Shown here in pieces: positions 1 to 64,000 of a stretch of 64,000 bases of DNA; within the stretch, counting starts at the first letter, position 1, and each line of letters starts with the position of its first letter. A model generated the notes under the pieces. That model made no database searches. It was not told the origin of the DNA and saw only the letters and a list, made by a program, of their open reading frames with translations. The stretch spans positions 4,774,001 to 4,838,000 of the forward strand of contig NZ_CP137734.1 in assembly GCF_033406955.1 (NCBI RefSeq), in the 5' to 3' direction. Made by a program: the position numbers and the translations under genes. The DNA is from Streptomyces violaceoruber. Its GTDB lineage: Bacteria > Actinomycetota > Actinomycetes > Streptomycetales > Streptomycetaceae.

Positions 1-540
1 GGGCGGCTCGCGGCGGCCGCCGGACGCCGGGCCCCGGTGCTGCTCGGCACCGGGCACCCGCACCGGCTGCTCGGCTTCTACGTCGCCTTGGCCGAGGCGC
101 TGTCGGCGGCGGGATGTACTGTCCTCACCCCGGCGCAGGGTCGCTCTGTCGACATAACGACCCGGTTCGGTCTACGCACGTACACCCTCGACTACGTCCG
201 TGGAGTCGCGTTGGTGCGGGAGCACGGTGCCGGTCGCGCCGGTGGTGAGCCCGGCGCGCACACGCACTCGCCGCTGCCGGTTCGGACCGCGCTGGCCGCC
301 GCGGCCGAGGGTGGCGGGCCGCTGCCCGAGTTGGTGATCGGGGACCACGGGTGGGTCTGCGGGGCAGGTCAGCTGGGGTTCGAGGCGATCGGGCCGGCCG
401 ATACGGACGATCCCGCGCTCTTCGTGGGAGAGGCCGAGGGGTCCGTGTCCGTCGCCGTTCCACTCGATGACGCCGTGCGGTCCGAGTACTACCGGCCGCT
501 TACCCGCTACGTACTCAATCGAGCGTGTCTGTCACGGTAG
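1..540 (+). CDS. Conserved actinobacterial protein, C-terminal part (often annotated as phosphatase)
   Basis: The reading frame is open from the first base, so the N-terminus lies outside the window; about 179 residues are visible, ending RYVLNRACLSR. The conserved stretch LPELVIGDHGWVCGAGQ and the end PLDDAVRSEYYRPLTRY recall a Streptomyces protein found upstream of bdtA/bldN and usually labelled phosphatase. I see no catalytic motif in this part that would prove that activity. A short intergenic region separates it from the next gene on the same strand. The family is recognised by memory of the sequence; the function is uncertain. Confidence 0.7.
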   Translation, partial: GRLAAAAGRRAPVLLGTGHPHRLLGFYVALAEALSAAGCTVLTPAQGRSVDITTRFGLRTYTLDYVRGVALVREHGAGRAGGEPGAHTHSPLPVRTALAAAAEGGGPLPELVIGDHGWVCGAGQLGFEAIGPADTDDPALFVGEAEGSVSVAVPLDDAVRSEYYRPLTRYVLNRACLSR

Positions 541-594
541 GGAAGCGATGGGTGCACCTCTTCCCCATTCGCATCACCCGCCCCTACATTGGGG

Positions 595-622
595 AGTGAG
601 CACGCAGCGACGAAGAGTCACC
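595..622 (+). promoter_or_regulatory. Candidate BldD half-site pair upstream of the bdtA-like gene
   Basis: AGTGA at 595-599 and TCACC at 618-622 form the two arms of the BldD pattern AGTGA-(n)-TCACC, in which the gap is variable. The gap here is 18 bases, at the long end. In S. coelicolor the homologous gene is a reported BldD target, which is the main reason to list it. Weak evidence by sequence alone. Confidence 0.3.
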
Positions 623-669
623 GGAAGGGGAAGCCGGTGGCCGTCGAGTGCGGAAGGTTCAGGTGTGTC

Positions 670-882
670 ATGGCTGCAGCTGGCGAGAGGCCTCTGAACG
701 AGGTTCAGTTCCTTACCGTGGCGGAGGTCGCCTCGGTGATGCGCGTGTCCAAGATGACCGTGTACCGGTTGGTGCACAGCGGTCATCTGCCCGCGATCCG
801 GGTCGGACGGTCGTTCCGCGTCCCGGAGCAAGCGGTTCACGAGTACCTCCGCGAGAGCTACGTGGGGGTGGAAACGGCCTGA
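670..882 (+). CDS. bdtA: Excisionase-type helix-turn-helix regulator (BdtA-like)
   Basis: A 70-residue DNA-binding protein of the excisionase/MerR-like winged-helix fold. The core FLTVAEVASVMRVSKMTVYR, then LVHSGHLPAIRVGRSFRVP, is the typical HTH-wing pattern. The ATG at 670 is preceded by a weak purine-rich stretch; longer in-frame extensions upstream carry no conserved residues. It lies just upstream of the bS22 peptide and about 4 kb from bldN, as in S. coelicolor, where the equivalent gene bdtA is a BldD target. The target genes of this protein are not evident here. Family assignment is firm; the symbol rests on synteny and remembered similarity. Confidence 0.8.
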   Translation: MAAAGERPLNEVQFLTVAEVASVMRVSKMTVYRLVHSGHLPAIRVGRSFRVPEQAVHEYLRESYVGVETA

Positions 883-991
883 CGGCCCTCGATTACACCC
901 TCAGCGCTCGGACCGGTAGGCTGGCCCCTCGTAGGTCGTGTGGGCCCATGGCGCTCACCAACCGAGTGATGAGAAGTGAGCGAGGATAGTC

Positions 992-1090
992 GTGGGCTCT
1001 GTTATCAAGAAGCGGCGCAAGCGGATGGCCAAGAAGAAGCACCGCAAGCTGCTGAAGCGCACGCGCGTTCAGCGTCGCAACAAGAAGTAA
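992..1090 (+). CDS. Small ribosomal subunit protein bS22 (AURKAIP1/COX24-type peptide)
   Basis: A 32-residue, extremely basic peptide beginning [18 protein letters not shown] and ending RVQRRNKK. This is the signature of the actinobacterial AURKAIP1/COX24 domain peptide, known in mycobacteria as ribosomal protein bS22, which binds the 30S subunit near the decoding region. The GTG start at 992 has a good Shine-Dalgarno (GAGGA, 982-986) five bases upstream. A perfect 16-bp hairpin follows 24 bases after the stop, so it is probably a monocistronic, well-expressed gene. It is too short for most gene finders. Confidence 0.9.
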
Positions 1091-1114
1091 GCGACGCTGC
1101 GCCGTCGGCGTGGT

Positions 1115-1150
1115 CTGTGGCCCCCCACCGTATTCGGTGGGGGGCCACAG
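1115..1150 (+). terminator. Hairpin terminator after bS22
   Basis: Perfect 16-bp stem, CTGTGGCCCCCCACCG pairing with CGGTGGGGGGCCACAG, closed by a TATT loop. There is no T-run, as is common in Streptomyces. It lies 24 bases after the bS22 stop and 129 bases before the epimerase start. Confidence 0.85.
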
Positions 1151-1279
1151 TCGTTCGGCCGCCATTTTTCGTCACGTGCCGCGTCCGGCGGTCATCACGG
1201 CGCAACACCTACCGGCTAAGTTGGCCCGCAAGCGGGGAACGCGGCAGGCTACGGTGCAGGCGGAAGGAAGGCGCTGATC

Positions 1280-2341
1280 TTGGGCAAGGTCGTGCTCGTG
1301 ACCGGAGTGGCCCGGCAGCTGGGCGGCCGGTTCGTCCGGCGCGTCCAGCGGGATCCCGGTGTGGAGCGGGTGATCGGCGTCGACGCCGTCGCGCCCGAGC
1401 ACCATCTGGGCGGCGCCGAGTTCGTCCAGGCGGACATCCGGCAGTCGGCCATCGGGCGCGTGCTGGCCCAGACACGTGCGGACACGGTCGTCCACCTGGA
1501 CGTGACGGGCACGCCGCTGGGCAGCGGCAGTCGCGCCTCGGTGAAGGAGACCAACGTCATCGGCACGATGCAGCTGCTCGGCGCCTGCCAGAAGTCGCCG
1601 ACGGTGCGGCGGCTGGTGGTGAAGTCCAGTACGAACGTCTACGGGTCCGCGCCGCGCGACCCGGCCGTCTGCGTCGAGACCACCGCGCCCAAGTCCCTGC
1701 CCAGCGGCGGCTTCGCCAAGGACGCGGTCGAGGTCGAGGGGTACGTGCGGGGCTTCGCGCGCCGGCGGCCGGACGTGTCGGTGACGGTGCTGCGGTTCGC
1801 CAACATCCTCGGCCCGGCCGCGGACACGCCGCTCGCCTCGTACTTCGGACTGCCGGTGCTGCCCACCGTGTTCGGCTACGACCCGCGGCTGCAGTTCGTG
1901 CACGAGGACGACGTGATCGAGGTGCTGCGGGTCTGCGCGGACGAGCCGCGGCGGGGGACGCTGAACAGCGGAACCTTCAACATCGCCGGGGACGGTGTGC
2001 TGCTGCTCTCGCAGTGCTCGCGGCGGCTCGGCCGCCCCACGGTGCCGTTGCTGCTGCCGGCGGTCACCTGGGCGGGTTCGCTCGTGCGTACGCTGGGGAT
2101 GACGGACTTCTCCCCCGAGCAGATCCGGCTGCTCACCCACGGTCGGGTGGTGGACACCACGCAGATGCGCGAGACGCTGGGATTCAGGCCGAAGTACTCG
2201 ACGGCCGGGGCGTTCGCGGACTTCGCCCACGGGCGCGGCGCCGGGCTGCTGCCGCCCGAGGCCCTCGCGGGGGCCGTCGACCGGATCGCGGAGCTGTCCC
2301 TGCGGGGCAGCGGTCATCTCCCGACGCAGAGCGCCAACTGA
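1280..2341 (+). CDS. NAD-dependent epimerase/dehydratase (SDR extended family)
   Basis: A 353-residue protein with an N-terminal Rossmann fold. VLVTGVARQLGGRFVRRV is a variant of the TGxxGxxG nucleotide-binding loop, IGVDAV ends strand two, and VVHLDVT marks strand four. The usual YxxxK pair is not evident where SSTNVYG appears, so the catalytic chemistry may differ from sugar epimerases. The TTG at 1280 fits the start of the fold and follows GGAAGGAAGG. It is followed after 14 bases by an acyltransferase, so the two are probably one operon with a cell-envelope lipid or sugar role (inference). Confidence 0.85.
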   Translation: MGKVVLVTGVARQLGGRFVRRVQRDPGVERVIGVDAVAPEHHLGGAEFVQADIRQSAIGRVLAQTRADTVVHLDVTGTPLGSGSRASVKETNVIGTMQLLGACQKSPTVRRLVVKSSTNVYGSAPRDPAVCVETTAPKSLPSGGFAKDAVEVEGYVRGFARRRPDVSVTVLRFANILGPAADTPLASYFGLPVLPTVFGYDPRLQFVHEDDVIEVLRVCADEPRRGTLNSGTFNIAGDGVLLLSQCSRRLGRPTVPLLLPAVTWAGSLVRTLGMTDFSPEQIRLLTHGRVVDTTQMRETLGFRPKYSTAGAFADFAHGRGAGLLPPEALAGAVDRIAELSLRGSGHLPTQSAN

Positions 2342-2355
2342 GGAGCGCAGCAACG

Positions 2356-3423
2356 ATGGCGGACGCCAAGGTCATTCCGTTCGACGACGACCGGTCGCGG
2401 GGAAGCCGCGGCGCGGGGAGCCGGCGCAGGGGCGGCCCGGCCGAGTCGGCGCCGGCGGGTGAGGGGCCGGTGGGCGACGTGCAGCCGCTGCCCGTACGGG
2501 GAGCCGCCGCGCAGGACCCGGCACCCGGGCCGGACGAGTCACCCGAACCACGGTCGGCGGTCGGCGACGGCGGCGACCGGGACGAGGGCCTGGAGCGGCG
2601 CCTCGCGGCCGGACTGTCCTTCCTGCGCCGCCGGCTCACCGGCGACTACGAGGTCGACGACTTCGGCTACGACGCCGAGCTGACCGACCAGGTGCTGATG
2701 TCCCTGCTGCGGCCGGTGTACGAGAAGTACTTCCGGGTCGAGGTGAAGGGCGTGGAGAACATCCCGGCCGAGGGCGGTGCGCTGATCGTCGCCAACCACT
2801 CCGGGACGCTGCCGCTGGACGGGCTGATGATGCAGGTCGCCGTGCACGACCACCATCCGGCCGACCGGCACCTGCGGCTGCTGGCGGCGGACCTGGTGTT
2901 CGTGCTGCCGGTGGTCAACGAGCTGGCGCGGAAGCTGGGCCACACCCTGGCCTGCGCGGAGGACGCGGAACGGCTGTTGGCGCAGGGCGAGCTGGTCGGG
3001 GTGATGCCGGAGGGCTTCAAGGGCATCGGCAAGCCGTTCGGCGAGCGCTACAAGCTCCAGCGGTTCGGGCGGGGCGGCTTCGTGTCCACGGCGCTGCGGC
3101 AGGGGGCGCCGATCGTTCCGTGCTCGATCGTCGGGGCGGAGGAGATCTACCCGATGATCGGCAACTCCAAGACGCTGGCGCGGCTGCTGGGCTTCCCGTA
3201 CTTCCCGCTCACGCCGACCTTCCCGTGGCTGGGGCCGCTGGGCGCGGTGCCGTTGCCGACGAAGTGGACGATCCAGTTCGGTGAGCCGATCCCGACGGAC
3301 GGCTACGCGCCGGAGGCGGCCGAGGACCCGGTGCTGATGTTCAACCTGACCGACCAGGTGAGAGAGCAGATCCAGCACACGCTCTACAAGCTGCTGGTGC
3401 AGCGGAGGTCGGTGTTCTTCTGA
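2356..3423 (+). CDS. PlsC-type lysophospholipid/glycerolipid acyltransferase
   Basis: A 355-residue protein. The first ~85 residues are disordered and rich in Arg, Gly and Pro. The acyltransferase domain follows, with the NHSGTLPLDG motif (HX4D catalytic pair), then VMPEGFKGIGKPFGERYKLQ (the EGxR-like block) and a C-terminal proline- and phenylalanine-rich segment, FPYFPLTPTFPWLGPLG. Family members move acyl groups to glycerol- or glycolipid acceptors at the membrane. The ATG at 2356 has AGGAG at 2341-2345. It forms a likely operon with the epimerase upstream and is convergent with rsbN, with a hairpin between them. Confidence 0.88.
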   Translation: MADAKVIPFDDDRSRGSRGAGSRRRGGPAESAPAGEGPVGDVQPLPVRGAAAQDPAPGPDESPEPRSAVGDGGDRDEGLERRLAAGLSFLRRRLTGDYEVDDFGYDAELTDQVLMSLLRPVYEKYFRVEVKGVENIPAEGGALIVANHSGTLPLDGLMMQVAVHDHHPADRHLRLLAADLVFVLPVVNELARKLGHTLACAEDAERLLAQGELVGVMPEGFKGIGKPFGERYKLQRFGRGGFVSTALRQGAPIVPCSIVGAEEIYPMIGNSKTLARLLGFPYFPLTPTFPWLGPLGAVPLPTKWTIQFGEPIPTDGYAPEAAEDPVLMFNLTDQVREQIQHTLYKLLVQRRSVFF

Positions 3424-3426
3424 GGC

Positions 3427-3476
3427 GGTGGGGCGCCCCTGGTGCCGGGGCGCCCCTGGTGCCGGGGCGCCCCACC
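3427..3476. terminator. Bidirectional hairpin between acyltransferase and rsbN, built of tandem repeats
   Basis: GGTGGGGCGCCCC (3427-3439) pairs perfectly with GGGGCGCCCCACC (3464-3476). The interior consists of near-tandem copies of a GGGGCGCCCCTGGTGCC unit, so alternative hairpins are possible. It lies between two convergent genes and can serve both. Confidence 0.75.
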
Positions 3477-3480
3477 GGGC

Positions 3481-4731
3481 TCAGTCCGCGTCCTCCGCCT
3501 CGATGCCCAGGCCGGGCAGGAGACCCGGGAGGAGGGGCGGGAGGGTGACGTCCGGCTGCGTGGGCGGGGTGTTGCCGCCGCCCGTGGAGGGGGAGGCGGT
3601 GCCGCTGTCGTCCTTCGGCGGGTCGAGCAGGCCGCCGGTGCCACCGCCGAGCAGGCCGTCGCTCTCGTCGCCGGAGTCGGCGGACTCGCTGGGCCGGTCG
3701 GACTGCGAGCGGCCGCGCTCGGACGTGCCCTCGTCGCCGGTGCGGGGCGCCGAGGAGTGACCGGAGCCGGGGGTGCCGGTGGTCGTCGAGCCGGAACCGC
3801 CCGGCAGCCCGGCGTCCCCGCCGCCCTCGTCCTGGGCCGGCGGCTGCGGCAGCATGGACTGCAGCGGGGCCACGTCGTCGTCTATGGCGTCGAACACCGA
3901 CGACACCTGCTCACTGACGTCCCCGAGTTGCACGGGCAGCCGCTCGCGCAGCGCTCCCCAGGTCTCCCGGTGGGACTGGGAGAAGGCGGAGAGGGCCTGC
4001 ATGGGGGCCAGCGAGCCGGGGTCGTGGGCGTAGGCCGCGCTGAGCAGGCGGTGGCCCTCGGAGGCGTCGTGCCGCATGCCGGACAGGGCGCGGCGGACCT
4101 CACCGAGCGACTCGTGGTCGAGGGGGCCGCTGCGGCCGCGCTCCATCAGCCGACGGGCCTCGCTGAGCCGGGTCGAGGCGAGGTCCAGGTAGGCCCGGCC
4201 CCGCTCGTCGTTGCCGTCGGCGAGGCCGAGGCGGAAGTCCTCTATGCCGCGCTTGAGGCCGTAGAGCGAATCGCCGGGCAGAGCGTCCGAACTGGCGGCG
4301 GCGACTCCGCCGAAGGCACCGGCGGCCACGCTCACGCTCAGTCCGCCCGCGGTGAGGCCCTTGGCCAGCCGCGAGCGGGGCCGGAACCTGCTCAGCGGCG
4401 CCGCCCGATGGGTGCCGCGCGCCCGGCGCTGCTCCGGTACCGACGTGTCCGTCGCCCCGCCGCTCGCGGTGCCCTCCTGCAGCATGGCCTCGAAGGCGGC
4501 CACGAGCTGGGCCCGCTGGACGACCTTGACCTCGGGGTCCAGCTCGGGCCGGGGCAGCGTCTCCAGACCATGGGCGAGGGTCACCAGGCGACCCTGCTCG
4601 GTCGGTTCCGCGGTGGCCCCGGCGGTCGCCGGCCCTCCGGACTGCTCGGCCGCCGCCCCGGGGTCCGACTGCTCCTCCAGGGCCTGGGCGAAGGCGTTCG
4701 CCCGCCGGTGTGCCGATACGTTCGCGATCAC
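3481..4731 (-). CDS. rsbN: Anti-sigma factor RsbN (partner of BldN)
   Basis: A 416-residue membrane protein next to and downstream of bldN, the position of RsbN, which binds and holds sigma-BldN inactive. The N-terminus (IANVSAHRRANAFAQALEE) forms a helical cytoplasmic sigma-binding region. One membrane segment, GLTAGGLSVSVAAGAFGGVA, lies near residues 125-147. It is followed by a DUF5667-like helical domain (SLYGLKRGIEDFRLGLADG) and a long Gly/Ser/Thr/Pro-rich extracellular tail. I prefer the GTG at 4731, eight bases from GAGGAGG; the GTG at 4740 abuts that sequence. A BldN-type promoter lies upstream, which would give negative feedback. Confidence 0.9.
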   Translation of the reverse strand: MIANVSAHRRANAFAQALEEQSDPGAAAEQSGGPATAGATAEPTEQGRLVTLAHGLETLPRPELDPEVKVVQRAQLVAAFEAMLQEGTASGGATDTSVPEQRRARGTHRAAPLSRFRPRSRLAKGLTAGGLSVSVAAGAFGGVAAASSDALPGDSLYGLKRGIEDFRLGLADGNDERGRAYLDLASTRLSEARRLMERGRSGPLDHESLGEVRRALSGMRHDASEGHRLLSAAYAHDPGSLAPMQALSAFSQSHRETWGALRERLPVQLGDVSEQVSSVFDAIDDDVAPLQSMLPQPPAQDEGGGDAGLPGGSGSTTTGTPGSGHSSAPRTGDEGTSERGRSQSDRPSESADSGDESDGLLGGGTGGLLDPPKDDSGTASPSTGGGNTPPTQPDVTLPPLLPGLLPGLGIEAEDAD

Positions 4732-4862
4732 TGGCGGCACCTCCTCTCGTCATCACGGTCGACTCCCCAGGGGGTCCTGAGGGTTGCACGCCCCGGTCGG
4801 AACCATCCGATCGGGTGATCGGAGTCGGCCAGGGAGTGACCACAGGGAGCCTGCATCCCGCA

Positions 4863-4890
4863 CAACGAGCGGCGCGGCACTTGGGTTACG
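4863..4890 (-). promoter_or_regulatory. Sigma-BldN-type promoter of rsbN
   Basis: On the minus strand CGTAAC (4890-4885) is followed after 17 bases by CGTTG (4867-4863). This matches the BldN promoter pattern known from chaplin, rodlin and bldM genes (CGTAAC, 16-17 bases, CGTTGA) in every position except the last base. It would start transcription about 120 bases upstream of rsbN. The consensus is quoted from memory. Confidence 0.65.
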
Positions 4891-4978
4891 GACGGCTGAT
4901 GATCGGGCGGCGGAGTCAACGGTCTTTCACCAGTGGTGACTTGAGGAACACGAAGGGTGAGCGCCGCTGTGGCGTCTC

Positions 4979-5773
4979 TCAGCGGGCGTCGTCGGGGAGC
5001 AGCCGGGCGAGGGTGCGCACGGCCCGGTACTGGAGCGTTTTGATGGCGCCCTCGTTCTTGCCCATGACCCGGGCGGTCTCGGCGACCGAGAGGCCCTGGA
5101 GGAAGCGCAGGGTCACGCACTCCTGCTGCTGTGGGTTGAGCCGTCGTACGGCGTCCAGCAGGGCGGCGTTGGAGAGGGACTCGAGGACGGAGTCCTCGGG
5201 GGAGCGCTCGACCTCGTTGGCGTCGAGCATCTCGCCGGTGGTGACCTCGAGGCGGAAGCGGCTGGACTTGAAGTGGTCGGCGACCAGGTTGCGGGCGATC
5301 GTCACGAGCCAGGCGCCGAAGTCGCGGCCCTGGTAGGTGAAGGTGCCGATGCGCCTGAGCGCCCGCAGAAAGGTCTCGCTGGTGAGGTCCTCGGCGGTGG
5401 CCTTGCCTCCCACCCGGTAGTAGATGTAGCGGTACACGGTGTCGCTGTACTGGTCGTAGAGCCGGCCGAAGGCGTCGGCCTCGCCGGCCTGGGCCCGCTC
5501 GACCAGCTCCATCATGCGGGCGCTGTCGCTGTCCGCCGCCGGGCGGCGGTGGGTGGTGGCGGCGGCCCCGGACGAGGACGACCGCGCTCGTCTGCCGACG
5601 ACGGCGCTTCCTTCGGCCAGTGCGTAGCACGGACCGGCGGGCACGGCGGCCGCGGCGAGGGCGGGGACGGCATACGCGGTGGGGACGAAGCCGCGCAACA
5701 GGTCTTGCGCTGATTTGACCGTTGCGCGCAGCGTAGCCAGGCCCGAGGCGTCAACCCCGACGTGTGGGTACAC
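4979..5773 (-). CDS. bldN: Developmental ECF sigma factor BldN
   Basis: A 264-residue ECF sigma factor that drives aerial-mycelium genes (bldM, chaplins, rodlins) in Streptomyces. Residues 1-86 are an extra N-terminal segment of low similarity, exactly the length of the BldN pro-sequence that is cleaved in S. coelicolor. The sigma-2 region follows (ELVERAQAGEADAFGRLYDQ; YIYYRVGGKATAEDLTSETF), then sigma-4 (QQQECVTLRFLQGLSVAETA; KNEGAIKTLQYRAVRTLARL). The GTG start at 5773 has GGGAG five bases upstream. rsbN lies downstream on the same strand with its own promoter. BldD represses bldN in relatives; TCACG (5799) and TCACC (5820) upstream are possible half-sites. Confidence 0.95.
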   Translation of the reverse strand: MYPHVGVDASGLATLRATVKSAQDLLRGFVPTAYAVPALAAAAVPAGPCYALAEGSAVVGRRARSSSSGAAATTHRRPAADSDSARMMELVERAQAGEADAFGRLYDQYSDTVYRYIYYRVGGKATAEDLTSETFLRALRRIGTFTYQGRDFGAWLVTIARNLVADHFKSSRFRLEVTTGEMLDANEVERSPEDSVLESLSNAALLDAVRRLNPQQQECVTLRFLQGLSVAETARVMGKNEGAIKTLQYRAVRTLARLLPDDAR

Positions 5774-6099
5774 GGGACTCCCAGAGGCAGAGCTTCCATC
5801 ACGTGCAGTACGGAACCATTCACCCGTCGTAGCGAAGGTGGGGTACCGGAATGCGTCTGAGGAGAATAACGCTTCGTGCAGGCACTGCTACGCCCAGTTG
5901 CTCAAATCATCGATTACGTCGCTTCTGTGCCCGATTGACGCTCGATCAGATGCGCCAGAATGATCGCTTGGTGACCGGAACGGTTCGGATTCCTGGTGAC
6001 TACAGAGCGTGTTGTGGCCGATGTGAGTTCAGGGGACTGGAGAGCCCGTCCCGGGGGTACGTCATCCCGATTGGGTCAACGACTGGGTCAACGGCCGGG
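5774..6099. other. 326-base region upstream of bldN; no gene seen
   Basis: This is the bldN leader and promoter region, since the HAD gene on the far side ends at 6100 on the same strand. It is less GC-rich than its surroundings around 5850-5960, as expected for a promoter region. No convincing coding frame or RNA gene is visible. Its right end holds three direct repeats, listed separately. Confidence 0.6.
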
Positions 6100-6105
6100 T
6101 CAACG
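6073..6105. repeat. Three direct repeats GGGTCAACG, period 12
   Basis: GGGTCAACG occurs at 6073-6081, 6085-6093 and 6097-6105, running into the stop codon of the HAD gene. On the minus strand each copy reads CGTTGACCC, containing the BldN -10 hexamer CGTTGA. No CGTAAC lies 16-17 bases upstream of any copy, so this may be only a small tandem duplication. Confidence 0.7.
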
Positions 6106-7050
6106 GCGGCGGCGGTGCAGCGCGATGGCCGCCACGGTGCCGCCCGCCACCGCCCCGACGCCCGCGGCCGCGGGGATGCCGACCTTCGCGGCCTTGCGCC
6201 CGGTGCGGTAGTCGCGCAGTCGCCACTCCAGCTCGCGGGCGTGCTTGCGCAGCTTGGAGTCCGGGTTGATGGCGTACGGATGTCCGACCAGCGACAGCAT
6301 CGGGATGTCGTTGTGCGAGTCGCTGTAGGCGGCGCAGCGGGACAGGTCCAGGGCCTCGGCCGTGGCCAGCGCCCGGACCGCCTCGGCCTTCGCGGGGCCG
6401 TGCAGCGGCTCGCCGACCAGCTTGCCCGTGTAGACGCCGCCGATCGACTCGGCCACCGTGCCGAGCGCGCCGGTCAGGCCGAGGCGGCGGGCGATCACCT
6501 GGGCGATCTCCACCGGGGCGGCCGTCACCAGCCAGACCTTCTGTCCGGCGTCCAGGTGGGCCTGCGCGAGGGCGCGGGTGCCGGGCCAGATCCGCTCGGC
6601 CATGTACTCGTCGTAGATCTCCTCGCCGATCGACTTCAGTTCGGAGACGCGGTGGCCCTTGACGATGGAGAGCGCGGAGTCGCGGGCGTCCTGCATGTGC
6701 TCCGGGTCCTCGAACCCGGCCAGCCGGAACCAGGCCTGCTGCCAGGCGAAGCGGGCGAGGTCGCGGGTCTCGAAGAACTTCCGCTTGTACAGGCCCCGGC
6801 CGAAGTGGAAGATCGCGGCGCCCTGCATGACGGTGTTGTCGAGGTCGAAGAACGCGGCCGCGCGGTCGTCGCCGTGGACCGGGAACTCCGGTTCGGCGAC
6901 TCCGGAGCCGGGGGTGGTTTCCTGGGAGGTCCCGGCGGTCTCGGCGGCTTCCGCGGACTTGCGGGCTGCCTCCGCCGAGGCCTCGCCTGCCAACACGCTC
7001 CGCGCCGTGGCGGAGCGCCTACGGGGAGTGAGCCATCGAAGAGCGGCCAT
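6100..7050 (-). CDS. HAD-superfamily hydrolase, subfamily IB (SerB-like)
   Basis: A 316-residue protein with the HAD motifs in order. The nucleophile motif is FFDLDNTVMQG (DxDxT form), WLVTAAP carries motif II, a Lys lies in KAEAVRALA, and AYSDSHNDIPML holds the motif IV acidic residues. This matches the HAD-IB group that includes phosphoserine phosphatase-like and CicA-like enzymes. A disordered Ala/Glu-rich stretch precedes the domain. The C-terminus ends in a hydrophobic helix and RRRR, suggesting membrane association. The ATG at 7050 is chosen; an in-frame ATG at 7062 is possible. It is divergent from the glutaredoxin-like gene. The substrate is unknown. Confidence 0.88.
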   Translation of the reverse strand: MAALRWLTPRRRSATARSVLAGEASAEAARKSAEAAETAGTSQETTPGSGVAEPEFPVHGDDRAAAFFDLDNTVMQGAAIFHFGRGLYKRKFFETRDLARFAWQQAWFRLAGFEDPEHMQDARDSALSIVKGHRVSELKSIGEEIYDEYMAERIWPGTRALAQAHLDAGQKVWLVTAAPVEIAQVIARRLGLTGALGTVAESIGGVYTGKLVGEPLHGPAKAEAVRALATAEALDLSRCAAYSDSHNDIPMLSLVGHPYAINPDSKLRKHARELEWRLRDYRTGRKAAKVGIPAAAGVGAVAGGTVAAIALHRRRR

Positions 7051-7203
7051 GCCAGTGAGCATAGCCAGCTTGTTCGGATGCTTCGGAGCCGACGGGTTCG
7101 CAGGCTGTGAACTCCGGGCGGCGGTGCCGTTAAGCGGCCGTGCTGCGAGGGCTCGCCCGCGGTCCCACCCGCGCTCGCGCCGGCGCGCGCGAGAATGGCC
7201 GGC

Positions 7204-7500
7204 ATGAGTCCCCTCTTCCGCCGGAAGCCCACGCAGCCCCCTGAGCACTCCGAGAACCATCTCGTCACCCTCATTCGCAAACCCGGCTGTCATCTGTGTG
7301 ATGACGCACAGCTCGTCGTCGAGAAGGTCTGCGCGGAACTCGGCGTCCCCTGGGAGGGGAAGGACATCACCGAGGACCGCCAACTCCACGACCAGTACTG
7401 GGAGCAGATTCCGGTCGTGCTGGTCGACGGGCGGCAGCACACCTTCTGGCGTGTGAACGAGGAACGGCTGCGCAAGGTACTGACCGATCAGTACAAGTAG
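7204..7500 (+). CDS. Glutaredoxin-family protein (DUF836)
   Basis: A 98-residue thioredoxin-fold protein with the redox motif KPGCHLCDDA (CxxC) near residue 25 and the cis-proline region QIPVVLVDG. This is the pattern of the DUF836 glutaredoxin-like family, expected to act as a cytosolic thiol-disulfide carrier. Two starts are possible, ATG at 7195 and ATG at 7204; the second fits relatives that begin with MSPLFRRK-like sequence. It sits directly upstream of the NADH-sensing regulator gene rex, a redox-themed neighbourhood, but an operator and promoter for rex lie between them. Confidence 0.88.
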   Translation: MSPLFRRKPTQPPEHSENHLVTLIRKPGCHLCDDAQLVVEKVCAELGVPWEGKDITEDRQLHDQYWEQIPVVLVDGRQHTFWRVNEERLRKVLTDQYK

Positions 7501-7676
7501 TCCGTATGGTCGCTTAGGATCGATGGCGACCAGGTCTCGGGGGCGTTGATCGTGAGGAGCGTGTACGGCTTTGCCCCCGATGAGTGAGGAACGAGAGTAC
7601 GTATGTGCCGGTTCCCGTTCCGTGCGCCGGGGGCGCGTGACCCCGGTCACGTTGGCCGGGCAAATCGGACACCATC

Positions 7677-7696
7677 TTTGTGCACGCGTTCACAAA
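7677..7696. promoter_or_regulatory. Rex operator (ROP) overlapping the rex-hem promoter
   Basis: TTTGTGCACGCGTTCACAAA is an almost perfect inverted repeat (TTTGTG, 8 bases, CACAAA) matching the Rex operator pattern TGTGAACGCGTTCACA. TTGTGC at 7678-7683 can act as a -35 box with TAGCCT at 7701-7706, 17 bases downstream, as -10. Bound Rex would then block RNA polymerase directly. It lies about 80 bases upstream of rex, so autoregulation and NADH/NAD+ control of heme synthesis are expected. Confidence 0.9.
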
Positions 7697-7774
7697 GACA
7701 TAGCCTGCATTCGACGGGGCGGTCATGTAGGGACGTATGACCGCCTACAGCCCCGCTCTACCCGCAGGAGCACC

Positions 7775-8551
7775 GTGGCAACTGGCCGAGCACACCGACC
7801 GGCGACCCGCAGCCGAGGGATTCCCGAGGCCACCGTCGCCAGGCTTCCGCTGTACCTCCGCGCACTGACCGCGCTGTCCGAGCGCTCGGTGCCCACGGTC
7901 TCCTCCGAGGAGCTGGCGGCCGCCGCGGGGGTCAACTCCGCGAAGCTGCGCAAGGACTTCTCCTACCTCGGCTCCTACGGGACCCGCGGTGTCGGCTACG
8001 ACGTCGAGTATCTCGTCTACCAGATCTCGCGCGAACTCGGCCTCACCCAGGACTGGCCGGTTGTGATCGTCGGTATCGGCAACCTCGGTGCCGCGCTCGC
8101 CAACTACGGTGGTTTCGCCTCCCGCGGGTTCCGCGTCGCCGCGCTCATCGACGCCGATCCGGGAATGGCCGGAAAGCCCGTCGCCGGCATCCCGGTGCAG
8201 CACACCGACGAGCTGGAGAAGATCATCCAGGACGACGGTGTCTCGATCGGTGTGATCGCGACCCCCGCCGGCGCCGCCCAGCAGGTCTGCGACCGCCTCG
8301 TGGCCGCCGGTGTCACCTCCATCCTGAACTTCGCGCCGACCGTGCTGAACGTCCCCGAGGGCGTCGACGTGCGCAAGGTCGACCTCTCCATCGAGCTGCA
8401 GATCCTCGCCTTCCACGAGCAGCGCAAGGCGGGCGAGGAGGCCGCGGCCGACGGCGCCGCACCGCCCGTCGCCGCCCGCAAGCAGCAGCGCTCCACCGGC
8501 TCCGCCGACCAGGGACCCGACGGGGACGTACCCGCCGTGATGCCGGCATGA
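7775..8551 (+). CDS. rex: Redox-sensing transcriptional repressor Rex
   Basis: A 258-residue repressor that leaves DNA when NADH rises relative to NAD+. The N-terminal winged helix (GIPEATVARLPLYLRALTAL; SSEELAAAAGVNSAKLRKDF) is followed by SYLGSYGTRGVGYDV and a Rossmann domain with VVIVGIGNLGAALANYGGF (GxGxxG). A C-terminal domain-swap helix (IELQILAFHEQRK) and an Ala/Gln-rich tail complete it. The GTG at 7775 has CAGGAG at 7765-7770 and gives the length known for S. coelicolor Rex. It is the first gene of rex-hemA-hemC-hemD and overlaps hemA by four bases. Confidence 0.96.
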   Translation: MATGRAHRPATRSRGIPEATVARLPLYLRALTALSERSVPTVSSEELAAAAGVNSAKLRKDFSYLGSYGTRGVGYDVEYLVYQISRELGLTQDWPVVIVGIGNLGAALANYGGFASRGFRVAALIDADPGMAGKPVAGIPVQHTDELEKIIQDDGVSIGVIATPAGAAQQVCDRLVAAGVTSILNFAPTVLNVPEGVDVRKVDLSIELQILAFHEQRKAGEEAAADGAAPPVAARKQQRSTGSADQGPDGDVPAVMPA

Positions 8552-10293
8552 GCCTCCTCGTCGTCGGGCTGAGCCACCGCAGCGCCCCCGTCAGCGTGCT
8601 CGAGCGGGCCTCGCTGAACGCGGACGCGCAGCTCAAGCTGCTCCAGGACACGGTCGCCGCCGAACCGGCCGCCGAGGCCGCGGTCCTGGCCACCTGCAAC
8701 CGCATCGAGCTGTACGCCGACGTGGACAAGTTCCACGCCGGTGTCGCCGAGCTGTCCACGCTGCTCGCCCAGCACAGCGGCGTCGGCCTGGAGGAGCTGA
8801 CCCCCTACCTCTACGTGCACTACGAGGACCGGGCCGTCCACCACCTGTTCTCGGTGGCCTGCGGGCTGGACTCGATGGTGGTCGGCGAGGGGCAGATCCT
8901 CGGCCAGATAAAGGACTCCCTGGCCCGCGCCCAGGACCTGCACACCGCCGGACGGCTCCTGAACGACCTGTTCCAGCAGGCGCTGCGGGTCGGCAAGCGC
9001 GCCCACTCCGAGACCGGCATCGACCGGGCCGGGCAGTCCCTGGTCACCTTCGGCCTGGAGCAGCTGTCCGCGGGGGCCGACGTCGAGCAGTGGGCGCGGG
9101 GCAAGAAGGCGCTGGTCATCGGCGCCGGTTCGATGTCCTCGCTGGCCGCCGCCACGCTGGCGCGGGCCGGGGTCGCCGAGATCGTGGTCGCCAACCGCAC
9201 CTTCGAGCGCGCCGAGCGCCTCGCGCTCCTGCTCGAAGAGCAATATGGACAACGTCTTTCCGAGGGCGACGACACGGACGTGCTGGCCCGCGCGGTACCG
9301 ATGGACGCGGTGCCGGGCGAGCTGACACGTGCCGACGTGGCCGTTTCCTGTACGGGCGCGACCGGTCTCGTCCTCACGGCCGACTCCGTGGCGGCGGCGG
9401 TGGAGGGCCGTACCGGCGCACCCGCCGTCGAGGACACCGCCGTACGGGAGACCGCCGTACGGGAAGCCGGCGAAACGCCACTGCCGGGTGCCGGGAGCGC
9501 CACCGACGAGAACTGCCCCCTGGACCTCTCCTCCGTGTCCTCCGTCCCCTCCGGCTTCTCCGTCATGGGCGAGGCCGCCGTGGCCGGCATGGACGCGGCG
9601 ACGCTGGAGCAGCACGGGGCGTGGGCCGCGGGCGGTACGGCGGTGGACCGGACGCGCGAGGCGGGCCGGAGCGGTCCGGAGGCGGACGCCGAGCTGATCG
9701 GCGCGCTCGCCGCGACGGCGACCCGCGTCGGCCGCATCCCCGAGCGCCGCCGCCCGGAGCCCGTCGCCGAGGCGCCCCGCCCGCAGCCCGTGCTCTTCCT
9801 GCTCGACCTCGCGATGCCGCGGGACGTCGACGCCGCCGTGCACCGGCTGGCCGGGGTCCGCCTGGTGGACATCGAGTCGCTCGCCGACGCCTCGGCCGAC
9901 GCACCGATGGCCGCCGACGTCGACATGGTCCGCCGGATCGTCGCCGACGAGGTCGCGGCCTTCGGCGCCGCCCAGCGCGCCGCGCACATCACGCCCACCG
10001 TGGTCGCGCTGCGCAGCATGGCCGCGGACGTCGTGGCCGGCGAGATCGCCCGCCTGGAAGGGCGGCTGCCGGGGCTCGACGACAAGCACCGGGCCGAGAT
10101 CACCCAGACCGTCAAGCGTGTGGTCGACAAGCTGCTGCACGCGCCGACGGTGCGGGTCAAGCAGCTCGCCGCCGAACCCGGCGGTGCCGGGTACGCGGAC
10201 GCGCTGCGCACCCTGTTCGACCTCGACCAGGAGACGGTGGCCTCCGTCTCCCGCGCCGAGAACAGCACTGAGAAGAACCGAGGGCCGGCATGA
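8548..10293 (+). CDS. hemA: Glutamyl-tRNA reductase HemA
   Basis: A 581-residue enzyme that reduces glutamyl-tRNA(Glu) to glutamate-1-semialdehyde, the first committed step of C5-pathway tetrapyrrole synthesis. The catalytic Cys50 lies in LATCNRIELY. GEGQILGQIK and the NADPH-binding GAGSMSSLAAATLARAG are present, as is the C-terminal dimerisation helix. A poorly conserved insertion of roughly 150 residues after residue ~230 (Ala/Thr/Glu-rich, encoded about 9.25-9.77 kb) makes it much longer than the ~420 residues of E. coli HemA; such insertions are usual in Streptomyces. Its start overlaps the rex stop (ATGA), implying translational coupling and Rex control. Confidence 0.96.
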   Translation: MSLLVVGLSHRSAPVSVLERASLNADAQLKLLQDTVAAEPAAEAAVLATCNRIELYADVDKFHAGVAELSTLLAQHSGVGLEELTPYLYVHYEDRAVHHLFSVACGLDSMVVGEGQILGQIKDSLARAQDLHTAGRLLNDLFQQALRVGKRAHSETGIDRAGQSLVTFGLEQLSAGADVEQWARGKKALVIGAGSMSSLAAATLARAGVAEIVVANRTFERAERLALLLEEQYGQRLSEGDDTDVLARAVPMDAVPGELTRADVAVSCTGATGLVLTADSVAAAVEGRTGAPAVEDTAVRETAVREAGETPLPGAGSATDENCPLDLSSVSSVPSGFSVMGEAAVAGMDAATLEQHGAWAAGGTAVDRTREAGRSGPEADAELIGALAATATRVGRIPERRRPEPVAEAPRPQPVLFLLDLAMPRDVDAAVHRLAGVRLVDIESLADASADAPMAADVDMVRRIVADEVAAFGAAQRAAHITPTVVALRSMAADVVAGEIARLEGRLPGLDDKHRAEITQTVKRVVDKLLHAPTVRVKQLAAEPGGAGYADALRTLFDLDQETVASVSRAENSTEKNRGPA

Positions 10294-11249
10294 CTGAGAA
10301 GGCACTGAGGCTGGGGACCAGGCGGAGCAAGCTCGCCATGGCCCAGTCCGGGCAGGTGGCGGACGCCGTGAGCCAGGTGACCGGTCGGCCCGTTGAGCTG
10401 GTCGAGATCACCACGTACGGGGACACGTCGCGGGAGCACCTGGCGCAGATCGGCGGCACGGGGGTGTTCGTCGCCGCGCTGCGCGACGCGCTGCTGCGGG
10501 GTGAGGTGGACTTCGCGGTTCACTCGCTCAAGGACCTCCCCACCGCGCAGCACGAGGGCCTGGTCGTGGCCGCGATCCCGGAGCGCGAGGACCCGCGGGA
10601 CGTGGTCGTCGCCCGGGACGCGCGCAAGCTGACCGACCTCCCGCGCGGGGCGCGCGTCGGCACGGGCGCGCCGCGCCGCATGGCGCAGCTGAACGCGTAC
10701 GCCCGCACCCACGGGATGGAGATCGAGACCGTCCCGATCCGGGGCAACGTGGACACGCGCATCGGATACGTCCGCAGCGGTGAGCTGGACGCGGTCGTGC
10801 TGGCCGCCGCCGGGCTGAACCGGGTGGGGCGCATCGACGAGGTGACCGACTTCCTGTCGGTCGACACGGTTTTGCCGGCCCCCGGCCAGGGGGCACTGGC
10901 GGTCGAGTGCGCGGCGGACAACGCCTCGCTGATCGCCGCGCTCGCCGAGCTCGACGACCCGTTCACGCGGGCCGCCGTAACGGCCGAGCGGTCACTGCTC
11001 GCCGCCCTGGAGGCCGGCTGCAGCGCACCCGTGGGGGCGCTGGCCGACCTTCTGGCCGACGGGCAGACTGTCAAGGAAATGCGCCTGCGCGGCGTCGTCG
11101 GCACGACCGACGGCTCGACGCTGGTGCAGCTGTCCACCACCGGTCCCGTGCCCGAGACGCACGAGGCGGCGCTGGCGCTCGGCGGCGAACTCGCCGCCGA
11201 GATGCTCGCCCAGGGCGCGGCCGGTCTGATGGGGGAGCGAGCACAGTGA
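10290..11249 (+). CDS. hemC: Porphobilinogen deaminase (hydroxymethylbilane synthase) HemC
   Basis: A 319-residue cytosolic enzyme that joins four porphobilinogen units into hydroxymethylbilane. Family motifs are RLGTRRSKLAMAQ-type start, VHSLKDLPT with the catalytic Asp region, and PAPGQGALAVE. Cys244 in EAGCSAPVGALA carries the dipyrromethane cofactor. Length is normal for the family. The ATG overlaps the hemA stop by four bases (ATGA) and the GTG of hemD overlaps its own stop in the same way, so the four genes are translated as one tightly coupled operon. Confidence 0.97.
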   Translation: MTEKALRLGTRRSKLAMAQSGQVADAVSQVTGRPVELVEITTYGDTSREHLAQIGGTGVFVAALRDALLRGEVDFAVHSLKDLPTAQHEGLVVAAIPEREDPRDVVVARDARKLTDLPRGARVGTGAPRRMAQLNAYARTHGMEIETVPIRGNVDTRIGYVRSGELDAVVLAAAGLNRVGRIDEVTDFLSVDTVLPAPGQGALAVECAADNASLIAALAELDDPFTRAAVTAERSLLAALEAGCSAPVGALADLLADGQTVKEMRLRGVVGTTDGSTLVQLSTTGPVPETHEAALALGGELAAEMLAQGAAGLMGERAQ

Positions 11250-12943
11250 GCCCCACCACCCTTCCCGCCGGTCCTGAACACGGGCACGTCACCTTCCTCG
11301 GTGCCGGACCCGGAGATCCGGGACTGCTGACTCTGCGCGCCGTCGAGGCGCTGGCGCACGCGGACGTCCTCGTCGCCGAGCACGAGGTGCTCGACGTCGT
11401 ACGCACGCACGCGAAGCAGGGCGTGTCGGAAGTGCACACGGATGCCGATCCGTCGGATCCGGGCACAGGCGCGCCCCAGCTGACGGTAGTTGACGGTGCG
11501 TCAACGACCTTCGGCGCCCCCGCTGTGCGGGATGCCGCACATCTTGTCATGGAGGCCGCGCGGGGCGGCAGGCGGGTCGTGCGTGCGGTGACCGGGGATC
11601 CCGGGCTCGACGCGTACGCCGCCGAGGAGATGCTGGCGTGCGCCGCGGCCGGGGTGCCCTTCGAGGTCGTCCCGGGCATTGCGAACGCCGTCGGCGTGCC
11701 CGCGTACGCCGGTGTGCCGCTGCGGGACGCGGAGGGCGCGGACGTGCGCTTCGTGGACGCCCGTACGGCCTCGGACCGCTGCTGGACCGAGGTGGGCGCC
11801 TCCGACGGCACGGTGGTGGTGTCGACGACGCTCGACTCGGTGGCCGCGGCGGCCGGTGAGCTGGTCTCGGCCGGCCGCAAGCCGGACACCCCGCTGACGG
11901 TGACCATCGCCGGTACGACCACGCGGCAGCGCACCTGGACGGCGACGCTGGGCACGGTCGCGCAGACGCTGAAGCAGGCGAAGGTGCTGCCGTCCCCGGA
12001 CGGCGGCCGCCCGGTGATAGCCGTGGTCGGCGAGCGCAGCTCCGCCGCCCGGCGCGACCAGCTGTCGTGGTTCGAGTCCAAGCCGCTGTTCGGCTGGAAG
12101 GTCCTCGTCCCGCGCACGAAGGAGCAGGCGGCTTCGCTCTCCGACCAGCTGCGGTCCTACGGGGCCGTCCCGAGCGAGGTTCCGACCATCGCGGTGGAGC
12201 CGCCGCGCACCCCGCAGCAGATGGAGCGGGCGGTCAAGGGCCTGGTGACGGGCCGCTACGAGTGGATCGCGTTCACGTCGGTCAACGCGGTCAAGGCGGT
12301 CCGTGAGAAGTTCGAGGAGTACGGGCTGGACGCCCGCGCCTTCGCGGGCATCAAGGTCGCGGCGGTGGGCGAGCAGACGGCCAACGCGCTGATCGCCTTC
12401 GGCGTCAAGCCGGACCTGGTCCCGAGCGGCGAGCAGTCGGCCGCCGGTCTCCTGGAGGACTGGCCGCCCTACGACCCGGTCTTCGACCCGATCGACCGTG
12501 TCTTCCTGCCCCGCGCCGACATCGCCACGGAGACCCTGGTCGCCGGGCTGATCGAGCTGGGCTGGGAGGTCGACGACGTCACCGCCTACCGCACGGTGCG
12601 CGCCTCGCCGCCGCCGGCCACGACCCGGGAGGCCATCAAGGGCGGCGGCTTCGACGCGGTGCTCTTCACGTCGTCCTCCACGGTCCGCAACCTCGTCGGC
12701 ATCGCGGGCAAGCCGCACAACGTCACGGTGATCGCCTGCATCGGCCCGGCGACGGCCAAGACGGCCGAGGAACACGGGCTGCGCGTCGACGTGATGTCCC
12801 CCGAGCCGTCCGTCACCAAGCTGGCGGAGGCCCTGGCCGACTTCGGCCTGCGGCGCCGGGCGGCGGCCCTGGAGGCGGGGGATCCGGTGACGCGGCCGAG
12901 CGAACGGCGGCCGGGGTCGCGGAGACGGCGGTCGTCGACCTGA
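11246..12943 (+). CDS. hemD: Fused uroporphyrinogen-III C-methyltransferase-like / uroporphyrinogen-III synthase HemD
   Basis: A 565-residue two-domain protein. Residues ~12-265 are a SAM-dependent tetrapyrrole methyltransferase fold (VTFLGAGPGDPGLLTLRA; AVTGDPGLDAYAAEEM; VVPGIANAVGVPAYAGVPL). This first half is diverged around the usual catalytic loops, so methyltransferase activity is uncertain. Residues ~275-545 are uroporphyrinogen-III synthase (WIAFTSVNAVKAV; VLFTSSSTVRNLVG; IACIGPATAKTAEEHGL), which closes and inverts the ring of hydroxymethylbilane. The GTG at 11246 overlaps hemC by four bases. A hairpin 25 bases after the stop ends the operon, and hemB lies 5 kb away. Confidence 0.95.
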   Translation: MSPTTLPAGPEHGHVTFLGAGPGDPGLLTLRAVEALAHADVLVAEHEVLDVVRTHAKQGVSEVHTDADPSDPGTGAPQLTVVDGASTTFGAPAVRDAAHLVMEAARGGRRVVRAVTGDPGLDAYAAEEMLACAAAGVPFEVVPGIANAVGVPAYAGVPLRDAEGADVRFVDARTASDRCWTEVGASDGTVVVSTTLDSVAAAAGELVSAGRKPDTPLTVTIAGTTTRQRTWTATLGTVAQTLKQAKVLPSPDGGRPVIAVVGERSSAARRDQLSWFESKPLFGWKVLVPRTKEQAASLSDQLRSYGAVPSEVPTIAVEPPRTPQQMERAVKGLVTGRYEWIAFTSVNAVKAVREKFEEYGLDARAFAGIKVAAVGEQTANALIAFGVKPDLVPSGEQSAAGLLEDWPPYDPVFDPIDRVFLPRADIATETLVAGLIELGWEVDDVTAYRTVRASPPPATTREAIKGGGFDAVLFTSSSTVRNLVGIAGKPHNVTVIACIGPATAKTAEEHGLRVDVMSPEPSVTKLAEALADFGLRRRAAALEAGDPVTRPSERRPGSRRRRSST

Positions 12944-12967
12944 GGTGGTCCTCCACGTGAGCCGATG

Positions 12968-12992
12968 CGGGGCGTCCTTTGCGGGCGCCCCG
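12968..12992 (+). terminator. Hairpin terminator of the rex-hem operon
   Basis: CGGGGCGTCC (12968-12977) pairs with GGGCGCCCCG (12983-12992), ten pairs including one G-U, with a five-base loop. It lies 25 bases after the hemD stop. Confidence 0.7.
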
Positions 12993-12996
12993 TCGT

Positions 12997-13063
12997 CGTT
13001 GCCCCGGACCGCGTTGCCCCGGACGGCGTTCGCTCGGCCGCGTCGTACCGGCCGCGTCGTACC
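12997..13063. repeat. Two adjoining short tandem duplications after hemD
   Basis: CGTTGCCCCGGAC occurs at 12997 and 13012 (period 15), and GGCCGCGTCGTACC at 13036 and 13050 (period 14). They mark the left border of the accessory block that separates hemD from hemB. No gene is seen in 12944-13209. Confidence 0.75.
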
Positions 13064-13209
13064 GGCGAGCGTCCCACCCTGGATCCGCAGCGCGGACGTC
13101 CGCCGGGAACCGTACGCGCGCGGGGGCGGAGAACACGGGCAAGGGCTTCGCGCTCCAGTACGGGGCGGTTGCGCTTAGCCTTGGGCGACTTGACGACGGT
13201 GGAGGGTGC

Positions 13210-13986
13210 ATGACCGGGTTGGGCAGGCTCGACGGCAAGCGGACTCTGGTGATCGGGGGTGGCGGGGCAGGGATCGGCCGGAGCATCGTCCGTTCCTGTG
13301 CGGCCGCGGGGGCGGCGGTGGCGGTGGCCGACGTGGATGCCGCACGGGCGACCGAGGCGGCGGACGAGTTGCTGGCGGCCGGACACGTCGCCCACGCGCT
13401 GAGCGGCGACGTCCGTTCCCGCGAGCAACTCGAAGACGTGATCGTCGGCGCGGCCGACCGGCTCGGCGGGCTCGACGTCCTGATCACGGTGGTCGGCGGG
13501 CAGGTGGCCTTCGTACCCGCGGTCAGACTGCACGAGATGGCCGACGCCGACTGGGACACCGTCTACGAACTGAACCTGCGCTATGTGGCTCGCGCGGTGC
13601 GACGCGTGCTGCGGCTGTTCCTGGAACAGGGCACCGGCGGGAACATCGTCGGCATCGGCTCGGTCACCGGGTTCATGGCCGCGCCGATGCAGGCCGGTTA
13701 CGGCGCCGCCAAGGCCGGCCTGCACAGCCTGGCGCGGACCGTCGCGGCCGAGTACGCGGCCGACGGCATCCGGATGAACGTCGTCGCGGGCGGGGCGATC
13801 AGTACCGCCGTCAACGCCGGCCCCTCCGACGCATGGGTTCCGGAGATACCGGCGGGCCGCTACGGCACGTCGGAGGAGATGGCTGCCGCGGCCGTCTACC
13901 TGGCCTCGGACGAGTCGCGCTACGTCACCGGCCAGCAGATCGTCCTGGACGGCGGGGTCTCGGTCCGCGGTCCCTTCCCCGAGTAG
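13210..13986 (+). CDS. Short-chain dehydrogenase/reductase (SDR)
   Basis: A 258-residue classical SDR. The cofactor loop is [21 protein letters not shown], followed by VADVD (acidic end of strand two, suggesting NAD preference). A conserved Ser lies in [10 protein letters not shown], and Tyr and Lys in [12 protein letters not shown] (YxxxK). The C-terminal part [13 protein letters not shown] is the typical family ending. The ATG at 13210 follows GGAGGG. It is the first gene of the accessory block between hemD and hemB and converges on a TetR gene. The substrate is not predictable. Confidence 0.9.
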
Positions 13987-14008
13987 CCGAGGGCGAGGGG
14001 CGTACCCG

Positions 14009-14701
14009 TCACGGGCGCTCCGCCGGCCGGTGCAGCCCGCTCAGGTCCAGCGTCGGGGCGGGCGGCAGGGGGGCCGGGCGGGGCGGCGGGTCGGCCTGGA
14101 AGGACTGGAAGAGGTAGGTCAGGAGGCGGTGGGCGGCGGGGACGGCGGTCTCGGGGGGCTGGGAGGCCAGGCCGCTCACGGCCAGGAGGAGCAGGGGGAT
14201 GTCGGCGGGGGAGAAGTCCTCGCGGAGCCGGCCCGCGTCGCGGGCGCGCCGGACCAGGTGGGCCAGGCGCTCCTCGGCGCAGGCGCGTTCCCGGTCGTAG
14301 TCCAGGGACGCCGGGAAACCGGCCATGAACACCGTCTCGAAGCCGCGGTCGGTGACCAGCGTGGTGCACACCTTCCGCAGGAGCGTGTACAGGCCGTGTC
14401 CCGGGTCGGGGTCGGCCAGGGCCTCGTCGAACGCGGCCGCGCACACGGTGAGCTGGTCGTCGAAGGCCGCGGCCACGAGGGACGAGCGGGTGGGGAAGCG
14501 GCGGTAGAGGGTGGCCACGCCGACGCCCGCCCGGCGGGCGACCGCGCTCATCGGGGCGTCGACGCCCCGGGCGGAGAAGACCTCGCGCGCGGCCTCCAGG
14601 ACGCGTTCGCGGTTGCGGCGGGCATCGGCCCGCAGCGCGTCCGGCGCCGGAGCCTCCCCGGTGGTGTGCTCCGCGGGGTTGTGAGAGGGCTGGTCAGGCA
14701 T
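14009..14701 (-). CDS. TetR-family transcriptional regulator
   Basis: A 230-residue repressor. The N-terminal HTH is recognisable as RERVLEAAREVFSARGVDAP, then MSAVARRAGVGVATLYRRFP; the rest is the helical ligand domain ending with a Pro-rich tail. The ATG at 14701 has GGAAG upstream; a GTG at 14710 is in frame. It is divergent from a zinc-independent quinone-oxidoreductase-like gene, with an inverted repeat between them that probably is its operator. It therefore likely represses itself and the oxidoreductase in response to an unknown small molecule. Confidence 0.92.
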   Translation of the reverse strand: MPDQPSHNPAEHTTGEAPAPDALRADARRNRERVLEAAREVFSARGVDAPMSAVARRAGVGVATLYRRFPTRSSLVAAAFDDQLTVCAAAFDEALADPDPGHGLYTLLRKVCTTLVTDRGFETVFMAGFPASLDYDRERACAEERLAHLVRRARDAGRLREDFSPADIPLLLLAVSGLASQPPETAVPAAHRLLTYLFQSFQADPPPRPAPLPPAPTLDLSGLHRPAERP

Positions 14702-14718
14702 GTTTCTCACTTCCGGGT

Positions 14719-14742
14719 TAAGTGGAGGGCATCGTCCGCTTA
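14719..14742. promoter_or_regulatory. Inverted-repeat operator between TetR gene and oxidoreductase
   Basis: TAAGTGGA (14719-14726) and TCCGCTTA (14735-14742) form an inverted repeat with one mismatch and an eight-base centre. It lies 18 bases upstream of the TetR start and about 90 bases upstream of the oxidoreductase start, a classic TetR operator position. Confidence 0.65.
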
Positions 14743-14830
14743 CGTGTCTAGCGTGAGGTTAGCAGCGGATGCGGGCTTCGCCTCCGCACGTCCCGAACGC
14801 GACGTGGGTCACGAGACATGGGTGCGAGAC

Positions 14831-15787
14831 ATGGGTGAGATGAAGTCGGTTCTCTTCGACCGCTACGGGCCTCCCGAGGTGCTGTACGTCGGACGGCGGC
14901 CGGTGCCGGCCATCGGACCCGACGAGGTGCTGGTGCGGGTGTGCGCCGCCGGGGTCAACGGCGGCGACCTGCACGACCGGACGGGCAAGGTGCGTCTGGT
15001 GACCGGCCGGGCCTTTCCCAAGGGGTGCGGCATCGACTTCGCGGGGGAGGTGGCCGGGGTCGGGGCCTCGGTGCGCGGGGTCCGGGAGGGCCGGCGGGTG
15101 TGGGGGCTGCTGGGGCGCCGTACCGGCAGCATGGCCGAGTACGTCGCCGTCAGCCCCCGGCGGATCGCGCCCGCACCCGACAACCTCACGCCGGAGGAGG
15201 CCGTCTCGCTGCTCGCGGGCGCGACCACGGCGCTGACCGCGCTGCGCGACAAGGCCGCTCTCCAGCCCGGTGAGCGACTGCTCGTCCGGGGCGGGAGCGG
15301 CGGTGTGGGCAGTGTCGCCGTGCAGGTGGGAAGGGTGCTCGGGGCGCGTGTCGTCGCGCTCGCGGGCGGGCGGAACCTCGACTTCGTGCGGGGGCTGGGC
15401 GCCGAGGAGGCACTGGACCACCGGACGACCGCGCTGTCCGCGCTCGGCCGCTTCGACGTCGTCCTCGACACCGTCGGCACCGAGCAGGCCCGGGTGCGGC
15501 GGTTGCTGGCGCCGGGCGGGCGCATGGTCGCCGTCGCCCCCGACCTCGACCGGCCGCTCGCGTGGCTCGGTACCGTGCTCGGTTCCGCCGTCCACGGAAA
15601 GGGGCGCATCCGCTTCTTCAGCGGCAATCCCGACAGCGCGCTGCTCGCCGAGGCCGCCCGGCTCGCCGAGCACGGTGACATCGTCCCCGTCGTCGACACC
15701 GTCCACCCGCTCGACGGCGTCGCCGACGCCCAACGGGCCCTGGCGGCCGGGGGCGTTCGGGGCAAGCACGTCGTACGGGTGCGGTAG
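14831..15787 (+). CDS. Quinone oxidoreductase-like medium-chain dehydrogenase (MDR)
   Basis: A 318-residue MDR protein: a GroES-like domain (VLVRVCAAGVNGGDLHDRTG; GIDFAGEVAGVG), then an NAD(P)-binding domain with LVRGGSGGVGSVAVQVGRVL (the GxGxxG-like AxGGVGSxA motif) and HLVR-type ending GKHVVRVR. No zinc-ligand cysteines are seen, so it belongs with NADPH-quinone/enone reductases. The ATG at 14831 is chosen; ATG 14840 is possible. It is divergently arranged with a TetR regulator, suggesting induction by a toxic enone or quinone (inference). Confidence 0.88.
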   Translation: MGEMKSVLFDRYGPPEVLYVGRRPVPAIGPDEVLVRVCAAGVNGGDLHDRTGKVRLVTGRAFPKGCGIDFAGEVAGVGASVRGVREGRRVWGLLGRRTGSMAEYVAVSPRRIAPAPDNLTPEEAVSLLAGATTALTALRDKAALQPGERLLVRGGSGGVGSVAVQVGRVLGARVVALAGGRNLDFVRGLGAEEALDHRTTALSALGRFDVVLDTVGTEQARVRRLLAPGGRMVAVAPDLDRPLAWLGTVLGSAVHGKGRIRFFSGNPDSALLAEAARLAEHGDIVPVVDTVHPLDGVADAQRALAAGGVRGKHVVRVR

Positions 15788-16075
15788 GTCCGGCAACCGG
15801 CGGCAGACGGGCCCGCGTTGACAGGTGGCGGGCCGGTGCGTGTAATGAGGGTGGTGCCGCGTGGCGCCGGTCAAAGAGCAGTGGGCCGGCCGGCGACCGG
15901 GCGAGCGCCCTTCATGCAGGGGGTACGTGATGCGTTCATACTCCGCGCCCTGATTCCGAGTCGTCCGACGCAGCGCTTCCGCGCGTCGGTCTCGTGCTTG
16001 CCCTTCGTTCCCCGCACGCCGCGGCACGTGTCGTTGCCGTTGCCGTGGCCTGCCGTCCTGGAGACACAGAACCGT

Positions 16076-16993
16076 ATGCCCACGTCGTTCCACCAGTCCG
16101 TCATCGACGAGTTCCGCGCCAACGAGGGGAAGGTCGGCGGCCCCTTCGAAGGCGGGGATCTGCTTCTGCTGACCACCACCGGCGCCCGGTCGGGGGCCTC
16201 GCGGACCACACCGCTCGGTTACGTCCGCCACGGGGAGTCCCTGCTCGTGGTCGGGTCCAACCTCGGTGGCCCGCGGCACCCCGGCTGGTACTACAACCTG
16301 CTCGCCCATCCCCTGGTCCGGGTGGAGGTGGGCGCGGCGGGTTTCGAGGCGCTCGCGGTGCCCGCCGAGGGGGAGCGGCGCGAGGAGCTGTTCGCGCACG
16401 TCGTACGGGAGGCGCCCGGGTACGGCGACTACCAGGCCGGCACCAGCAGGCCGCTGCCGGTCGTGGTGCTGGAGCAGGCCGAGCCCGAGGAGTGGGTGGG
16501 GCGGCCCCGTGAGGTCCGCACTCTCGCCGACAAGCTGGTGGAGGTGCACACCTGGCTGCGGGGGCAGTTGAGGCAGGTGCGGGCCGAGGTCGAGGCACAC
16601 TTCGCGGCCCCGGGGGCGGCCGGTGCGCCGCCGAGTCTCGGGCTGCAGATCCGGCAGCGGTGTCTGGCGTTCTGCCAGGTGCTGGAGTTCCATCACGACA
16701 GCGAGGACGGGCACCTGTTTCCCGGAACGGCCCGGCACCACCCCCGACTGGCCCCCGTCTTCGACCGGCTCGCCGAGGAGCACCGCACGGTCGCCCGCGT
16801 CCAGGGAGAACTGGCGGCACTGCTCGCGGGCGTCTCCGTAGCCGAGCCGGGGCGCTTCCGGCGCGAACTCGCGGCGATGTCCGCGGAGCTGAACGCGCAC
16901 CTCGACCACGAGGAGGAGGTGCTGCTTCCGCTGCTGGCCGACGTGCCCTGGCCGCCGGTCGCGCCCTCGGCCGGGCCCCCGACCGCACGTTAG
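16076..16993 (+). CDS. F420-type nitroreductase-like (DDN) domain fused to a hemerythrin (HHE) domain
   Basis: A 305-residue fusion. Residues 1-135 match the deazaflavin-dependent nitroreductase/DUF385 family (LLLTTTGARSGASRTTPLGY; GGPRHPGWYYNLLAHPLVRV). Residues ~150-295 form a four-helix hemerythrin-like domain with iron-ligand motifs (VHTWLRGQ; CQVLEFHHDSEDGHLFP; FDRLAEEHRTVARV; HLDHEEEVLLPLL). A diiron oxygen-, NO- or peroxide-sensing module attached to a flavin-type reductase is plausible. The start ATG at 16076 begins exactly at the conserved domain; a longer frame upstream has no conserved residues. Its stop overlaps the convergent SRPBCC gene by four bases. Confidence 0.88.
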   Translation: MPTSFHQSVIDEFRANEGKVGGPFEGGDLLLLTTTGARSGASRTTPLGYVRHGESLLVVGSNLGGPRHPGWYYNLLAHPLVRVEVGAAGFEALAVPAEGERREELFAHVVREAPGYGDYQAGTSRPLPVVVLEQAEPEEWVGRPREVRTLADKLVEVHTWLRGQLRQVRAEVEAHFAAPGAAGAPPSLGLQIRQRCLAFCQVLEFHHDSEDGHLFPGTARHHPRLAPVFDRLAEEHRTVARVQGELAALLAGVSVAEPGRFRRELAAMSAELNAHLDHEEEVLLPLLADVPWPPVAPSAGPPTAR

Positions 16994-17400
16994 GCGGACT
17001 CCAGCAACTCCTTGAGCCGGGCCAGGTCGGCGGCCACCATGCCCGCGTCGCGCTCGAAGTCCGCGTCGGTCGTCCCCGGCTGCCGGCGGAGGGTGAACAC
17101 CACCTCGCTCGCCGTGCCGTCGGCGATGACGCGGACCGGGTTGTAGACGGTCTCCCCGGAGGGGAGCGTGACGTGGTGGTCGAGTACGCCCAGGTCGTTG
17201 CGGGGGACGAAGGTGACCTTGACCCGGCCGAGGGGTGAGGAGTCCGCGATCCATGCGTCCGCGACCCTCTCGATCGTCCCGCCGAGGCCGTGGGCCCACG
17301 CGGGCAGGTTGGCCGGGTCCGAGGCGTACGCGTAGACGTCGGTGACCGTGCGGTCGATGTGGATGCCGAGGTGGCGTGAAGCCCTGCCGGTGCTGTTCAT
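16990..17400 (-). CDS. SRPBCC-family (polyketide cyclase/START-like) protein
   Basis: A 136-residue protein whose N-terminus (IHIDRTVTDVYAYASDPANL then PAWAHGLGG) and C-terminal helix (DAGMVAADLARLKELLES) are typical of the SRPBCC ligand-binding fold. These proteins bind hydrophobic small molecules; no catalytic residue can be named here. The ATG at 17400 is well placed at the start of the fold. It is convergent with the DDN-hemerythrin fusion, sharing four bases, and adjoins a decayed gene on the other strand. Confidence 0.85.
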   Translation of the reverse strand: MNSTGRASRHLGIHIDRTVTDVYAYASDPANLPAWAHGLGGTIERVADAWIADSSPLGRVKVTFVPRNDLGVLDHHVTLPSGETVYNPVRVIADGTASEVVFTLRRQPGTTDADFERDAGMVAADLARLKELLESA

Positions 17401-17476
17401 GGCAGTGACGGTAACGGGCCGTCGGCCCCGGTCTCTTGAACGAATCGGACGCGCCCGTTCCGCCGGTCGGCCCCTC

Positions 17477-17795
17477 GGCTCGGCCGCGCGGGAGGAACAG
17501 GCGATCACCGAGTTCGGCGCGCTGCTCGGAGCCCACCTCTTCGACGCGAGCCTGCCGGGGGTGGCGTACCCGGAGGTGGCGGACCACTCACTCGCGCTGG
17601 ACGCCTACGACCGTGCCAAGGACGCCCCCGCGGGTGAGGTGCGCGGCGTCCTCGCCGAGGGAAGGGCGGCGCCGGCCCGGCTCGACGCCGGCTGTGGTCG
17701 GCGTCGGCTGGAGCCCGCCCGGAGGCACCTCGCGGCGTGTGGGGGTGTGCCGTGCCGACGCCGTACGGCCGGCCGACCAGCGGCGGCGGCCCTGA
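17477..17795 (+). pseudogene. Remnant of a conserved Streptomyces protein, frameshifted and internally deleted
   Basis: One frame reads AAREEQAITEFGALLGAHLF, then DHSLALDAYDRAKDA and [19 protein letters not shown] second frame continues with [20 protein letters not shown] and stops at 17795. I remember these as consecutive parts of one Streptomyces protein of unknown function with an N-terminal membrane helix and a PPCFFDPRHGPS-like middle segment. Here the N-terminal helix and that middle segment are missing, and the two halves are in different frames, with the switch near 17690-17705. A dead gene is the simplest reading. Confidence 0.6.
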
Positions 17796-17925
17796 GCGGG
17801 TCGGCTTGCCCGGTCACCACCGAAGAGGGCACTTCTGGGCGGCCCCCCCCCCGCGTTGCCCGGACCGCTCCGGGCCGACTTCCCGTCGGCAAAGGCACGG
17901 GTGGGGCGGGCGTAGCGTAGGTGGT

Positions 17926-18918
17926 ATGACGACGTACGGATCCTTTCCCGGCGCCCGGCCCCGGCGGCTGCGGACCACCCCCGTGATGCGTCGGATGGTC
18001 GCCGAGACCCGGCTGCACCCCGCCGACTTCATCCTTCCGGCCTTCGTCCGCGAGGGCGTGAGCGAGCCGGTGCCGATCGCGGCGATGCCCGGTGTCGTGC
18101 AGCACACCCGGGACACGCTGAAGAAGGCGGCCGCGGAGGCGGTCGAGGCCGGGGTCTCCGGGATCATGATCTTCGGGGTGCCGGAGGACGGGAAGAAGGA
18201 CGCCGCGGGGACCGCCGGGACCGATCCGGACGGGATTCTGCAGGTCGCGCTGCGGGACGTGCGGGCCGAGGTCGGGGACGAGCTGCTTGTCATGTCCGAC
18301 CTCTGTCTGGACGAGTTCACCGATCACGGGCACTGCGGGGTGCTGGACGGCCAGGGGCGGGTCGACAACGACGCCACGCTCGAGCGGTACGCCGAGATGG
18401 CGCAGGTCCAGGCCGACGCGGGCGCCCATGTCGTCGGGCCCAGCGGGATGATGGACGGGCAGATCGGCGTCATCCGTGATGCCCTCGACCAGATCGGGCG
18501 GGAGGACGTGGCGATCCTCGCGTACACCGCCAAGTACGCCTCCGCCTTCTACGGGCCCTTCCGCGAGGCCGTCGGGTCCTCGCTCAAGGGCGACCGCAAG
18601 ACCTACCAGCAGGACTCCGCCAACGCGCGGGAGTCGCTGCGGGAGCTGGCGCTGGACCTGGAGGAGGGGGCCGACATGGTGATGGTCAAGCCGGCCGGTC
18701 CCTACCTCGACATCCTCGCCAAGGTCGCCGAGGCCTCGGACGTGCCCGTCGCCGCCTACCAGATCTCCGGCGAGTACTCGATGATCGAGGCCGCCGCCGA
18801 GAAGGGCTGGATCGACCGCGACCGGGCCATCCTGGAGAGCCTCACCGGGATCAAGCGGGCGGGCGCGCGCAACATCCTGACGTACTGGGCGACCGAGGTC
18901 GCTCGCACACTGCGCTGA
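17926..18918 (+). CDS. hemB: Delta-aminolevulinic acid dehydratase (porphobilinogen synthase) HemB
   Basis: A 330-residue enzyme that condenses two 5-aminolevulinates to porphobilinogen, the step before HemC. Active-site lysines lie in [17 protein letters not shown] and [13 protein letters not shown]. The metal site reads [14 protein letters not shown], so one of the three zinc-binding cysteines of the E. coli type is Asp, a mixed Zn/Mg-type site. The ATG at 17926 gives the family length. It is split from rex-hemACD by about 5 kb of unrelated genes; no Rex operator is seen directly upstream. Confidence 0.96.
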
Positions 18919-18976
18919 GCGACCGGTGCCGGCCCTTCACGCAAGGGGTGCGGGGCGCGCCGGGGCGCGGGCCCCT

Positions 18977-19726
18977 TCAGTACTCGAGCGCGTTCGAAGC
19001 GTCGGTCTGCCAGTAGGTGACCATCAGCGCGGTGTCGACGTACACGCCGCCGGAGGGCAGCTTGACCGTGGCGATGGAGCCGTCCTCGAACGGGATGGTG
19101 AGGGTGTTCGCGTCGTAGCCGTTCTCGCCGCTGCCGTCGCCGGACGACAGGCGCACGCCCGCGTAGCCCGACTCTCCCGGGGCCAGCGTCGTCAGCGACT
19201 GCGGCTTGCTGGACTTCGCGACCGGCGGCACGGCCTGGGCCTCGCCGAACCGCGTCGCCGGGTACTGCGGCAGCGCGCACGTCTTCGAGCCGGTGTTGGT
19301 GGCGGTCAGCAGCAGGTGATTGATCGGGCGGGGGGCGTTCGCCGCGGTGATCCGTACGTCGGAGGCGGAGCACTCGCCGGGGACGCCCGAGTCGGAGTCC
19401 TTGTCGGCTCCGGCGCCGGTGCTGGAACCGGAGGCCGAGCCGGAGCCGGAGCCCGATGCCTTGTCGTTGCCGGCGGAGCCGTTCGAGGCGGTGGATCCGT
19501 TCGAGCCGGTGGAGCCGGTGGATTCGTTCGAGCCCGTCGATCCCTCGACACCCTTCGCGCTGCCCGCCGGCTGGACGCTGTTCCCGTCCGCCGACGCGGA
19601 GGCGGTGGAGTCGGGTGCCGGGGAGCCCGTGAGTTCGTCGCCCTCGCAGGCCGTGAGGGAGAGCGCGGCCAGCGCGACCGTGGTGGCGGCGAACAGGCGG
19701 GTACGGGTGATGCGGCGTGCGGACAT
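18977..19726 (-). CDS. DUF4232 lipoprotein
   Basis: A 249-residue secreted lipoprotein. The signal peptide MSARRITRTRLFAATTVALA ends in the lipobox LTAC (Cys27). A ~90-residue Gly/Ser/Asn-rich linker follows, with STGSTGSNGSTASNGSAG-type repeats. The C-terminal DUF4232 domain (CSASDVRITAANAPRPINHL; LLTATNTGSKTC; LAPGESGYAGVRL) is a beta-sandwich with a probable Cys pair. It is anchored outside the membrane; the function is unknown. It is divergent from the membrane HTH gene, and convergent with hemB. Confidence 0.9.
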   Translation of the reverse strand: MSARRITRTRLFAATTVALAALSLTACEGDELTGSPAPDSTASASADGNSVQPAGSAKGVEGSTGSNESTGSTGSNGSTASNGSAGNDKASGSGSGSASGSSTGAGADKDSDSGVPGECSASDVRITAANAPRPINHLLLTATNTGSKTCALPQYPATRFGEAQAVPPVAKSSKPQSLTTLAPGESGYAGVRLSSGDGSGENGYDANTLTIPFEDGSIATVKLPSGGVYVDTALMVTYWQTDASNALEY

Positions 19727-19938
19727 GGAAGTTCTCCTTCGTAAGTGGGGAGTTGAGGCGAGCCGGTCGACCGTTCTCCGGGAGCGGCTGCTTTGATGAC
19801 CACAGCCTGCGGCCGGGTTCGTCCCAGCCGCCAGCGGTGGGCGATCATGCGGGACAATGGGACGCCAGGAACGCCTTGACCTGCGGGAACGATGTCCCTC
19901 TGGGATGCGGTACGGGGATGCGAGGAGAGGGAGGAACG

Positions 19939-21318
19939 GTGGCGGGGGACGACTTCGCGGCGCTGCTTCGGGAGCTGAAGGAGCGGTCCGGGCTCAGTTA
20001 CGGGGCACTCGGCAAGCGGCTGCACATGAGCGGCTCGACCCTGCACCGGTACGTCAGCGGAGAGGTGGTTCCGGTCGAGTTCGCGCCCGTCGAACGCCTC
20101 GCCCGGGTGTGCCGGGCGACACCCGACGAACTGCTCGAACTGCACCGCCGCTGGATCCGCGCGGACGCGCTGCGCGGCGTGAAGAAGGACGAGGCCGAGG
20201 GGGCGGAGGGGAGCGACGGGGGCGAGACCGCCGAGGGCGCCGAGGGCGCGGCCGCGGACAGCACCGCGTCGGCCCGGGCACCATCGGCAGCGCCGCCCGT
20301 TCCGGACACCACCCCTGTACCGGCTACCCCCGTAATGGCCACCCCGGTACCGGTCACCCCGGACGCCACTCCCGCACCGGGCAGCGTCCCGCCCGCCCGT
20401 GACGCCTCCGGTCCGGCCCGCCGCCGGGTGCCGCGCGCCGCGCTCTACGCCGCGACCGGCGTCGTCGCCGTCAGCGCCGCGGTGGCGCTCGTGGCCAACC
20501 TCGTGGCGAGCCCGGACGACGACGGCCGGCACGGTCCGGCCGGGGCCGTCGCGCAGACCTCCGCGTCGGTGTCCGGGACTGCGACCGGGCCGGGGTCGAC
20601 GAGCCCGAGCCCGAGCGCGTCCACGTCCGCCCCGTCCGCCTCCGCCTCGGTGTCCGGGACCTCCTCGGCCTCGCCGTCCCGTCCGGCCACCGCCGCGCCG
20701 AGCCGCCGGGCACCCGCCGGGCCCCCGCTCACCGTGTCGACCACCCCGTACTACTGGGAGGTGCCCTGCGACCACGCCTTCCTGGTCGACCGCAGCCCGA
20801 AGAACGTGCCGAAGCCGCCGCCGCAGCAGGGCGCCGTCGGCTGGGCCGCCCCCCTCAAGGCGGTCTCCGCGAACCGGCAGGAGGTCGTCCTCACCGTGCA
20901 GGGCACCGGCCCGGAGACGGTGGTCCTGGAGGACCTGCACGTCCGTGTGGTGAGCAGCGGTCCGGCGCTGGACTGGAACCAGTACGTGATGGGCAACGGC
21001 TGCGGCGGCCAGGTGGACACCGCGTCCTTCGACGTCTCGCTCGACCTGGGCACACCGACGGCGGTGCCGATCGGGGGCCAGCGGGACTTTCCGTACAGCG
21101 TCACCGAGTCCGACACGGAGGTCTTCCACGCCACCGCGCACACCAGTGGCCAGGACGTCAGCTGGTACCTGGAGCTGGAGTGGTCCAGCGGCGGCCGGCA
21201 CGGCATGACACGCGTCGACGACCACGGCAAGCCGTTCCGCACCAGCGCCTCCCGGGACGACTCCTACTACGCGTACCCCCTCGGCAGCGACCACTGGGAG
21301 CCGGTCGAGGGCGGCTGA
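19939..21318 (+). CDS. Membrane-anchored XRE-type helix-turn-helix protein
   Basis: A 459-residue protein. Residues 3-70 are a Cro/C1-type HTH (FAALLRELKERSGLSYGALG, KRLHMSGSTLHRYVSG). A low-complexity linker leads to one membrane helix near residues 165-188 (AALYAATGVVAVSAAVALVA). A Ser/Pro-rich extracellular stalk and a ~190-residue outer domain with several Cys and Trp residues follow (STTPYYWEVPCDHAFLVDR). This layout, with cytosolic DNA binding and an outer sensor, is common in Streptomyces. The GTG at 19939 follows GGAGAGGGAGGAA; an ATG at 19918 is in frame but less likely. The ligand and targets are unknown. Confidence 0.85.
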   Translation: MAGDDFAALLRELKERSGLSYGALGKRLHMSGSTLHRYVSGEVVPVEFAPVERLARVCRATPDELLELHRRWIRADALRGVKKDEAEGAEGSDGGETAEGAEGAAADSTASARAPSAAPPVPDTTPVPATPVMATPVPVTPDATPAPGSVPPARDASGPARRRVPRAALYAATGVVAVSAAVALVANLVASPDDDGRHGPAGAVAQTSASVSGTATGPGSTSPSPSASTSAPSASASVSGTSSASPSRPATAAPSRRAPAGPPLTVSTTPYYWEVPCDHAFLVDRSPKNVPKPPPQQGAVGWAAPLKAVSANRQEVVLTVQGTGPETVVLEDLHVRVVSSGPALDWNQYVMGNGCGGQVDTASFDVSLDLGTPTAVPIGGQRDFPYSVTESDTEVFHATAHTSGQDVSWYLELEWSSGGRHGMTRVDDHGKPFRTSASRDDSYYAYPLGSDHWEPVEGG

Positions 21319-21421
21319 CGCGGCGGCCACGGCGGGGCGGCGGCAAGTCCGCCCGGGGGATAGGTTGTTGACCATCTAACCGGTTCGCTTCCTCAGGCGA
21401 CATCCGAAAGGTGGGACGCCC

Positions 21422-22324
21422 ATGCCCGGTGACGCGCTCAGCCAGGACCCCGCGGAGCTGCGGAGGAGGATCGACAGCAGCAAGGCGCACCCGGCCCGGG
21501 TCTACGACGTCTTCCTGGGCGGCAAGGACCACTACCCCGCCGACCTCGCCGCCGCGGCCGCCGGGCTCGCCGCCAACCCGCGCGGCTACCTCGACGTACG
21601 GCACAACCGCGACTTCCTGCGGCGCGCGGTGACCGCGCTCGCCCGCGAGGACGGCATCCGGCAGTTCCTCGACATCGGCACCGGGCTGCCCACCGCCGAG
21701 AACGTGCACCAGATCGCCCAGCGCATCGCCCCCGAGTCGAGGGTCGTCTACGTCGACAACGACCCGGTCGTGCTGGCCCACGCCCGCGCCCTGCTCACCA
21801 GCGGTCCCGAGGGGCGTACGGACTACATCGACGCGGACCTGAAGAGCCCGGCGCAGATCCTCGAACAGGCCGCGGCGACCCTCGACTTCGACCAGCCGGT
21901 GGCCCTGTGCCTCGTCGCCATTCTGCACTTCGTCGAGGACGAGGAGGCGTACCCGATCGTCCGCGAGCTGATGGACGCGCTGCCCGCCGGCAGCCGGCTC
22001 GTCCTCAGCCACCTCACGGAGGACCTCAACCCGGAGAACATCCGCGCCGTCCAGCGGACGTACACGGAGCGGGGTTTCACCTTCGTGCTGCGCTCCCGCA
22101 AGGACGTCGAGCGCTTCTTCACCGAGGCCGGTCTCGAGCTCGCCGAGCCCGGGGTCGTCCCGGTGCACCACTGGCGGCCCGACCACGCGGCACCGGTGCC
22201 GGAGCAGCCGGAGGAGTCGTACCTGGCCGGCCTGGACGACATCGAGAAGGTCCGCTACCGGGACATCAACGACGTCACGGACGCGGACATCAACGTGTAC
22301 GGCGGGCTGGGCGCCAAGGGCTGA
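21422..22324 (+). CDS. SAM-dependent methyltransferase, DUF574 family
   Basis: A 300-residue protein of the actinomycete-specific S-adenosylmethionine methyltransferase family PF04672. It has the family signature ARVYDVFLGGKDHYPAD near the start, the SAM-binding strand FLDIGTGLPTAENVHQIAQR, then VVYVDNDPVVLAHARALL and PVALCLVAILHFVED. Many Streptomyces carry dozens of these next to membrane or regulatory genes; substrates are not known. GGTGGGACGCCC precedes the ATG. Confidence 0.93.
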   Translation: MPGDALSQDPAELRRRIDSSKAHPARVYDVFLGGKDHYPADLAAAAAGLAANPRGYLDVRHNRDFLRRAVTALAREDGIRQFLDIGTGLPTAENVHQIAQRIAPESRVVYVDNDPVVLAHARALLTSGPEGRTDYIDADLKSPAQILEQAAATLDFDQPVALCLVAILHFVEDEEAYPIVRELMDALPAGSRLVLSHLTEDLNPENIRAVQRTYTERGFTFVLRSRKDVERFFTEAGLELAEPGVVPVHHWRPDHAAPVPEQPEESYLAGLDDIEKVRYRDINDVTDADINVYGGLGAKG

Positions 22325-22415
22325 CGGTGCGGCGGCCGCGCGGTCACCAGTCGTACGGGTGTCCGGATCGCGGAAAGTCTCCTGTAGGCGGCACCTATTT
22401 CCTTACGCTGCGCAC

Positions 22416-23630
22416 ATGACCGTGACTGAGAACGTGCCCGCCGCCACCGCTTCCCTGCCGCCGCTCGCCGCGCGGGCCCGGTCGATCGGCGGTTCGCCCG
22501 TACGGGACATCCTCGCCGTCACCGCCCGCCCCGAGGTGATCAACTTCGCGGGCGGGCTGCCGGCCCCCGAACTCTTCGACGCGGAGGGCATCGCCGCCGC
22601 GTACCGGGACGTCCTCGCCGAGACGCCCGCGCGGGCTTTGCAGTACTCCACGACCGAGGGCGAACCCGCCCTGCGGGCCGCCCTCGCCGCCCGCACCTCG
22701 GCCCGCGGGCTGGCCACCGACGCCGACGACATCCTCGTCACCACCGGCTCGCAGCAGGCACTCTCGCTCCTCGCCACCGCCCTGCTCGAACCCGGCGACA
22801 CCGTCCTCGTCGAACGCCCCTGCTACCTGGCCGCGCTCCAGGCCTTCGGCTTCGCGGGCGCCCGGGTGGTGGCCGTGCCCGGGGACGAGCACGGGATAGA
22901 CCCCGGGGCGCTGGAGGAGCTGGTGGTGCGCGAGCGGCCCAAGCTGCTCTACACGGTCCCCACCTTCTCCAACCCCACCGGCCGCACCGTGCCCGCCGCC
23001 CGCCGCGCCGCCGTCGCCGAGGTCGCCGGGCGGTGCGGCCTGTGGATCGTCGAGGACGACCCGTACGGCGAACTGCGCTTCGAGGGCGAGCGGGTGCCGT
23101 GGATCGCCTCCTACGAGGGCGCCCGGGACCGGACCGTGCTGCTGGGCTCCTTCTCCAAGGTCATGGCGCCCGGCCTGCGCCTGGGCTGGCTGCGGGCACC
23201 CGCCGAGCTGCGCCGGGCCTGCGCGGTCGCCAAGCAGGCCGCCGACCTGCACACCCCGACCGTCAACCAGCTCGCCGCCGCCCGCTACCTGGCCGACCGT
23301 GACCTGGACGCCCACGTCGCCCGCGTCGCCGCCGTCTACGGCGAGCGCCGGGACGCCATGCTCGCGGGCCTCGCGGACGCCCTCCCGGCCGGGTCGGTGT
23401 GGACCCGTCCCGAGGGCGGCATGTTCCTGTGGGCGCGGCTGCCGCAGGGGTACGACACCACCGCCCTGCTCCCCGAGGTGGTCCGGCACGACGTGGCGTA
23501 CGTCCCCGGAGCCCCCTTCCACGCCGGCGAGCCCGACCGCGCCACGCTGCGGCTCTGCTTCGTCACCCAGACACCGGACGAGATCGCGGAGGGGCTGCGG
23601 AGGCTGGGGGAGGGGCTGCGGGCAGCCTGA
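22416..23630 (+). CDS. PLP-dependent aminotransferase, class I/II (2-aminoadipate/MocR-type)
   Basis: A 404-residue fold-type I enzyme. Substrate-side INFAGGLPAPELF, cofactor-binding TTGSQQALSLLATAL, VPTFSNPTGRT, the Asp in IVEDDPYGELRF and the Schiff-base lysine in GSFSKVMAPGLRLGWL are all present. Such sequences group with 2-aminoadipate or aromatic aminotransferases lacking the GntR domain. The ATG at 22416 is the first start before the conserved block. Its last 68 bases overlap the end of the convergent acyltransferase gene. Confidence 0.93.
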   Translation: MTVTENVPAATASLPPLAARARSIGGSPVRDILAVTARPEVINFAGGLPAPELFDAEGIAAAYRDVLAETPARALQYSTTEGEPALRAALAARTSARGLATDADDILVTTGSQQALSLLATALLEPGDTVLVERPCYLAALQAFGFAGARVVAVPGDEHGIDPGALEELVVRERPKLLYTVPTFSNPTGRTVPAARRAAVAEVAGRCGLWIVEDDPYGELRFEGERVPWIASYEGARDRTVLLGSFSKVMAPGLRLGWLRAPAELRRACAVAKQAADLHTPTVNQLAAARYLADRDLDAHVARVAAVYGERRDAMLAGLADALPAGSVWTRPEGGMFLWARLPQGYDTTALLPEVVRHDVAYVPGAPFHAGEPDRATLRLCFVTQTPDEIAEGLRRLGEGLRAA

Positions 23631-24888
23631 GTGTCCGGGTCGGGGAATCCAGGTCAGGTCCGGATCCTTGTGGCAGCGGTGCCGAGCCCGGCGGTCCCGA
23701 GCCCGGCGGACCGGGCTCCGGACGCACCGGCCCGACGGGCGTCGGGGGCCGCTCGTGATGCGTGGCCCCCTCGGCCCGGATCTGGTCGAAGGCCTTGGTC
23801 AGGCCGGTCTTGAGGCGCTTGGACATGGGCTTCTCCACCAACCGGTGCACCAGGTAGGAGAGCACCAGGACCCCCGCCAGCGTCCCGCCGACCAGGACCC
23901 ACTGGTTGACGGTGTACTGGTAGCGGTGGAACACCTCCCAGCCGATGGACTCGTGCAGGAGGTACAGGGGATAGGTGAGCGCCCCGGCGGTGGGCAGCCA
24001 GCGCCAGTCGACCCGGCGGAACCAGCCCAGGGCCACGCCCGCCATCGTCACGAAGAAGACCGTGAGCACGACCGCCACGCCCCAGCCGGGGACGTTGTCT
24101 CCGACGTTGTCCAGCGTCGCCCGCCAGGTCGCCATCGCCGTGTAATTGCCCATCGCGAAGCAGAAGGCGATCATGCCCCACAGCAGCAGGTTCTGCCCGA
24201 AGCGGTACATGAGGTAGAAGGCCAGCCCGGCGATGAAGAACCAGCAGTCCTGCGCCATCACCAGATCGCTGATCGGATTGGCCTCGCCCCGCTTCGCCAC
24301 CACCGCGGCGGTCGCCCACACGCAGCAGAAGACGACCACGCGCCGGTACGTCACACCCCGCCACACGACCAGCGCGAAGAGCAGGTAGAAGCGCATCTCC
24401 GCCCAGAGGGTCCAGTACACGCCCTCGACCTCGTCGACCCCCATGGGCCGTTGCAGCATGGTCAGGTTGACCAGGAGGTCGCGCCAGGGCAGCGGGGTGA
24501 TGCCGCCCGGCATGAAGAACACGACGGCGGTGGTGACGGCGATGGCCAGCCAGTAGGCGGGGAAGAGCCGGATCACGCGCGAGGTGAAGAAGTGGGAGAC
24601 GCTGCGCCCCCACGAACTCATGCAGATGACGAAGCCGCTGATCATGAAGAACAGCTCGACACCGAGCCACCCGTAGGCCGACGGCCGGAAGAGCACCGGG
24701 AACAGCTGTGCCTGGGAGCCTTCCCAGCCCCCGCCGAAGGCGACGTAGTGGTAGAGGACGACCATGAGGGCCGCACAGAGTCTCAGCCCGTCCAGGGTGC
24801 CGATCCGGCCGCGGGGTGCCTGCCGGCCGACGCTCCCTCGAGGCGCGTCCGCCGGCTTGCTCCCGGCGGACGCCTTTCCTATTCGCAC
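23563..24888 (-). CDS. Integral membrane acyltransferase (OafA/acyltransferase-3 family)
   Basis: A 441-residue protein with about ten hydrophobic segments. GTLDGLRLCAALMVVLYHYV carries the family His-containing motif R-x10-H, and GVELFFMISGFVICM and RLFPAYWLA are characteristic. These enzymes transfer acetyl or other acyl groups onto cell-surface glycans or secondary metabolites. The GTG at 24888 has GGGAG at good spacing. The C-terminal ~50 residues are Pro/Ser-rich and read through the end of the convergent aminotransferase gene, so the true end could be earlier if there is an indel there. Confidence 0.9.
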   Translation of the reverse strand: MRIGKASAGSKPADAPRGSVGRQAPRGRIGTLDGLRLCAALMVVLYHYVAFGGGWEGSQAQLFPVLFRPSAYGWLGVELFFMISGFVICMSSWGRSVSHFFTSRVIRLFPAYWLAIAVTTAVVFFMPGGITPLPWRDLLVNLTMLQRPMGVDEVEGVYWTLWAEMRFYLLFALVVWRGVTYRRVVVFCCVWATAAVVAKRGEANPISDLVMAQDCWFFIAGLAFYLMYRFGQNLLLWGMIAFCFAMGNYTAMATWRATLDNVGDNVPGWGVAVVLTVFFVTMAGVALGWFRRVDWRWLPTAGALTYPLYLLHESIGWEVFHRYQYTVNQWVLVGGTLAGVLVLSYLVHRLVEKPMSKRLKTGLTKAFDQIRAEGATHHERPPTPVGPVRPEPGPPGSGPPGSAPLPQGSGPDLDSPTRTLRLPAAPPPASAAPPRSRPVSG

Positions 24889-24960
24889 CAAGCTCTCCCG
24901 TCGGTGTCGGACACCGGAATATCGCCCTCCGCATGCGGACGACGGGACACAGTACGCGAT

Positions 24961-24999
24961 GCGGCCCGCCCCCTCCCTCGCGGGGAGAGGACGGGCCGC
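24961..24999 (-). terminator. Hairpin terminator of argS
   Basis: GCGGCCCG (24961-24968) pairs with CGGGCCGC (24992-24999), and CCCC-GGGG pairs inside, 25 bases beyond the argS stop. Confidence 0.7.
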
Positions 25000-25023
25000 A
25001 GATCGTACGCCCGACGCGCGGCG

Positions 25024-26784
25024 TCAGAGCCGCTCGGGCGTCCGGATGCCCAGCAGGGCCATGCCCCGGTGCAGAGTACGGGCCGTGAGGTCGCACAGGA
25101 AGAGGCGGTTCTCCACCTGCTCCGGCGTCTCGGCCTTCAGGACGGGGCACTTGTCGTAGAACGTCGTGTACAGCGACGCCAGCTGGTACAGGTACGCGGC
25201 CAGCTTGTGCGGGGCGTACTCCGCGGCCGCCTCGAAGACCGTGGTGCCGAACGCGTCCAGGTGCAGGCCCAGCGCGCGCTCCGCCTCGTGCAGCGCCAGC
25301 TCCGGGTGGGCGGCGGCACGGACCTCGCCGGCCTTGCGCAGGATGGACTGGATACGGGCGTAGGCGTACTGGAGGTAGACGCTGGTGTCGCCGTTGAGCG
25401 AGACCATCTGGTCCAGGTCGAACTTGTAGTCGCGGTTCGGCGACGTCGACAGGTCCGCGTACTTCACGGCGCCGATGCCGACCTGCGCCGCCCGCTCCTG
25501 GATCTCGTCCTCGGTGAGGTCCCGCGCCTTCTCCCGGACGACCTCGGCGGCCCGCTGCACCGCCTCGTCCAGCAGGTCCTCGAGGCGCACGGTCTCGCCC
25601 GCACGCGTCTTGAAGGGCTTGCCGTCCGCGCCGAGCACCGTGCCGTAGCCCATGTTGTGCGCGGTGACCTCGTCGCCGAGCCAGCCGGCCCGGCGGGCCG
25701 TCTCGAAGACCATCCTGAAGTGCAGGGACTGGCGTACGTCGACGACGTACAGCAGCGTGGTGGCGTGCAGGTCCTGGACCCGGTTGCGGATCGCGGTCAG
25801 GTCGGAGGCCGCGTAGCCGAAGCCGCCGTCGGCCTTCTGCACGATCAGCGGCACCGGCTGGTCGTCCTTGCCGCGGATCTCGTCGAAGAACACCACGAGC
25901 GCGCCCTCGGAGCGCACCGCGACGCCCGTCTCCTCCAGCAGGCGGGCGGTCTCGGGCATGCCGTCGTTGTACGCGGACTCGCCGACGATCTCGTCGTCGC
26001 GGATCTCCATGTCGAGCTTCTCGAAGACGGAGTAGAAGTAGACCTTCGACTCGTCCACGAACTGCTGCCACAGCTCGAGGGTCTCCTTGTCGCCGGACTG
26101 GAGGGCGACGACCCGCCGCCGGGCCCGCTCCTTGAACTCCTCGTCCGTGTCGAAGACCGCGCGCGACGCCTTGTACACCCGGTTCAGGTTCGACATGGCC
26201 TGCTCGCCGTCGACGTCCCCGGCCGGGGCCAGCTCGCCGGGGTGCTCGAACAGGTACTGGATGAGCATGCCGAACTGGGTGCCCCAGTCGCCGATGTGGT
26301 GCCGGCCGATCGTCTTCTCGCCGGTGAAGTCGAGCATGGAGCGCAGGGCGTCGCCGATGACCGCGGAACGCAGGTGGCCGACGTGCATCTCCTTCGCCAC
26401 GTTCGGCTGGGCGTAGTCGACGACGGTGGTGCCCGCGTCCTGCTTCAGCGGCACGCCGAGGCGCTCGCCGTCCGCGAGCCGCGCGGCCAGGTTCGCGGTG
26501 ATCGCCCGGTCGGCGACGGTGATGTTGAGGAAGCCGGGGCCGGAGACCTCGACGTCCTCGATCAGCTCGTCACCGGTGGTGATCCGCGCGACGACCTCGG
26601 CCGCCAGCTCCCGCGGGTTGGCCTTCGTCTTCTTGGCCAGCGCGAGGATGCCGTTGGCCTGGTAGTCCGCCCGGTCGCTTCGTCGCAGCAGCGGGTCCGC
26701 GCCGGCGGCCTCCGGCCGGGTGGCCGTGAGGGCGGACGCGAGGTGCTGCTGGACGGAGTCGCTGAGGGACGTGACCGAGGCCAT
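25024..26784 (-). CDS. argS: Arginyl-tRNA synthetase
   Basis: A 586-residue class Ia synthetase charging tRNA(Arg). The N-terminal additional domain ([20 protein letters not shown]) is followed by the HIGH-type signature [34 protein letters not shown], and the KMSK-region equivalent [19 protein letters not shown]. The anticodon-binding helices end [10 protein letters not shown]. Length and order are normal. It is divergent from lysS, with a shared 173-base promoter region, an arrangement typical of Streptomyces. Confidence 0.97.
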
Positions 26785-26957
26785 GGAGTGGCTGCCGTTC
26801 TGCTCGGGTTCCTGGAAGTGGTACAGAAACCGAGTATCCCACGCGGTGAAAAGCGGTTTTCGCGGATGCGGGCCGGGCTGGGAGAATGGGGCGGTCAGCC
26901 GTGCGACCGTACCGGCTGTTCCCGGAGCGGTTCCGGGGAAGTTTCAGGAAAGAGGAC

Positions 26958-28700
26958 GTGCCGATCGTGGCTCAGAGCACAGAGACCACCGACTGGGTCT
27001 CCCGTTTCGCGGACGAGGTCATCGCCGAGTCGGAGCGCCGTGCCCCGGGCAAACCAGGTGTCGTCGTCGCCTCCGGACTCTCCCCCTCCGGCCCCATCCA
27101 CCTGGGCAACCTGCGCGAGGTCATGACCCCGCACCTGGTCGCCGACGAGGTGCGCCGCCGGGGACACGAGGTGCGGCACCTGATCTCCTGGGACGACTAC
27201 GACCGCTACCGCAAGGTCCCGGCCGGCGTCCCCGGCGTGGACGAGAGCTGGGCCGAGCACATCGGCAAGCCGCTCACCTCCGTCCCGGCCCCCAAGGGCT
27301 CCCCCCACCCCAACTGGGCGGAGCACTTCAAGGCCGCGATGGTCGACTCGCTCGCCGAGATGGGCGTCGAGTTCGACGGGATCAGCCAGACCGCGCAGTA
27401 CACCTCCGGCGTCTACCGCGAGCAGATCCTGCACGCCATGAAGCACCGTCGGGACATCGACGCCATCCTCGACCAGTACCGCACCAAGAAGGCGCCCGCG
27501 AAGAAGTCGCAGAAGCCTCTCGACGAGGCCGAGCTGGAGGCCGCCGAGGGCTCCGGCGCCGCCGCCGAGGACGACGGCAGCTCCGGCTCCGCCGGGTACT
27601 TCCCGTACAAGCCGTACTGCGGCAACTGCGAGAAGGACCTGACCACGGTCACCGCCTACGACGACGACTCGACCGAGCTGACCTACGCCTGCACCGCCTG
27701 CGGTTTCTCCGAGACCGTGCGGCTGAGCGAGTTCAACCGCGGCAAGCTGGTCTGGAAGGTCGACTGGCCCATGCGCTGGGCCTACGAGGGCGTCGTCTTC
27801 GAGCCCAGCGGCGTGGACCACTCCTCGCCCGGGTCGTCGTTCCAGGTCGGCGGGCAGATCGTCGGCATCTTCGGCGGCGAGCAGCCGATCGGCCCGATGT
27901 ACGCCTTCGTCGGCATCAGCGGCATGGCCAAGATGTCCTCGTCCAAGGGCGGCGTGCCCACCCCGGCCGACGCCCTGAAGATCATGGAGCCGCAGCTGCT
28001 GCGCTGGCTGTACGCCCGCCGCCGCCCCAACCAGTCCTTCAAGATCGCCTTCGACCAGGAGATCCAGCGGCTCTACGACGAGTGGGACCGCCTCGACGCC
28101 AAGGCTGCCGACGGCTCGGCCCTCCCCGCCGACGCCGCCGCCCACGCGCGCGCCGTCGGCACCGCCGCCGGTGAGCTGCCGCGCACGCCCAGGCCGCTGC
28201 CCTACCGCACGCTCGCCTCCGTGGCCGACATCACCGCCGGGCACGAGGACCAGGCGCTGCGCATCCTGGGCGAGCTGGACCCGGCGAACCCGATCGCGTC
28301 GCTGGACGAGGCCCGGCCGCGCTACGACAAGGCCGAGGCGTGGATCAACACCCACGTCCCCGCCGACCAGCGCACCATCGTGCGCCAGGAGCCCGACGCC
28401 GAGCTGCTCAAGTCCCTCGACGAGCCGAGCCGGCAGTCCCTGCGGCTACTGCTCGACGGGCTGGCCGACCACTGGTCCCTGGACGGGCTCACCCACCACG
28501 TCTACGGCGTCCCGAAGGTCCAGGCGGGCTTCCCGGCCGACGCCACGCCCAAGGAGCTGCCGCCGGAGATCAAGACCGCCCAGCGGACGTTCTTCGCGCT
28601 GCTCTACCACCTGCTCGTCGGCCGCGACACCGGCCCGCGCCTGCCCACGCTGCTGCTCGCGGTGGGGCAGGACCGGGTGCGGACCCTGCTCGGCGAGTAG
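26958..28700 (+). CDS. lysS: Lysyl-tRNA synthetase, class I
   Basis: A 580-residue class I LysRS, unrelated to the class II enzyme of most bacteria. It has the HIGH motif as GPIHLGNLREVMTPHLV, a zinc-type insert with YCGNCEK and YACTACGF cysteine pairs, the KMSKS motif as KMSSSKGG, and an all-helical C-terminal anticodon domain. Two GTG starts are possible, 26958 and 26967; AGGAAAGAGGA at 26946-26956 serves either, and I list the first. An acidic/Ala-rich insertion lies around residues 190-205. A perfect 20-bp hairpin follows the stop. Confidence 0.95.
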   Translation: MPIVAQSTETTDWVSRFADEVIAESERRAPGKPGVVVASGLSPSGPIHLGNLREVMTPHLVADEVRRRGHEVRHLISWDDYDRYRKVPAGVPGVDESWAEHIGKPLTSVPAPKGSPHPNWAEHFKAAMVDSLAEMGVEFDGISQTAQYTSGVYREQILHAMKHRRDIDAILDQYRTKKAPAKKSQKPLDEAELEAAEGSGAAAEDDGSSGSAGYFPYKPYCGNCEKDLTTVTAYDDDSTELTYACTACGFSETVRLSEFNRGKLVWKVDWPMRWAYEGVVFEPSGVDHSSPGSSFQVGGQIVGIFGGEQPIGPMYAFVGISGMAKMSSSKGGVPTPADALKIMEPQLLRWLYARRRPNQSFKIAFDQEIQRLYDEWDRLDAKAADGSALPADAAAHARAVGTAAGELPRTPRPLPYRTLASVADITAGHEDQALRILGELDPANPIASLDEARPRYDKAEAWINTHVPADQRTIVRQEPDAELLKSLDEPSRQSLRLLLDGLADHWSLDGLTHHVYGVPKVQAGFPADATPKELPPEIKTAQRTFFALLYHLLVGRDTGPRLPTLLLAVGQDRVRTLLGE

Positions 28701-28713
28701 GACCGGCGGTACC

Positions 28714-28759
28714 ACGGCGAAGGGGGCGCCCGGCGAACACCGGGCGCCCCCTTCGCCGT
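28714..28759 (+). terminator. Strong hairpin terminator of lysS
   Basis: ACGGCGAAGGGGGCGCCCGG (28714-28733) is perfectly complementary to 28740-28759: a 20-bp stem with a six-base loop and no T-run. Confidence 0.92.
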
Positions 28760-28774
28760 ACTCGCGGTCCTAGG

Positions 28775-28953
28775 GGGTGTCGTTTGGATCTTGCCGGGGG
28801 CGCGAGGTCCGGCACGCACATCTGCGGCGTTGTCGTCGGTTGCCAGGGTTCCGTCCTGTCGCCCTCCTCCGCCTTGCAGCTGCACGCGCCAGACCCCGCT
28901 CGGATCGGCCACAAGGCACCGTCGGCCGCGGCCGGCCTGATCCAAACGACACC
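28775..28953. mobile_element. MITE-like element with 15-bp perfect terminal inverted repeats
   Basis: GGTGTCGTTTGGATC at 28776-28790 and GATCCAAACGACACC at 28939-28953 are perfect inverted repeats about 150 bases apart. TAGG flanks both ends (28771-28774 and 28954-28957), consistent with a TA/TAG-containing target duplication of the IS5/IS427 kind. The interior has no coding frame. The right end supplies the C of the CTA (stop codon on the minus strand) of the DUF2637 gene. It looks like a non-autonomous transposon; I recall similar ends in Streptomyces genomes but cannot search. Confidence 0.6.
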
Positions 28954-30254
28954 TAGGCGATGTGCTCTTCCTGGAGCTCCCGCATGTGGCGCTCGCTGAA
29001 CGCCTTCACCATGCGATCGGCCTCACGCGGAGCCAGCGGCACCCCGAAGGTCGCCTCCACGTCGCCCCGGAACTGGGCGACCGTGGGGTAGCTGCCGTCG
29101 ATCGACTTCCGGAAGACCGTGTAGTAGTCCTCCTCGGTCGGTGCCGGCTCGGCCGGACCGGCACCCTCGCCCAGCTCACGGGTGCGGCCCGGCACGACCG
29201 GTATCGGGAAGCTGCCCGTCTCCTCCGGCGAGGGCTCCAGCAGCGGGGGCTCCTCCTCGTACTGGTCCCGGTACTCGTCGGCCTGCTGCTGCTCCTCGTA
29301 CCACTGGGCGTACTGCTCGCCCGGGTCGTAGCTGGGGTCGTAACCGCCCTGGTAGGCGACCTGGCGGGTGTTGAACCAGGGGCTCTGCTCCGGGCCGTCC
29401 TCCTCCCCGGCGCCCTGCGGCGACGGCCCCTCGGGCCCGGAGGGCTCCGCGGGCCGGGGCCGGTCCGCCTCGGGGCCCTTGACCAGCTCGGCGCGCTGCT
29501 CGCCCGCGGGAGCCTGCGGGTCCGTCTCCTGGAGCTGCCGCGGCACCGGCGGGAGCAGGGCCGGTTCGATGCCCGCCGCCGCCAGCCCGGCGGGGCCGGT
29601 CTGCGCCAGCGGGACGCCGTAGCGGGCCAGCCGCAGCGGCATCAGGGACTCCACGGGCGCCTTGCGGCGCCAGGCGCGGCCGAAGCGGGACCGCAGCCGG
29701 GCCCGGTAGACCAGCCGCTCCTGCTCCAGCTTGATGACCTGCTCGTAGGAGCGCAGCTCCCACAGCTTCATGCGCCGCCACAGCAGGAAGGTCGGCACCG
29801 GCGACAGCAGCCACCGGGTGAGGCGCACGCCCTCCATGTGCTTGTCGGCGGTGATGTCGGCGATCCGGCCGATCGCGTGCCGGGCGGCCTCCACCGACAC
29901 CACGAACAGGATCGGGATCACGCCGTGCATGCCCACGCCCAGCGGATCGGGCCAGGCCGCGGCGCCGTTGAACGCGATCGTCGCCGCCGTCAGCAGCCAC
30001 GCCGTCTGCCGCAGCAGCGGGAAGGGGATGCGGATCCAGGTCAGCAGCAGGTCCAGGGCGAGCAGCACACAGATGCCCGCGTCGATGCCGATCGGGAAGA
30101 CGTACGAGAAATTCCCGAACCCCTTCTTCAGGGCCAGTTCCCGCACTGCCGCGTACGAACCCGCGAAGCCGATCCCGGCGATGATGACGGCACCGAAGAC
30201 GACCAGGCCGATGAGGACGCGATGCGTCCGGGTCAGCTGAAGTGGCGCGGCCAC
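28953..30254 (-). CDS. DUF2637 membrane protein (SpdB-like)
   Basis: A 433-residue protein with four membrane helices in the first ~150 residues (VLIGLVVFGAVIIAGIGFAG; DAGICVLLALDLLLTWI; LLTAATIAFNGAAAWPDP; GVIPILFVVSVEAARHAIG). This is the DUF2637 domain, also found in plasmid spread proteins of Streptomyces. A basic helical segment and a long acidic, Gln/Tyr-rich tail follow; the tail ends with a FGVPLAPREADRMVKAF motif that may be a small DNA- or protein-binding helix pair. The GTG at 30254 follows GGAGGGGAG. Its stop codon lies at the edge of a MITE-like element. A 14-bp palindrome lies just upstream. Confidence 0.85.
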   Translation of the reverse strand: MAAPLQLTRTHRVLIGLVVFGAVIIAGIGFAGSYAAVRELALKKGFGNFSYVFPIGIDAGICVLLALDLLLTWIRIPFPLLRQTAWLLTAATIAFNGAAAWPDPLGVGMHGVIPILFVVSVEAARHAIGRIADITADKHMEGVRLTRWLLSPVPTFLLWRRMKLWELRSYEQVIKLEQERLVYRARLRSRFGRAWRRKAPVESLMPLRLARYGVPLAQTGPAGLAAAGIEPALLPPVPRQLQETDPQAPAGEQRAELVKGPEADRPRPAEPSGPEGPSPQGAGEEDGPEQSPWFNTRQVAYQGGYDPSYDPGEQYAQWYEEQQQADEYRDQYEEEPPLLEPSPEETGSFPIPVVPGRTRELGEGAGPAEPAPTEEDYYTVFRKSIDGSYPTVAQFRGDVEATFGVPLAPREADRMVKAFSERHMRELQEEHIA

Positions 30255-30278
30255 CCGTACTCCCCTCCCATTGCGTGT

Positions 30279-30292
30279 TGTTGCGCGCAACA
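30279..30292. promoter_or_regulatory. 14-bp perfect palindrome upstream of the DUF2637 gene
   Basis: TGTTGCGCGCAACA is perfectly self-complementary and lies 24-38 bases upstream of the start. Its size suits a homodimeric repressor. The binding protein is not identifiable in the window. Confidence 0.5.
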
Positions 30293-30343
30293 GAGTGGCA
30301 CATGTGTGCGGGGGACGGGTGGCCGGTAGGTCGAAGAGGGCCG

Positions 30344-31195
30344 TCAGCTCGACTTCGAAGGGGCCTTCGAGGACGTCTCGGACGCCGGCTTCGAGGGGGA
30401 CCCGGAGCCCTGCGGCGTGCCGCTCGGCGTGCCGCCGGCCGAGGTGTCGTTGGCCTTCATCACCGCGGCCACGGCCTCCTTGGCCGCCTTCTGCGCGTCC
30501 TTCACCAGGTCGCCGGCGTCCGGGGTCTTGTCGCCCGCCAGGCCCGCGCCGTTGAAGTCGAGGGTCACGACGACGTTCTCGACCCGTGCCACGACCGTCT
30601 GCTGCTTGAAGGTGCCTTCCTTCTTCTTCAGGTCGTAGCTCACCACGGAGGCCTCGTTGCCCGTGCGGCTCACCGGCGCGGTCTTGAGGCTCTTCGCGCC
30701 CTCCGCGGCCTGCGCGTCCTTCAGCTGCTTCAGGTAGTAGTCGTGCGCCAGCTTCTCGCCCTCGCCGCGCGTCACGTCCGACTCGAAGCGCAGCATCGAC
30801 ACGCTCAGCCAGCGGAACTGAGAACCCTTCACGCCGTTGTCATCGAGGCTGTCCCAGGAGCAACCGGCCCGCATCGCGGTGTCGTTGGAGGAACCCTCCT
30901 TGCCGGAGTCGGCCTTGGGCACCAGGTCGTCCAGCGTCTTCTTCGACACCACCGAGCACGGCTCCGGAAGCTTCCCGTACGCCGCGGCCTTCACCGTCGG
31001 GGACGGGCTCGCGGACTTCGACGCGGCGGACTCCTCCGCGGCCTTGTCCTTGCCGTCGTCGGAGCCGGAGTCCGAGGAGCAGCCGGCTGCCACCAGCATC
31101 ACGGGTACGGCGGCCGCGCCGACAAGGACGCGGGTGAGTCGCTTCGCTCGCTTCGCTTGCGGGTCTCGCTGGTCACGCTGGGCTCGTAGCTGCAT
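30344..31195 (-). CDS. DUF3558 lipoprotein (first of two)
   Basis: A 283-residue lipoprotein: basic N-terminus, hydrophobic segment RVLVGAAAVPVMLVAAGC with the lipobox ending in Cys, an acidic/Ser linker, then DUF3558 (LPEPCSVVSKKTLDDLVPKA; GCSWDSLDDNGVKGSQFRWL). The tail is Ser/Gly/Pro-rich. It is anchored outside the membrane; the function of DUF3558 is unknown. AAGGA precedes the ATG at 31195 closely; ATG 31210 is also possible. It is followed upstream by a second gene of the same family, so the pair probably arose by duplication. Confidence 0.88.
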   Translation of the reverse strand: MQLRAQRDQRDPQAKRAKRLTRVLVGAAAVPVMLVAAGCSSDSGSDDGKDKAAEESAASKSASPSPTVKAAAYGKLPEPCSVVSKKTLDDLVPKADSGKEGSSNDTAMRAGCSWDSLDDNGVKGSQFRWLSVSMLRFESDVTRGEGEKLAHDYYLKQLKDAQAAEGAKSLKTAPVSRTGNEASVVSYDLKKKEGTFKQQTVVARVENVVVTLDFNGAGLAGDKTPDAGDLVKDAQKAAKEAVAAVMKANDTSAGGTPSGTPQGSGSPSKPASETSSKAPSKSS

Positions 31196-31327
31196 GGTTC
31201 CTTCACTCATGGCACTCGTGGTTCCTGCGTTCGGAACGGGTCCGAGGGGCCACCGTACGCGGTGAGGAAATCGTGCGGCCCCGCTTCGGCGGCAGCGCGC
31301 GCGGGCGCGGGGGAGCCCCGGCGGGAC

Positions 31328-32206
31328 TCAGCCGCCCAGTGAATCCGCCAGCTGGGAAGCCAGATTCCGCGCCATGTCCTGCATTTCCTCGCTGTCCGGG
31401 ACGACTCCGAGCGTCGCCGACTGCTCCGCGTACTCGATGGTCACCATGACGTTCGACGTGCGGAACGCCACAGTCACGGTGCGCCGCTTCGCCGTCGAGC
31501 CGGAGCTGCTGAGCGCGTCGTCCACGAACGCCTCGTCACCCAGGTCGTCCAGGAGCCGGGGCTGGACCTCGGCGGGGGACGCGGTCGACGAGGAGGAGGG
31601 GGAGGACGAGGGGGCGGAGGCCGAGGACGAGGGCGTCCCGCCCGCGCCGCCGGCCGGTTCGCCGGACTCCCCGGGCTCCCCGGACTTTCCGGAGGACGAG
31701 GAGGGGCTGCCGGACGGGGAGTCCGAGGCGGCGGACCCGGACTCCGAAACCACCGGCTCGGGCAGGTCGGCCGCCTCCACCTGCTGCGCGAACAGTTCCT
31801 CGGCCTCGCCCGCGTCGCTCACGGAGCCGTCGTACGACACCACCCGCTCGAAGTCCACGAAGAGATGGTCCGTGGCCTCGGCCGACTCCACCTTCCAGCG
31901 GCAGCCGACCTTGCGGTCCGTGTCGTACGCGAGCGTCGGCTCGCCGGAGTACGCCCGCGCGCGCTGCTCCTCGTCGGCGATCTCCTCGATGCCGGGCAGA
32001 AGGGTGTCCAGCGCCTTGTGGCCGACCACGGCGCACGGCTCCGGAAGGGTGCGGTACTTGCCGGGCTCGGCCGCCTCGGTCGCGACCCCGGGCTGACCCG
32101 GGTTCGAGTCGTCCGCCGTGGCGCCGCCGCCCGAACCGCCGGTGCAGCCGGCCAGCAACGCCGCCAGGAGGGCGGCGACGCCCGGTACGTAGGCCTTCCG
32201 CTGCAC
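31328..32206 (-). CDS. DUF3558 lipoprotein (second of two)
   Basis: A 292-residue lipoprotein. The signal peptide YVPGVAALLAALLAGC ends in the lipid-modified Cys. The DUF3558 core follows (YRTLPEPCAVVGHKALDTLL; VGCRWKVESAEATDHLFVDF), interrupted by a ~70-residue Ser/Pro/Gly/Glu-rich insertion, then RRTVTVAFRTSNVMVTIEYA. The GTG at 32206 has GAGGAG at the right distance. It is divergent from rtcB. Shared motifs LPEPC and the Cys-Trp pair show it is a paralogue of the gene downstream. Confidence 0.88.
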   Translation of the reverse strand: MQRKAYVPGVAALLAALLAGCTGGSGGGATADDSNPGQPGVATEAAEPGKYRTLPEPCAVVGHKALDTLLPGIEEIADEEQRARAYSGEPTLAYDTDRKVGCRWKVESAEATDHLFVDFERVVSYDGSVSDAGEAEELFAQQVEAADLPEPVVSESGSAASDSPSGSPSSSSGKSGEPGESGEPAGGAGGTPSSSASAPSSSPSSSSTASPAEVQPRLLDDLGDEAFVDDALSSSGSTAKRRTVTVAFRTSNVMVTIEYAEQSATLGVVPDSEEMQDMARNLASQLADSLGG

Positions 32207-32410
32207 GGTGCGGCTCCTCTCGCCGGTGTGGCTGTGGTCGGTACTCCAGTGTCCCCGCTGGTTATTCGCTTGCCGCGCGGGGGCGTCCCCTGGAGACAAT
32301 GTGTATCGCACGCGCCGCCGTGAACGCCGGTCAGCCGTCCCTTTGGCTGCCCTTGGCGCCGGTTTTGCGCTTCGAGACTTCTGCTTGTTTTCCGGGGGAA
32401 TGAGGACGAT

Positions 32411-33604
32411 ATGTCGTACGTGGAGATGCCGGGCGCGAAGGTGCCGATCCGGATGTGGGCCGACCCGGCGACGGTCGAGGAGGGTGCGCTCCAGCAGCTG
32501 CGCAACGTCGCGACCCTGCCGTGGATCAAGGGCCTCGCGGTCATGCCGGACGTGCACTACGGCAAGGGCGCGACGGTCGGCTCCGTGATCGCGATGCGCG
32601 GCGCGGTGTGCCCGGCCGCGGTGGGCGTCGACATCGGCTGCGGCATGTCGGCGGTGAAGACCTCCCTGACGGCGAACGACCTGCCCGGGGACCTGTCCCG
32701 GCTGCGCTCGAAGATCGAGCAGGCGATTCCGGTGGGGCGGGGGATGCACGACAGCCCGCTGGAGCCGGGGCGCTTCCACGGGCTGGCGACGGGCGGCTGG
32801 GACGACTTCTGGGGGCGGTTCGACGGAGTCGCCGAAGCGGTCAAGTTCCGTCACGAACGGGCCGGAAAGCAGATGGGTACGCTCGGAGGCGGAAATCATT
32901 TCGTCGAAGTGTGCACGGATACGACCGGTTCTGTCTGGCTGATGCTGCACTCCGGTTCCCGCAACATCGGCAAGGAACTGGCCGAGCATCACATCGGCGT
33001 CGCCCAGAAGCTCCCGCACAACCAGGGTCTGGTCGACCGCGACCTCGCGGTGTTCGTCGCGGACACTCCGCAGATGGCCGCGTACCGCAACGACCTGTTC
33101 TGGGCGCAGGAGTACGCGAAGTACAACCGCACGCTCATGATGGCGCTCCTCAAGGACGTGGTCCGCAAGGAGTTCAAGAAGGCCAAGCCGGTCTTCGAGC
33201 AGGAGATCAGCGCCCACCACAACTACGTGGCCGAGGAGCGATACGACGGGATGGACCTGCTGGTGACCCGCAAGGGCGCGATCCGCGCGGGTTCCGGGGA
33301 CTTCGGGATCATCCCCGGTTCCATGGGCACGGGTTCGTACATCGTGAAGGGACTCGGCAACGCCAAGTCCTTCAACTCCGCCTCCCACGGCGCCGGTCGG
33401 CGGATGAGCCGGAACGCCGCCAAGCGCCGCTTCTCCACCAAGGACCTGGAGGAGCAGACGCGGGGTGTGGAGTGCCGCAAGGACTCCGGCGTCGTGGACG
33501 AGATCCCGGGCGCCTACAAGCCGATCGACCAGGTCATCGACCAGCAGCGCGACCTGGTGGAGGTCGTGGCGAAGCTGAAGCAGGTCGTCTGCGTGAAGGG
33601 CTGA
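32411..33604 (+). CDS. rtcB: RNA ligase RtcB family protein
   Basis: A 397-residue RtcB protein, which joins RNA 2',3'-cyclic phosphate or 3'-phosphate ends to 5'-OH ends using GTP and Mn. Metal and active-site motifs are intact: MPDVHYGKGATVGSVIA, VGVDIGCGMSAV (Asp, Cys), GTLGGGNHFVEV, LHSGSRNIG, SAHHNYV, GSMGTGSYIV, and SASHGAGRRMSR, which includes the guanylylated His. The frame starts at MSYVEMPGAKVPIRMW with GGGGGAATGAGG upstream. It has no archease or RNA-processing neighbour here. Confidence 0.95.
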   Translation: MSYVEMPGAKVPIRMWADPATVEEGALQQLRNVATLPWIKGLAVMPDVHYGKGATVGSVIAMRGAVCPAAVGVDIGCGMSAVKTSLTANDLPGDLSRLRSKIEQAIPVGRGMHDSPLEPGRFHGLATGGWDDFWGRFDGVAEAVKFRHERAGKQMGTLGGGNHFVEVCTDTTGSVWLMLHSGSRNIGKELAEHHIGVAQKLPHNQGLVDRDLAVFVADTPQMAAYRNDLFWAQEYAKYNRTLMMALLKDVVRKEFKKAKPVFEQEISAHHNYVAEERYDGMDLLVTRKGAIRAGSGDFGIIPGSMGTGSYIVKGLGNAKSFNSASHGAGRRMSRNAAKRRFSTKDLEEQTRGVECRKDSGVVDEIPGAYKPIDQVIDQQRDLVEVVAKLKQVVCVKG

Positions 33605-33618
33605 CGCCCGGACGCGCC

Positions 33619-33657
33619 AGGTGCACCGGGGGCGGGTCTACGCCTCCCGGTGCACCT
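33619..33657. terminator. Hairpin between rtcB and the convergent SDR
   Basis: AGGTGCACCGGG (33619-33630) pairs with CCCGGTGCACCT (33646-33657); inner GGCG/CGCC extends the stem. It overlaps the last codons of the SDR gene and can serve both genes. Confidence 0.8.
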
Positions 33658-34420
33658 TCGTGTTCGAGGCCTGGGCGCGGGGGCGGACGACCAGGAGGTC
33701 GATGTTGACGTGGGCGGGGCGGGTGACCGCCCAGGTGATGGTGTCGGCGACGTCGTCGGCGGTCAGGGGGGCGGCGACGCCCTGGTAGACCTTGGCCGCC
33801 TTGTCCTGGTCGCCGGCGAAGCGGGTCAGGGCGAACTCGTCGGTCTTGACCATGCCGGGCGCGATCTCGACGACGCGGACCGGGCGGCCGACGATCTCCA
33901 GGCGCAGGGTCTCGGCGAGGACGTGCTCGCCGTGCTTGGCGGCGACGTAGCCCGCGCCGCCCTCGTAGGTGGACAGGCCCGCGGTGGAGGAGACGACCAC
34001 GACCGTGCCGTCGCCGCTCGCCTCCAGCTTGGGGAGCAGGGCCTGGGTGAGGTTGAGGGTGCCGATGACGTTCGTCTCGTACATGCGGCGCCAGTCGTCC
34101 GGGTCGCCGGTGGCCACCGGGTCGGCGCCGAGCGCGCCGCCCGCGTTGTTGACCAGGACGCCGACCGTCTTGAACGCGGTCGCGAACTCGTCGACCGCCT
34201 CGCGGTCGGTGACGTCCAGGGGGTAGGCCGTCGCCTTGTGGCCGGCCGCCTCGATCTCCCCGGCGAGCGCCTCGATGCGGTCCTTGCGGCGGGCGGTGAG
34301 GACCACGCGGTACCCGGCCGCGGCGAGCTGCCGCGCCGTGGCGGCGCCGATGCCGCTGCTCGCGCCGGTCACGACGGCGATGCGGGAGGCGGCGGACGGG
34401 GCGGCTGCTGCGGTGGCCAT
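33638..34420 (-). CDS. Short-chain dehydrogenase/reductase (SDR)
   Basis: A 260-residue classical SDR of the YdfG/serine-dehydrogenase-like group. AVVTGASSGIGAATARQLA binds the cofactor; TARRKDR suggests NADPH preference. VNNAGGAL, VVSSTAGLSTYEGGAGYVAAKHGEHVL (Ser, Tyr, Lys of the active site) and EIAPGMVKTDEF complete the fold. The start is the ATG at 34420. It is probably co-transcribed behind the YnfA-like gene upstream (69-base gap). The substrate is unknown. Confidence 0.92.
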   Translation of the reverse strand: MATAAAAPSAASRIAVVTGASSGIGAATARQLAAAGYRVVLTARRKDRIEALAGEIEAAGHKATAYPLDVTDREAVDEFATAFKTVGVLVNNAGGALGADPVATGDPDDWRRMYETNVIGTLNLTQALLPKLEASGDGTVVVVSSTAGLSTYEGGAGYVAAKHGEHVLAETLRLEIVGRPVRVVEIAPGMVKTDEFALTRFAGDQDKAAKVYQGVAAPLTADDVADTITWAVTRPAHVNIDLLVVRPRAQASNTKVHREA

Positions 34421-34489
34421 GGTGCTGCTCCTCGGTCGGTGGTGCGGGTCGCCGACCAGGGTAGTCAGCGCGCCGGGCGGCCCTCGTGG

Positions 34490-34828
34490 TCAGCCGCCGT
34501 TGCGCGGGGCCCACATGATCAGGGCCATCCCGGCCAGGCAGACCAGCGCCCCGGCGATGTCCCAGCGGTCCGGGCGGTAGCCGTCGGCGACCACGCCCCA
34601 CAGGATCGAGCCGGCCACGAAGATCCCGCCGTACGCGGCGAGGATGCGGCCGAAGTGCGCGTCGGGCTGGAAGGTGGCGACGAAGCCGTAGGCGCCGAGG
34701 GCGAGGACCCCGCCCGCCGCCCAGAGCCAGCCGCGCTGCTCGCGCACGCCCTGCCACACCAGCCAGGCGCCGCCGATCTCGAACAGGGCGGCGACGACGA
34801 AGAGGGCGGCGGAGCGGAGCACGAGCAT
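34490..34828 (-). CDS. YnfA family (UPF0060) small membrane protein
   Basis: A 112-residue protein with four membrane helices. The family signatures are [36 protein letters not shown] and [14 protein letters not shown]. YnfA proteins resemble small multidrug transporters (DMT/SMR fold); transport has been proposed for some. Size and order are typical. It is divergent from the flavin monooxygenase operon. Confidence 0.92.
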
Positions 34829-34889
34829 GCGGGCAGCTTCGCACGGACCTGCGGAATAACGGGTCGGGGGTCGCCGTTGGACGGGTATA

Positions 34890-34903
34890 GTTGAACAGTC
34901 AAC
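34890..34903. promoter_or_regulatory. Inverted repeat GTTGA-N4-TCAAC upstream of the flavin monooxygenase pair
   Basis: GTTGA and TCAAC flank ACAG, 21-34 bases upstream of the start; TATAGT (34886-34891) overlaps its left edge and may be the -10 box. The half-site TTGA/TCAA fits MarR- or TetR-type repressors; no regulator gene adjoins. Confidence 0.5.
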
Positions 34904-34923
34904 AAAGCGGAGGTTGAGCGATC

Positions 34924-36027
34924 ATGCAGTTCGGCATCTTCACCGTCGGCGACGTCACGCCCGACCCGACCACGGGCCGTACGCCGACCGAGCGTGAGCG
35001 CATCAAGGCGATGGTCGCCATCGCGCTCAAGGCGGAGGAGGTCGGGCTCGACGTCTTCGCGACCGGCGAGCACCACAACCCGCCCTTCGTGCCCTCGTCG
35101 CCGACGACCATGCTCGGCTACGTCGCGGCCCGCACCGAGCGGCTGGTGCTCTCCACCTCCACCACCCTGATCACCACGAACGACCCGGTGAAGATCGCCG
35201 AGGACTTCGCGATGCTCCAGCACCTGGCCGACGGCCGGGTGGACCTGATGATGGGGCGCGGCAACACCGGCCCGGTCTACCCCTGGTTCGGCAAGGACAT
35301 CCGCGAGGGCATCAACCTCGCCGTCGAGAACTACAACCTGCTGCACCGCCTGTGGCGCGAGGACGTGGTGAACTGGGAGGGCAAGTTCCGCACCCCGCTC
35401 CAGGGCTTCACCTCCACTCCGCGTCCGCTGGACGGCGTCGCGCCCTTCGTCTGGCACGGCTCCATCCGCTCCCCGGAGATCGCCGAGCAGGCCGCGTACT
35501 ACGGCGACGGCTTCTTCCACAACAACATCTTCTGGCCCGCCGACCACACCAAGCGCATGATCGAGCTGTACCGGGCCCGCTACGCCCACTACGGGCACGG
35601 CACGCCCGAGCAGGCGATCGTCGGCCTCGGCGGCCAGGTGTTCATGCGGAAGAACAGCCAGGACGCGGTCCGTGAGTTCCGGCCCTACTTCGACGAGGCC
35701 CCGGTCTACGGGCACGGGCCGTCGCTGGAGGACTTCACCGCGCAGACACCGCTCACCGTCGGCTCGCCGCAGCAGGTGATCGAGAAGACGCTCGCCTTCC
35801 GCGACTACGCCGGCGACTACCAGCGCCAGCTGTTCCTGATGGACCACGCCGGGCTGCCCCTGAAGACCGTCCTGGAGCAGCTCGACCTGCTCGGCGAGGA
35901 GGTCGTCCCGGTGCTGCGCGAGGAGTTCGCCAAGAACCGCCCGGCCGACGTGCCGGACGCGCCGACCCACGCGTCCCTGCTGGCCTCCCGCAAGGGCGCC
36001 CCGACCGAGGAAGGAGCGCGCGCATGA
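34924..36027 (+). CDS. LLM-class flavin-dependent oxidoreductase (CE1758-type)
   Basis: A 367-residue luciferase-like monooxygenase. Recognisable parts are MQFGIFTVGDVTPDPTTGRT, GEHHNPPFVPSSPTTMLGYV (the EHH site), LSTSTTLITTNDPVKIAEDF, and DLMMGRGNTGPVYPWFGKD. These enzymes use reduced FMN and oxygen. It is followed by an FMN reductase whose start overlaps its stop (ATGA), so the two make a two-component monooxygenase. The substrate is unknown. GGAGGTTGAG precedes the ATG. Confidence 0.93.
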   Translation: MQFGIFTVGDVTPDPTTGRTPTERERIKAMVAIALKAEEVGLDVFATGEHHNPPFVPSSPTTMLGYVAARTERLVLSTSTTLITTNDPVKIAEDFAMLQHLADGRVDLMMGRGNTGPVYPWFGKDIREGINLAVENYNLLHRLWREDVVNWEGKFRTPLQGFTSTPRPLDGVAPFVWHGSIRSPEIAEQAAYYGDGFFHNNIFWPADHTKRMIELYRARYAHYGHGTPEQAIVGLGGQVFMRKNSQDAVREFRPYFDEAPVYGHGPSLEDFTAQTPLTVGSPQQVIEKTLAFRDYAGDYQRQLFLMDHAGLPLKTVLEQLDLLGEEVVPVLREEFAKNRPADVPDAPTHASLLASRKGAPTEEGARA

Positions 36028-36692
36028 AGCTCGTCGTCGTCTCCGCGGGGCTGAGCGTCCCGTCGTCCACGCGGCTGCTCGCCGACCGGCTGGCCGCGGT
36101 CGCCGCTCCGGCGGCCACCGCGCCCGAGCCCGGTCCGGCCGACGTCCGGGTGATCGAGCTGCGCGACCTCGCCGTGGAGATCGCGCACACCTTCACCAAC
36201 GGCTTCCCGGCACCGGCGCTCGCGGACGCGTTCGCCGAGGTCGCGGCGGCCGACGGACTGATCGTCGTCACGCCGGTGTTCTCGGCGTCGTACAGCGGGC
36301 TGTTCAAGTCGTTCTTCGACGCGCTGAGCGTCACCGACGAGGACGCCCTCACCGGGAAGCCGGTGCTGATCGCCGCGACCGGCGGCACCGGCCGGCACTC
36401 CCTGGTGCTGGAGCACGCCCTGCGACCGCTCTTCGCCTACCTGAAGGCCGTGATCGTCCCCACCGGCGTGTACGCCGCCTCCGAGGACTGGGGCGCGGAG
36501 GGGCTGGACGCCCGGATCGAGCGGGCCGCGACCGAGCTGGCGGCGCTGATGTCGGGGCTGTCGGGGTCCGCGCGGGCGTCCGGTCCTTCGGCGGGCCGCC
36601 CGCTGCCGAAGCGGGACTCCTTCGAGGAGGTCACGCCCTTCGCGGAGCGGCTCGCCGCGCTGAGCGTCCCGGGCCCGAGCCCGGCGCCGTAG
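36024..36692 (+). CDS. FMN reductase (CE1759-type, NADPH-dependent)
   Basis: A 222-residue flavodoxin-like protein: KLVVVSAGLSVPSSTRLLAD is the flavin phosphate loop, GLIVVTPVFSASYSGLFKSF the second flavin loop, and GKPVLIAATGGTGRHSLVLE the third. It supplies reduced FMN to the LLM oxygenase encoded just upstream, to which it is translationally coupled. The C-terminus is Ser/Pro-rich. Confidence 0.93.
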   Translation: MKLVVVSAGLSVPSSTRLLADRLAAVAAPAATAPEPGPADVRVIELRDLAVEIAHTFTNGFPAPALADAFAEVAAADGLIVVTPVFSASYSGLFKSFFDALSVTDEDALTGKPVLIAATGGTGRHSLVLEHALRPLFAYLKAVIVPTGVYAASEDWGAEGLDARIERAATELAALMSGLSGSARASGPSAGRPLPKRDSFEEVTPFAERLAALSVPGPSPAP

Positions 36693-36795
36693 GGCGGCCG
36701 CCGGCGGGGGCCGGGCACCGGCCGTATCACCGCATCGTGTGACGCCGCGGGGTTCCCGCCCGGCCCGGTCGGCGGTTCACTACGGTGTGGCCAGG

Positions 36796-38142
36796 ATGAG
36801 CAGACCCCAGCCGGGACAGTCGCCCGACCGGTTACCCGAGAAGCCGTTGCCCCGGTGGTTTCCGGCGGCCCTCCCCGTGTCCGTACTGGTGGCCGTCCTG
36901 TGGGGACCGGTGTACGCGGCGGTGCTGTGCGGCGTGGCAGCCGTGGCCGTCGCGTACGCCACGACCAGGAAGCCCGAGCTGTGGCACCTGGCGGCCGGGA
37001 CCGGCCTGTGCGCGGCGGGTGTGCTGGCGCAGGCCTTCGCCTACTACCTGATCCTGCGGGACGGTTCGCTCGGCCCGCACGGGAGCGCGGCCGTCCTCTT
37101 CCTCCTCGGCCTCCAGTTCTTCCTGCACGGCAGGAAGGTGCGGCGCGCGGCGCAGCTCACCTTGTCGGCGCTGCGGCGGCACCGCGAGGAGAACGGGCTG
37201 CTCCGGGCCGCCGAGCCGCTCGGCGAGCGGCGGCCGGGGGCGCGCCGGGTCCCGTTCGCGATGACGAGCGTCTTCGGCGCGGTCGTCTCCGGGCTCGGCT
37301 CGCTGTTCCTCTGCTTCACCCTTCTCGCCCTGCGGGACCTGCTGACGACCGGCGACAACCCGTGGTGGGCGTCCCTGGTCGTCGCCGCCCTGTGTGCGCA
37401 GGCGGTCCTCTTCATCGGCCTGGGCAACACGATCCTGCGCACCGGAGTGCAGTACTACGACACGGTCGTCTCCTCCCCGGACGACCTCGCGGGCCGCCAG
37501 TACGTCCTCTACCTGCGCTCCTTCCGCGACGACCACCGGCTCTCGCGCCCCCACCGCGTCCCCCTGGCGGGCGCCTGGCCGGCCGCCGCCGTCAGCCTCG
37601 GCCAGGGCGAGGAGGAGCGCATCGCCGACGCCCTGTCCTGGGCCGGCCCCCTCGTCGGGGTGGGGGCGCCCGGGGAGCGCGTGCCCCGGGCCGGTGCCCG
37701 GCGGATGTACCTGCCGCCGGACGACTGGCAGAGGCCGGTGAGCACCATGATGCGCGGCGCCGCGCTCGTCGTGATCGTGCTGGGGAAGGGACCGGGGACG
37801 CTCTGGGAGATCCGCGAGGCGATGCGGATCCTGCCTCCCGAGCGGCTGCTGCTGCTCGTGCCGATGAAGGAGAAGGCGTACGACGAGTTCCGGGAGCTGG
37901 CGGGCGACCTGGCGCCCGGCGTGCTGCCCGCGTACCGGCGCAGCCGTGCTTTGTCGTCCCGGGTCCGGGGAATCATCCACTTCGAGCCGGACTGGACGGC
38001 GCGGTTCGTCGCCCTGCGCCGGCCCCCGCCGCTCGAAGACCCGCTCGTGGGCTCTCTGGACCGTGCCATGTGGCCCGCCATGGTGCGCCTGACCGAACTC
38101 GAACTCGAACGGCGGGCGGACGGGAGGCGGGGCGAGGCATGA
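36796..38142 (+). CDS. Multi-pass membrane protein with C-terminal TIR-like domain
   Basis: A 448-residue protein. The N-terminal half has about six hydrophobic segments (residues ~20-55, 58-95, 150-175 and 195-215). The C-terminal ~220 residues form an alpha/beta domain: YVLYLRSFRDDHR, EEERIADALSWAGPLVGVG, RMYLPPDDWQRPVSTMM, LVVIVLGKGPGTLWEIREAM, and RLLLLVPMKEKAYDEF. Strand order and the conserved Glu after LGKGPGTLW recall TIR-fold domains of bacterial conflict systems. This is a resemblance by eye, not a firm family call. It overlaps the next gene by four bases (ATGA) and heads a three-gene operon. Confidence 0.65.
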   Translation: MSRPQPGQSPDRLPEKPLPRWFPAALPVSVLVAVLWGPVYAAVLCGVAAVAVAYATTRKPELWHLAAGTGLCAAGVLAQAFAYYLILRDGSLGPHGSAAVLFLLGLQFFLHGRKVRRAAQLTLSALRRHREENGLLRAAEPLGERRPGARRVPFAMTSVFGAVVSGLGSLFLCFTLLALRDLLTTGDNPWWASLVVAALCAQAVLFIGLGNTILRTGVQYYDTVVSSPDDLAGRQYVLYLRSFRDDHRLSRPHRVPLAGAWPAAAVSLGQGEEERIADALSWAGPLVGVGAPGERVPRAGARRMYLPPDDWQRPVSTMMRGAALVVIVLGKGPGTLWEIREAMRILPPERLLLLVPMKEKAYDEFRELAGDLAPGVLPAYRRSRALSSRVRGIIHFEPDWTARFVALRRPPPLEDPLVGSLDRAMWPAMVRLTELELERRADGRRGEA

Positions 38143-38651
38143 GCGACATGGGGGACGCGCTGTGGAACACGGAGGTCGGCCCGGCCGAGTACTCGGTGGC
38201 CGACGACCGCTACCGGCAGGCGGTGCTCGACCAGTACAAGCTCTGCGTGGAGATGGCCGACCGGGTCAGTGCCCGGCGGAATCTGACCAACACGTTCTTC
38301 CTGTCGCTCAACAGCGCGGTGGTCGCCGTGGTGGCCGCGGTGTCGGGCGGCGCACTGGCCGACGCGTCCGTCCCGCTGCTGCTGGCCGGGCTGGTCATCC
38401 TGCTGGTCCAGTGCGCCGCCTGGTACGTCATGGTGCGGTCGTACCGACAGCTCAACCGCGCCAAGTACGCGGTGATCGGCGCCTTCGAGGAGAGGCTGCC
38501 GGCGTTCGCGTACAGCAGGGGGGAGTGGGGCGCGCTGGGCGAGGGCCGGGACTGGCGCCGGTATCTGCCCCTGACCTACGTCGAGCAGTGGGTCCCGGTC
38601 GTCTTCGCCGGCTCCTACGTGACGGGCTTCTTCGCCCTCGTCACCCGGTGA
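38139..38651 (+). CDS. RipA-family small membrane protein
   Basis: A 170-residue protein with a conserved soluble start (EYSVADDRYRQAVLDQYKL, CVEMADRVSARRNLTNTFFL), two membrane helices (SLNSAVVAVVAAVSGGALA; LLLAGLVILLVQCAAWYVM) and a third near the C-terminus (WVPVVFAGSYVTGFFALVT). This pattern matches the RipA/SLATT-like integral membrane proteins that accompany nucleotide-signalling conflict genes; oligomeric pore formation is proposed for the wider group. It is translationally coupled to the TIR-like membrane protein. Confidence 0.7.
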   Translation: MSDMGDALWNTEVGPAEYSVADDRYRQAVLDQYKLCVEMADRVSARRNLTNTFFLSLNSAVVAVVAAVSGGALADASVPLLLAGLVILLVQCAAWYVMVRSYRQLNRAKYAVIGAFEERLPAFAYSRGEWGALGEGRDWRRYLPLTYVEQWVPVVFAGSYVTGFFALVTR

Positions 38652-38710
38652 GCCACGGGCCGCGATAGGATCCGGGGCCTGCCACCAGGCCATCGACCGA
38701 GGGGGAGAGC

Positions 38711-39220
38711 GTGACGGCCCTCGCGGTGACCGGGCACATGGACCTGACGGAGGAGAGCGTCCCCGCGGTCCGCGCCGCCCTGGACGGACTGCTGGCCCGG
38801 TACCGGGACTCGGGCCCGGGAAAGACGCTGGTCGGGATCTCCTGCATCGCCAGGGGGGCCGACTCGCTGTTCGCCGAAGCCGTACTGGCCGTCGGCGGTC
38901 GCCTGGTCGTCGTCGTCCCGTCGCGGGACTACCGCCGCAGCACGGTCGAGCCCGACGACGCCCCCCTCTTCGACCGCCTCGCCGCGGCCGCCGACGAGGT
39001 CGTCGTACTGCCCCGCGAGAGGGCCGACCGGCAGGCGTACGAGGCCGCCAACGCCCTGCTCCTCGAACGTGCCGACCGGCTGGTGGCCGTGTGGAACGGC
39101 GAACCGCCCAGCGGCCGGGGCGGCGGCACCGCCGACCTGGTGCTCGCGGCCCGGGCGGCGGGGATCCCCGTCGACGTCGTGTGGCCCGCGGGGGCCGCAC
39201 GCCGGGCGGACTCCCGGTAG
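38711..39220 (+). CDS. SLOG-like nucleotide-binding protein
   Basis: A 169-residue Rossmann-like protein: ALAVTGHMDLTEESVPAVRA, LVGISCIARGADSLFAEAVL, LVVVVPSRDYRRSTVE, and RADRLVAVWNGEPPSGRGGG resemble the SLOG/YspA-type fold (DprA-LOG superfamily), in which GxAxGAD- and GT-rich loops bind nucleotides. The GTG start has GGGGGAG upstream. SLOG proteins in conflict operons are thought to sense or make nucleotide-derived signals. It is the third gene of the operon with the TIR-like and RipA-like proteins. Confidence 0.75.
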   Translation: MTALAVTGHMDLTEESVPAVRAALDGLLARYRDSGPGKTLVGISCIARGADSLFAEAVLAVGGRLVVVVPSRDYRRSTVEPDDAPLFDRLAAAADEVVVLPRERADRQAYEAANALLLERADRLVAVWNGEPPSGRGGGTADLVLAARAAGIPVDVVWPAGAARRADSR

Positions 39221-39250
39221 GAAGGGCCGCCGACCGGTGCGGACCGGCGC

Positions 39251-39303
39251 CGGAAGCGGAACCGGCGCCGGAACCGGAAGCGGAACCGGAAGCGGTTCGG
39301 AAG
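39251..39303. repeat. Hexanucleotide repeat of CGGAAG/CGGAAC
   Basis: CGGAA occurs at 39251, 39257, 39269, 39275, 39281, 39287 and 39298, mostly with a period of six. It lies between the convergent SLOG and BTAD-Macro genes. Confidence 0.85.
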
Positions 39304-39359
39304 CGGTGCGCCGCTGGTTCCGGAAGCGGGGTCGCTGATGCCGTAAGGGCATGTCGACG

Positions 39360-40793
39360 TCACCGGCGGCCGTACGCCCCACCGCTGTCGCCGGCGCCGG
39401 CACCGGTGTCCTGACTCCCGGTGCCGGCGCCGACGTCGGCGCCGGCACCGGGGAGCCGCGTGGTGCGCAGATAGGTGCCGAGCACCGACAGGTCGGTCCG
39501 CTCCAGGTCGGCCGGGCGGATCACGACGCGCAGCTCCGGGGCGGTCGCCGGGTCACGGCGGCAGTGGTCGGCGAAGCTCTCCACGATCATGAGCAGCAGC
39601 CGGGTGCGGTCCAGCTCCACGATCCGGGCCAGCCCGGAGCCGATCAGGGGGATCGCGAGCGGCCGGTACATCCCGTACCGGGCGACGGCCGGCCACAGGG
39701 TGTCCAGGCTCGCCCGCAGGTCGGCCGGTCCGGAGCGGGCGACGAGGTCGTTGCCGAGCCGGGAGTAGGCCACCGCGAAGACCCGGCGGCCGTCGACCGT
39801 CAGCGGGACGGTGGTGCCCAGCGGGTAGCGCACCCGCCGGCCGCGCGGCTTGTCCTGGGGCCGCTCGGTGCGCACCGGCCGGAACGCCCTCAGCCCGGCC
39901 TGGATCCGGTCGTCCAGCAGCTTGCGCTCCCCGCCGAACAGCCGCTCCACCAGCTGGCCCTGGACGCTGTCCCGGCTGATCACCAGGTCCTGCTCAGTGG
40001 CGGTGTCGAAGGTGTCGGTGAACCCGACGACGAGATTGGCGTCGTCCTGGTCGAACAGGTCGCCGCGCACCACCACGAGGTCACCGGCGCCGGGGAACGG
40101 CTGCCGCAGCAGCTCCCGTCCGTGCCGCTCGCGCAGCCGGGCCCGCAGGGCGCCGAGCAGCTCGGCGACGTCCTGGTCGTCCGGCCGCTCCCGGGCCATC
40201 CGTTCCGCGACCGGCAGCGCGAGGTCGTGGCGGCCCAGGTCCATCCGGCTGCGGATCAGCTGGCGGCGGGCCGTCTCGTACAGCGCGGTGAGCCGGCGCG
40301 CCAGCGGCCGGGCGAAGTCCTCGTCGCCCGCCTCCGCCAGCGGACGGCCGCGCACCAGGGCCAGCGCCGCGGCCAGCCGGTCGGCGGCCGACGCGGGCGC
40401 CGCGAGCAGCGCGGAGTCGACCAGGTCGGTGAACTCCGCGCAGTCCAGTTCGCCGGGCGCGAGCACCAGCCGGTACGCCGTCTCGGGCGCCGGGCCGGCC
40501 AGCAGTTGCTCGGTGCGCAGCACCCGGGCGCCGTCACCGCGCTGCGCGGGGTCGAGGGCGCGGCGCAGTTCGAGGACGCGCTTTTGCACTTCGTTGCGGT
40601 GGCGCTGCGCCGCGTGCGGCTGCTCGCCGTCGAGTGCCCACACGTCCCGGTGCAGCCGGCGTACCGGGACGGGCTCGCCGTCCGCCGCCACCAGCCGGAC
40701 CAGCAGCCGTGTCGTCAACGGGGTCAACCGGGCGGGTACGCCGTCGACTTCGAGCCTGGCCGGACCCAGGACGCTCACACGGATACGCGCCAT
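39360..40793 (-). CDS. SARP/BTAD transcriptional regulator fused to a ThsA-type Macro domain
   Basis: A 477-residue protein. Residues 1-95 are the OmpR-like winged helix of SARP regulators (RVSVLGPARLEVDGVPARLT; RRLHRDVWALDG). Residues ~110-230 are the helical BTAD domain (DCAEFTDLVDSALLA; LYETARRQLIRSRMDLGRHD). Residues ~240-430 resemble the Macro domain of Thoeris ThsA proteins: VVRGDLFDQDDANLVVGFTD, TFDT, ISRDSVQGQLVERLFGG, AVAYSRLGNDLVARSG, and IPLIGSGLARI. That domain binds NAD-derived signals in type II Thoeris. The ATG at 40793 begins the SARP domain exactly. It probably reads a signal made by the TIR protein encoded upstream (inference). Confidence 0.85.
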   Translation of the reverse strand: MARIRVSVLGPARLEVDGVPARLTPLTTRLLVRLVAADGEPVPVRRLHRDVWALDGEQPHAAQRHRNEVQKRVLELRRALDPAQRGDGARVLRTEQLLAGPAPETAYRLVLAPGELDCAEFTDLVDSALLAAPASAADRLAAALALVRGRPLAEAGDEDFARPLARRLTALYETARRQLIRSRMDLGRHDLALPVAERMARERPDDQDVAELLGALRARLRERHGRELLRQPFPGAGDLVVVRGDLFDQDDANLVVGFTDTFDTATEQDLVISRDSVQGQLVERLFGGERKLLDDRIQAGLRAFRPVRTERPQDKPRGRRVRYPLGTTVPLTVDGRRVFAVAYSRLGNDLVARSGPADLRASLDTLWPAVARYGMYRPLAIPLIGSGLARIVELDRTRLLLMIVESFADHCRRDPATAPELRVVIRPADLERTDLSVLGTYLRTTRLPGAGADVGAGTGSQDTGAGAGDSGGAYGRR

Positions 40794-40907
40794 ACAAGTG
40801 GTCTCCACTCGCTTCACACTCTCCCGACCGGTGGTCGCGGGAGAGGTGTCGGCAGCGTATCAATTGTCCGTTTGGGGGAGTTGTGGTTTCGGTCGGTTCG
40901 TGCGGGG

Positions 40908-40957
40908 CCGGCCCCCGGGGCACGCACCGCGGTGACGGGACGTGCCCCGGGGGCCGG
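40908..40957 (-). terminator. Hairpin after the TIR operon
   Basis: CCGGCCCCCGGGGCACG (40908-40924) pairs perfectly with 40941-40957: a 17-bp stem with a 16-base loop. It lies 64 bases beyond the TIR gene stop and upstream of the BTAD-Macro gene, separating the two transcripts. Confidence 0.85.
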
Positions 40958-41020
40958 TTGCGCCGGTCCCCCGAGCGGCGCCGGATCCGCCGGACGACTG
41001 CGCCGGCGGTGGCAGGAGGC

Positions 41021-41770
41021 CTACGGCCGGCGGTGGTAGGCCGACAGATGGCGGAAGGGGTAGGTCTGGCGCCAGTCGGAGCCGGTGTCGTTGACCGTGC
41101 AGCCGGCCAGCTTCAGCCGCTCCACGACCTTGCCGAGCGCCGTGTCGGAGCCGTCGAAGCGGATGACGTTGCGGCCTGCGATGTCGGCGATCGGCCGTAC
41201 CCCGCCGACCTCGACGATCAGCGTGCGCTCCGGGTAGGCCATCAGCACCATGCCCAGCTCGATCAGGACGTTGGGGCGCGGCTGGCACACCGGCCGGGTC
41301 TCGTGGTCGGGTTCGTTGTGGCCGCGCAGCTCGGGGTGGAGGGTGACGACGTCGTCCGGGGTGAGCAGGACCAGCGCCGCCTGGGCCTGGGAGGGGGCCC
41401 CGGCGACCACGTCGCCGAGGAAGGGGGAGGCCTGGCCGGTCGCCCGGACCAGGTCCTCCCACTCCTTGGGCCGCAGGTCGAGCCGGCGCAGCAGCTCGTA
41501 CATCTCGCGCCGCACCTGGTCGTCGCGGCCGTGCACGACGAAGACGCTGCGGGCCCGCTCGGCGTCCCCCGGCACCGGGGCGGCCGGGCGCCGCCATCCG
41601 TCGGCGTACGGCTGTGCGGGCGGGGCGGACGGCGCGGGCGGCGCGGCGTGGACGGGGGAGTTGTCGCCGAAGGTCTGGGTGGTGTCGGTGTTGCCGGCGC
41701 TCTGGTTGCCCCCGAAGTTGTTGGTGCTGCCCTGGCCGAAGCTGTTGCCGTGGAACTGCTGCCCGCTCAT
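41021..41770 (-). CDS. TIR-like (PF10137-type) protein with N-terminal Asn/Gly-rich signalling motif
   Basis: A 249-residue protein. Residues 15-38 form an Asn/Gly/Thr-rich motif (NNFGGNQSAGNT, TTQTFGDNS) nearly identical to the end of the protein encoded upstream. A Pro/Ala linker follows. From ~75 it is the predicted nucleotide-binding TIR-like domain: VFVVHGRDDQVRREMYELLR, ALVLLTPDDVV, and PRPNVLIELGMVLMAYPERT with the conserved Glu expected for NAD cleavage. Related domains are effectors in CBASS, Pycsar and Thoeris-like systems. The ATG overlaps the preceding stop by four bases. It is the last gene of a three-gene operon. Confidence 0.85.
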   Translation of the reverse strand: MSGQQFHGNSFGQGSTNNFGGNQSAGNTDTTQTFGDNSPVHAAPPAPSAPPAQPYADGWRRPAAPVPGDAERARSVFVVHGRDDQVRREMYELLRRLDLRPKEWEDLVRATGQASPFLGDVVAGAPSQAQAALVLLTPDDVVTLHPELRGHNEPDHETRPVCQPRPNVLIELGMVLMAYPERTLIVEVGGVRPIADIAGRNVIRFDGSDTALGKVVERLKLAGCTVNDTGSDWRQTYPFRHLSAYHRRP

Positions 41771-41883
41771 GCCTGCCGTGCCTCCCTGGTGACGCCGGAG
41801 TTGTTGCCGAAGGTCTGGGTGGTGTTGGTGTTGCCGACGCTCTGGTTGCCGCCGAAGTTGTTGGTGCTGTTGGCGCCGAAGTT
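41655..41883. repeat. Two ~87-base direct repeats encoding the shared signalling motif
   Basis: 41655-41741 (inside the TIR gene) and 41797-41883 (end of the two-TM gene) are direct repeats offset by 142 bases, with mostly silent or single-residue differences. They encode the Asn/Gly-rich motif in both proteins: 21 of 24 residues are identical. Confidence 0.9.
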
Positions 41884-43377
41884 CTGCTGGAGGATGTTGG
41901 TCTGGTTCGCCTCGTGCTCCCGGGTGTCGACGTCGTGGTCGCGCAGGAAGTCGCCCACGATCTGGAGCAGATGGCGCTCGATGATCTGGATGTACTTGAT
42001 CGCGTCCGACTCCTGGAAGAAGTGGTGGAAGTCGTGGTCGGGCGCCAGCTCGCGGACGCTGGTGCGGGCGCCGCAGTCCACCGCGGTCAGGGCGTAGCGG
42101 CCGAGCCGGAACTCGCTGGTGTCGGCGGGCTCGCCCACCAGCTTGCGGACGGTGTCGGTGGAGAAGCGGCTGGGCAGCCGTTCGCGCAGCGGGTTGGTGA
42201 TCAGCCGCAGCAGCTCGCCGGGCGCGCTGCGGGTCACGTCCCAGGCGATGCGGCACATGAGCCTGCCGTCGATCGCGGCCGGCAGCCGGTCTGCGAGGTG
42301 GAAGCTCTCCGGCAGGGGACCGAGCACGTAGGTGTAGAACTCGGTGTGCAGGGTGCTGCCCTTGATGTCGAAGCCGATGAACACCGAGGTGACCAGCTCC
42401 TGCTGCCAGGCCCCGATGCGGACGCACAGGTACTCGCGGCGGGCGTCGTAGTCCTCCCGCCAGTGTGCGGCGGTGTGGTCGGGGTGGCCGGGGTCGGGCG
42501 TGTCCAGGAGCACGGCGACGGAGTCGCTGCCCTCGGCGGTGCGCACCGCCTTGGTGAACCGGCGCCGGTCGACGGAGAGCAGTTCGACGCGGTGGCTCGG
42601 CGCGGGCTTGTCGCGCAGTTCCGCCAGCAGCTCCTCGCAGACCCGGGTGGTGATGTCGTCGACCGTGAACGGGATGATCGGCTTGCGTTCCGTCCGGCCG
42701 CCCCCGTCCGTGCCGTTCGTGCCGTTCGTGCCGTTCGTGCCGTCCGCCGGTCCGTGCTGGGCGGGGACGTGCCCGTTGAGCAGGTTCTGGCCGAGCGCGC
42801 CGGCCCGGGACTTCGGGGCGCCGAGCAGCAGTTCCGCGTTGGCCCACCGTTTGACCGAGTGGCCGGCGCCGATGAAGGGCTTGTAGCCGCCGTAGTACAC
42901 GGTGTCCGAGGCCTGCTCCCGGTTGATCTTGCCGACGAGTTCCGGGGTGAGGCGCGAGGTGACCGGGTGCGAGCCGTCGAACCCGGTGCGGTCGTCCGCC
43001 GGGGGTGCGAGGTGCTCGGCGAGGGTCTGCAGGATGGCGAGCCTGCGCAGGAACATCGTGGCCCAGGCGAGCCAGAACGCGAACAGGGCGGCCGTCCAGC
43101 CGCCCAGTACGCCCGCGGCCATGAGCAGCGCGATGACGACCGCGCCCGCGGCGAGGGCGATCAGCTGGTTGCGGCGCAGGTTGTGGGCGGCCAGGGCGTG
43201 CGCCAGGACGGGCGCGGCGTCGTAGCCGTAGGAGGGGGCCACGACCCGGTAGCGGTGGGTGAGCAGCTCCCGGATGACGGCCTTGCGGTAGTGGGGGTCG
43301 AGGTAGGTGCCCGCGCACAGCAGGCGGGTGGCGTTGCTCGTGGTGTCCGGGGGCGGCGGGGCGGCGTGGGTGGTCAT
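41767..43377 (-). CDS. Two-TM putative sensor with C-terminal Asn/Gly-rich signalling motif
   Basis: A 536-residue protein of no family I can name. The start TRLLCAGTYLDPHYRKAVIR is a recurring Streptomyces pattern. Two membrane helices follow (residues 71-90 and 93-110). A (NGT)n stretch lies near residue 215 and a large soluble domain spans ~230-490 (IIPFTVDDITTRVCEELLAE; SVFIGFDIKGSTLHTEFYTY; RYALTAVDCGARTSVREL). The last 33 residues hold STNNFGGNQSVGNT and TTQTFGNNS, the motif also found at the N-terminus of the TIR protein. It overlaps that gene by four bases and is six bases from the gene before it. Confidence 0.75.
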   Translation of the reverse strand: MTTHAAPPPPDTTSNATRLLCAGTYLDPHYRKAVIRELLTHRYRVVAPSYGYDAAPVLAHALAAHNLRRNQLIALAAGAVVIALLMAAGVLGGWTAALFAFWLAWATMFLRRLAILQTLAEHLAPPADDRTGFDGSHPVTSRLTPELVGKINREQASDTVYYGGYKPFIGAGHSVKRWANAELLLGAPKSRAGALGQNLLNGHVPAQHGPADGTNGTNGTNGTDGGGRTERKPIIPFTVDDITTRVCEELLAELRDKPAPSHRVELLSVDRRRFTKAVRTAEGSDSVAVLLDTPDPGHPDHTAAHWREDYDARREYLCVRIGAWQQELVTSVFIGFDIKGSTLHTEFYTYVLGPLPESFHLADRLPAAIDGRLMCRIAWDVTRSAPGELLRLITNPLRERLPSRFSTDTVRKLVGEPADTSEFRLGRYALTAVDCGARTSVRELAPDHDFHHFFQESDAIKYIQIIERHLLQIVGDFLRDHDVDTREHEANQTNILQQNFGANSTNNFGGNQSVGNTNTTQTFGNNSGVTREARQA

Positions 43378-43383
43378 GGCTGT

Positions 43384-44115
43384 TCAGTTCCCTTCCCGCA
43401 TGTCGGCCGAGGTGATGACGCCGCCGCTGACGGTGTAGGTGCCCTCGAACGTCGTCTGCGTGCCGTCGGTCTCCCAGGCCACGACCGTGACCGAGACGTC
43501 GTCGCCGGACGTGCCGGTCACGGTGACGTCGTCCCGCTGCGTCGTCCCGAAGCCGGCGACGAAGGAGTCGTAGTCCTGGTCGAGGTTCTTGCCGCCCAGC
43601 TCCCACGCGGCCGCGAAGTCGCGGTTGTTGATGGCGTCGAAGTACGCCGTCACGGTCGCCTCCGGCCCGCTGCCGTCGGCGGTGGTGTCCTCGGTGGCCG
43701 TGTCGTCGGTCGCGGTGTCGGTCGTGGTGTCGTCCGTGGGGGTCTCGTCCGCGGTGCCGTCGCCGTACGGGTCGTTGTCGTACGTGCCGTCGCCGTAAGT
43801 GCCGTCCTCGTACGTGCCGTTGCCGTACGTGCCGTCGGGGTCGGTGCCGTCGCCGGAGGTGCCGTCGTCGGTCGTGCCGTCGTCGGTCGTGCCGGACCCC
43901 CAGTCCGGCAGCGCTCCGCTGCCGTAGAGCCCGTCGGTGGCGGGTGCTCCGTCGTCCGGGCCGGTCGTGGCGAGCACGACGGCCAGCACGACTATGAGGA
44001 CGAAGGGGACCGCGATCACGGTCAGGGCCTGGTTGCGTACGGGGCCGGGCGTGAGTGCGAGCCCCGGTGCGGGGTAGGAACCCCTGGCGCCGGGCGGGAC
44101 GCGTGTACTGCTCAT
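43384..44115 (-). CDS. One-TM protein with Asp/Gly/Thr-Tyr repeat stalk and NTF2-like outer domain
   Basis: A 243-residue protein. A short cytosolic segment is followed by one membrane helix (residues ~31-50, LTVIAVPFVLIVVLAVVLAT). Next is a ~90-residue low-complexity stalk of DGTY-, DDGT- and TDDT-type repeats. The C-terminal ~100-residue domain (EATVTAYFDAINNRDFAAAW; LGGKNLDQDYDSFVAGFG) looks like the lumazine-binding/NTF2-like fold. It is the first gene of the operon that ends with the TIR protein, so it may be the outer face of the sensor complex (inference). Confidence 0.78.
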   Translation of the reverse strand: MSSTRVPPGARGSYPAPGLALTPGPVRNQALTVIAVPFVLIVVLAVVLATTGPDDGAPATDGLYGSGALPDWGSGTTDDGTTDDGTSGDGTDPDGTYGNGTYEDGTYGDGTYDNDPYGDGTADETPTDDTTTDTATDDTATEDTTADGSGPEATVTAYFDAINNRDFAAAWELGGKNLDQDYDSFVAGFGTTQRDDVTVTGTSGDDVSVTVVAWETDGTQTTFEGTYTVSGGVITSADMREGN

Positions 44116-44728
44116 CTGTCACCTCATTGCCGCCGGTATCCGGCCGGGCGGATACGGCACGCGCCCCGAGTGGGCCGATGTGCCTTGTGCATCGACCGAT
44201 CCGACCAGTGGCGGCGCTTCCGGAACCAGATTTCCGGGGTTCCGATGCGCTTCCGATCGGCTTCCGGTATGGCCGGCCCGTTGATCGTCCCGCTGCTCGT
44301 CCCGCCGATCGCCCCGGGGCGGTTCACCGGCACCCAAGCCCTGGTGAACGCTTCCGGAAACCGGCAATGCGGATAGGTGGCACCGTCACGCACCATGGGG
44401 CGCACGGGGAGCACTGCGCGGAGGGGGCCGGACGATGACGACGAAGACGACGCACAGTCCGTTCGTCCGGCCCCTCCACCGGCTCCGCCCCCGTCCCGAC
44501 GATCCCGGCCGCGCCCCGCGCGCCGCCGGCGCCGCGGCACACGGCCGCCGCGCCGTCTGAGACCCGCCTTCCGCCGCTGCCGGGGCCCGGCGCGGGCGCG
44601 GTCCGTTCGAAGACTCGCCCCCGGAACCACGCCTGTCCGCACGGGCGTCACCCCACCAACATCGGCGGCGGCCGGCCGCGCTCGTCCGGCCGCCGCGACA
44701 GCCGCCTCATGCCGTAAGGACGTATGCC
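44116..44728. other. 613-base intergenic region between the TIR operon and the flotillin gene; no gene seen
   Basis: This is the divergent promoter region for the TIR operon (leftward) and the flotillin/ATPase pair (rightward). It has no frame with a conserved protein; the open frames here are low-complexity Arg/Pro. It contains repeated TTCCG elements (listed separately) and TAAGGA at 44715-44720, the ribosome-binding site for the flotillin. Confidence 0.65.
44218..44267. repeat. TTCCG direct repeats in an 11-base register
   Basis: TTCCG lies at 44218, 44240, 44251 and 44262, that is at 22, 11 and 11 base steps, with another copy out of register at 44232 and a further GCTTCCGGAA at 44350. 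Direct repeats at 11- or 22-base spacing are how SARP/BTAD regulators usually bind. The BTAD-Macro regulator is encoded nearby. It lies about 100-150 bases upstream of the TIR operon. Confidence 0.45.
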
Positions 44729-46762
44729 ATGGAAGTCATCGGTGTCCTCGCCCTCGTCTGTCTGCTCCTCGTCGTCCTTGTGCTGTTCGGCGTCTCGCGG
44801 CTCTTCCGCAAGGTGGAGCAGGGCAAGGCGCTGATCGTCTCGAAGATGCGCAAGGTGGACGTGACCTTCACGGGTCAGGTGGTGCTGCCCGTGCTGCACA
44901 AGGCCGAGGTGATGGACATCTCGGTGAAGACGATCGAGATCACGCGGGCCGGCAAGGAGGGGCTGATCTGCCGGGACAACATCCGCGCGGACATCCGCAT
45001 CTCGTTCTTCGTCAAGGTCAACAAGACCGCCGAGGACGTCGTCAAGGTCGCCCAGGCGGTCGGCACGGCCCGCGCCAGCGACCGGGACACGTTGCAGGAG
45101 CTGTTCCACGCGAAGTTCTCCGAGGCGCTGAAGACCGTCGGCAAGCAGCTGGACTTCACCGACCTCTACACCAAGCGCGAGGAGCTGCGGTACCGGATCA
45201 TCGAGGTCATCGGCGTCGACCTCAGCGGGTACCACCTCGAGGACGCGGCGATCGACTACCTGGAGCAGACGCCGCTGACCCAGCTCGACCCGGCCAACGT
45301 CCTGGACGCCCAGGGCATCCGGAAGATCACCGAGCTGACGGCCGTGGAGCACGTGCGCACCAATGAGGCGCGGCGCACCGAGGAGAAGGAGATCACCCGG
45401 CAGAACGTCGACGCGCGCGAGGCCGTTCTGGAGCTGGAGCGCCGGCAGGCGGACGCCGAGATCAAGCAGAAGCGCGAGATCGACACCACCCGGGCCCGCG
45501 AGGAGGCCGAGACGGCACGGGTGGTGGAGGAGGAGCGGCTGCGCGCGCAGGCGGCGTTCCTGCGCACGGAGGAGCAGCTCGGCGTGCAGCGCGAGAACCA
45601 GGCCCGTGAGGTCGCGGTCGCCGCGAAGAACCGCGAGCGGGTCATCGCCGTGGAGAACGAGCGCATCGAGAAGGACCGCATGCTGGAGGCCATCGGCCGC
45701 GAGCGGGAGACCGAGCTGACCCGGATCGCCGCCGAGAAGGAGGTCGAGGCCGAGCGGCGGGACATCGCCGAGGTCATCCGCGAGCGCGTCGCCGTGGACC
45801 GCACGGTCGCCGAGCAGGAGGAGTCCATCAAGAAGCTGCGCGCCGTGGAGGAGGCGGAGCGGGACCGGCAGACGGTGATCATCGCCGCCGAGGCCCAGGC
45901 GCAGGAGCGGCTGGTCAAGGACATCAAGGCCGCCGAGGCCGCGGAGGCGGCGGCCACCCACCGCGCCGCCGAGGAACTCACCATGGCCGAGGCCCGGTTG
46001 AAGAGCGCCGACCTGGAGGCGCAGGCCAAGCTGCGGATGGCCGAGGGCATCCAGGCCGAGGCGGCCGCGGCGGGCCTCGCGGCGGTCCAGGTCCGTGACA
46101 AGGAGGCCGAGGTCATCGAGAAGGCCGGCCGCGCCGAGGCGGAGGCGACCGGGGCCCGGATGCGCGCCGAGGCCGAGGGCGCGCGGGCCAAGGCCCTCGC
46201 CGAGGCGGAGGCCATCGGCAGCAGGCTGAAGGCGGAGGCCGCCGGGCTCACCGAGAAGGCCGCGGCGATGGCCGCCCTGGACGACGCCTCGCGCGGCCAC
46301 GAGGAGTACCGGCTGCGCCTGGAGGCGGAGAAGGACATCCGGCTGGCCGGGCTCGACGTGCAGCGGCAGGTCGCCGAGGCACAGGCCACGGTGCTCGCCA
46401 CCGGCCTGGAGAACGCCGACATCGACATCGTCGGCGGCGACACGGTCTTCTTCGACCGCCTGATGTCCTCGGTCGCGCTCGGCAAGGGCGTCGACGGGTT
46501 CGTCAAGCACTCCGAGACCGCGCAGGCCCTCGCGGGGCCCTGGCTGGACGGCTCATCGAGCTTCACCGACGACCTGACCCGCGTGCTCGGCTCGTTCTCC
46601 ACGGCCGACGTGCAGAACCTGACGGTCTCGGCGCTGCTGATGAAGCTGATGAAGTCGGGCGGCCCGGACGCCGGGCAGGTGCAGCGCCTCCTGGACCGGG
46701 CGGGCGAACTGGGCCTCGCCGACACCCCGCTCACCGCCCTGAACGGCACGGCCAGGGTCTGA
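44729..46762 (+). CDS. Flotillin-like SPFH-domain protein
   Basis: A 677-residue membrane-associated scaffold. A hydrophobic N-terminus (EVIGVLALVCLLLVVLVLFG) is followed by the SPFH/band-7 domain (ALIVSKMRKVDVTFTGQVVL; DNIRADIRISFFVKV; KTVGKQLDFTDLYTKREELR). Residues ~215-540 are an unbroken heptad-rich, Ala/Glu/Arg coiled coil. The end is a short flotillin-type oligomerisation tail. Flotillins organise membrane microdomains. TAAGGA precedes the ATG by eight bases. It is probably co-transcribed with the giant ATPase 85 bases downstream. Confidence 0.92.
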   Translation: MEVIGVLALVCLLLVVLVLFGVSRLFRKVEQGKALIVSKMRKVDVTFTGQVVLPVLHKAEVMDISVKTIEITRAGKEGLICRDNIRADIRISFFVKVNKTAEDVVKVAQAVGTARASDRDTLQELFHAKFSEALKTVGKQLDFTDLYTKREELRYRIIEVIGVDLSGYHLEDAAIDYLEQTPLTQLDPANVLDAQGIRKITELTAVEHVRTNEARRTEEKEITRQNVDAREAVLELERRQADAEIKQKREIDTTRAREEAETARVVEEERLRAQAAFLRTEEQLGVQRENQAREVAVAAKNRERVIAVENERIEKDRMLEAIGRERETELTRIAAEKEVEAERRDIAEVIRERVAVDRTVAEQEESIKKLRAVEEAERDRQTVIIAAEAQAQERLVKDIKAAEAAEAAATHRAAEELTMAEARLKSADLEAQAKLRMAEGIQAEAAAAGLAAVQVRDKEAEVIEKAGRAEAEATGARMRAEAEGARAKALAEAEAIGSRLKAEAAGLTEKAAAMAALDDASRGHEEYRLRLEAEKDIRLAGLDVQRQVAEAQATVLATGLENADIDIVGGDTVFFDRLMSSVALGKGVDGFVKHSETAQALAGPWLDGSSSFTDDLTRVLGSFSTADVQNLTVSALLMKLMKSGGPDAGQVQRLLDRAGELGLADTPLTALNGTARV

Positions 46763-46847
46763 CCGGCCATCACCGACCGGGTGCCGGGACCGCCGTACGG
46801 GGGTCGACGGTTCCGGCACCCCGCTTGCAGGAAGGGACGAACCGCTC

Positions 46848-49800
46848 ATGGCCACCGCTCCGGAGAAGGCCGCGACCGGCACGCACGACACCGGCGACAC
46901 CGCCGACGCCGGCGCGTACGAGGTGCTGCGCGACCGACTCGCCGCGCAGACCGCCGACCTCGCCCGCCGCGCCGGACTCCTCAACGCCCGCCGGGTGGAG
47001 GAGTTCGGCTCGGCCCGCCTCGAACTGGCCTCCACCGAGCGGCTGCGCACCGAGCACCCGGGGGTGCCCTGCGACCTCGCCGCCGTCGGCGACGCCCTGC
47101 TCCTCGGCTCCACCGGCCGGCCGGGCCACCGCACCGGGACGGCGGCCGTGGCGGACGTCTTCACGCTGTACGACCGCGACCTGAACCCGCTGCCCGAGTC
47201 GGCCGTGCCGGGCCTGCTCGACGACCCGGCCTTCGTACGGGAGTTCGCGGACCTGCACCGCTACTACCGGCAGGCCCGGCTGCTGCGGCTGCGCCCCGTC
47301 GGCGGCAGGCTGCTGGCCGTCTTCCGCACCGGCGAGAAGGCCGCCGACATCCGCGTCCTGCGCTGGGAACTCACCGAGGACGGGCGGGCGGCCTTCCTGG
47401 ACGCGCGGGGCGAACGCGACGACGTGTTCCCGCCGTCCCACGACTTCGAGTGGACCGCCGCGACCCGCGAGGACCACGTCCTGGGCCGCCATCCGCACGT
47501 GTCGGTGCGCGGCGAGTTCCACGTCAGCGCGGTCGGCGGCGCCCTCACCGTCAAGCTGGAGGACGACACCGAGACGGCCGGGGGCGTCTACTCCGAGCCG
47601 GTAGACGAACCCCTCCAGTCCCTGGCCGACGCCGACATCGCGCACGCCCGGGTGGGTGCCCTGATCCTGCTGCGGGTCCGGCCCTACAAGGAGGACACCG
47701 ACCGGCACCTGGTGTTCAACACCCTCACCAAGTCGGTGGTCCGCCTGGACGGCATCGGCGCCGCCTGCCGCCGCCTGCCCGACGACCAGGGCATCGTCTT
47801 CCCCGGCGGCTACTGCCTGGCCACCGGCGTCCACAAGACGTACGAACTCGACGCGGCCGGGCTGGAGTTCGAGCGCGAGGTGCGCTCGCCCAACGGCGAG
47901 GACGTGCTGTACGCCTTCCACGCGCGCGGCGAGAGCCGGGGCCTGCTGCTGTCGTACAACACCATCCGCAAGGAGGTCGCGAACCCGCTGCCCTGCCGGG
48001 GCTGGGCCCTGGCGGAGGACGGCACCTTCACCGTGCTGCGCGCGGACGGCGACGAACCCGCCCAGGTGCACCCCGTGCAGCTGTGGCGCTCGCCGTACGT
48101 CTCCGACACCCACGCCGCCGCCGCGCCCGCCGGGAGCGGACCGCTGGCCCGTGTGGGCAACGCCGACCTGGTGCGCGGCATCTCCGCCTGCCTGTCCGTC
48201 GCCGGGGCGGTCGGCGACGGCATCACCACCGCCGAGGGCTACCGGGCGCTCGCCGCCTCCTGCGTGCGCGCGGCCGACGGCCACCACTGGCTGGGCGAGG
48301 CGGACCTGGGCGACCTGGCCGGCGCGCTGGCCGCGGTCCGGGAGACCGCCGAGCAGGTGCTGGCCGAGTTCGAGACGGTGCGCGACCTGACCCGGCGGGC
48401 GGCCGAGGCCCGCGACGAGGCCGCCGAGCGGATCGCGTCGGTGGTCCGGCGGCTGCGCGGCGAGGCGCCCAAGGAGGCCGCCGCCTGGGTACGGGGCCTG
48501 ACCGAGCTGCGGCACGCCCACGGGCACCTGCTGACCGTCAAGGAGATGCGGTACGCCGACGCCCCCGGCATCGACGCCCTCGCCGGGGAGGCCGAGGCGT
48601 CCCTCGCCGAGCTGGGCCGGCGGGCCGTGGCCTTCCTCGCCCGCGAGGACGCCTTCGACGCCCAGCGCGCGGACGTGGAAGCGCTCGTCGCCGACGCGGA
48701 GGCCATCGCCACCGTCGCCGAGGCCGGTCCGGTCGCGGCCCGGCTCGACGAACTCGCCGACGGGCTGCGCACGGTCACCGACGTCGTCGCCGAACTCGAC
48801 GTGGGCGACGCCACCGTCCGCACCGCCCTGCTGGAACGCGTCGCCGCCGTCCTGGGCGGCGTCAACCGCGCCCGCGCCACCCTCGACGCCCGCCGCCGCG
48901 CCCTCCTCGACCGCGAGGGCCGCGCCGAGTTCACCGCCGAGACGGCCCTGCTCGGCCAGGCCGTCACCGCCGCGCTCGCCGCCGCCGACACCCCCGAGCG
49001 CTGCGACGACCAGCTGGCGCGGCTGCTGGCCCGCCTGGAGGACCTGGAGTCCCGCTTCGCGGAGTTCGACGGCTTCCTCGCCGAACTCGCCGACAAGCGG
49101 ACCGAGATCTACGACGCGCTCGCCGCCCGCAAGCAGGCCCTCTCCGACACCCGCGCCCGCCGCGCCGAGCAACTCGCCGCCTCCGCCGCCCGGATCATGG
49201 AGACGATCACCCGGCGCTGCGCCACGCTCGCCGACGCCGACGCGGTCAGCACGTACTTCGCCTCCGACCCCATGCCGGCCAAGGTCCGCCGCACCGCCGA
49301 GGAACTGCGCGCCCTCGGCGACAGCGTCCGCGCGGAGGAACTGGACGGGCGCCTCAAGTCGGCCCGCCAGGAGGCCTCCCGCGCCCTGCGCGACCGCACC
49401 GACCTGTACGCCGACGACGGCCGCACCCTGCGCCTGGGCGCCCACCGCTTCGCCGTCAACACCCAGCCCCTGGACCTCACCCTGGTCCCCGACGGCGACG
49501 GGCTCGCCTTCGCCCTGACCGGCACGGACTACCGCTCACCGGTGACCGACCCGGACTTCGCGGCCACCCGCGCCCACTGGGACCGCACCCTCCCCTCGGA
49601 GTCCCCCGGCGTCTACCGCGCCGAACACCTCGCCGCCCGCCTGCTGCGGCAGCACGGCGCGAGCGCCCTCGCCGCCGCCGACGACCTGCCCGCCCTCGTC
49701 CGCGAGGCCGCGCAGGAGGCGTACGACGAGGGGTACGAGCGGGGCGTGCACGACCACGACGCGACCCTCGTCCTGACGGCGCTGCTGCCCCTGTACGAGA

Positions 49801-52166
49801 AGGCCGGGACCCTCGTCCACGAGCCGGCCGCCCGCGCCGCCGCCCAGCTCTTCTGGGCGCACGGCACCACGCCCCGAGCCCGCGAGGCGTGGACCCGGCG
49901 CGCCCGCTCCCTGGCCCGCGCCCGCGACACCTTCGGCCTCTCCGCCGCGATCGCGGCCCTGGAGGAGGAACTGGCGGGGGCCGTCGGCACGTGGCCGGGG
50001 CCGGGGGAGATGGTGGCGGGTGCCGGCCCTGTCCCTGGGGGAGCGGCGGCCGGCGCCCCGGCGGAAGACGGCCGTGCGGGCGTGCCGCCGGCTGCGACCG
50101 GCGGGGCCGTCGGTTCCTTGCCGGGAGCTTCCGGTCCGCCTTCCGGGGCCGGTGCGCCTTTGGGGGCGGCTGGTTCGGCTGCGGGGACGGCCGGTTCCGG
50201 CGCGGGGGCGCCCGGTTCGGGTGTGGGGGCGGCCGTTTCAGGCGCTGCGGGGGACGCCGGCCGGGCGGCGGGCGTGCCCCGGGCCGCAGGAGGGACGGCC
50301 CGCTCGGCCGAAGGCTTCGCCGGGGCGGCCGGGGCCGTCGGTTCTGCGACCGGCACGTCCGGCCCGCCCGCGGGGGCGCCGGGCTCCGGGGCGGAGCATG
50401 CCCGCGCGGCCGCCGCGTACCTCTTCCACGAACTGACCACCGAACCCGAGGGCTTCGTCCTCGGCGCGGGTACCCGCACGCTGCTGGAGAAGTTCCGCCG
50501 CACGGTGGGCACCCCGGCCTACGACGAGGACCTGGCCGCGCTGGACGACCTGGCCGCCCGCGGGCAGCTCGCCGAGGCGTGGATCTCCTCGTACGCCGCC
50601 GCCGGCGGCACCGGCCTCACCCCCGGCGACCTGGCCGAGGCGGTGGCCGCCGAGCTCTGTCCCGACCTGCCCCGCTACGACGGCGACGTCCCGCCGACGG
50701 CCACGGCGGAGGGCCTGCTGGGCACTCACCCGCGCATCACCGGAGGCCGGCTGCCGCTGCGCCTCGACGAGTTCCTCGCCCGTACCGCCCGCTTCGCCGC
50801 GCACGACGTCCCCGAGTTCCGCGCCTACCAGCGGCGCCGTACCGCCCTCGTGGGCGCCGAGCGGGCCCGCCTGCGCCTGGACGACCACCGGCCGCGCGTC
50901 ATGTCCGCCTTCGTCCGCAACCGGCTCGTGGACGAGGTCTACCTGCCGCTCGTCGGCGACAGCCTGGCCAAACAGCTCGGCGCCACCGGCGACGGCAAGC
51001 GCACCGACACCGGCGGCCTCCTGCTGCTGCTCTCCCCGCCGGGATACGGCAAGACGACCCTGGTCGAGTACGTCGCCGAGCGCCTCGGCCTGATGCTGGT
51101 GAAGGTCGGCGGCCCCGCACTCGGCCACGGCGTCACCTCGCTCGACCCGGCCGACGCCCCGAACGCCACCGCACGCCAGGAGGTGGAGAAGATCAACTTC
51201 GCGCTGGCGTCCGCGAACAACACGCTGCTCTACCTGGACGACATCCAGCACACCTCCCCGGAGCTGCTCCAGAAGTTCATCCCGCTGTGCGACGCCACCC
51301 GCCGCGTGGACGGTGTGTGGAACGGCGCGCCCCGCACCTACGACCTGCGCGGCAAGCGCTTCGCCGTCTGCATGGCCGGCAACCCCTACACCGAGTCCGG
51401 CGCCCGCTTCCAGGTCCCCGACATGCTCGCCAACCGGGCCGACGTCTGGAACCTCGGCGACGTCCTCACCGGCAAGGAGGAGGCCTTCGCGCTCAGCTTC
51501 CTGGAGAACGCGCTCACCGCCAACCCGGTCCTGGCCCCGCTCGCCGGCCGCGACCGCGCCGACCTGGAACTGCTCGTCCGCCTCGCCACCGACGACCCCA
51601 CCGCCCGCGCCGACCGCCTCGACCACGCCTACCCGCCGGCCGAACTGGAGCGGATCCTGTCCGTCCTGCGCCACCTGGTGGCCGCCCGTGAGACGGTGCT
51701 GGCCGTCAACGCCGCCTACATCGCCTCCGCGGCCCGGTCGGACGAGACCCGTACCGAACCCGCCTTCCGGCTCCAGGGCTCCTACCGCAACATGAACAAG
51801 ATCGCCCAGCGCGTCCGCCCCGTCATGAACGACGCCGAACGCGCCGCCGTCCTCGACGACCACTACACCGCCGAGGCGCAGACCCTGACCCACGGGGCCG
51901 AGGCCAACCTCCTCAAGCTCGCCGAACTGCGCGGCACGCTCACCCCCGAGCAGGCCGACCGCTGGGCCGAGGTGCGCACCGCCCACGTCCGCGCCCGCAC
52001 CCTCGGCGGTCCGGACGACGACCCGCTCACCCGTGCCGTCGCCGCCCTGGGCCTGCTCGCCGACCGCGTCGCCGCCGTGGAGTCCGCCATCACCCGCGCC
52101 GCCGACCCCCGCCACCTCCTGGCCAACCCGCACGCGCGGCACGCGGCCGGCGGAACGGAGCGGTGA
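46848..52166 (+). CDS. Giant AAA+ ATPase (DNA repair ATPase-like)
   Basis: A 1772-residue protein. The first ~450 residues are a beta-rich domain with recurring short blocks (VFNTLTKSVVRLDGIGAACR). Residues ~485-850 are strongly helical, likely coiled coil. Residues ~1054-1185 are a Gly/Ala/Pro-rich linker. The AAA+ module follows, with Walker A PPGYGKTT near residue 1397, Walker B LLYLDDIQ near 1460 and sensor CMAGNPYTESG near 1508. Such proteins are annotated as DNA repair ATPase, but no nuclease or DNA-binding motif is visible. The flotillin partner upstream suggests a membrane-associated remodelling machine; the role is unknown. Confidence 0.88.
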   Translation: MATAPEKAATGTHDTGDTADAGAYEVLRDRLAAQTADLARRAGLLNARRVEEFGSARLELASTERLRTEHPGVPCDLAAVGDALLLGSTGRPGHRTGTAAVADVFTLYDRDLNPLPESAVPGLLDDPAFVREFADLHRYYRQARLLRLRPVGGRLLAVFRTGEKAADIRVLRWELTEDGRAAFLDARGERDDVFPPSHDFEWTAATREDHVLGRHPHVSVRGEFHVSAVGGALTVKLEDDTETAGGVYSEPVDEPLQSLADADIAHARVGALILLRVRPYKEDTDRHLVFNTLTKSVVRLDGIGAACRRLPDDQGIVFPGGYCLATGVHKTYELDAAGLEFEREVRSPNGEDVLYAFHARGESRGLLLSYNTIRKEVANPLPCRGWALAEDGTFTVLRADGDEPAQVHPVQLWRSPYVSDTHAAAAPAGSGPLARVGNADLVRGISACLSVAGAVGDGITTAEGYRALAASCVRAADGHHWLGEADLGDLAGALAAVRETAEQVLAEFETVRDLTRRAAEARDEAAERIASVVRRLRGEAPKEAAAWVRGLTELRHAHGHLLTVKEMRYADAPGIDALAGEAEASLAELGRRAVAFLAREDAFDAQRADVEALVADAEAIATVAEAGPVAARLDELADGLRTVTDVVAELDVGDATVRTALLERVAAVLGGVNRARATLDARRRALLDREGRAEFTAETALLGQAVTAALAAADTPERCDDQLARLLARLEDLESRFAEFDGFLAELADKRTEIYDALAARKQALSDTRARRAEQLAASAARIMETITRRCATLADADAVSTYFASDPMPAKVRRTAEELRALGDSVRAEELDGRLKSARQEASRALRDRTDLYADDGRTLRLGAHRFAVNTQPLDLTLVPDGDGLAFALTGTDYRSPVTDPDFAATRAHWDRTLPSESPGVYRAEHLAARLLRQHGASALAAADDLPALVREAAQEAYDEGYERGVHDHDATLVLTALLPLYEKAGTLVHEPAARAAAQLFWAHGTTPRAREAWTRRARSLARARDTFGLSAAIAALEEELAGAVGTWPGPGEMVAGAGPVPGGAAAGAPAEDGRAGVPPAATGGAVGSLPGASGPPSGAGAPLGAAGSAAGTAGSGAGAPGSGVGAAVSGAAGDAGRAAGVPRAAGGTARSAEGFAGAAGAVGSATGTSGPPAGAPGSGAEHARAAAAYLFHELTTEPEGFVLGAGTRTLLEKFRRTVGTPAYDEDLAALDDLAARGQLAEAWISSYAAAGGTGLTPGDLAEAVAAELCPDLPRYDGDVPPTATAEGLLGTHPRITGGRLPLRLDEFLARTARFAAHDVPEFRAYQRRRTALVGAERARLRLDDHRPRVMSAFVRNRLVDEVYLPLVGDSLAKQLGATGDGKRTDTGGLLLLLSPPGYGKTTLVEYVAERLGLMLVKVGGPALGHGVTSLDPADAPNATARQEVEKINFALASANNTLLYLDDIQHTSPELLQKFIPLCDATRRVDGVWNGAPRTYDLRGKRFAVCMAGNPYTESGARFQVPDMLANRADVWNLGDVLTGKEEAFALSFLENALTANPVLAPLAGRDRADLELLVRLATDDPTARADRLDHAYPPAELERILSVLRHLVAARETVLAVNAAYIASAARSDETRTEPAFRLQGSYRNMNKIAQRVRPVMNDAERAAVLDDHYTAEAQTLTHGAEANLLKLAELRGTLTPEQADRWAEVRTAHVRARTLGGPDDDPLTRAVAALGLLADRVAAVESAITRAADPRHLLANPHARHAAGGTER

Positions 52167-52170
52167 GCGC

Positions 52171-52188
52171 GGGGCCGGTCGCGGCCCC
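52171..52188. terminator. Short hairpin between ATPase and SpoIIE phosphatase genes
   Basis: GGGGCCG (52171-52177) pairs with CGGCCCC (52182-52188), a four-base loop, between two convergent stops. Confidence 0.6.
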
Positions 52189-52202
52189 GGTCACGGTCCC
52201 GC

Positions 52203-54296
52203 TCACAGCCCCGCCGCGTCCGTCACGTCGAAGGCGTCCAGCAGGCCGGACGTGTCCGGCGGTCCCGCGTCGAGCCGCTGCTCGGACCAGATGGTCTTGT
52301 CGTGCCGGCTGTGCCGGACGCCCCAGTGGGTGCTGAGCCGCATCACGATGAACAGGCCCCTGCCGCCCTCGTCGTTCTCCCGGGCCCGGCGCAGATGGGG
52401 GCTGGCGCTGTTGGCGTCCGTGACCTCGGTCAGCAGCCGGCCCCGGTCGCGGATGAGCCGCAGCCGCACCGGGCCCTTGCCGTAGCGGATGGCGTTGGTG
52501 ACGAGTTCGCTGACGACGAGTCCGGTGGTGTAGGCCGCCTCGTCGAGACCCCAGGAGGCGAGCTGCCGGTCGACGAGCCGCCGGGCGGTGCCCACCACGG
52601 AGGCGTCGGCGGGCAGCGTCCAGTCCGCGACGTGCTCCGGCGGCAGGGCGCGGGTGCGCGCGAGCAGGAGGACGGCGTCGTCGTGGCGTGAGGGCGCCAT
52701 GTGGTAGACGGCGGTGTCGCACAGCTCCTGAAGCGGCCGGGTCGTGGAGGCGAGGATGTGTTCCAGACGGCGCCGGGCGGCCTCGCCCTCGTCGCCGTTT
52801 CCCCGGGTGAGGCCGTTGGTGTGCAGGGCCAGCAGGGTGCCGGGCGCCAGTTCGAGCACGGCCGGGGTGAAGACGTGTCCGCCGCCGGTCCCGAGCGGCG
52901 GCCCCTGCGGGACGTCCACGGCGCGGGGGACTCCGTCCGGGTCGATGACCACGGGGGCGGGATGTCCCGCGCGGACCATGGTGCAGTGCCGGGAGACGGG
53001 GTTGTAGACGGTGACCGCGCAGGTCGCCACCGGGGTGTTGCCACCCGGACCGGAGGCGTCCGCCAGCTGGGAGGCGACCTCGTCCAGGTGGGTCAGCAGC
53101 TCGTCCGTCTCCAGGTCCCGCAGGGCGAGGGTGCGCACGGCGAGGCGCAGCTGCCCCATCGTGGCCGCCGCCTCGATGCCGTGGCCGGTGACGTCGCCGA
53201 CGACGAGCGCGACGCGCGTGCCGGAGAGGGGGACGACGTCGAACCAGTCGCCGCCGGCGCTCTCGGGCAGGTACACGTGGGCGGTCTCCACCGCCGAGAG
53301 CAGCGGGATCGCGCCGGGCTGCAACCGCCGCTGGAGGGCGGCCGCCACGGTGTGCTCGCGCCGGTAGCTGTGCGCGTTGTCCAGGTGCACGGACGCGGTG
53401 AACGCCGCCTGCCGGGCCACGTCCAGGTCGGCCTCCTCGAAGGGGTCGGTCCGGTGCCGGTACAGGGTCAGCAGCCCGAGCACGGTGTCCCGGGCCAGCA
53501 GCGGGGCGACGATCATGGAGTGCACGCCCGTCCGGACCAGCGGCTCGAAGGCCTCCGGGTCGGCGGACAGCCACGGGTCGTCGGACGAGACGCGGACCAG
53601 CCGGGCCCGCATGTCGTTGAGGACCTGCGTGTACGGGGTGGGGAAGGGGAGCGGACGGCTGTCGCCCTCCTTGCGGCTCACCTCGGCGGCCGGCGGGGCG
53701 AAGGCCACCCGGCGCAGCGGAACCTCCGTCGGCGGGGGACCGGCCGCCCGCTCGGCCGCGACGACACCGTCGTCCAGCAGGTCGACGGTGGCCGCGTCGG
53801 CGAAGGCGGGCACCAGGGCCGCCACCAGTTCGTCGCCGGTGGTCCGCACGTCCAGCGTGGAGCCGACGGTCGCGTGCACCTCGCTGAGCACGGCGAGCCG
53901 GTCCGCCGCGGCCTGCCGCTCGGTCACGTCCTCGACCACGCCCACCAGACCGGGCTTGCCGTCGCCGAGGTCGCGCAGCGGGAAGAGGGACACCTCGACG
54001 GCGAGGGTGCGGTGCGGGCCGGACGGCGCCCTGCCCCGGACCAGTCGCCCCCGCAGCGCCTCGCCGGTCGCCAGGACCTCGTCGATCAGACCCTGGAGTT
54101 CGACCGCTTCGAACCCGGGGACGAAGTCGGCGATGCCCTGTCCGACGACGTCCTCCTCGGGCAGTCCCCGCACTCCCCGGCCGGCGGGGTTGTAGCGGGT
54201 GACCTTCTGCTCGGAGTCGAAGACGAACAGACCCTGGGGCGAGTTGGCGAACAGCGCGCTGAGCACCGCGGCGTCGCCGATGGGATCGCCAGTCAC
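52203..54296 (-). CDS. PAS-GAF-PP2C (SpoIIE)-HATPase regulatory protein
   Basis: A 697-residue protein with four modules. A PAS domain spans residues ~10-130 (LFANSPQGLFVFDSEQKVTR). A GAF domain spans ~150-320 (ARQAAFTASVHLDNAHSYRR ends it). The SpoIIE-type phosphatase lies at ~340-550 (AGGDWFDVVPLSGTRVALVV then GDVTGHGIEAAATMGQLR). A C-terminal anti-sigma-type kinase domain follows (SELVTNAIRYG; GGRGLFIVMRLSTHWG). It can thus both dephosphorylate and phosphorylate anti-sigma-antagonist proteins. No STAS partner is adjacent. The GTG at 54296 follows GGGAG. Targets are unknown. Confidence 0.92.
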   Translation of the reverse strand: MTGDPIGDAAVLSALFANSPQGLFVFDSEQKVTRYNPAGRGVRGLPEEDVVGQGIADFVPGFEAVELQGLIDEVLATGEALRGRLVRGRAPSGPHRTLAVEVSLFPLRDLGDGKPGLVGVVEDVTERQAAADRLAVLSEVHATVGSTLDVRTTGDELVAALVPAFADAATVDLLDDGVVAAERAAGPPPTEVPLRRVAFAPPAAEVSRKEGDSRPLPFPTPYTQVLNDMRARLVRVSSDDPWLSADPEAFEPLVRTGVHSMIVAPLLARDTVLGLLTLYRHRTDPFEEADLDVARQAAFTASVHLDNAHSYRREHTVAAALQRRLQPGAIPLLSAVETAHVYLPESAGGDWFDVVPLSGTRVALVVGDVTGHGIEAAATMGQLRLAVRTLALRDLETDELLTHLDEVASQLADASGPGGNTPVATCAVTVYNPVSRHCTMVRAGHPAPVVIDPDGVPRAVDVPQGPPLGTGGGHVFTPAVLELAPGTLLALHTNGLTRGNGDEGEAARRRLEHILASTTRPLQELCDTAVYHMAPSRHDDAVLLLARTRALPPEHVADWTLPADASVVGTARRLVDRQLASWGLDEAAYTTGLVVSELVTNAIRYGKGPVRLRLIRDRGRLLTEVTDANSASPHLRRARENDEGGRGLFIVMRLSTHWGVRHSRHDKTIWSEQRLDAGPPDTSGLLDAFDVTDAAGL

Positions 54297-54449
54297 CGCA
54301 CGCTCTCCCTTCGCGGCCTTCCCCCGCGCCTTCCTCGCCTTCCTCACCTTCCTCACCTTCTCGCATCGGCCCCGTCCGGCAACTCGGCCGGAGGATGTGC
54401 TTGGCTCGACGCCGACGGAGAGCGGGGACCGGAGGAAGCGGGAACCGAT

Positions 54450-54491
54450 GAAGGGGGAACCGCGGGAACCCGCTGAAGGGGGAACCGCGGG
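54450..54491. repeat. Direct repeat upstream of cobK
   Basis: GAAGGGGGAACCGCGGG (54450-54466) recurs at 54475-54491 with the same sequence, period 25. The rest of 54297-54517 holds the promoters of the two divergent genes and CCTTCCTCA-type repeats near 54330-54355; no gene is seen. Confidence 0.8.
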
Positions 54492-54517
54492 GACCGGGAG
54501 GAGGGAGACGGACTGCC

Positions 54518-55285
54518 GTGCACGTGCTGATCCTCGGCGGCACCACGGAGGCCCGGCGCCTGGCCGAACTGCTGGCGGCCGGGCAGCCGGCGGGGCCGCG
54601 CGTGACGACCTCCCTGGCGGGACGGGTCTCCGCGCCCAGGACGCCACCGGGCGAGGTGCGCGTCGGTGGTTTCGGCGGTGCCGAAGGACTGGCCGCCTGG
54701 CTCCGCGAGCACGCCGTCGGCCTGCTCGTCGACGCCACCCACCCCTTCGCCGGCACCATCACCCGCAACGCGGCACATGCCGCCGCCACCGCCGGGGTCC
54801 CGCTGCTCGTGCTGCGCCGCCCCGGCTGGCGTCCGGTCGAGGGGGACGTCTGGCACGAGGCCGGCTCCCTCGCGGAGGCCGCCGCGCTGCTGCCCGCGCT
54901 CGGCCGGCGGGTCTTCCTGACCACCGGCCGCACGGGCCTGGCCGTCTTCGCCCCGCTGGCCGACCCGTGGTTCCTCGTCCGGTCCGTCGACGCGCCCGAG
55001 GGGCCCCGCCCGCCCCGCACGGAGGTCCTGCTGGACCGCGGCCCCTTCACCCTCGACGGGGAGCGCGAGCTGCTGCGCCGGCACCGGATCGACGTCCTGG
55101 TCACCAAGGACAGCGGGGGAGCGGCCACGGCGCCGAAACTGACGGCCGCCCGCGAGGCGGGGCTGCCCGTGGTCGTGGTGCGCAGGCCCCCGGTGCCCGA
55201 GGGGGTGCGGGTCGTGGCCGAACCCGGGCAGGCGGCCCGGTGGGTCGCGGAGGCCCGCGCGAGGCGCTCGCCGAGGCGGCCCTAG
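54518..55285 (+). CDS. cobK: Precorrin-6A reductase CobK
   Basis: A 255-residue NADPH-dependent reductase of the cobalamin corrin-ring pathway. Family features are HVLILGGTTEARRLAELLAA at the start, LLVDATHPFAGTITRNA, GRRVFLTTGRTGLAVF and ITKDSGG-type VLVTKDSGGAATAPKL. The GTG at 54518 has GGAGGAGGGAG upstream. It is convergent with cobH; the rest of the cob operon is not in the window. No cobalamin riboswitch is seen upstream. Confidence 0.94.
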   Translation: MHVLILGGTTEARRLAELLAAGQPAGPRVTTSLAGRVSAPRTPPGEVRVGGFGGAEGLAAWLREHAVGLLVDATHPFAGTITRNAAHAAATAGVPLLVLRRPGWRPVEGDVWHEAGSLAEAAALLPALGRRVFLTTGRTGLAVFAPLADPWFLVRSVDAPEGPRPPRTEVLLDRGPFTLDGERELLRRHRIDVLVTKDSGGAATAPKLTAAREAGLPVVVVRRPPVPEGVRVVAEPGQAARWVAEARARRSPRRP

Positions 55286-55316
55286 GTCAGGTGCGGGCCG
55301 CCGTACCGCGCGCGGC

Positions 55317-55973
55317 TCACTCCTCCTCGTTGGCGATCGCGTTGACCGCGGCGGCGGCGAGCGCACTGCCCCCGCGACGCCCCCGTACGACGAGGTGCTC
55401 CACCCCGGACGGGTGGGCGGCCAGCGCCTCCTTGGACTCGGCGGCACCGACGAAGCCGACGGGTACGCCGATGACCGCGGCCGGGCGCGGAGCCCCCTCG
55501 CCGATCATCTCCAGCAGCCGGAAGAGCGCGGTGGGCGCGTTGCCGACGGCGACCACGGCGCCGTCCAGCCGGTCGCGCCACAGCTCCAGCGCGGCGGCGC
55601 TGCGCGTGGTGCCGAGCCGGGCCGCCAGCTCGGGGACGGCGGGGTCGGACAGGGTGCACACGACGTCGTTGTCCGCGGGCAGCCGGGCGCGCGTCACCCC
55701 GCTCGCCACCATCCGCACGTCGCAGAGCACGGGCGCACCGGCCCGCAGGGCCTCGCGGGCGCGGGAGACGACGCCGGGGGACCACGACAGGTCGCGGACC
55801 AGGTCGACCATCCCGCAGGCGTGGATCATCCGGACCGCGACCCGGCCGACGTCGGCGGGCAGCCCGGACAGGTCGGCCTCCGCGCGGATGGTGGCGAAGG
55901 ACTGGCGGTAGATGGCCGCGCCGTCCTTCTCGTACTCGTACTCGTACTCGTTCTTGGAGTCGTACGGGGTCAC
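55317..55973 (-). CDS. cobH: Precorrin-8X methylmutase CobH
   Basis: A 218-residue enzyme moving a methyl group from C11 to C12 to give hydrogenobyrinate. Motifs are [29 protein letters not shown] with the catalytic His, [15 protein letters not shown], and [19 protein letters not shown]. The N-terminus carries an odd EYEYEYEK stretch from a 6-bp repeat (CTCGTA), absent from typical CobH. The GTG at 55973 is in frame with it; the enzyme core starts at the [10 protein letters not shown] block, so a later start is possible, although no better ribosome-binding site is seen. Confidence 0.93.
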
Positions 55974-56120
55974 GGTGCTCTTCTCGCTGTTCTCGGTCGG
56001 CGGACGGCCACGGTGGGGAGCATACCGACAGGTGTTCGGCGGCGGTTTGCGGTGCGCCGCGCGGTGAAACCCGGCAGGCACCACCCAGACGTACGCGTGA
56101 ACGGAAGGGAAGCGGCTGCC

Positions 56121-56531
56121 ATGCCCACCACCGTCAACGACCTGCTCCGTACCTACCCGGCCGACCTGGGCGGCGTGGACCGGGAGGCCATGGCCAGGTG
56201 CATCGAGGAGTGCCTCAGGTGCGCGCAGGCGTGCACCGCGTGCGCCGACGCCTGTCTGTCGGAGCCCACGGTCGCCGATCTGACCAAGTGCATCCGCACC
56301 GACATGGACTGCGCCGACGTCTGCACCGCCACGGCCGCGGTCCTGTCCCGGCACACGGGCTACGACGCCAACGTCACCCGGGCCGTGCTCCAGGCCTGCG
56401 CGACCGTCTGCGCGGCGTGCGGCGACGAGTGCGCCCGGCACGCCGGCATGCACGAGCACTGCCGGGTCTGCGCCGAGGCGTGCCGGAGCTGCGAGCAGGC
56501 GTGCCAGGAACTGCTCGCCGGCCTGGGCTGA
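56121..56531 (+). CDS. Four-helix-bundle copper-binding protein (DUF326)
   Basis: A 136-residue cysteine-rich protein. Repeated CxxxC/CxxC-like spacing along helices ([73 protein letters not shown]) is the pattern of DUF326/Csp-type cytosolic copper-storage proteins. No signal peptide is present. GGAAGGGA lies upstream of the ATG at 56121. It is convergent with the DUF4396 gene, which has a copper-type operator, suggesting a shared metal role (inference). Confidence 0.9.
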
Positions 56532-56567
56532 GGTCGGCGAGCGGTTCGCCGGGACCCGTCCCGCCGG

Positions 56568-57125
56568 TCAGTGGTAGGCGTGGACGACGGCGTGGCCCTT
56601 GCCGCGACCGATCATCCACTTGTTGACCGGCGTGGTGATCACGAACGCCACGGCGAAGCCGCCGAGCAGGGCGTACCAGAACAGCCCGTCCGACAGGTGC
56701 GCCTCCATGGCGCCGGGGACCAGGGCGATGATTCCGTTGTCGACCAGCTCCATCACCGCGATGGAGACGGTGTCGGCGGCCAGCGCCACCTTGATCGCGG
56801 CCTTCATGGACACCCCGGCGCGCACGACCGCGAAGAGGGTGAGGGAGTAGCCGAAGACGAAGGCCAGGGCGATGGCCAGCACCATGGTCGGCACGTTGCC
56901 CCACATCAGCGCGGTTCCGATGACCATGCCGAGGATCTCGCCGATGGCGCACCCGGTGAGGCAGTGCAGCGTCGCCTGCATGGCGGTCGCCCAGGTGGTG
57001 CCGTGCCCGTGCGCGTGCCCGTGAGGGTGTCCGTGCCCGTGGAGGTGCCCGTGCCCGTGGGGGTGCCCGGGCCCGTCGTCTTCGGGGGCGGAGTGGTGCG
57101 TGCTGTGGTCCATGTCGTGGTCCAT
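56568..57125 (-). CDS. DUF4396 membrane protein with His-rich N-terminus
   Basis: A 185-residue protein. The first ~45 residues are a His/Gly/Asp-rich metal-binding-like tract (MDHDMDHSTHH; HPHGHGHLHGHGHPHGHAHG). The rest is DUF4396, with four to five membrane helices (ATLHCLTGCAIGEILGMVIG; MVLAIALAFVFGYSLTLFAV; LFWYALLGGFAVAFVITTP). The Cys/Glu in CTGC...GE may bind metal. The gene starts just 12 bases from a CsoR-like operator, so copper induction is likely. The family's transport role is not established. Confidence 0.88.
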   Translation of the reverse strand: MDHDMDHSTHHSAPEDDGPGHPHGHGHLHGHGHPHGHAHGHGTTWATAMQATLHCLTGCAIGEILGMVIGTALMWGNVPTMVLAIALAFVFGYSLTLFAVVRAGVSMKAAIKVALAADTVSIAVMELVDNGIIALVPGAMEAHLSDGLFWYALLGGFAVAFVITTPVNKWMIGRGKGHAVVHAYH

Positions 57126-57137
57126 GACGCAGAAGAT

Positions 57138-57154
57138 ATACCCCCTAGGGGTAT
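57138..57154. promoter_or_regulatory. CsoR-like copper operator
   Basis: ATACCCCCTAGGGGTAT is the characteristic inverted repeat bound by the copper repressor CsoR (ATACCC...GGGTAT with G/C tracts). It lies 13-29 bases upstream of the DUF4396 start. csoR itself is not in the window. Confidence 0.8.
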
Positions 57155-57175
57155 CCAGTCCAGGAGGTGGACCCG

Positions 57176-58390
57176 TCACCAGGCCTCCGAGTCCTCGGCG
57201 GCCCCGTCCGTCACCGGCGCCGTCCGGTCCGTCGCCCGCACGCGGGCCGCGAGCAGGGGGAACACGAGTACGGAGACCATCGCGGCACCGACCAGCGAAG
57301 CCGCCCGGTCCGTGGCGATCAGCTCCTGGTCGACGCCGATGGTCGTGATGGCGACGACCAGCGGCAGGCACGTCGAGGTGAACAGCGCCAGCGCCGCCCG
57401 GTCCCCGCGACCGAGATCCCTGGGCGCGAGGAGGTACACCGGGCCCCCGTGCACCAGCAGGAAGAGCAGCAGGAACCCCGGCACCAGCAGCAGCGCGCCC
57501 GGGTCGTGCAGCAGCGCGGCCAGGTCGAACTCGATACCGGTGACCACGTAGAAGAGGGGCACGAGGAAGCCGAAGCCCATGGCCTCGACCTTGCCGAGGA
57601 CCTCACCGCTGCTCGCGGGCGCGGCCCGGAGCAGTACGAGCCGGGTCAGCACGCCGGCCGCGAACGCGCCCAGCAGGACGTCGAGTCCGAAGACCTCGGC
57701 GAGGCCCAGCATGCAGGCGAGCAGCAGCATCACGAACCGGACCGCGAACTGGCCGCTCGTGTGCAGGGTCCGCTCGGTCAGCCGGGCGAACCAGGGCGGT
57801 CTCGGGCGCAGCGCCCAGAACACCGCGGCCGTCGTGATCGCCCCGAACGCGGCCAGCAGCGCCGCCGACTCGGCCGGCCGCCGTCCGCTGAGCAGCAGCG
57901 CCACGGCGATCACGGGCCCGAACTCGCCGACCGCGCCGAACGCCGAGATCACCGTCCCGAACCGGCCGCGCAGCTCGCCGCTGTCCCGCAGCATCGGCAG
58001 TACGGTGCCGAGCGTGGTGCTGGTGAGCGCGGTGCCGATGACGAACGCCTCGAAGACGTCCCCGCCGCTGACGAGCAGCGCCAACGCGATCCCGGCGACG
58101 AGGGCGACCGGCCAGGACCACAGGGAACGGCGCAGGGTGTCGCCCCGGACGGCGGCGAAGTCGATCTCGTAGCCGGCCAGGAAGATGAGCATGGACAGGC
58201 CGAGGTCGGCCAGCGTGTCCACGACGTCGTCGGGACGGGCCCAGCCGAGTACGTCCGGCCCCATCACGATGCCGAGTGAGATCTCGAAGATGACCAGCGG
58301 GACCCGGACCCGCCGCCCCGTGGCGTGGACGAGGAGCGGCGCCAGGACCGCGGCGGCCAGGATCAGGACGAGGGTGCCCGGATGGCTCAT
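57176..58390 (-). CDS. CPA2-family cation:proton antiporter
   Basis: A 404-residue protein with about twelve membrane helices (LVLILAAAVLAPLLVHATG; SLGIVMGPDVLGWA; LADLGLSMLIFLAGYEIDF). The ALTSTTLGTVLPMLRDSGEL segment with FGTVISAFGAVGEFGPVI is the conserved unwound region of KefB/NhaP2-like exchangers. There is no cytosolic TrkA-N domain, so it is closer to the short Na+(K+)/H+ antiporters. It is divergent from the phosphotransferase gene. Confidence 0.92.
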   Translation of the reverse strand: MSHPGTLVLILAAAVLAPLLVHATGRRVRVPLVIFEISLGIVMGPDVLGWARPDDVVDTLADLGLSMLIFLAGYEIDFAAVRGDTLRRSLWSWPVALVAGIALALLVSGGDVFEAFVIGTALTSTTLGTVLPMLRDSGELRGRFGTVISAFGAVGEFGPVIAVALLLSGRRPAESAALLAAFGAITTAAVFWALRPRPPWFARLTERTLHTSGQFAVRFVMLLLACMLGLAEVFGLDVLLGAFAAGVLTRLVLLRAAPASSGEVLGKVEAMGFGFLVPLFYVVTGIEFDLAALLHDPGALLLVPGFLLLFLLVHGGPVYLLAPRDLGRGDRAALALFTSTCLPLVVAITTIGVDQELIATDRAASLVGAAMVSVLVFPLLAARVRATDRTAPVTDGAAEDSEAW

Positions 58391-58559
58391 GAGACACCGC
58401 CGTGTCGCCCGGCCACGGACTGCCGCGCACGGCGCCGCCCCGCCTTCGGTGCCATCGACGCTCCCTCGCGAACGGCGTGCCGGGACGGGACACCGACGGC
58501 GCCCGCCCCTGCCACTGTCACCCGCCCGGCAGACCGGGACTACCGGGCGTACGCCGGAC

Positions 58560-58602
58560 GGAGGAGCGAAGGAGGAGCGAAGGAGGAGCGGAAGGAGGAG
58601 GG
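58560..58602. repeat. Purine-rich 11-base tandem repeat
   Basis: GGAGGAGCGAA repeats about three times (58560-58592), then GGAAGGAGGAGG. It lies in the 259-base divergent region 58391-58649 between the antiporter and phosphotransferase genes. No gene is seen there. Confidence 0.85.
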
Positions 58603-58649
58603 GCGAATCTCCGTTGCTCCCCGGCATGCGGTCGCCTACCGTCCCGGTC

Positions 58650-59576
58650 ATGCTGCCCCCGGTGGAAACGGACGACGAGTGGGACGCGGTCGTCCCCGAC
58701 GAGACGGTGATGCGCCCCGGTGCGGCCGGCCTGTGCGCACGCCTTGGGCTCGCGGACGCACCGCTGACCCGCTTCCCGGACGGCTCCCGGCCGGTCTACG
58801 CGGTGGGCGACGAGCACGTGCTCAAGCTGTTCCCGGGAGCCGCCGCGCAGGACGGCATCGCGGAGGGCCGCGTCCTCACCCACCTCCAGGGACGCCTCCC
58901 GACACCGACCCCCCGGATCCGTGACTTCGGCCCCTGCGAGAACGGCTGGCAGTACGTCCTGATGTCCCGCCTCCACGGCGAGAACCTGGCCGGCGCCTGG
59001 GACCGCGTGCCCCGCGACCACCGCGAACGGCTCGTCACCGAGGTCGGGGAAACCCTCGCGGTACTGCACTCCCTCGACCCCGGCCCCCTCGGGGACGTCC
59101 TCGGCCCCGGCGACTGGGGCGCCTTCCTGGACCGCCAGCGAGCCGGCGCCGTGCGACGGCAGCGCGCCCACGGGCTGCCGGCCGGCTGGCTGGAGCAGAT
59201 CCCCGACTTCCTGGCCTCGGTCCCGCTGCCGCGCGACCCGGACGGCTGCCTGCTGCACACCGAGGTGATGCGACAGCACCTCATGGTCGACCCCGACGGG
59301 TGGCGGCTGACCGGGCTCTTCGACTTCGAACCCGCCATGATCGGTGACCGCGCCTACGACTTCGTGGGCGTCGGCCTGTTCGTCACCGGCGGCGACCCGG
59401 ACCTGCTGGCCCGCCTGGCCAAGGCGTACGGCCGCAGCTTCGACCCGTCGGTACTGCTCGCGTACACGCTGCTGCACGTGTACAGCGACCTCCCCTGGTA
59501 CCTGCGCGAACTGCCCGTACCCGGCGCGGAAACACTCCCGGCGCTCGCGGAGGCGTGGTTCGGCACGCCGGGGTGA
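58650..59576 (+). CDS. APH-fold phosphotransferase-like protein
   Basis: A 308-residue protein of the aminoglycoside phosphotransferase fold: YAVGDEHVLKLFPGAAAQDG holds the ATP lysine, HGENLAGAWDRV, LAVLHSL, the catalytic-loop equivalent LLHTEVMRQHLMVDPDG, and the metal loop FDFEPAMIGDRAYDFVG. The Asp and Asn of the HxDxxxxN catalytic loop are replaced by Glu and His, so kinase activity is doubtful. The start is the ATG at 58650; ATG 58626 is in frame. No clear ribosome-binding site. Confidence 0.88.
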   Translation: MLPPVETDDEWDAVVPDETVMRPGAAGLCARLGLADAPLTRFPDGSRPVYAVGDEHVLKLFPGAAAQDGIAEGRVLTHLQGRLPTPTPRIRDFGPCENGWQYVLMSRLHGENLAGAWDRVPRDHRERLVTEVGETLAVLHSLDPGPLGDVLGPGDWGAFLDRQRAGAVRRQRAHGLPAGWLEQIPDFLASVPLPRDPDGCLLHTEVMRQHLMVDPDGWRLTGLFDFEPAMIGDRAYDFVGVGLFVTGGDPDLLARLAKAYGRSFDPSVLLAYTLLHVYSDLPWYLRELPVPGAETLPALAEAWFGTPG

Positions 59577-59588
59577 CGCGCGCCCCGG

Positions 59589-61103
59589 TCAGTGACTGCC
59601 GGTGAGTTCGCCGGTGAGCCTGCCGTGGAGGTCGGCGCTCGGGGTGTTCAGGCCGGTGATCTCGACGCTCTTGCCGCGCTGCCCGTACTTCGTCTCGATC
59701 GCGTCCAGGGCGGCCACCGAGGAGGCGTCCCAGATGTGGGCGGCGGAGAGGTCGATGACGACCCGGTCCGGGTCGCCCGCGTAGTCGAACTGGCCGACGA
59801 GGTCGTTGGAGGAGGCGAAGAACAGCTCTCCGGTGACCCGGTAGACGACCGTGGTGCCGTCGGGGTCCGTGACGGCGGTGACCTGGGCGAGGTGGGCGAC
59901 GCGCCGGGCGAAGACGACCATGGCGGTGACGGTGCCGACGACGACGCCGATGGCGAGGTTGTCGGTGGCGACCACGACGATCACGGTGATGACCATGACG
60001 GCGATCTCCCCGGCGGGCATCCGCTTCAGGGTCTTGGGCGCGACGGAGTGCCAGTCGAAGGTGCCGAAGGCGACCATGACCATGACGGCGACCAGAGCGG
60101 CCATGGGGATGTCGGAGACGACCGGGCCGAAGACGATGCACAGCACCATCAGGAACGAACCGGCGAGGAAGGTGGAGACCCGGGTACGGGCGCCGGACAC
60201 CTTCACGTTGATCATGGTCTGGCCGATCATGGCGCAGCCGCCCATGCCGCCGAAGAAACCGGTGACGATGTTGGCGACGCCCTGGCCGATGGACTCGCGG
60301 GTCTTGGAGGAGTGGGTGTCGGTGATGTCGTCGACGAGCCTGGCGGTCATCAGCGACTCCATCAGGCCGACCAGCGCCATGGCGAGGGCGTAGGGCGCGA
60401 TGGTGGTCAGGGTGTCCAGGGTGAAGGGCACATCGGGCAGGCCCGGCACCGGCAGCGAGGACGGCAGCTCGCCCTTGTCGCCGACGGTGGGCACCGCGAT
60501 CCCGGCGGCGACGGTGATCACGGTGAGGATGACGATGGACACCAGCGGGGCCGGGACCACCCTGGTGACCTTCGGGAAGAACACCATCAGCGCCAGGCCG
60601 CCGACGATCAGCGGGTAGACCGGCCAGGGCACGTCGTGCATCTCCGGCACCTGCGCCATGAAGATCATGACGGCGAGGGCGTTCACGAAGCCCGTCATCA
60701 CCGAGCGGGGCACGAACCGCATGAGCTTGGCCACGCCCACCGCGCCCAGGACGATCTGGAAGACACCGGCCAGGATGACGGTCGCGATCAGGTAGCCCAG
60801 GCCGTGTTCCCGGTTCATCGGCGCGATGACGAGCGCGACCGCGCCGGTGGCGGCGGAGATCATCGCGCGGCGACCGCCGACGATCGAGATCGTCACGGCC
60901 ATGGTGAAGGAGGCGAACAGACCGATCGCCGGGTCGACACCGGCGATGATCGAGAAGGAGATGGCCTCCGGGATCAGCGCCAGGGCGACGACGAGGCCGG
61001 CCAGGATCTCGGTGCGCCAGACCTTCGGATCGTTCAGCCAATCCGGCTTGAGGGCGCGCAGCCGCGCGGCCGGGGTCGTGGGAGTCACAGCAGCAGAAGA
61101 CAA
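59589..61103 (-). CDS. SulP-family anion transporter with STAS domain
   Basis: A 504-residue membrane transporter for sulfate or bicarbonate-type anions. Twelve or more helices include EILAGLVVALALIPEAISFS, FSIIAGVDPAIGLFASF, the SulP signature region, and FFGGMGGCAMIGQTMINV. The C-terminal STAS domain spans ~400-485 (VVYRVTGELFFASSNDL; VVIDLSAAHIWDASSVAALD). I prefer the TTG at 61103 over the GTG at 61088 because AGG lies upstream of it. It is divergent from a MerR regulator with a palindromic operator between them. Confidence 0.92.
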   Translation of the reverse strand: MSSAAVTPTTPAARLRALKPDWLNDPKVWRTEILAGLVVALALIPEAISFSIIAGVDPAIGLFASFTMAVTISIVGGRRAMISAATGAVALVIAPMNREHGLGYLIATVILAGVFQIVLGAVGVAKLMRFVPRSVMTGFVNALAVMIFMAQVPEMHDVPWPVYPLIVGGLALMVFFPKVTRVVPAPLVSIVILTVITVAAGIAVPTVGDKGELPSSLPVPGLPDVPFTLDTLTTIAPYALAMALVGLMESLMTARLVDDITDTHSSKTRESIGQGVANIVTGFFGGMGGCAMIGQTMINVKVSGARTRVSTFLAGSFLMVLCIVFGPVVSDIPMAALVAVMVMVAFGTFDWHSVAPKTLKRMPAGEIAVMVITVIVVVATDNLAIGVVVGTVTAMVVFARRVAHLAQVTAVTDPDGTTVVYRVTGELFFASSNDLVGQFDYAGDPDRVVIDLSAAHIWDASSVAALDAIETKYGQRGKSVEITGLNTPSADLHGRLTGELTGSH

Positions 61104-61495
61104 GGAGATGCGTACCTGTCGTGCTCGGGCACACCCACGGGCAGGCCGGGCGTGCGGCAAGGGCGCGCGGGGGGCCGGGTCGGCACCCCGCGGGCGACCC
61201 GCGGAGCGGGCCGGAAGTCTGGGGGGGCGAGGGACGCAGGGCAGGGCCGACGCGGACCGGCCGGGCTGCTCACATCCAGGGGCGAAGGGTCACGGCGGGC
61301 ACGCGGCGGCGATCGGCTTCAGGGGCTCGCGCACGCTCTCTCCCGCGGGAAACGGATCTTCGCCGGGGGCGTCATCGGCCCCGGAACGGCAGGGCGGGGC
61401 AGCAGGGGCCGCCCTCACCGTCGACAACTCTACCCTAACGTTAGAGTAGAGGTCGGCGGGCCGACGGACCGACGCGAAGAGCCAGGAGAACAACG
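61104..61495. other. 392-base divergent region between sulP and merR; no gene seen
   Basis: It holds the promoters of both genes. The merR-proximal part (61428-61451) is the AT-richer operator listed next; TTAGAGTAGAGG-type sequence here can serve as promoter elements. The sulP-proximal part is GC-rich with no recognisable element. Confidence 0.6.
61428..61451. promoter_or_regulatory. MerR-type palindromic operator
   Basis: A 24-base inverted repeat with CTCTAC at the left, CTAACGTTAG in the centre (61435-61444) and GTAGAG at the right; two positions break symmetry. It lies 45 bases upstream of the MerR start and is the expected binding site for that protein, controlling itself and probably sulP. 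Confidence 0.75.
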
Positions 61496-61948
61496 GTGGA
61501 CGACGTGGACGACGTGGACGACAGGCACATGCAGATCGGCGAGGTCGCCGCGCGGACGGAGCTGTCCCTGCGCACCATCCGGCACTACGAGGAGACCGGC
61601 CTGGTCATCCCCTCCGCCCGGTCCCAGGGCGGCTTCCGCCTCTACACCGAGACCGACGTCGCCCGGCTCATGGTCATCCGCCGGATGAAGCCCCTCGGTT
61701 TCACCCTCGAGCAGATGCGCGACCTGCTCGACGCCACCGACCGCCTGGACGGCGACGCCCCCCTCGACCCGGCCGAGCGCGCCGCCCTGCTGGAACGCGT
61801 CCGCACGTACCAGCAGGCCGCCGCCGAACAGGTGGAGAAACTCCGAACCCAACTGTCCCGCGCCGAGGACTTCGCCACCACCCTGACCGCCCGCCTGAAC
61901 CGAACGGCCCCGCCCGCCGGCACCCAGCCCGACGACGACACCCCCTGA
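61496..61948 (+). CDS. MerR-family transcriptional regulator
   Basis: A 150-residue regulator. A short Asp/Val repeat (MDDVDDVDD) precedes the winged HTH (MQIGEVAARTELSLRTIRHY; GLVIPSARSQGGFRLYTE), then a linker (RRMKPLGFTLEQMRDLLDAT) and a coiled-coil helix (LLERVRTYQQAAAEQVEKLR). No metal-binding cysteines are present at the C-terminus, so it is not a metal sensor of the MerR/CueR kind. The GTG at 61496 has AGGAGA six bases upstream. It is divergent from sulP. Confidence 0.94.
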   Translation: MDDVDDVDDRHMQIGEVAARTELSLRTIRHYEETGLVIPSARSQGGFRLYTETDVARLMVIRRMKPLGFTLEQMRDLLDATDRLDGDAPLDPAERAALLERVRTYQQAAAEQVEKLRTQLSRAEDFATTLTARLNRTAPPAGTQPDDDTP

Positions 61949-62005
61949 CCGGCGCCGCCCACGTCGAGCCCGACGCGCGGTGCGTGTCGCTGTTCCTCCG
62001 CGCCC

Positions 62006-62020
62006 GGCAGGATTCGCACC
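62006..62020. repeat. tRNA-3'-end-like direct repeat, left copy
   Basis: GGCAGGATTCGCACC (62006-62020) resembles the T-arm of a tRNA read on the opposite strand, with one change from the copy at 63448-63462 (GGCAGGATTCGAACC). The two bracket the toxin-antitoxin islet. The remainder of 61949-62041 shows only a T-run (62028-62033). Confidence 0.5.
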
Positions 62021-62041
62021 TACCCACTTTTTTGGGGCTCG

Positions 62042-62488
62042 TCAGATCTTCTCGACTCGAACGGAGTGTCCCGCGACGAGCCGGCTCATGTCGTCGGTGT
62101 CGGAGGTGAAGACGGTTGCCTCAGCTCCCTGCGCGGCTTCCTGCCCGGCCACGGCCGCCAGAATCGCGTCGATGGCGTACTTGTGCCCATGTAGGCCGGC
62201 GGTCTTCAGCATGTCGCGCGCCATGGCAATGACCCGGTCGTCCGTGTGCACGACGCGGATGCGGGACAGCGTCCAGTTCCACACGGACTGCCTCGACGCC
62301 TCGCGCGGGTCCCACGCCTCCAACGTCGTGAGCGCCGAGGTGACGATCGGAATGTCGAGCCGCGGAGCCGTCTTGATCAGCGCCGTCATCTCCCTATCGC
62401 CCTGAACCGCCTTGGACAGAGCCTCGGAGTCGAACACGAAGACGCGCTGCCTCGGCCGATGAACCCTAGCCCGGGCGTTGCGACTCAC
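62042..62488 (-). CDS. vapC: PIN-domain toxin VapC
   Basis: A 148-residue PIN-domain ribonuclease. Acidic metal-ligand positions are FVFDSEALSKA (Asp), SALTTLEAWD (Glu), KYAIDAILAAVA (Asp) and FTSDTDDM (Asp). VapC proteins cut tRNA or rRNA when freed from their antitoxin. Its GTG start overlaps the antitoxin stop by four bases, the usual coupling. It is part of a small islet at the right end of the window. Confidence 0.92.
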   Translation of the reverse strand: MSRNARARVHRPRQRVFVFDSEALSKAVQGDREMTALIKTAPRLDIPIVTSALTTLEAWDPREASRQSVWNWTLSRIRVVHTDDRVIAMARDMLKTAGLHGHKYAIDAILAAVAGQEAAQGAEATVFTSDTDDMSRLVAGHSVRVEKI

Positions 62489-62751
62489 GCGGCCTCGCCC
62501 GAAGGCGATCGCTGCTCGTCATGCCAGCCGTCGATGGCGGCGATGCGGTCCAGCGCTGCCTGCTGCTCGTCATCCGTCACGGCGCCGTGCTCCTCCTCGA
62601 GTCGTCCGGCCAGCTCGCGCAGTCGGTCCATGGCGTCCTGATGAGCGGCGGCGGCCGCGATATATCCGGACACTCCGCGTGTGTCGACGCGCTCCTTGAT
62701 CGACTCCACCAGCTCTTCCGGCACGGTGATGGTGATCTTCCGGGTTGCCAT
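62485..62751 (-). CDS. vapB: Ribbon-helix-helix antitoxin VapB
   Basis: An 88-residue antitoxin. The N-terminal ribbon-helix-helix (RKITITVPEELVESIKERV; GVSGYIAAAAAHQ) binds DNA; the C-terminal acidic helix (EEEHGAVTDDEQQAALDRIA) would neutralise the toxin. The ATG at 62751 lies inside a 15-base palindrome that is the likely operator, so the VapBC complex can repress its own promoter. Confidence 0.9.
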   Translation of the reverse strand: MATRKITITVPEELVESIKERVDTRGVSGYIAAAAAHQDAMDRLRELAGRLEEEHGAVTDDEQQAALDRIAAIDGWHDEQRSPSGEAA

Positions 62752-62763
62752 ACTTAAAGTATG
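62749..62763. promoter_or_regulatory. Palindromic operator over the vapB start codon
   Basis: CATACTTAAAGTATG is a perfect odd palindrome centred on 62756. It includes the vapB start codon and is the AT-rich type of site bound by ribbon-helix-helix antitoxins. Confidence 0.65.
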
Positions 62764-62790
62764 CCACGTTCGCTCGGCCTCAAGGCCGGG

Positions 62791-63086
62791 ATGGTGGCCC
62801 GAGATCGAGCCCGAAGTGCGGGATTTGGCTGGCGCTGCTTCCGTTCCGCCTGTACCGACGAGTCGAGGACAAGACGGACCGACTGCTGGACGAGCCGGCG
62901 ACGCTCAGAGAGCCGTACGCATCCCGTACTGGCGCGCGCCCGGACAACGGTTCGTGCTGCTGACGGTCTTCCGGAAGACGAGAATGCGCGAGGCAGCAGA
63001 AATCGAGTGCGCACACCAGGTCCAGAAGGTCTGCGAGGCCCAACAAGGCCACGGAGCACATCTACGAGCGGCGCAAGGAGAGCTGA
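62791..63086 (+). pseudogene. Decayed RelE/HigB (Gp49-type) toxin gene
   Basis: Pieces of one RelE-family protein appear in successive frames. EIEPEVRD is followed after a frame change at the TTT of 62825-62830 by WLALLPFRLYRRVEDKTDRL, LDEPATLREPYA. Then, after a deletion of about 20-25 residues, comes RIPYWRAPGQRFVLLTVF, RKTRMREAAEIE, with a second late shift to TEHIYERRKES and a stop at 63084-63086. At least three frame changes and a deletion make it non-functional. Confidence 0.75.
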
Positions 63087-63408
63087 TGAACCACAGCACG
63101 TGGAGGACGCGTCGGACTGGTCGGCTCGAGGGCGAGGCGGTGGAGTACGACCAGGAGTATGTCGACGCCCGCCTGGCCGGCGACCTCGGGCAGGCGGTGT
63201 ACGACCGGCGGATCGAGCTGGGGCTCTCCCGGACGGAGCTGGCCGAGCGGGCAGGGATGACCCAACCCCAGGTCTCCCGGATGGAGGGGGCGACACTGTG
63301 CCGACGCTCCCGCTGCTGCGGCGCCTGGCCAAGGCCTTGGACGGCACACTGAACCTGACCATTGACGAAGGCGACTCACGCGTCACCTTCACCCCGCACG
63401 CCGCCTGA
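63086..63408 (+). pseudogene. Frameshifted XRE antitoxin gene (HigA-like)
   Basis: The first frame, from ATG 63086 (sharing bases with the toxin stop, TGATGA), reads YVDARLAGDLGQAVYDRRIE, LGLSRTELAERAGMTQPQVS and RMEG. It then changes frame at the G-run of 63284-63289 and continues as TVPTLPLLRRLAKALDGTLN, LTIDEGDSRVTFTPHAA. A single-base deletion explains the break. The HTH itself is intact, so a truncated product might still bind DNA, but the pair with the decayed RelE gene is dead. Confidence 0.75.
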
Positions 63409-63440
63409 ACCGACGCCGGGCACCTACGAAAGACTTCCGG

Positions 63441-63478
63441 TGCCTTCGGCAGGATTCGAACCTGCGATGCCCGCTTTG
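63441..63478 (-). tRNA. tRNA 3'-end fragment, probable attachment-site remnant
   Basis: On the minus strand the sequence ends as GCAGGTTCGAATCCTGC (T-arm, 63465-63449) followed by CGAAGGC-A, the 3' acceptor strand, as I remember it from Streptomyces tRNA(Arg). AAAGCGGGC before it resembles the 3' side of an anticodon stem. No 5' half is found: the sequence beyond 63480 does not fold with it. A 3' half-tRNA is what tyrosine-integrase elements leave at one end. 63488-63586 holds nothing further. Confidence 0.6.
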
Positions 63479-63586
63479 AGAGTTAGATCTACAGCCCTCC
63501 CTGGGGCCGTAGGTGGCAGGCCCGACGGTCGTTCGGGGGCGCTGCTGTATGCCGCCGTCCCGCCTTGCTGACGTCAGCGTTGGATG

Positions 63587-63787
63587 TCAGCGAAACAGTT
63601 CCGGAACTGGGCAGCTCTCCAACACTTCCTCCGGCCGGTCCGCCCACTGCCACCATGTGTGCCGATCGGCGCATCGCCAGACAGACCGGCACACCCGCAG
63701 GCCGTCGTCGTCACGCTTGGACAGCACGAGACCGCCCGACTTCAGGGGCTGGCTGCACTCGGGACAGAGCTGGGCGTCGTCGGCCAT
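63587..63787 (-). CDS. Small zinc-ribbon-like protein
   Basis: A 66-residue protein beginning MADDAQLCPECSQPLKSGGL and containing CPEC and a later CRSVWRC pair followed by HTWWQW, consistent with a single zinc ribbon. Several relatives of this size exist in Streptomyces accessory DNA; the function is unknown. The ATG at 63787 starts at the conserved part; an in-frame extension upstream looks non-coding. It lies just outside the half-tRNA. Confidence 0.6.
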   Translation of the reverse strand: MADDAQLCPECSQPLKSGGLVLSKRDDDGLRVCRSVWRCADRHTWWQWADRPEEVLESCPVPELFR

Positions 63788-63982
63788 ACGGCGAACCTTA
63801 GGCCGGGCTAGCGGTTGATCGGGATCTCGCAGTGAACCGCGGGTACCACGGTGTCCGCCCAACGACGAGGGTTCCGCCGGTTGCGTCACATGGACCGGCT
63901 GTTCAGGAAGCGGCGCCCTGGTCGTCCTGATCGCGAGGGGCCGTCCGCGTTGATGTCGGACGTGGATGTGAGAAGGGGCCCA

Positions 63983-64000
63983 CCTCCGAAAATTCGGAGG
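63983..64000. terminator. Palindrome at the window end, probably half of a longer hairpin
   Basis: CCTCCGAAAATTCGGAGG is a perfect 18-base palindrome. The preceding GGGGCCCA suggests the stem continues beyond the window. 63788-63982 shows no gene. Confidence 0.55.

Follow-up and report, generated by a model that had tools for sequence, protein, structure and literature searches.

Closest described systems

To our knowledge, the readers of the bacterial TIR messengers described so far are killers, whether membrane effectors, NADases or caspase-like proteases. Gene activation has its own well-known architecture: SARP/AfsR activators and EmbR have a winged helix followed by a BTAD domain, in EmbR with an FHA domain as well, and BTAD proteins of known function are mostly activators. 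In Thoeris defence, ThsA proteins of one kind (EcThsA, 8v6q and 8v6r; PcThsA, 8v6s; ThsA, 8r66) have membrane helices and a Macro domain (PF20016), and are linked to TIR genes. CRISPR immunity offers Csa3, in which, according to PMC8844856 and PMC8699464, a CARF domain that serves as receptor for cyclic oligoadenylate is joined to a winged helix. CATRA systems are recognized by the Pfam families CATRA-N/C, CATASP and CHAT. Neither BTAD nor AfsR is mentioned in two papers on the CATRA group (PMC8195603, PMC7159879), and the first describes neighbourhoods where fusions involving a macro domain occur together with a gene for an ECF sigma factor. In the open-licence literature no description was found of a SARP/BTAD-ThsA Macro regulator linked to TIR or Thoeris.

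Such a regulator is encoded by Streptomyces violaceoruber, in a stretch of 64,000 nucleotides (the window). It is a known sensor plus a known activator, and what appears to be new is their union with a conserved TIR partner. It has in common with Thoeris ThsA the PF20016 Macro domain and the linkage to a TIR gene, but its N-terminal part is a winged helix and BTAD rather than membrane helices, and its TIR neighbour is of the CAP12 type with no PADLOC ThsB match. With SARP/AfsR activators and EmbR it shares the winged helix followed by BTAD, but its C-terminal sensor is a Macro domain and its neighbours are TIR-type immune genes. It would share with Csa3 the joining of an immune nucleotide-messenger receptor to a DNA-binding domain, albeit with unrelated domains and a TIR product rather than cyclic oligoadenylate; on this analogy, Csa3 appears to be its nearest functional analogue. 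Certain variant loci hold the CATRA-TIR, CATASP and CHAT genes of CATRA systems, from which they differ by the addition of the Macro-type regulator. The domain anatomy, the conserved linkage, the two types of TIR module, the promoter box and the repeated absence of short ThsA described below are drawn from sequence and from a structural model. The features of the window locus are:

39360..40793, minus strand: SARP-Macro regulator, 477 amino acids (winged helix at about residues 1-100, BTAD 116-217, ThsA_Macro 240-426, low-confidence tail 447-477)
40794..41020, no strand: 227-bp gap between the TIR and regulator genes, where full-cassette relatives have a short ThsA-like Macro gene (~275 amino acids), divergent from the regulator and absent in the window
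40853..40900, minus strand: conserved element in the regulator's promoter, in which GAA-type repeats spaced by 9 bp are followed by TTGATACGCTG (-10-like)
41021..41770, minus strand: TIR protein, 249 amino acids, CAP12-PCTIR_TIR, with an N/G-rich N-terminal motif and NVLIELGM containing Glu171
41650-41770 (TIR N-terminus) and 41767-41890 (membrane protein C-terminus), minus strand: matched N/G-rich motifs that covary across 42 loci
41767..43377, minus strand: membrane protein of 536 amino acids, strongly hydrophobic around residue 73 and bearing a C-terminal N/G-rich motif
43384..44115, minus strand: protein of 243 (or 211) amino acids, the operon's first gene; its N-terminus is hydrophobic and its C-terminal part conserved, with a long D/T/G-rich linker between them

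An activator ending in a ThsA-type Macro domain

The gene had been placed at 39360-40793 by a sequence-only reading of the window, and these coordinates are exact; the strand, which that reading left unstated, is minus, the start codon being the ATG at 40793. It had also claimed that a SARP-type activator is fused here to a ThsA Macro domain bearing GDLFD, VVGFTDTFDT, SVQGQL, AYSRLGNDL and PLIGSGLARI. All five motifs are present in that order, and the PF20016 search that it proposed matches residues 240-426 with E 6.7e-51 (173 bits against a Pfam cut-off of 25) over positions 2-183 of the 183 in the profile, i.e. full-length. BTAD (PF03704) follows suit at residues 116-217 (32.6 bits, cut-off 22.1, E 1.2e-7), so the fusion is borne out. 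PADLOC ThsA1 aligns with the Macro part only (residues 239-444, E 3.8e-54, profile 80-277 of 281), and the membrane or SIR2 part of ThsA is absent, the N-terminal 236 amino acids being winged helix and BTAD.

Trans_reg_C at residues 20-84 stays below the Pfam cut-off (17.3 bits against 26.2, E 0.005), and it is despite this that an OmpR-type winged helix ahead of BTAD is recognized, through EmbR and AfsR. A profile built from 18 relatives aligned residues 6-204 with EmbR of M. tuberculosis (E 2.5e-7), and matched also three ThsA Macro sequences with E 6e-17 to 2.8e-16 and a fourth with 9.2e-7. The AlphaFold2 model (pLDDT 72.6, pTM 0.50) retrieved with Foldseek EcThsA (E 2.2e-11), EmbR (8.7e-9), the AfsR-RNA polymerase complexes 8k60 (5.1e-8) and 8hvr (2.7e-7), and many other Macro structures. 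Its VIA-align superposition on EcThsA (Z 19.4, rmsd 3.0 over 207 residues) is in keeping with the predicted Macro fold; since the aligned rows are mainly residues 223-445, the winged helix and BTAD stand on Pfam, the EmbR profile and Foldseek. In the winged-helix region R64, R66, N67, K71, R72, R77 and R78 never vary among 18 sequences, and the basic positions in this set presumably form the recognition helix.

In the genome, a single contig of 8,629,698 bases, PF20016 and PF10137 each match just once at E 0.001, and the two matches are the adjoining regulator and TIR genes.

The neighbouring operon

A TIR gene had been said to lie just upstream, and it does, on the same strand at 41770-41021. 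Its product matches PF10137 with 94.8 bits (cut-off 24.7, E 4.6e-27), and Glu171, which we take to be catalytic, is invariant in all 17 aligned sequences. PADLOC returned PDC-S35 and a weak TIR effector match for the window TIR, and no ThsB model; its profile had no match to solved structures at E 0.01. The regulator is not a ThsA and the window locus is not a Thoeris system, there being neither a TIR that matches a ThsB model nor a ThsA effector.

The stop codon of the 536-amino acid membrane protein overlaps the TIR start (ATGA). Pfam gave no match above cut-off for the window copy, with weak matches only among the 33 members scanned (best E 0.00049), and a PDB search with the fold model (pLDDT 62) gave nothing at E 0.001 or better. 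A protein of the 243-amino acid type accompanies the membrane protein in 30 of 47 clustered sequences; its conserved C-terminal part has no Pfam match above cut-off, and it is possibly an outward-facing sensor.

The N/G-rich motif at the membrane protein's C-terminus is the same as that at the TIR N-terminus of its own locus, and differs between loci. Across 42 loci (five more were dropped because they had no anchor) the mean similarity of own pairs is 107, against 54 for other pairings, and every one of the 42 own pairs exceeds the 99.9% point of a shuffled-tail null. None of 10,000 permutations reached the observed score sum, a significance inflated by relatedness, and the own partner came out on top for no more than 16 of the 42, near-identical relatives tying or beating it. 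Two adjacent products with matched motifs, the first carrying its copy C-terminally and the second N-terminally, are the layout of bacterial amyloid signalling (BASS) pairs as described in PMC12261475. The likeness is one of layout (adjacent matched motifs, covarying here between loci), and it differs from those pairs in that a membrane protein and a TIR are the partners and no NLR was seen. From their sequences the two tails look like an amyloid-signalling-type pair without an NLR.

Convergent with the regulator, on the plus strand at 36796-39220, are genes for a 448-amino acid protein, a 170-amino acid 8xMP protein (PF24838, E 3.9e-45) and a 169-amino acid protein that is SLOG/LSDAT-like by eye and without a Pfam or PADLOC match. 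Among the 47 clustered sequences (window plus L031-L076), the 8xMP and 169-amino acid clusters are confined to the window, L031 and L032.

One fusion, two TIR modules

PF20016 was found in 30 of 297 genomes of a family sample and in 9 of 394 of a class sample, and genome contigs supplied 17 loci. In a sample of the order, 47 of 391 genomes match the regulator alignment at E 1e-30 and 35 have the full-length regulator (three of these with one TGA inside the match). The 66 regulator rows reduce to 59 distinct loci once seven duplicates are dropped, and 50 of these have adequate flanks, with over 5 kb of sequence preceding the regulator start and over 4 kb following it. All were gathered through regulator or Macro similarity only; genes were called with a simple GC-position caller and features sought in six frames.

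A CAP12-type TIR (domain middle) lies within 4.5 kb of the regulator in 49 of the 50 well-flanked loci. The sole exception, L070, has its CATRA-TIR 5.5 kb off on the opposite strand. Of the nine loci with short flanks, five have a TIR in view (L035, L038, L043, L137, L140), and none is visible in L034, L045, L065 and L083. Near Macro genes without the regulator the CAP12 type was seen in 0 of 17 loci. Neighbours were checked in four of these unpartnered loci: L143 has a Pfam TIR_2 on both sides, L066 has one TIR_2, the Macro gene of L142 lies between a TIR_2 and a PADLOC TIR-TM, and L071 has one TIR-TM; from their gene content we read these four neighbourhoods as ordinary Thoeris-like.

Among the 50, the membrane-protein gene is present in 42, a divergent short ThsA-like gene in 38 and a CATRA-TIR in eight. 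In the first module the 243-amino acid type, membrane protein and TIR genes follow one another and are convergent with the short ThsA gene, which is divergent from that of the regulator. The label short ThsA comes from the two partner proteins scanned, those of L032 and L048, whose PADLOC ThsA1 matches are nearly full-length (E 3.5e-79 and 2.2e-78); hydropathy of the short proteins is moderate (25 of 34 above 1.6), with some maxima not N-terminal. In the second module (L067, L070, L073, L075, L084, L125, L129, L135) the regulator is found with CATRA-N/C-TIR, a CATASP-type small protein and a CHAT gene. Pfam identified CATRA-N/C-TIR in all three scanned (L067, L073, L075), our own profile doing so for the other five; CATASP was identified in the one scanned (L073) and CHAT in four of four (L067, L070, L084, L135). 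The regulator and TIR genes are joined by overlapping reading frames in L067, L073 and L084.

In a FastTree phylogeny with several long branches, 58 of the 59 fused Macro domains form one clade (support 98), as do all 43 partner short Macro domains (support 90), and since the fused domains are a single clade, it looks as if both TIR modules make use of one old fusion. L065 falls outside. It is a doubtful relative, counted in the 59 and not in the 50: ThsA_Macro ends a 445-amino acid protein (L065:1414-2751) whose divergent N-terminus has weak PADLOC PD-T4-6 and MkoA matches, perhaps another Macro fusion. As to mobile carriage, there was no phage record at E 1e-10, and four plasmid records at E 1e-20 matched the Macro part only.

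The Macro pocket

What might the Macro domain bind? Sixteen EcThsA positions, numbered as in PMC11204291, were compared in 59 regulators, 43 partner short ThsA-like proteins and 17 unpartnered ones. The window regulator keeps eight (D83, D100, I108, S109, S175, S217, G218, R221) and differs at eight (N96T, L113V, N114Q, R150K, I219L, T220A, H259R, K262D), a further point of difference from Thoeris ThsA. Four of the positions changed, N114, T220, H259 and K262, contact ADPR in EcThsA by the same source. With half of the 16 altered, the ligand could be something other than ADPR, imidazole-ADPR or His-ADPR themselves. All 59 regulators have D83, D100, I108, R221, N114Q and R150K. H259R occurs in 48 of 59 regulators, 43 of 43 partner short proteins and 5 of 17 unpartnered ones; the corresponding counts are 57, 43 and 6 for S175, and 58, 43 and 7 for G218. 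K262 is D or E in 52 of 59 regulators, 40 of 43 partners and 12 of 17 unpartnered proteins, and because this is common to all three groups the change is a general one; S217 and T220 vary in all three. We read the comparison as suggesting that the regulator and its partner short ThsA bind one common ligand, related to imidazole-ADPR or His-ADPR and perhaps not identical to either, though shared descent could account for part of the likeness.

These data bear also on the best-surviving of the alternatives, itself unlikely, in which the ligand is a metabolite of ordinary housekeeping, either ADP-ribose or some other product of NAD+ breakdown, so that the regulator would watch over NAD+ or stress physiology, and the TIR is a target or a co-traveller. 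That the EcThsA Macro domain binds plain ADPR (PMC11204291) is in its favour, as is the unlikeness to EcThsA at half of the positions compared. Retention of one TIR type in 49 of 50 well-flanked loci, across two otherwise unrelated modules, argues against it, and so do the several pocket positions at which the regulator is nearer its partner short ThsA than the unpartnered proteins.

Target promoters

The -10-like TTGATACGCTG stands 60-70 nt ahead of the regulator's ATG in the window. The pattern TTGnTAnnnT precedes the regulator in 30 of 38 module-1 loci examined and a relaxed form in six more, L062 included; in L137 and L138 it is absent in both strict and relaxed forms. A matrix from 31 sites, whose own training sites score 19-46, gave a next best site of no more than 10.4 in the 22 loci scanned; the single exception, in L058, scored 23.1 and lies some 3.5 kb past the operon. 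Direct repeats before the promoter are enriched at a spacing of 9 bp (z 4.7, with 2.9 at 14 and 2.1 at 8), by a shuffle that ignores relatedness; the 11-bp spacing of SARP direct repeats is not enriched (z 0.9).

The sequence-only reading had offered 44116-44728, ahead of the TIR operon, as the region to be bound. It is not supported as a regulator target: the -10-like pattern occurs in 0 of 38 loci within 1.5 kb before the membrane-protein gene and no comparable matrix site was found there in 22 loci, the conserved element being before the regulator's own gene instead. A search of the window's own genome with the box core, allowing up to three mismatches, gave no second match (reversed control 0). 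The only targets that the sequence supports are therefore the regulator's own gene and, in loci that have it, the divergent short ThsA, and without a second core in the genome or one before the TIR operon, targets beyond the regulator's own promoter are guesswork. A generic scan of 39200-45000 picked up not a single promoter; it gave two terminator-like sites, where 1.5 would be expected.

Absence of the short ThsA and its probable loss

Six distinct loci have regulator, TIR and membrane protein and are without short ThsA: the window, L128, L035, L038, L068 and L072. The window's genome has none elsewhere, its single PF20016 match being the regulator. On a maximum-likelihood tree of 59 regulators the state of short ThsA absent and regulator kept requires five changes, also when well-supported branches alone count, the window and L128 sharing one; because the partner proteins form one clade, the absences are taken as losses. 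The earlier picture, of a Macro domain fused here to an activator rather than a pore, needs correcting: in 38 of 50 loci the activator is found beside a divergent short ThsA-like protein and does not replace it, the window being one of the six loci without that protein.

Comparing the window with L128, dN/dS is 0.043 for Macro and 0.284 for winged helix/BTAD (few changes), and with L040 it is 0.173 and 0.059, respectively. With dN/dS below 1 in every comparison made, the regulator is, by this sequence measure, under purifying selection where short ThsA is gone. The L068 copy may be decaying, as its TIR frame (gene 10037-10598) is broken. The TIR frame is in two pieces in L031 (gene 6095-6837) as it is in L068, from sequencing error or decay.

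Might the regulator be a repressor, a safety catch that keeps the divergent short ThsA killer off until the signal releases it? That the two genes are divergent in 38 of 50 loci and have a conserved box between them would suit that. Against it stand the five changes just described, with the regulator still under purifying selection, the presence of short ThsA in 0 of the 8 CATRA loci, and the mostly activating role of BTAD proteins of known function; we consider it decidedly unlikely. Action by protein contact, in which the Macro domain co-oligomerizes with short ThsA or sponges up the signal and DNA binding is secondary, could appeal to the dimerization and ligand-induced oligomers of ThsA Macro domains (PMC11204291), but is very improbable given the many invariant basic winged-helix positions in 18 sequences and the regulator's retention where short ThsA is absent.

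A TIR signal probably read as transcription

The function that appears to fit best is the one that the sequence-only reading had surmised, a coupling of TIR signalling to gene expression, given one TIR type in 49 of 50 well-flanked loci and two different modules. On sequence, model and analogy, the Macro domain is probably the receptor for a TIR-made nucleotide, with the activator converting that signal to transcription, first at its own promoter. The signal would be an ADP-ribose or adenine dinucleotide made from NAD+ by the adjoining TIR. Infection or envelope stress would cause the membrane protein and TIR to assemble via their matched N/G-rich tails, as the covarying motifs suggest, and the clustered TIR, to judge from its family, would then produce the signal. 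Binding by the Macro domain would lead the regulator to pair or oligomerize, as ThsA does, whereupon winged helix and BTAD would bind the repeats at the regulator promoter and recruit RNA polymerase in the manner of AfsR. From the conserved box, the expected outcome is a raised level of the regulator and, where present, of the divergent short ThsA. Our guess is that there are likely to be targets elsewhere in lineages without short ThsA, that of the window included.

A larger picture, which we put forward tentatively and with some doubt, is that TIR immunity in filamentous bacteria includes an inducible arm akin to interferon, in which an amyloid-type relay from a membrane sensor feeds a messenger to a receptor-activator and so to a gene programme, and which has been kept where the suicide effector was discarded. 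Were a TIR-linked receptor indeed built into an activator that recruits RNA polymerase, bacterial TIR signalling would also alter gene expression, in parallel to Csa3 for CRISPR messengers and to interferon signalling in animals, and bacterial immune alarms may then turn genes on besides killing the cell. The module is compact, and the regulator, at 35 of 391 sampled genomes, is fairly widespread in the order.
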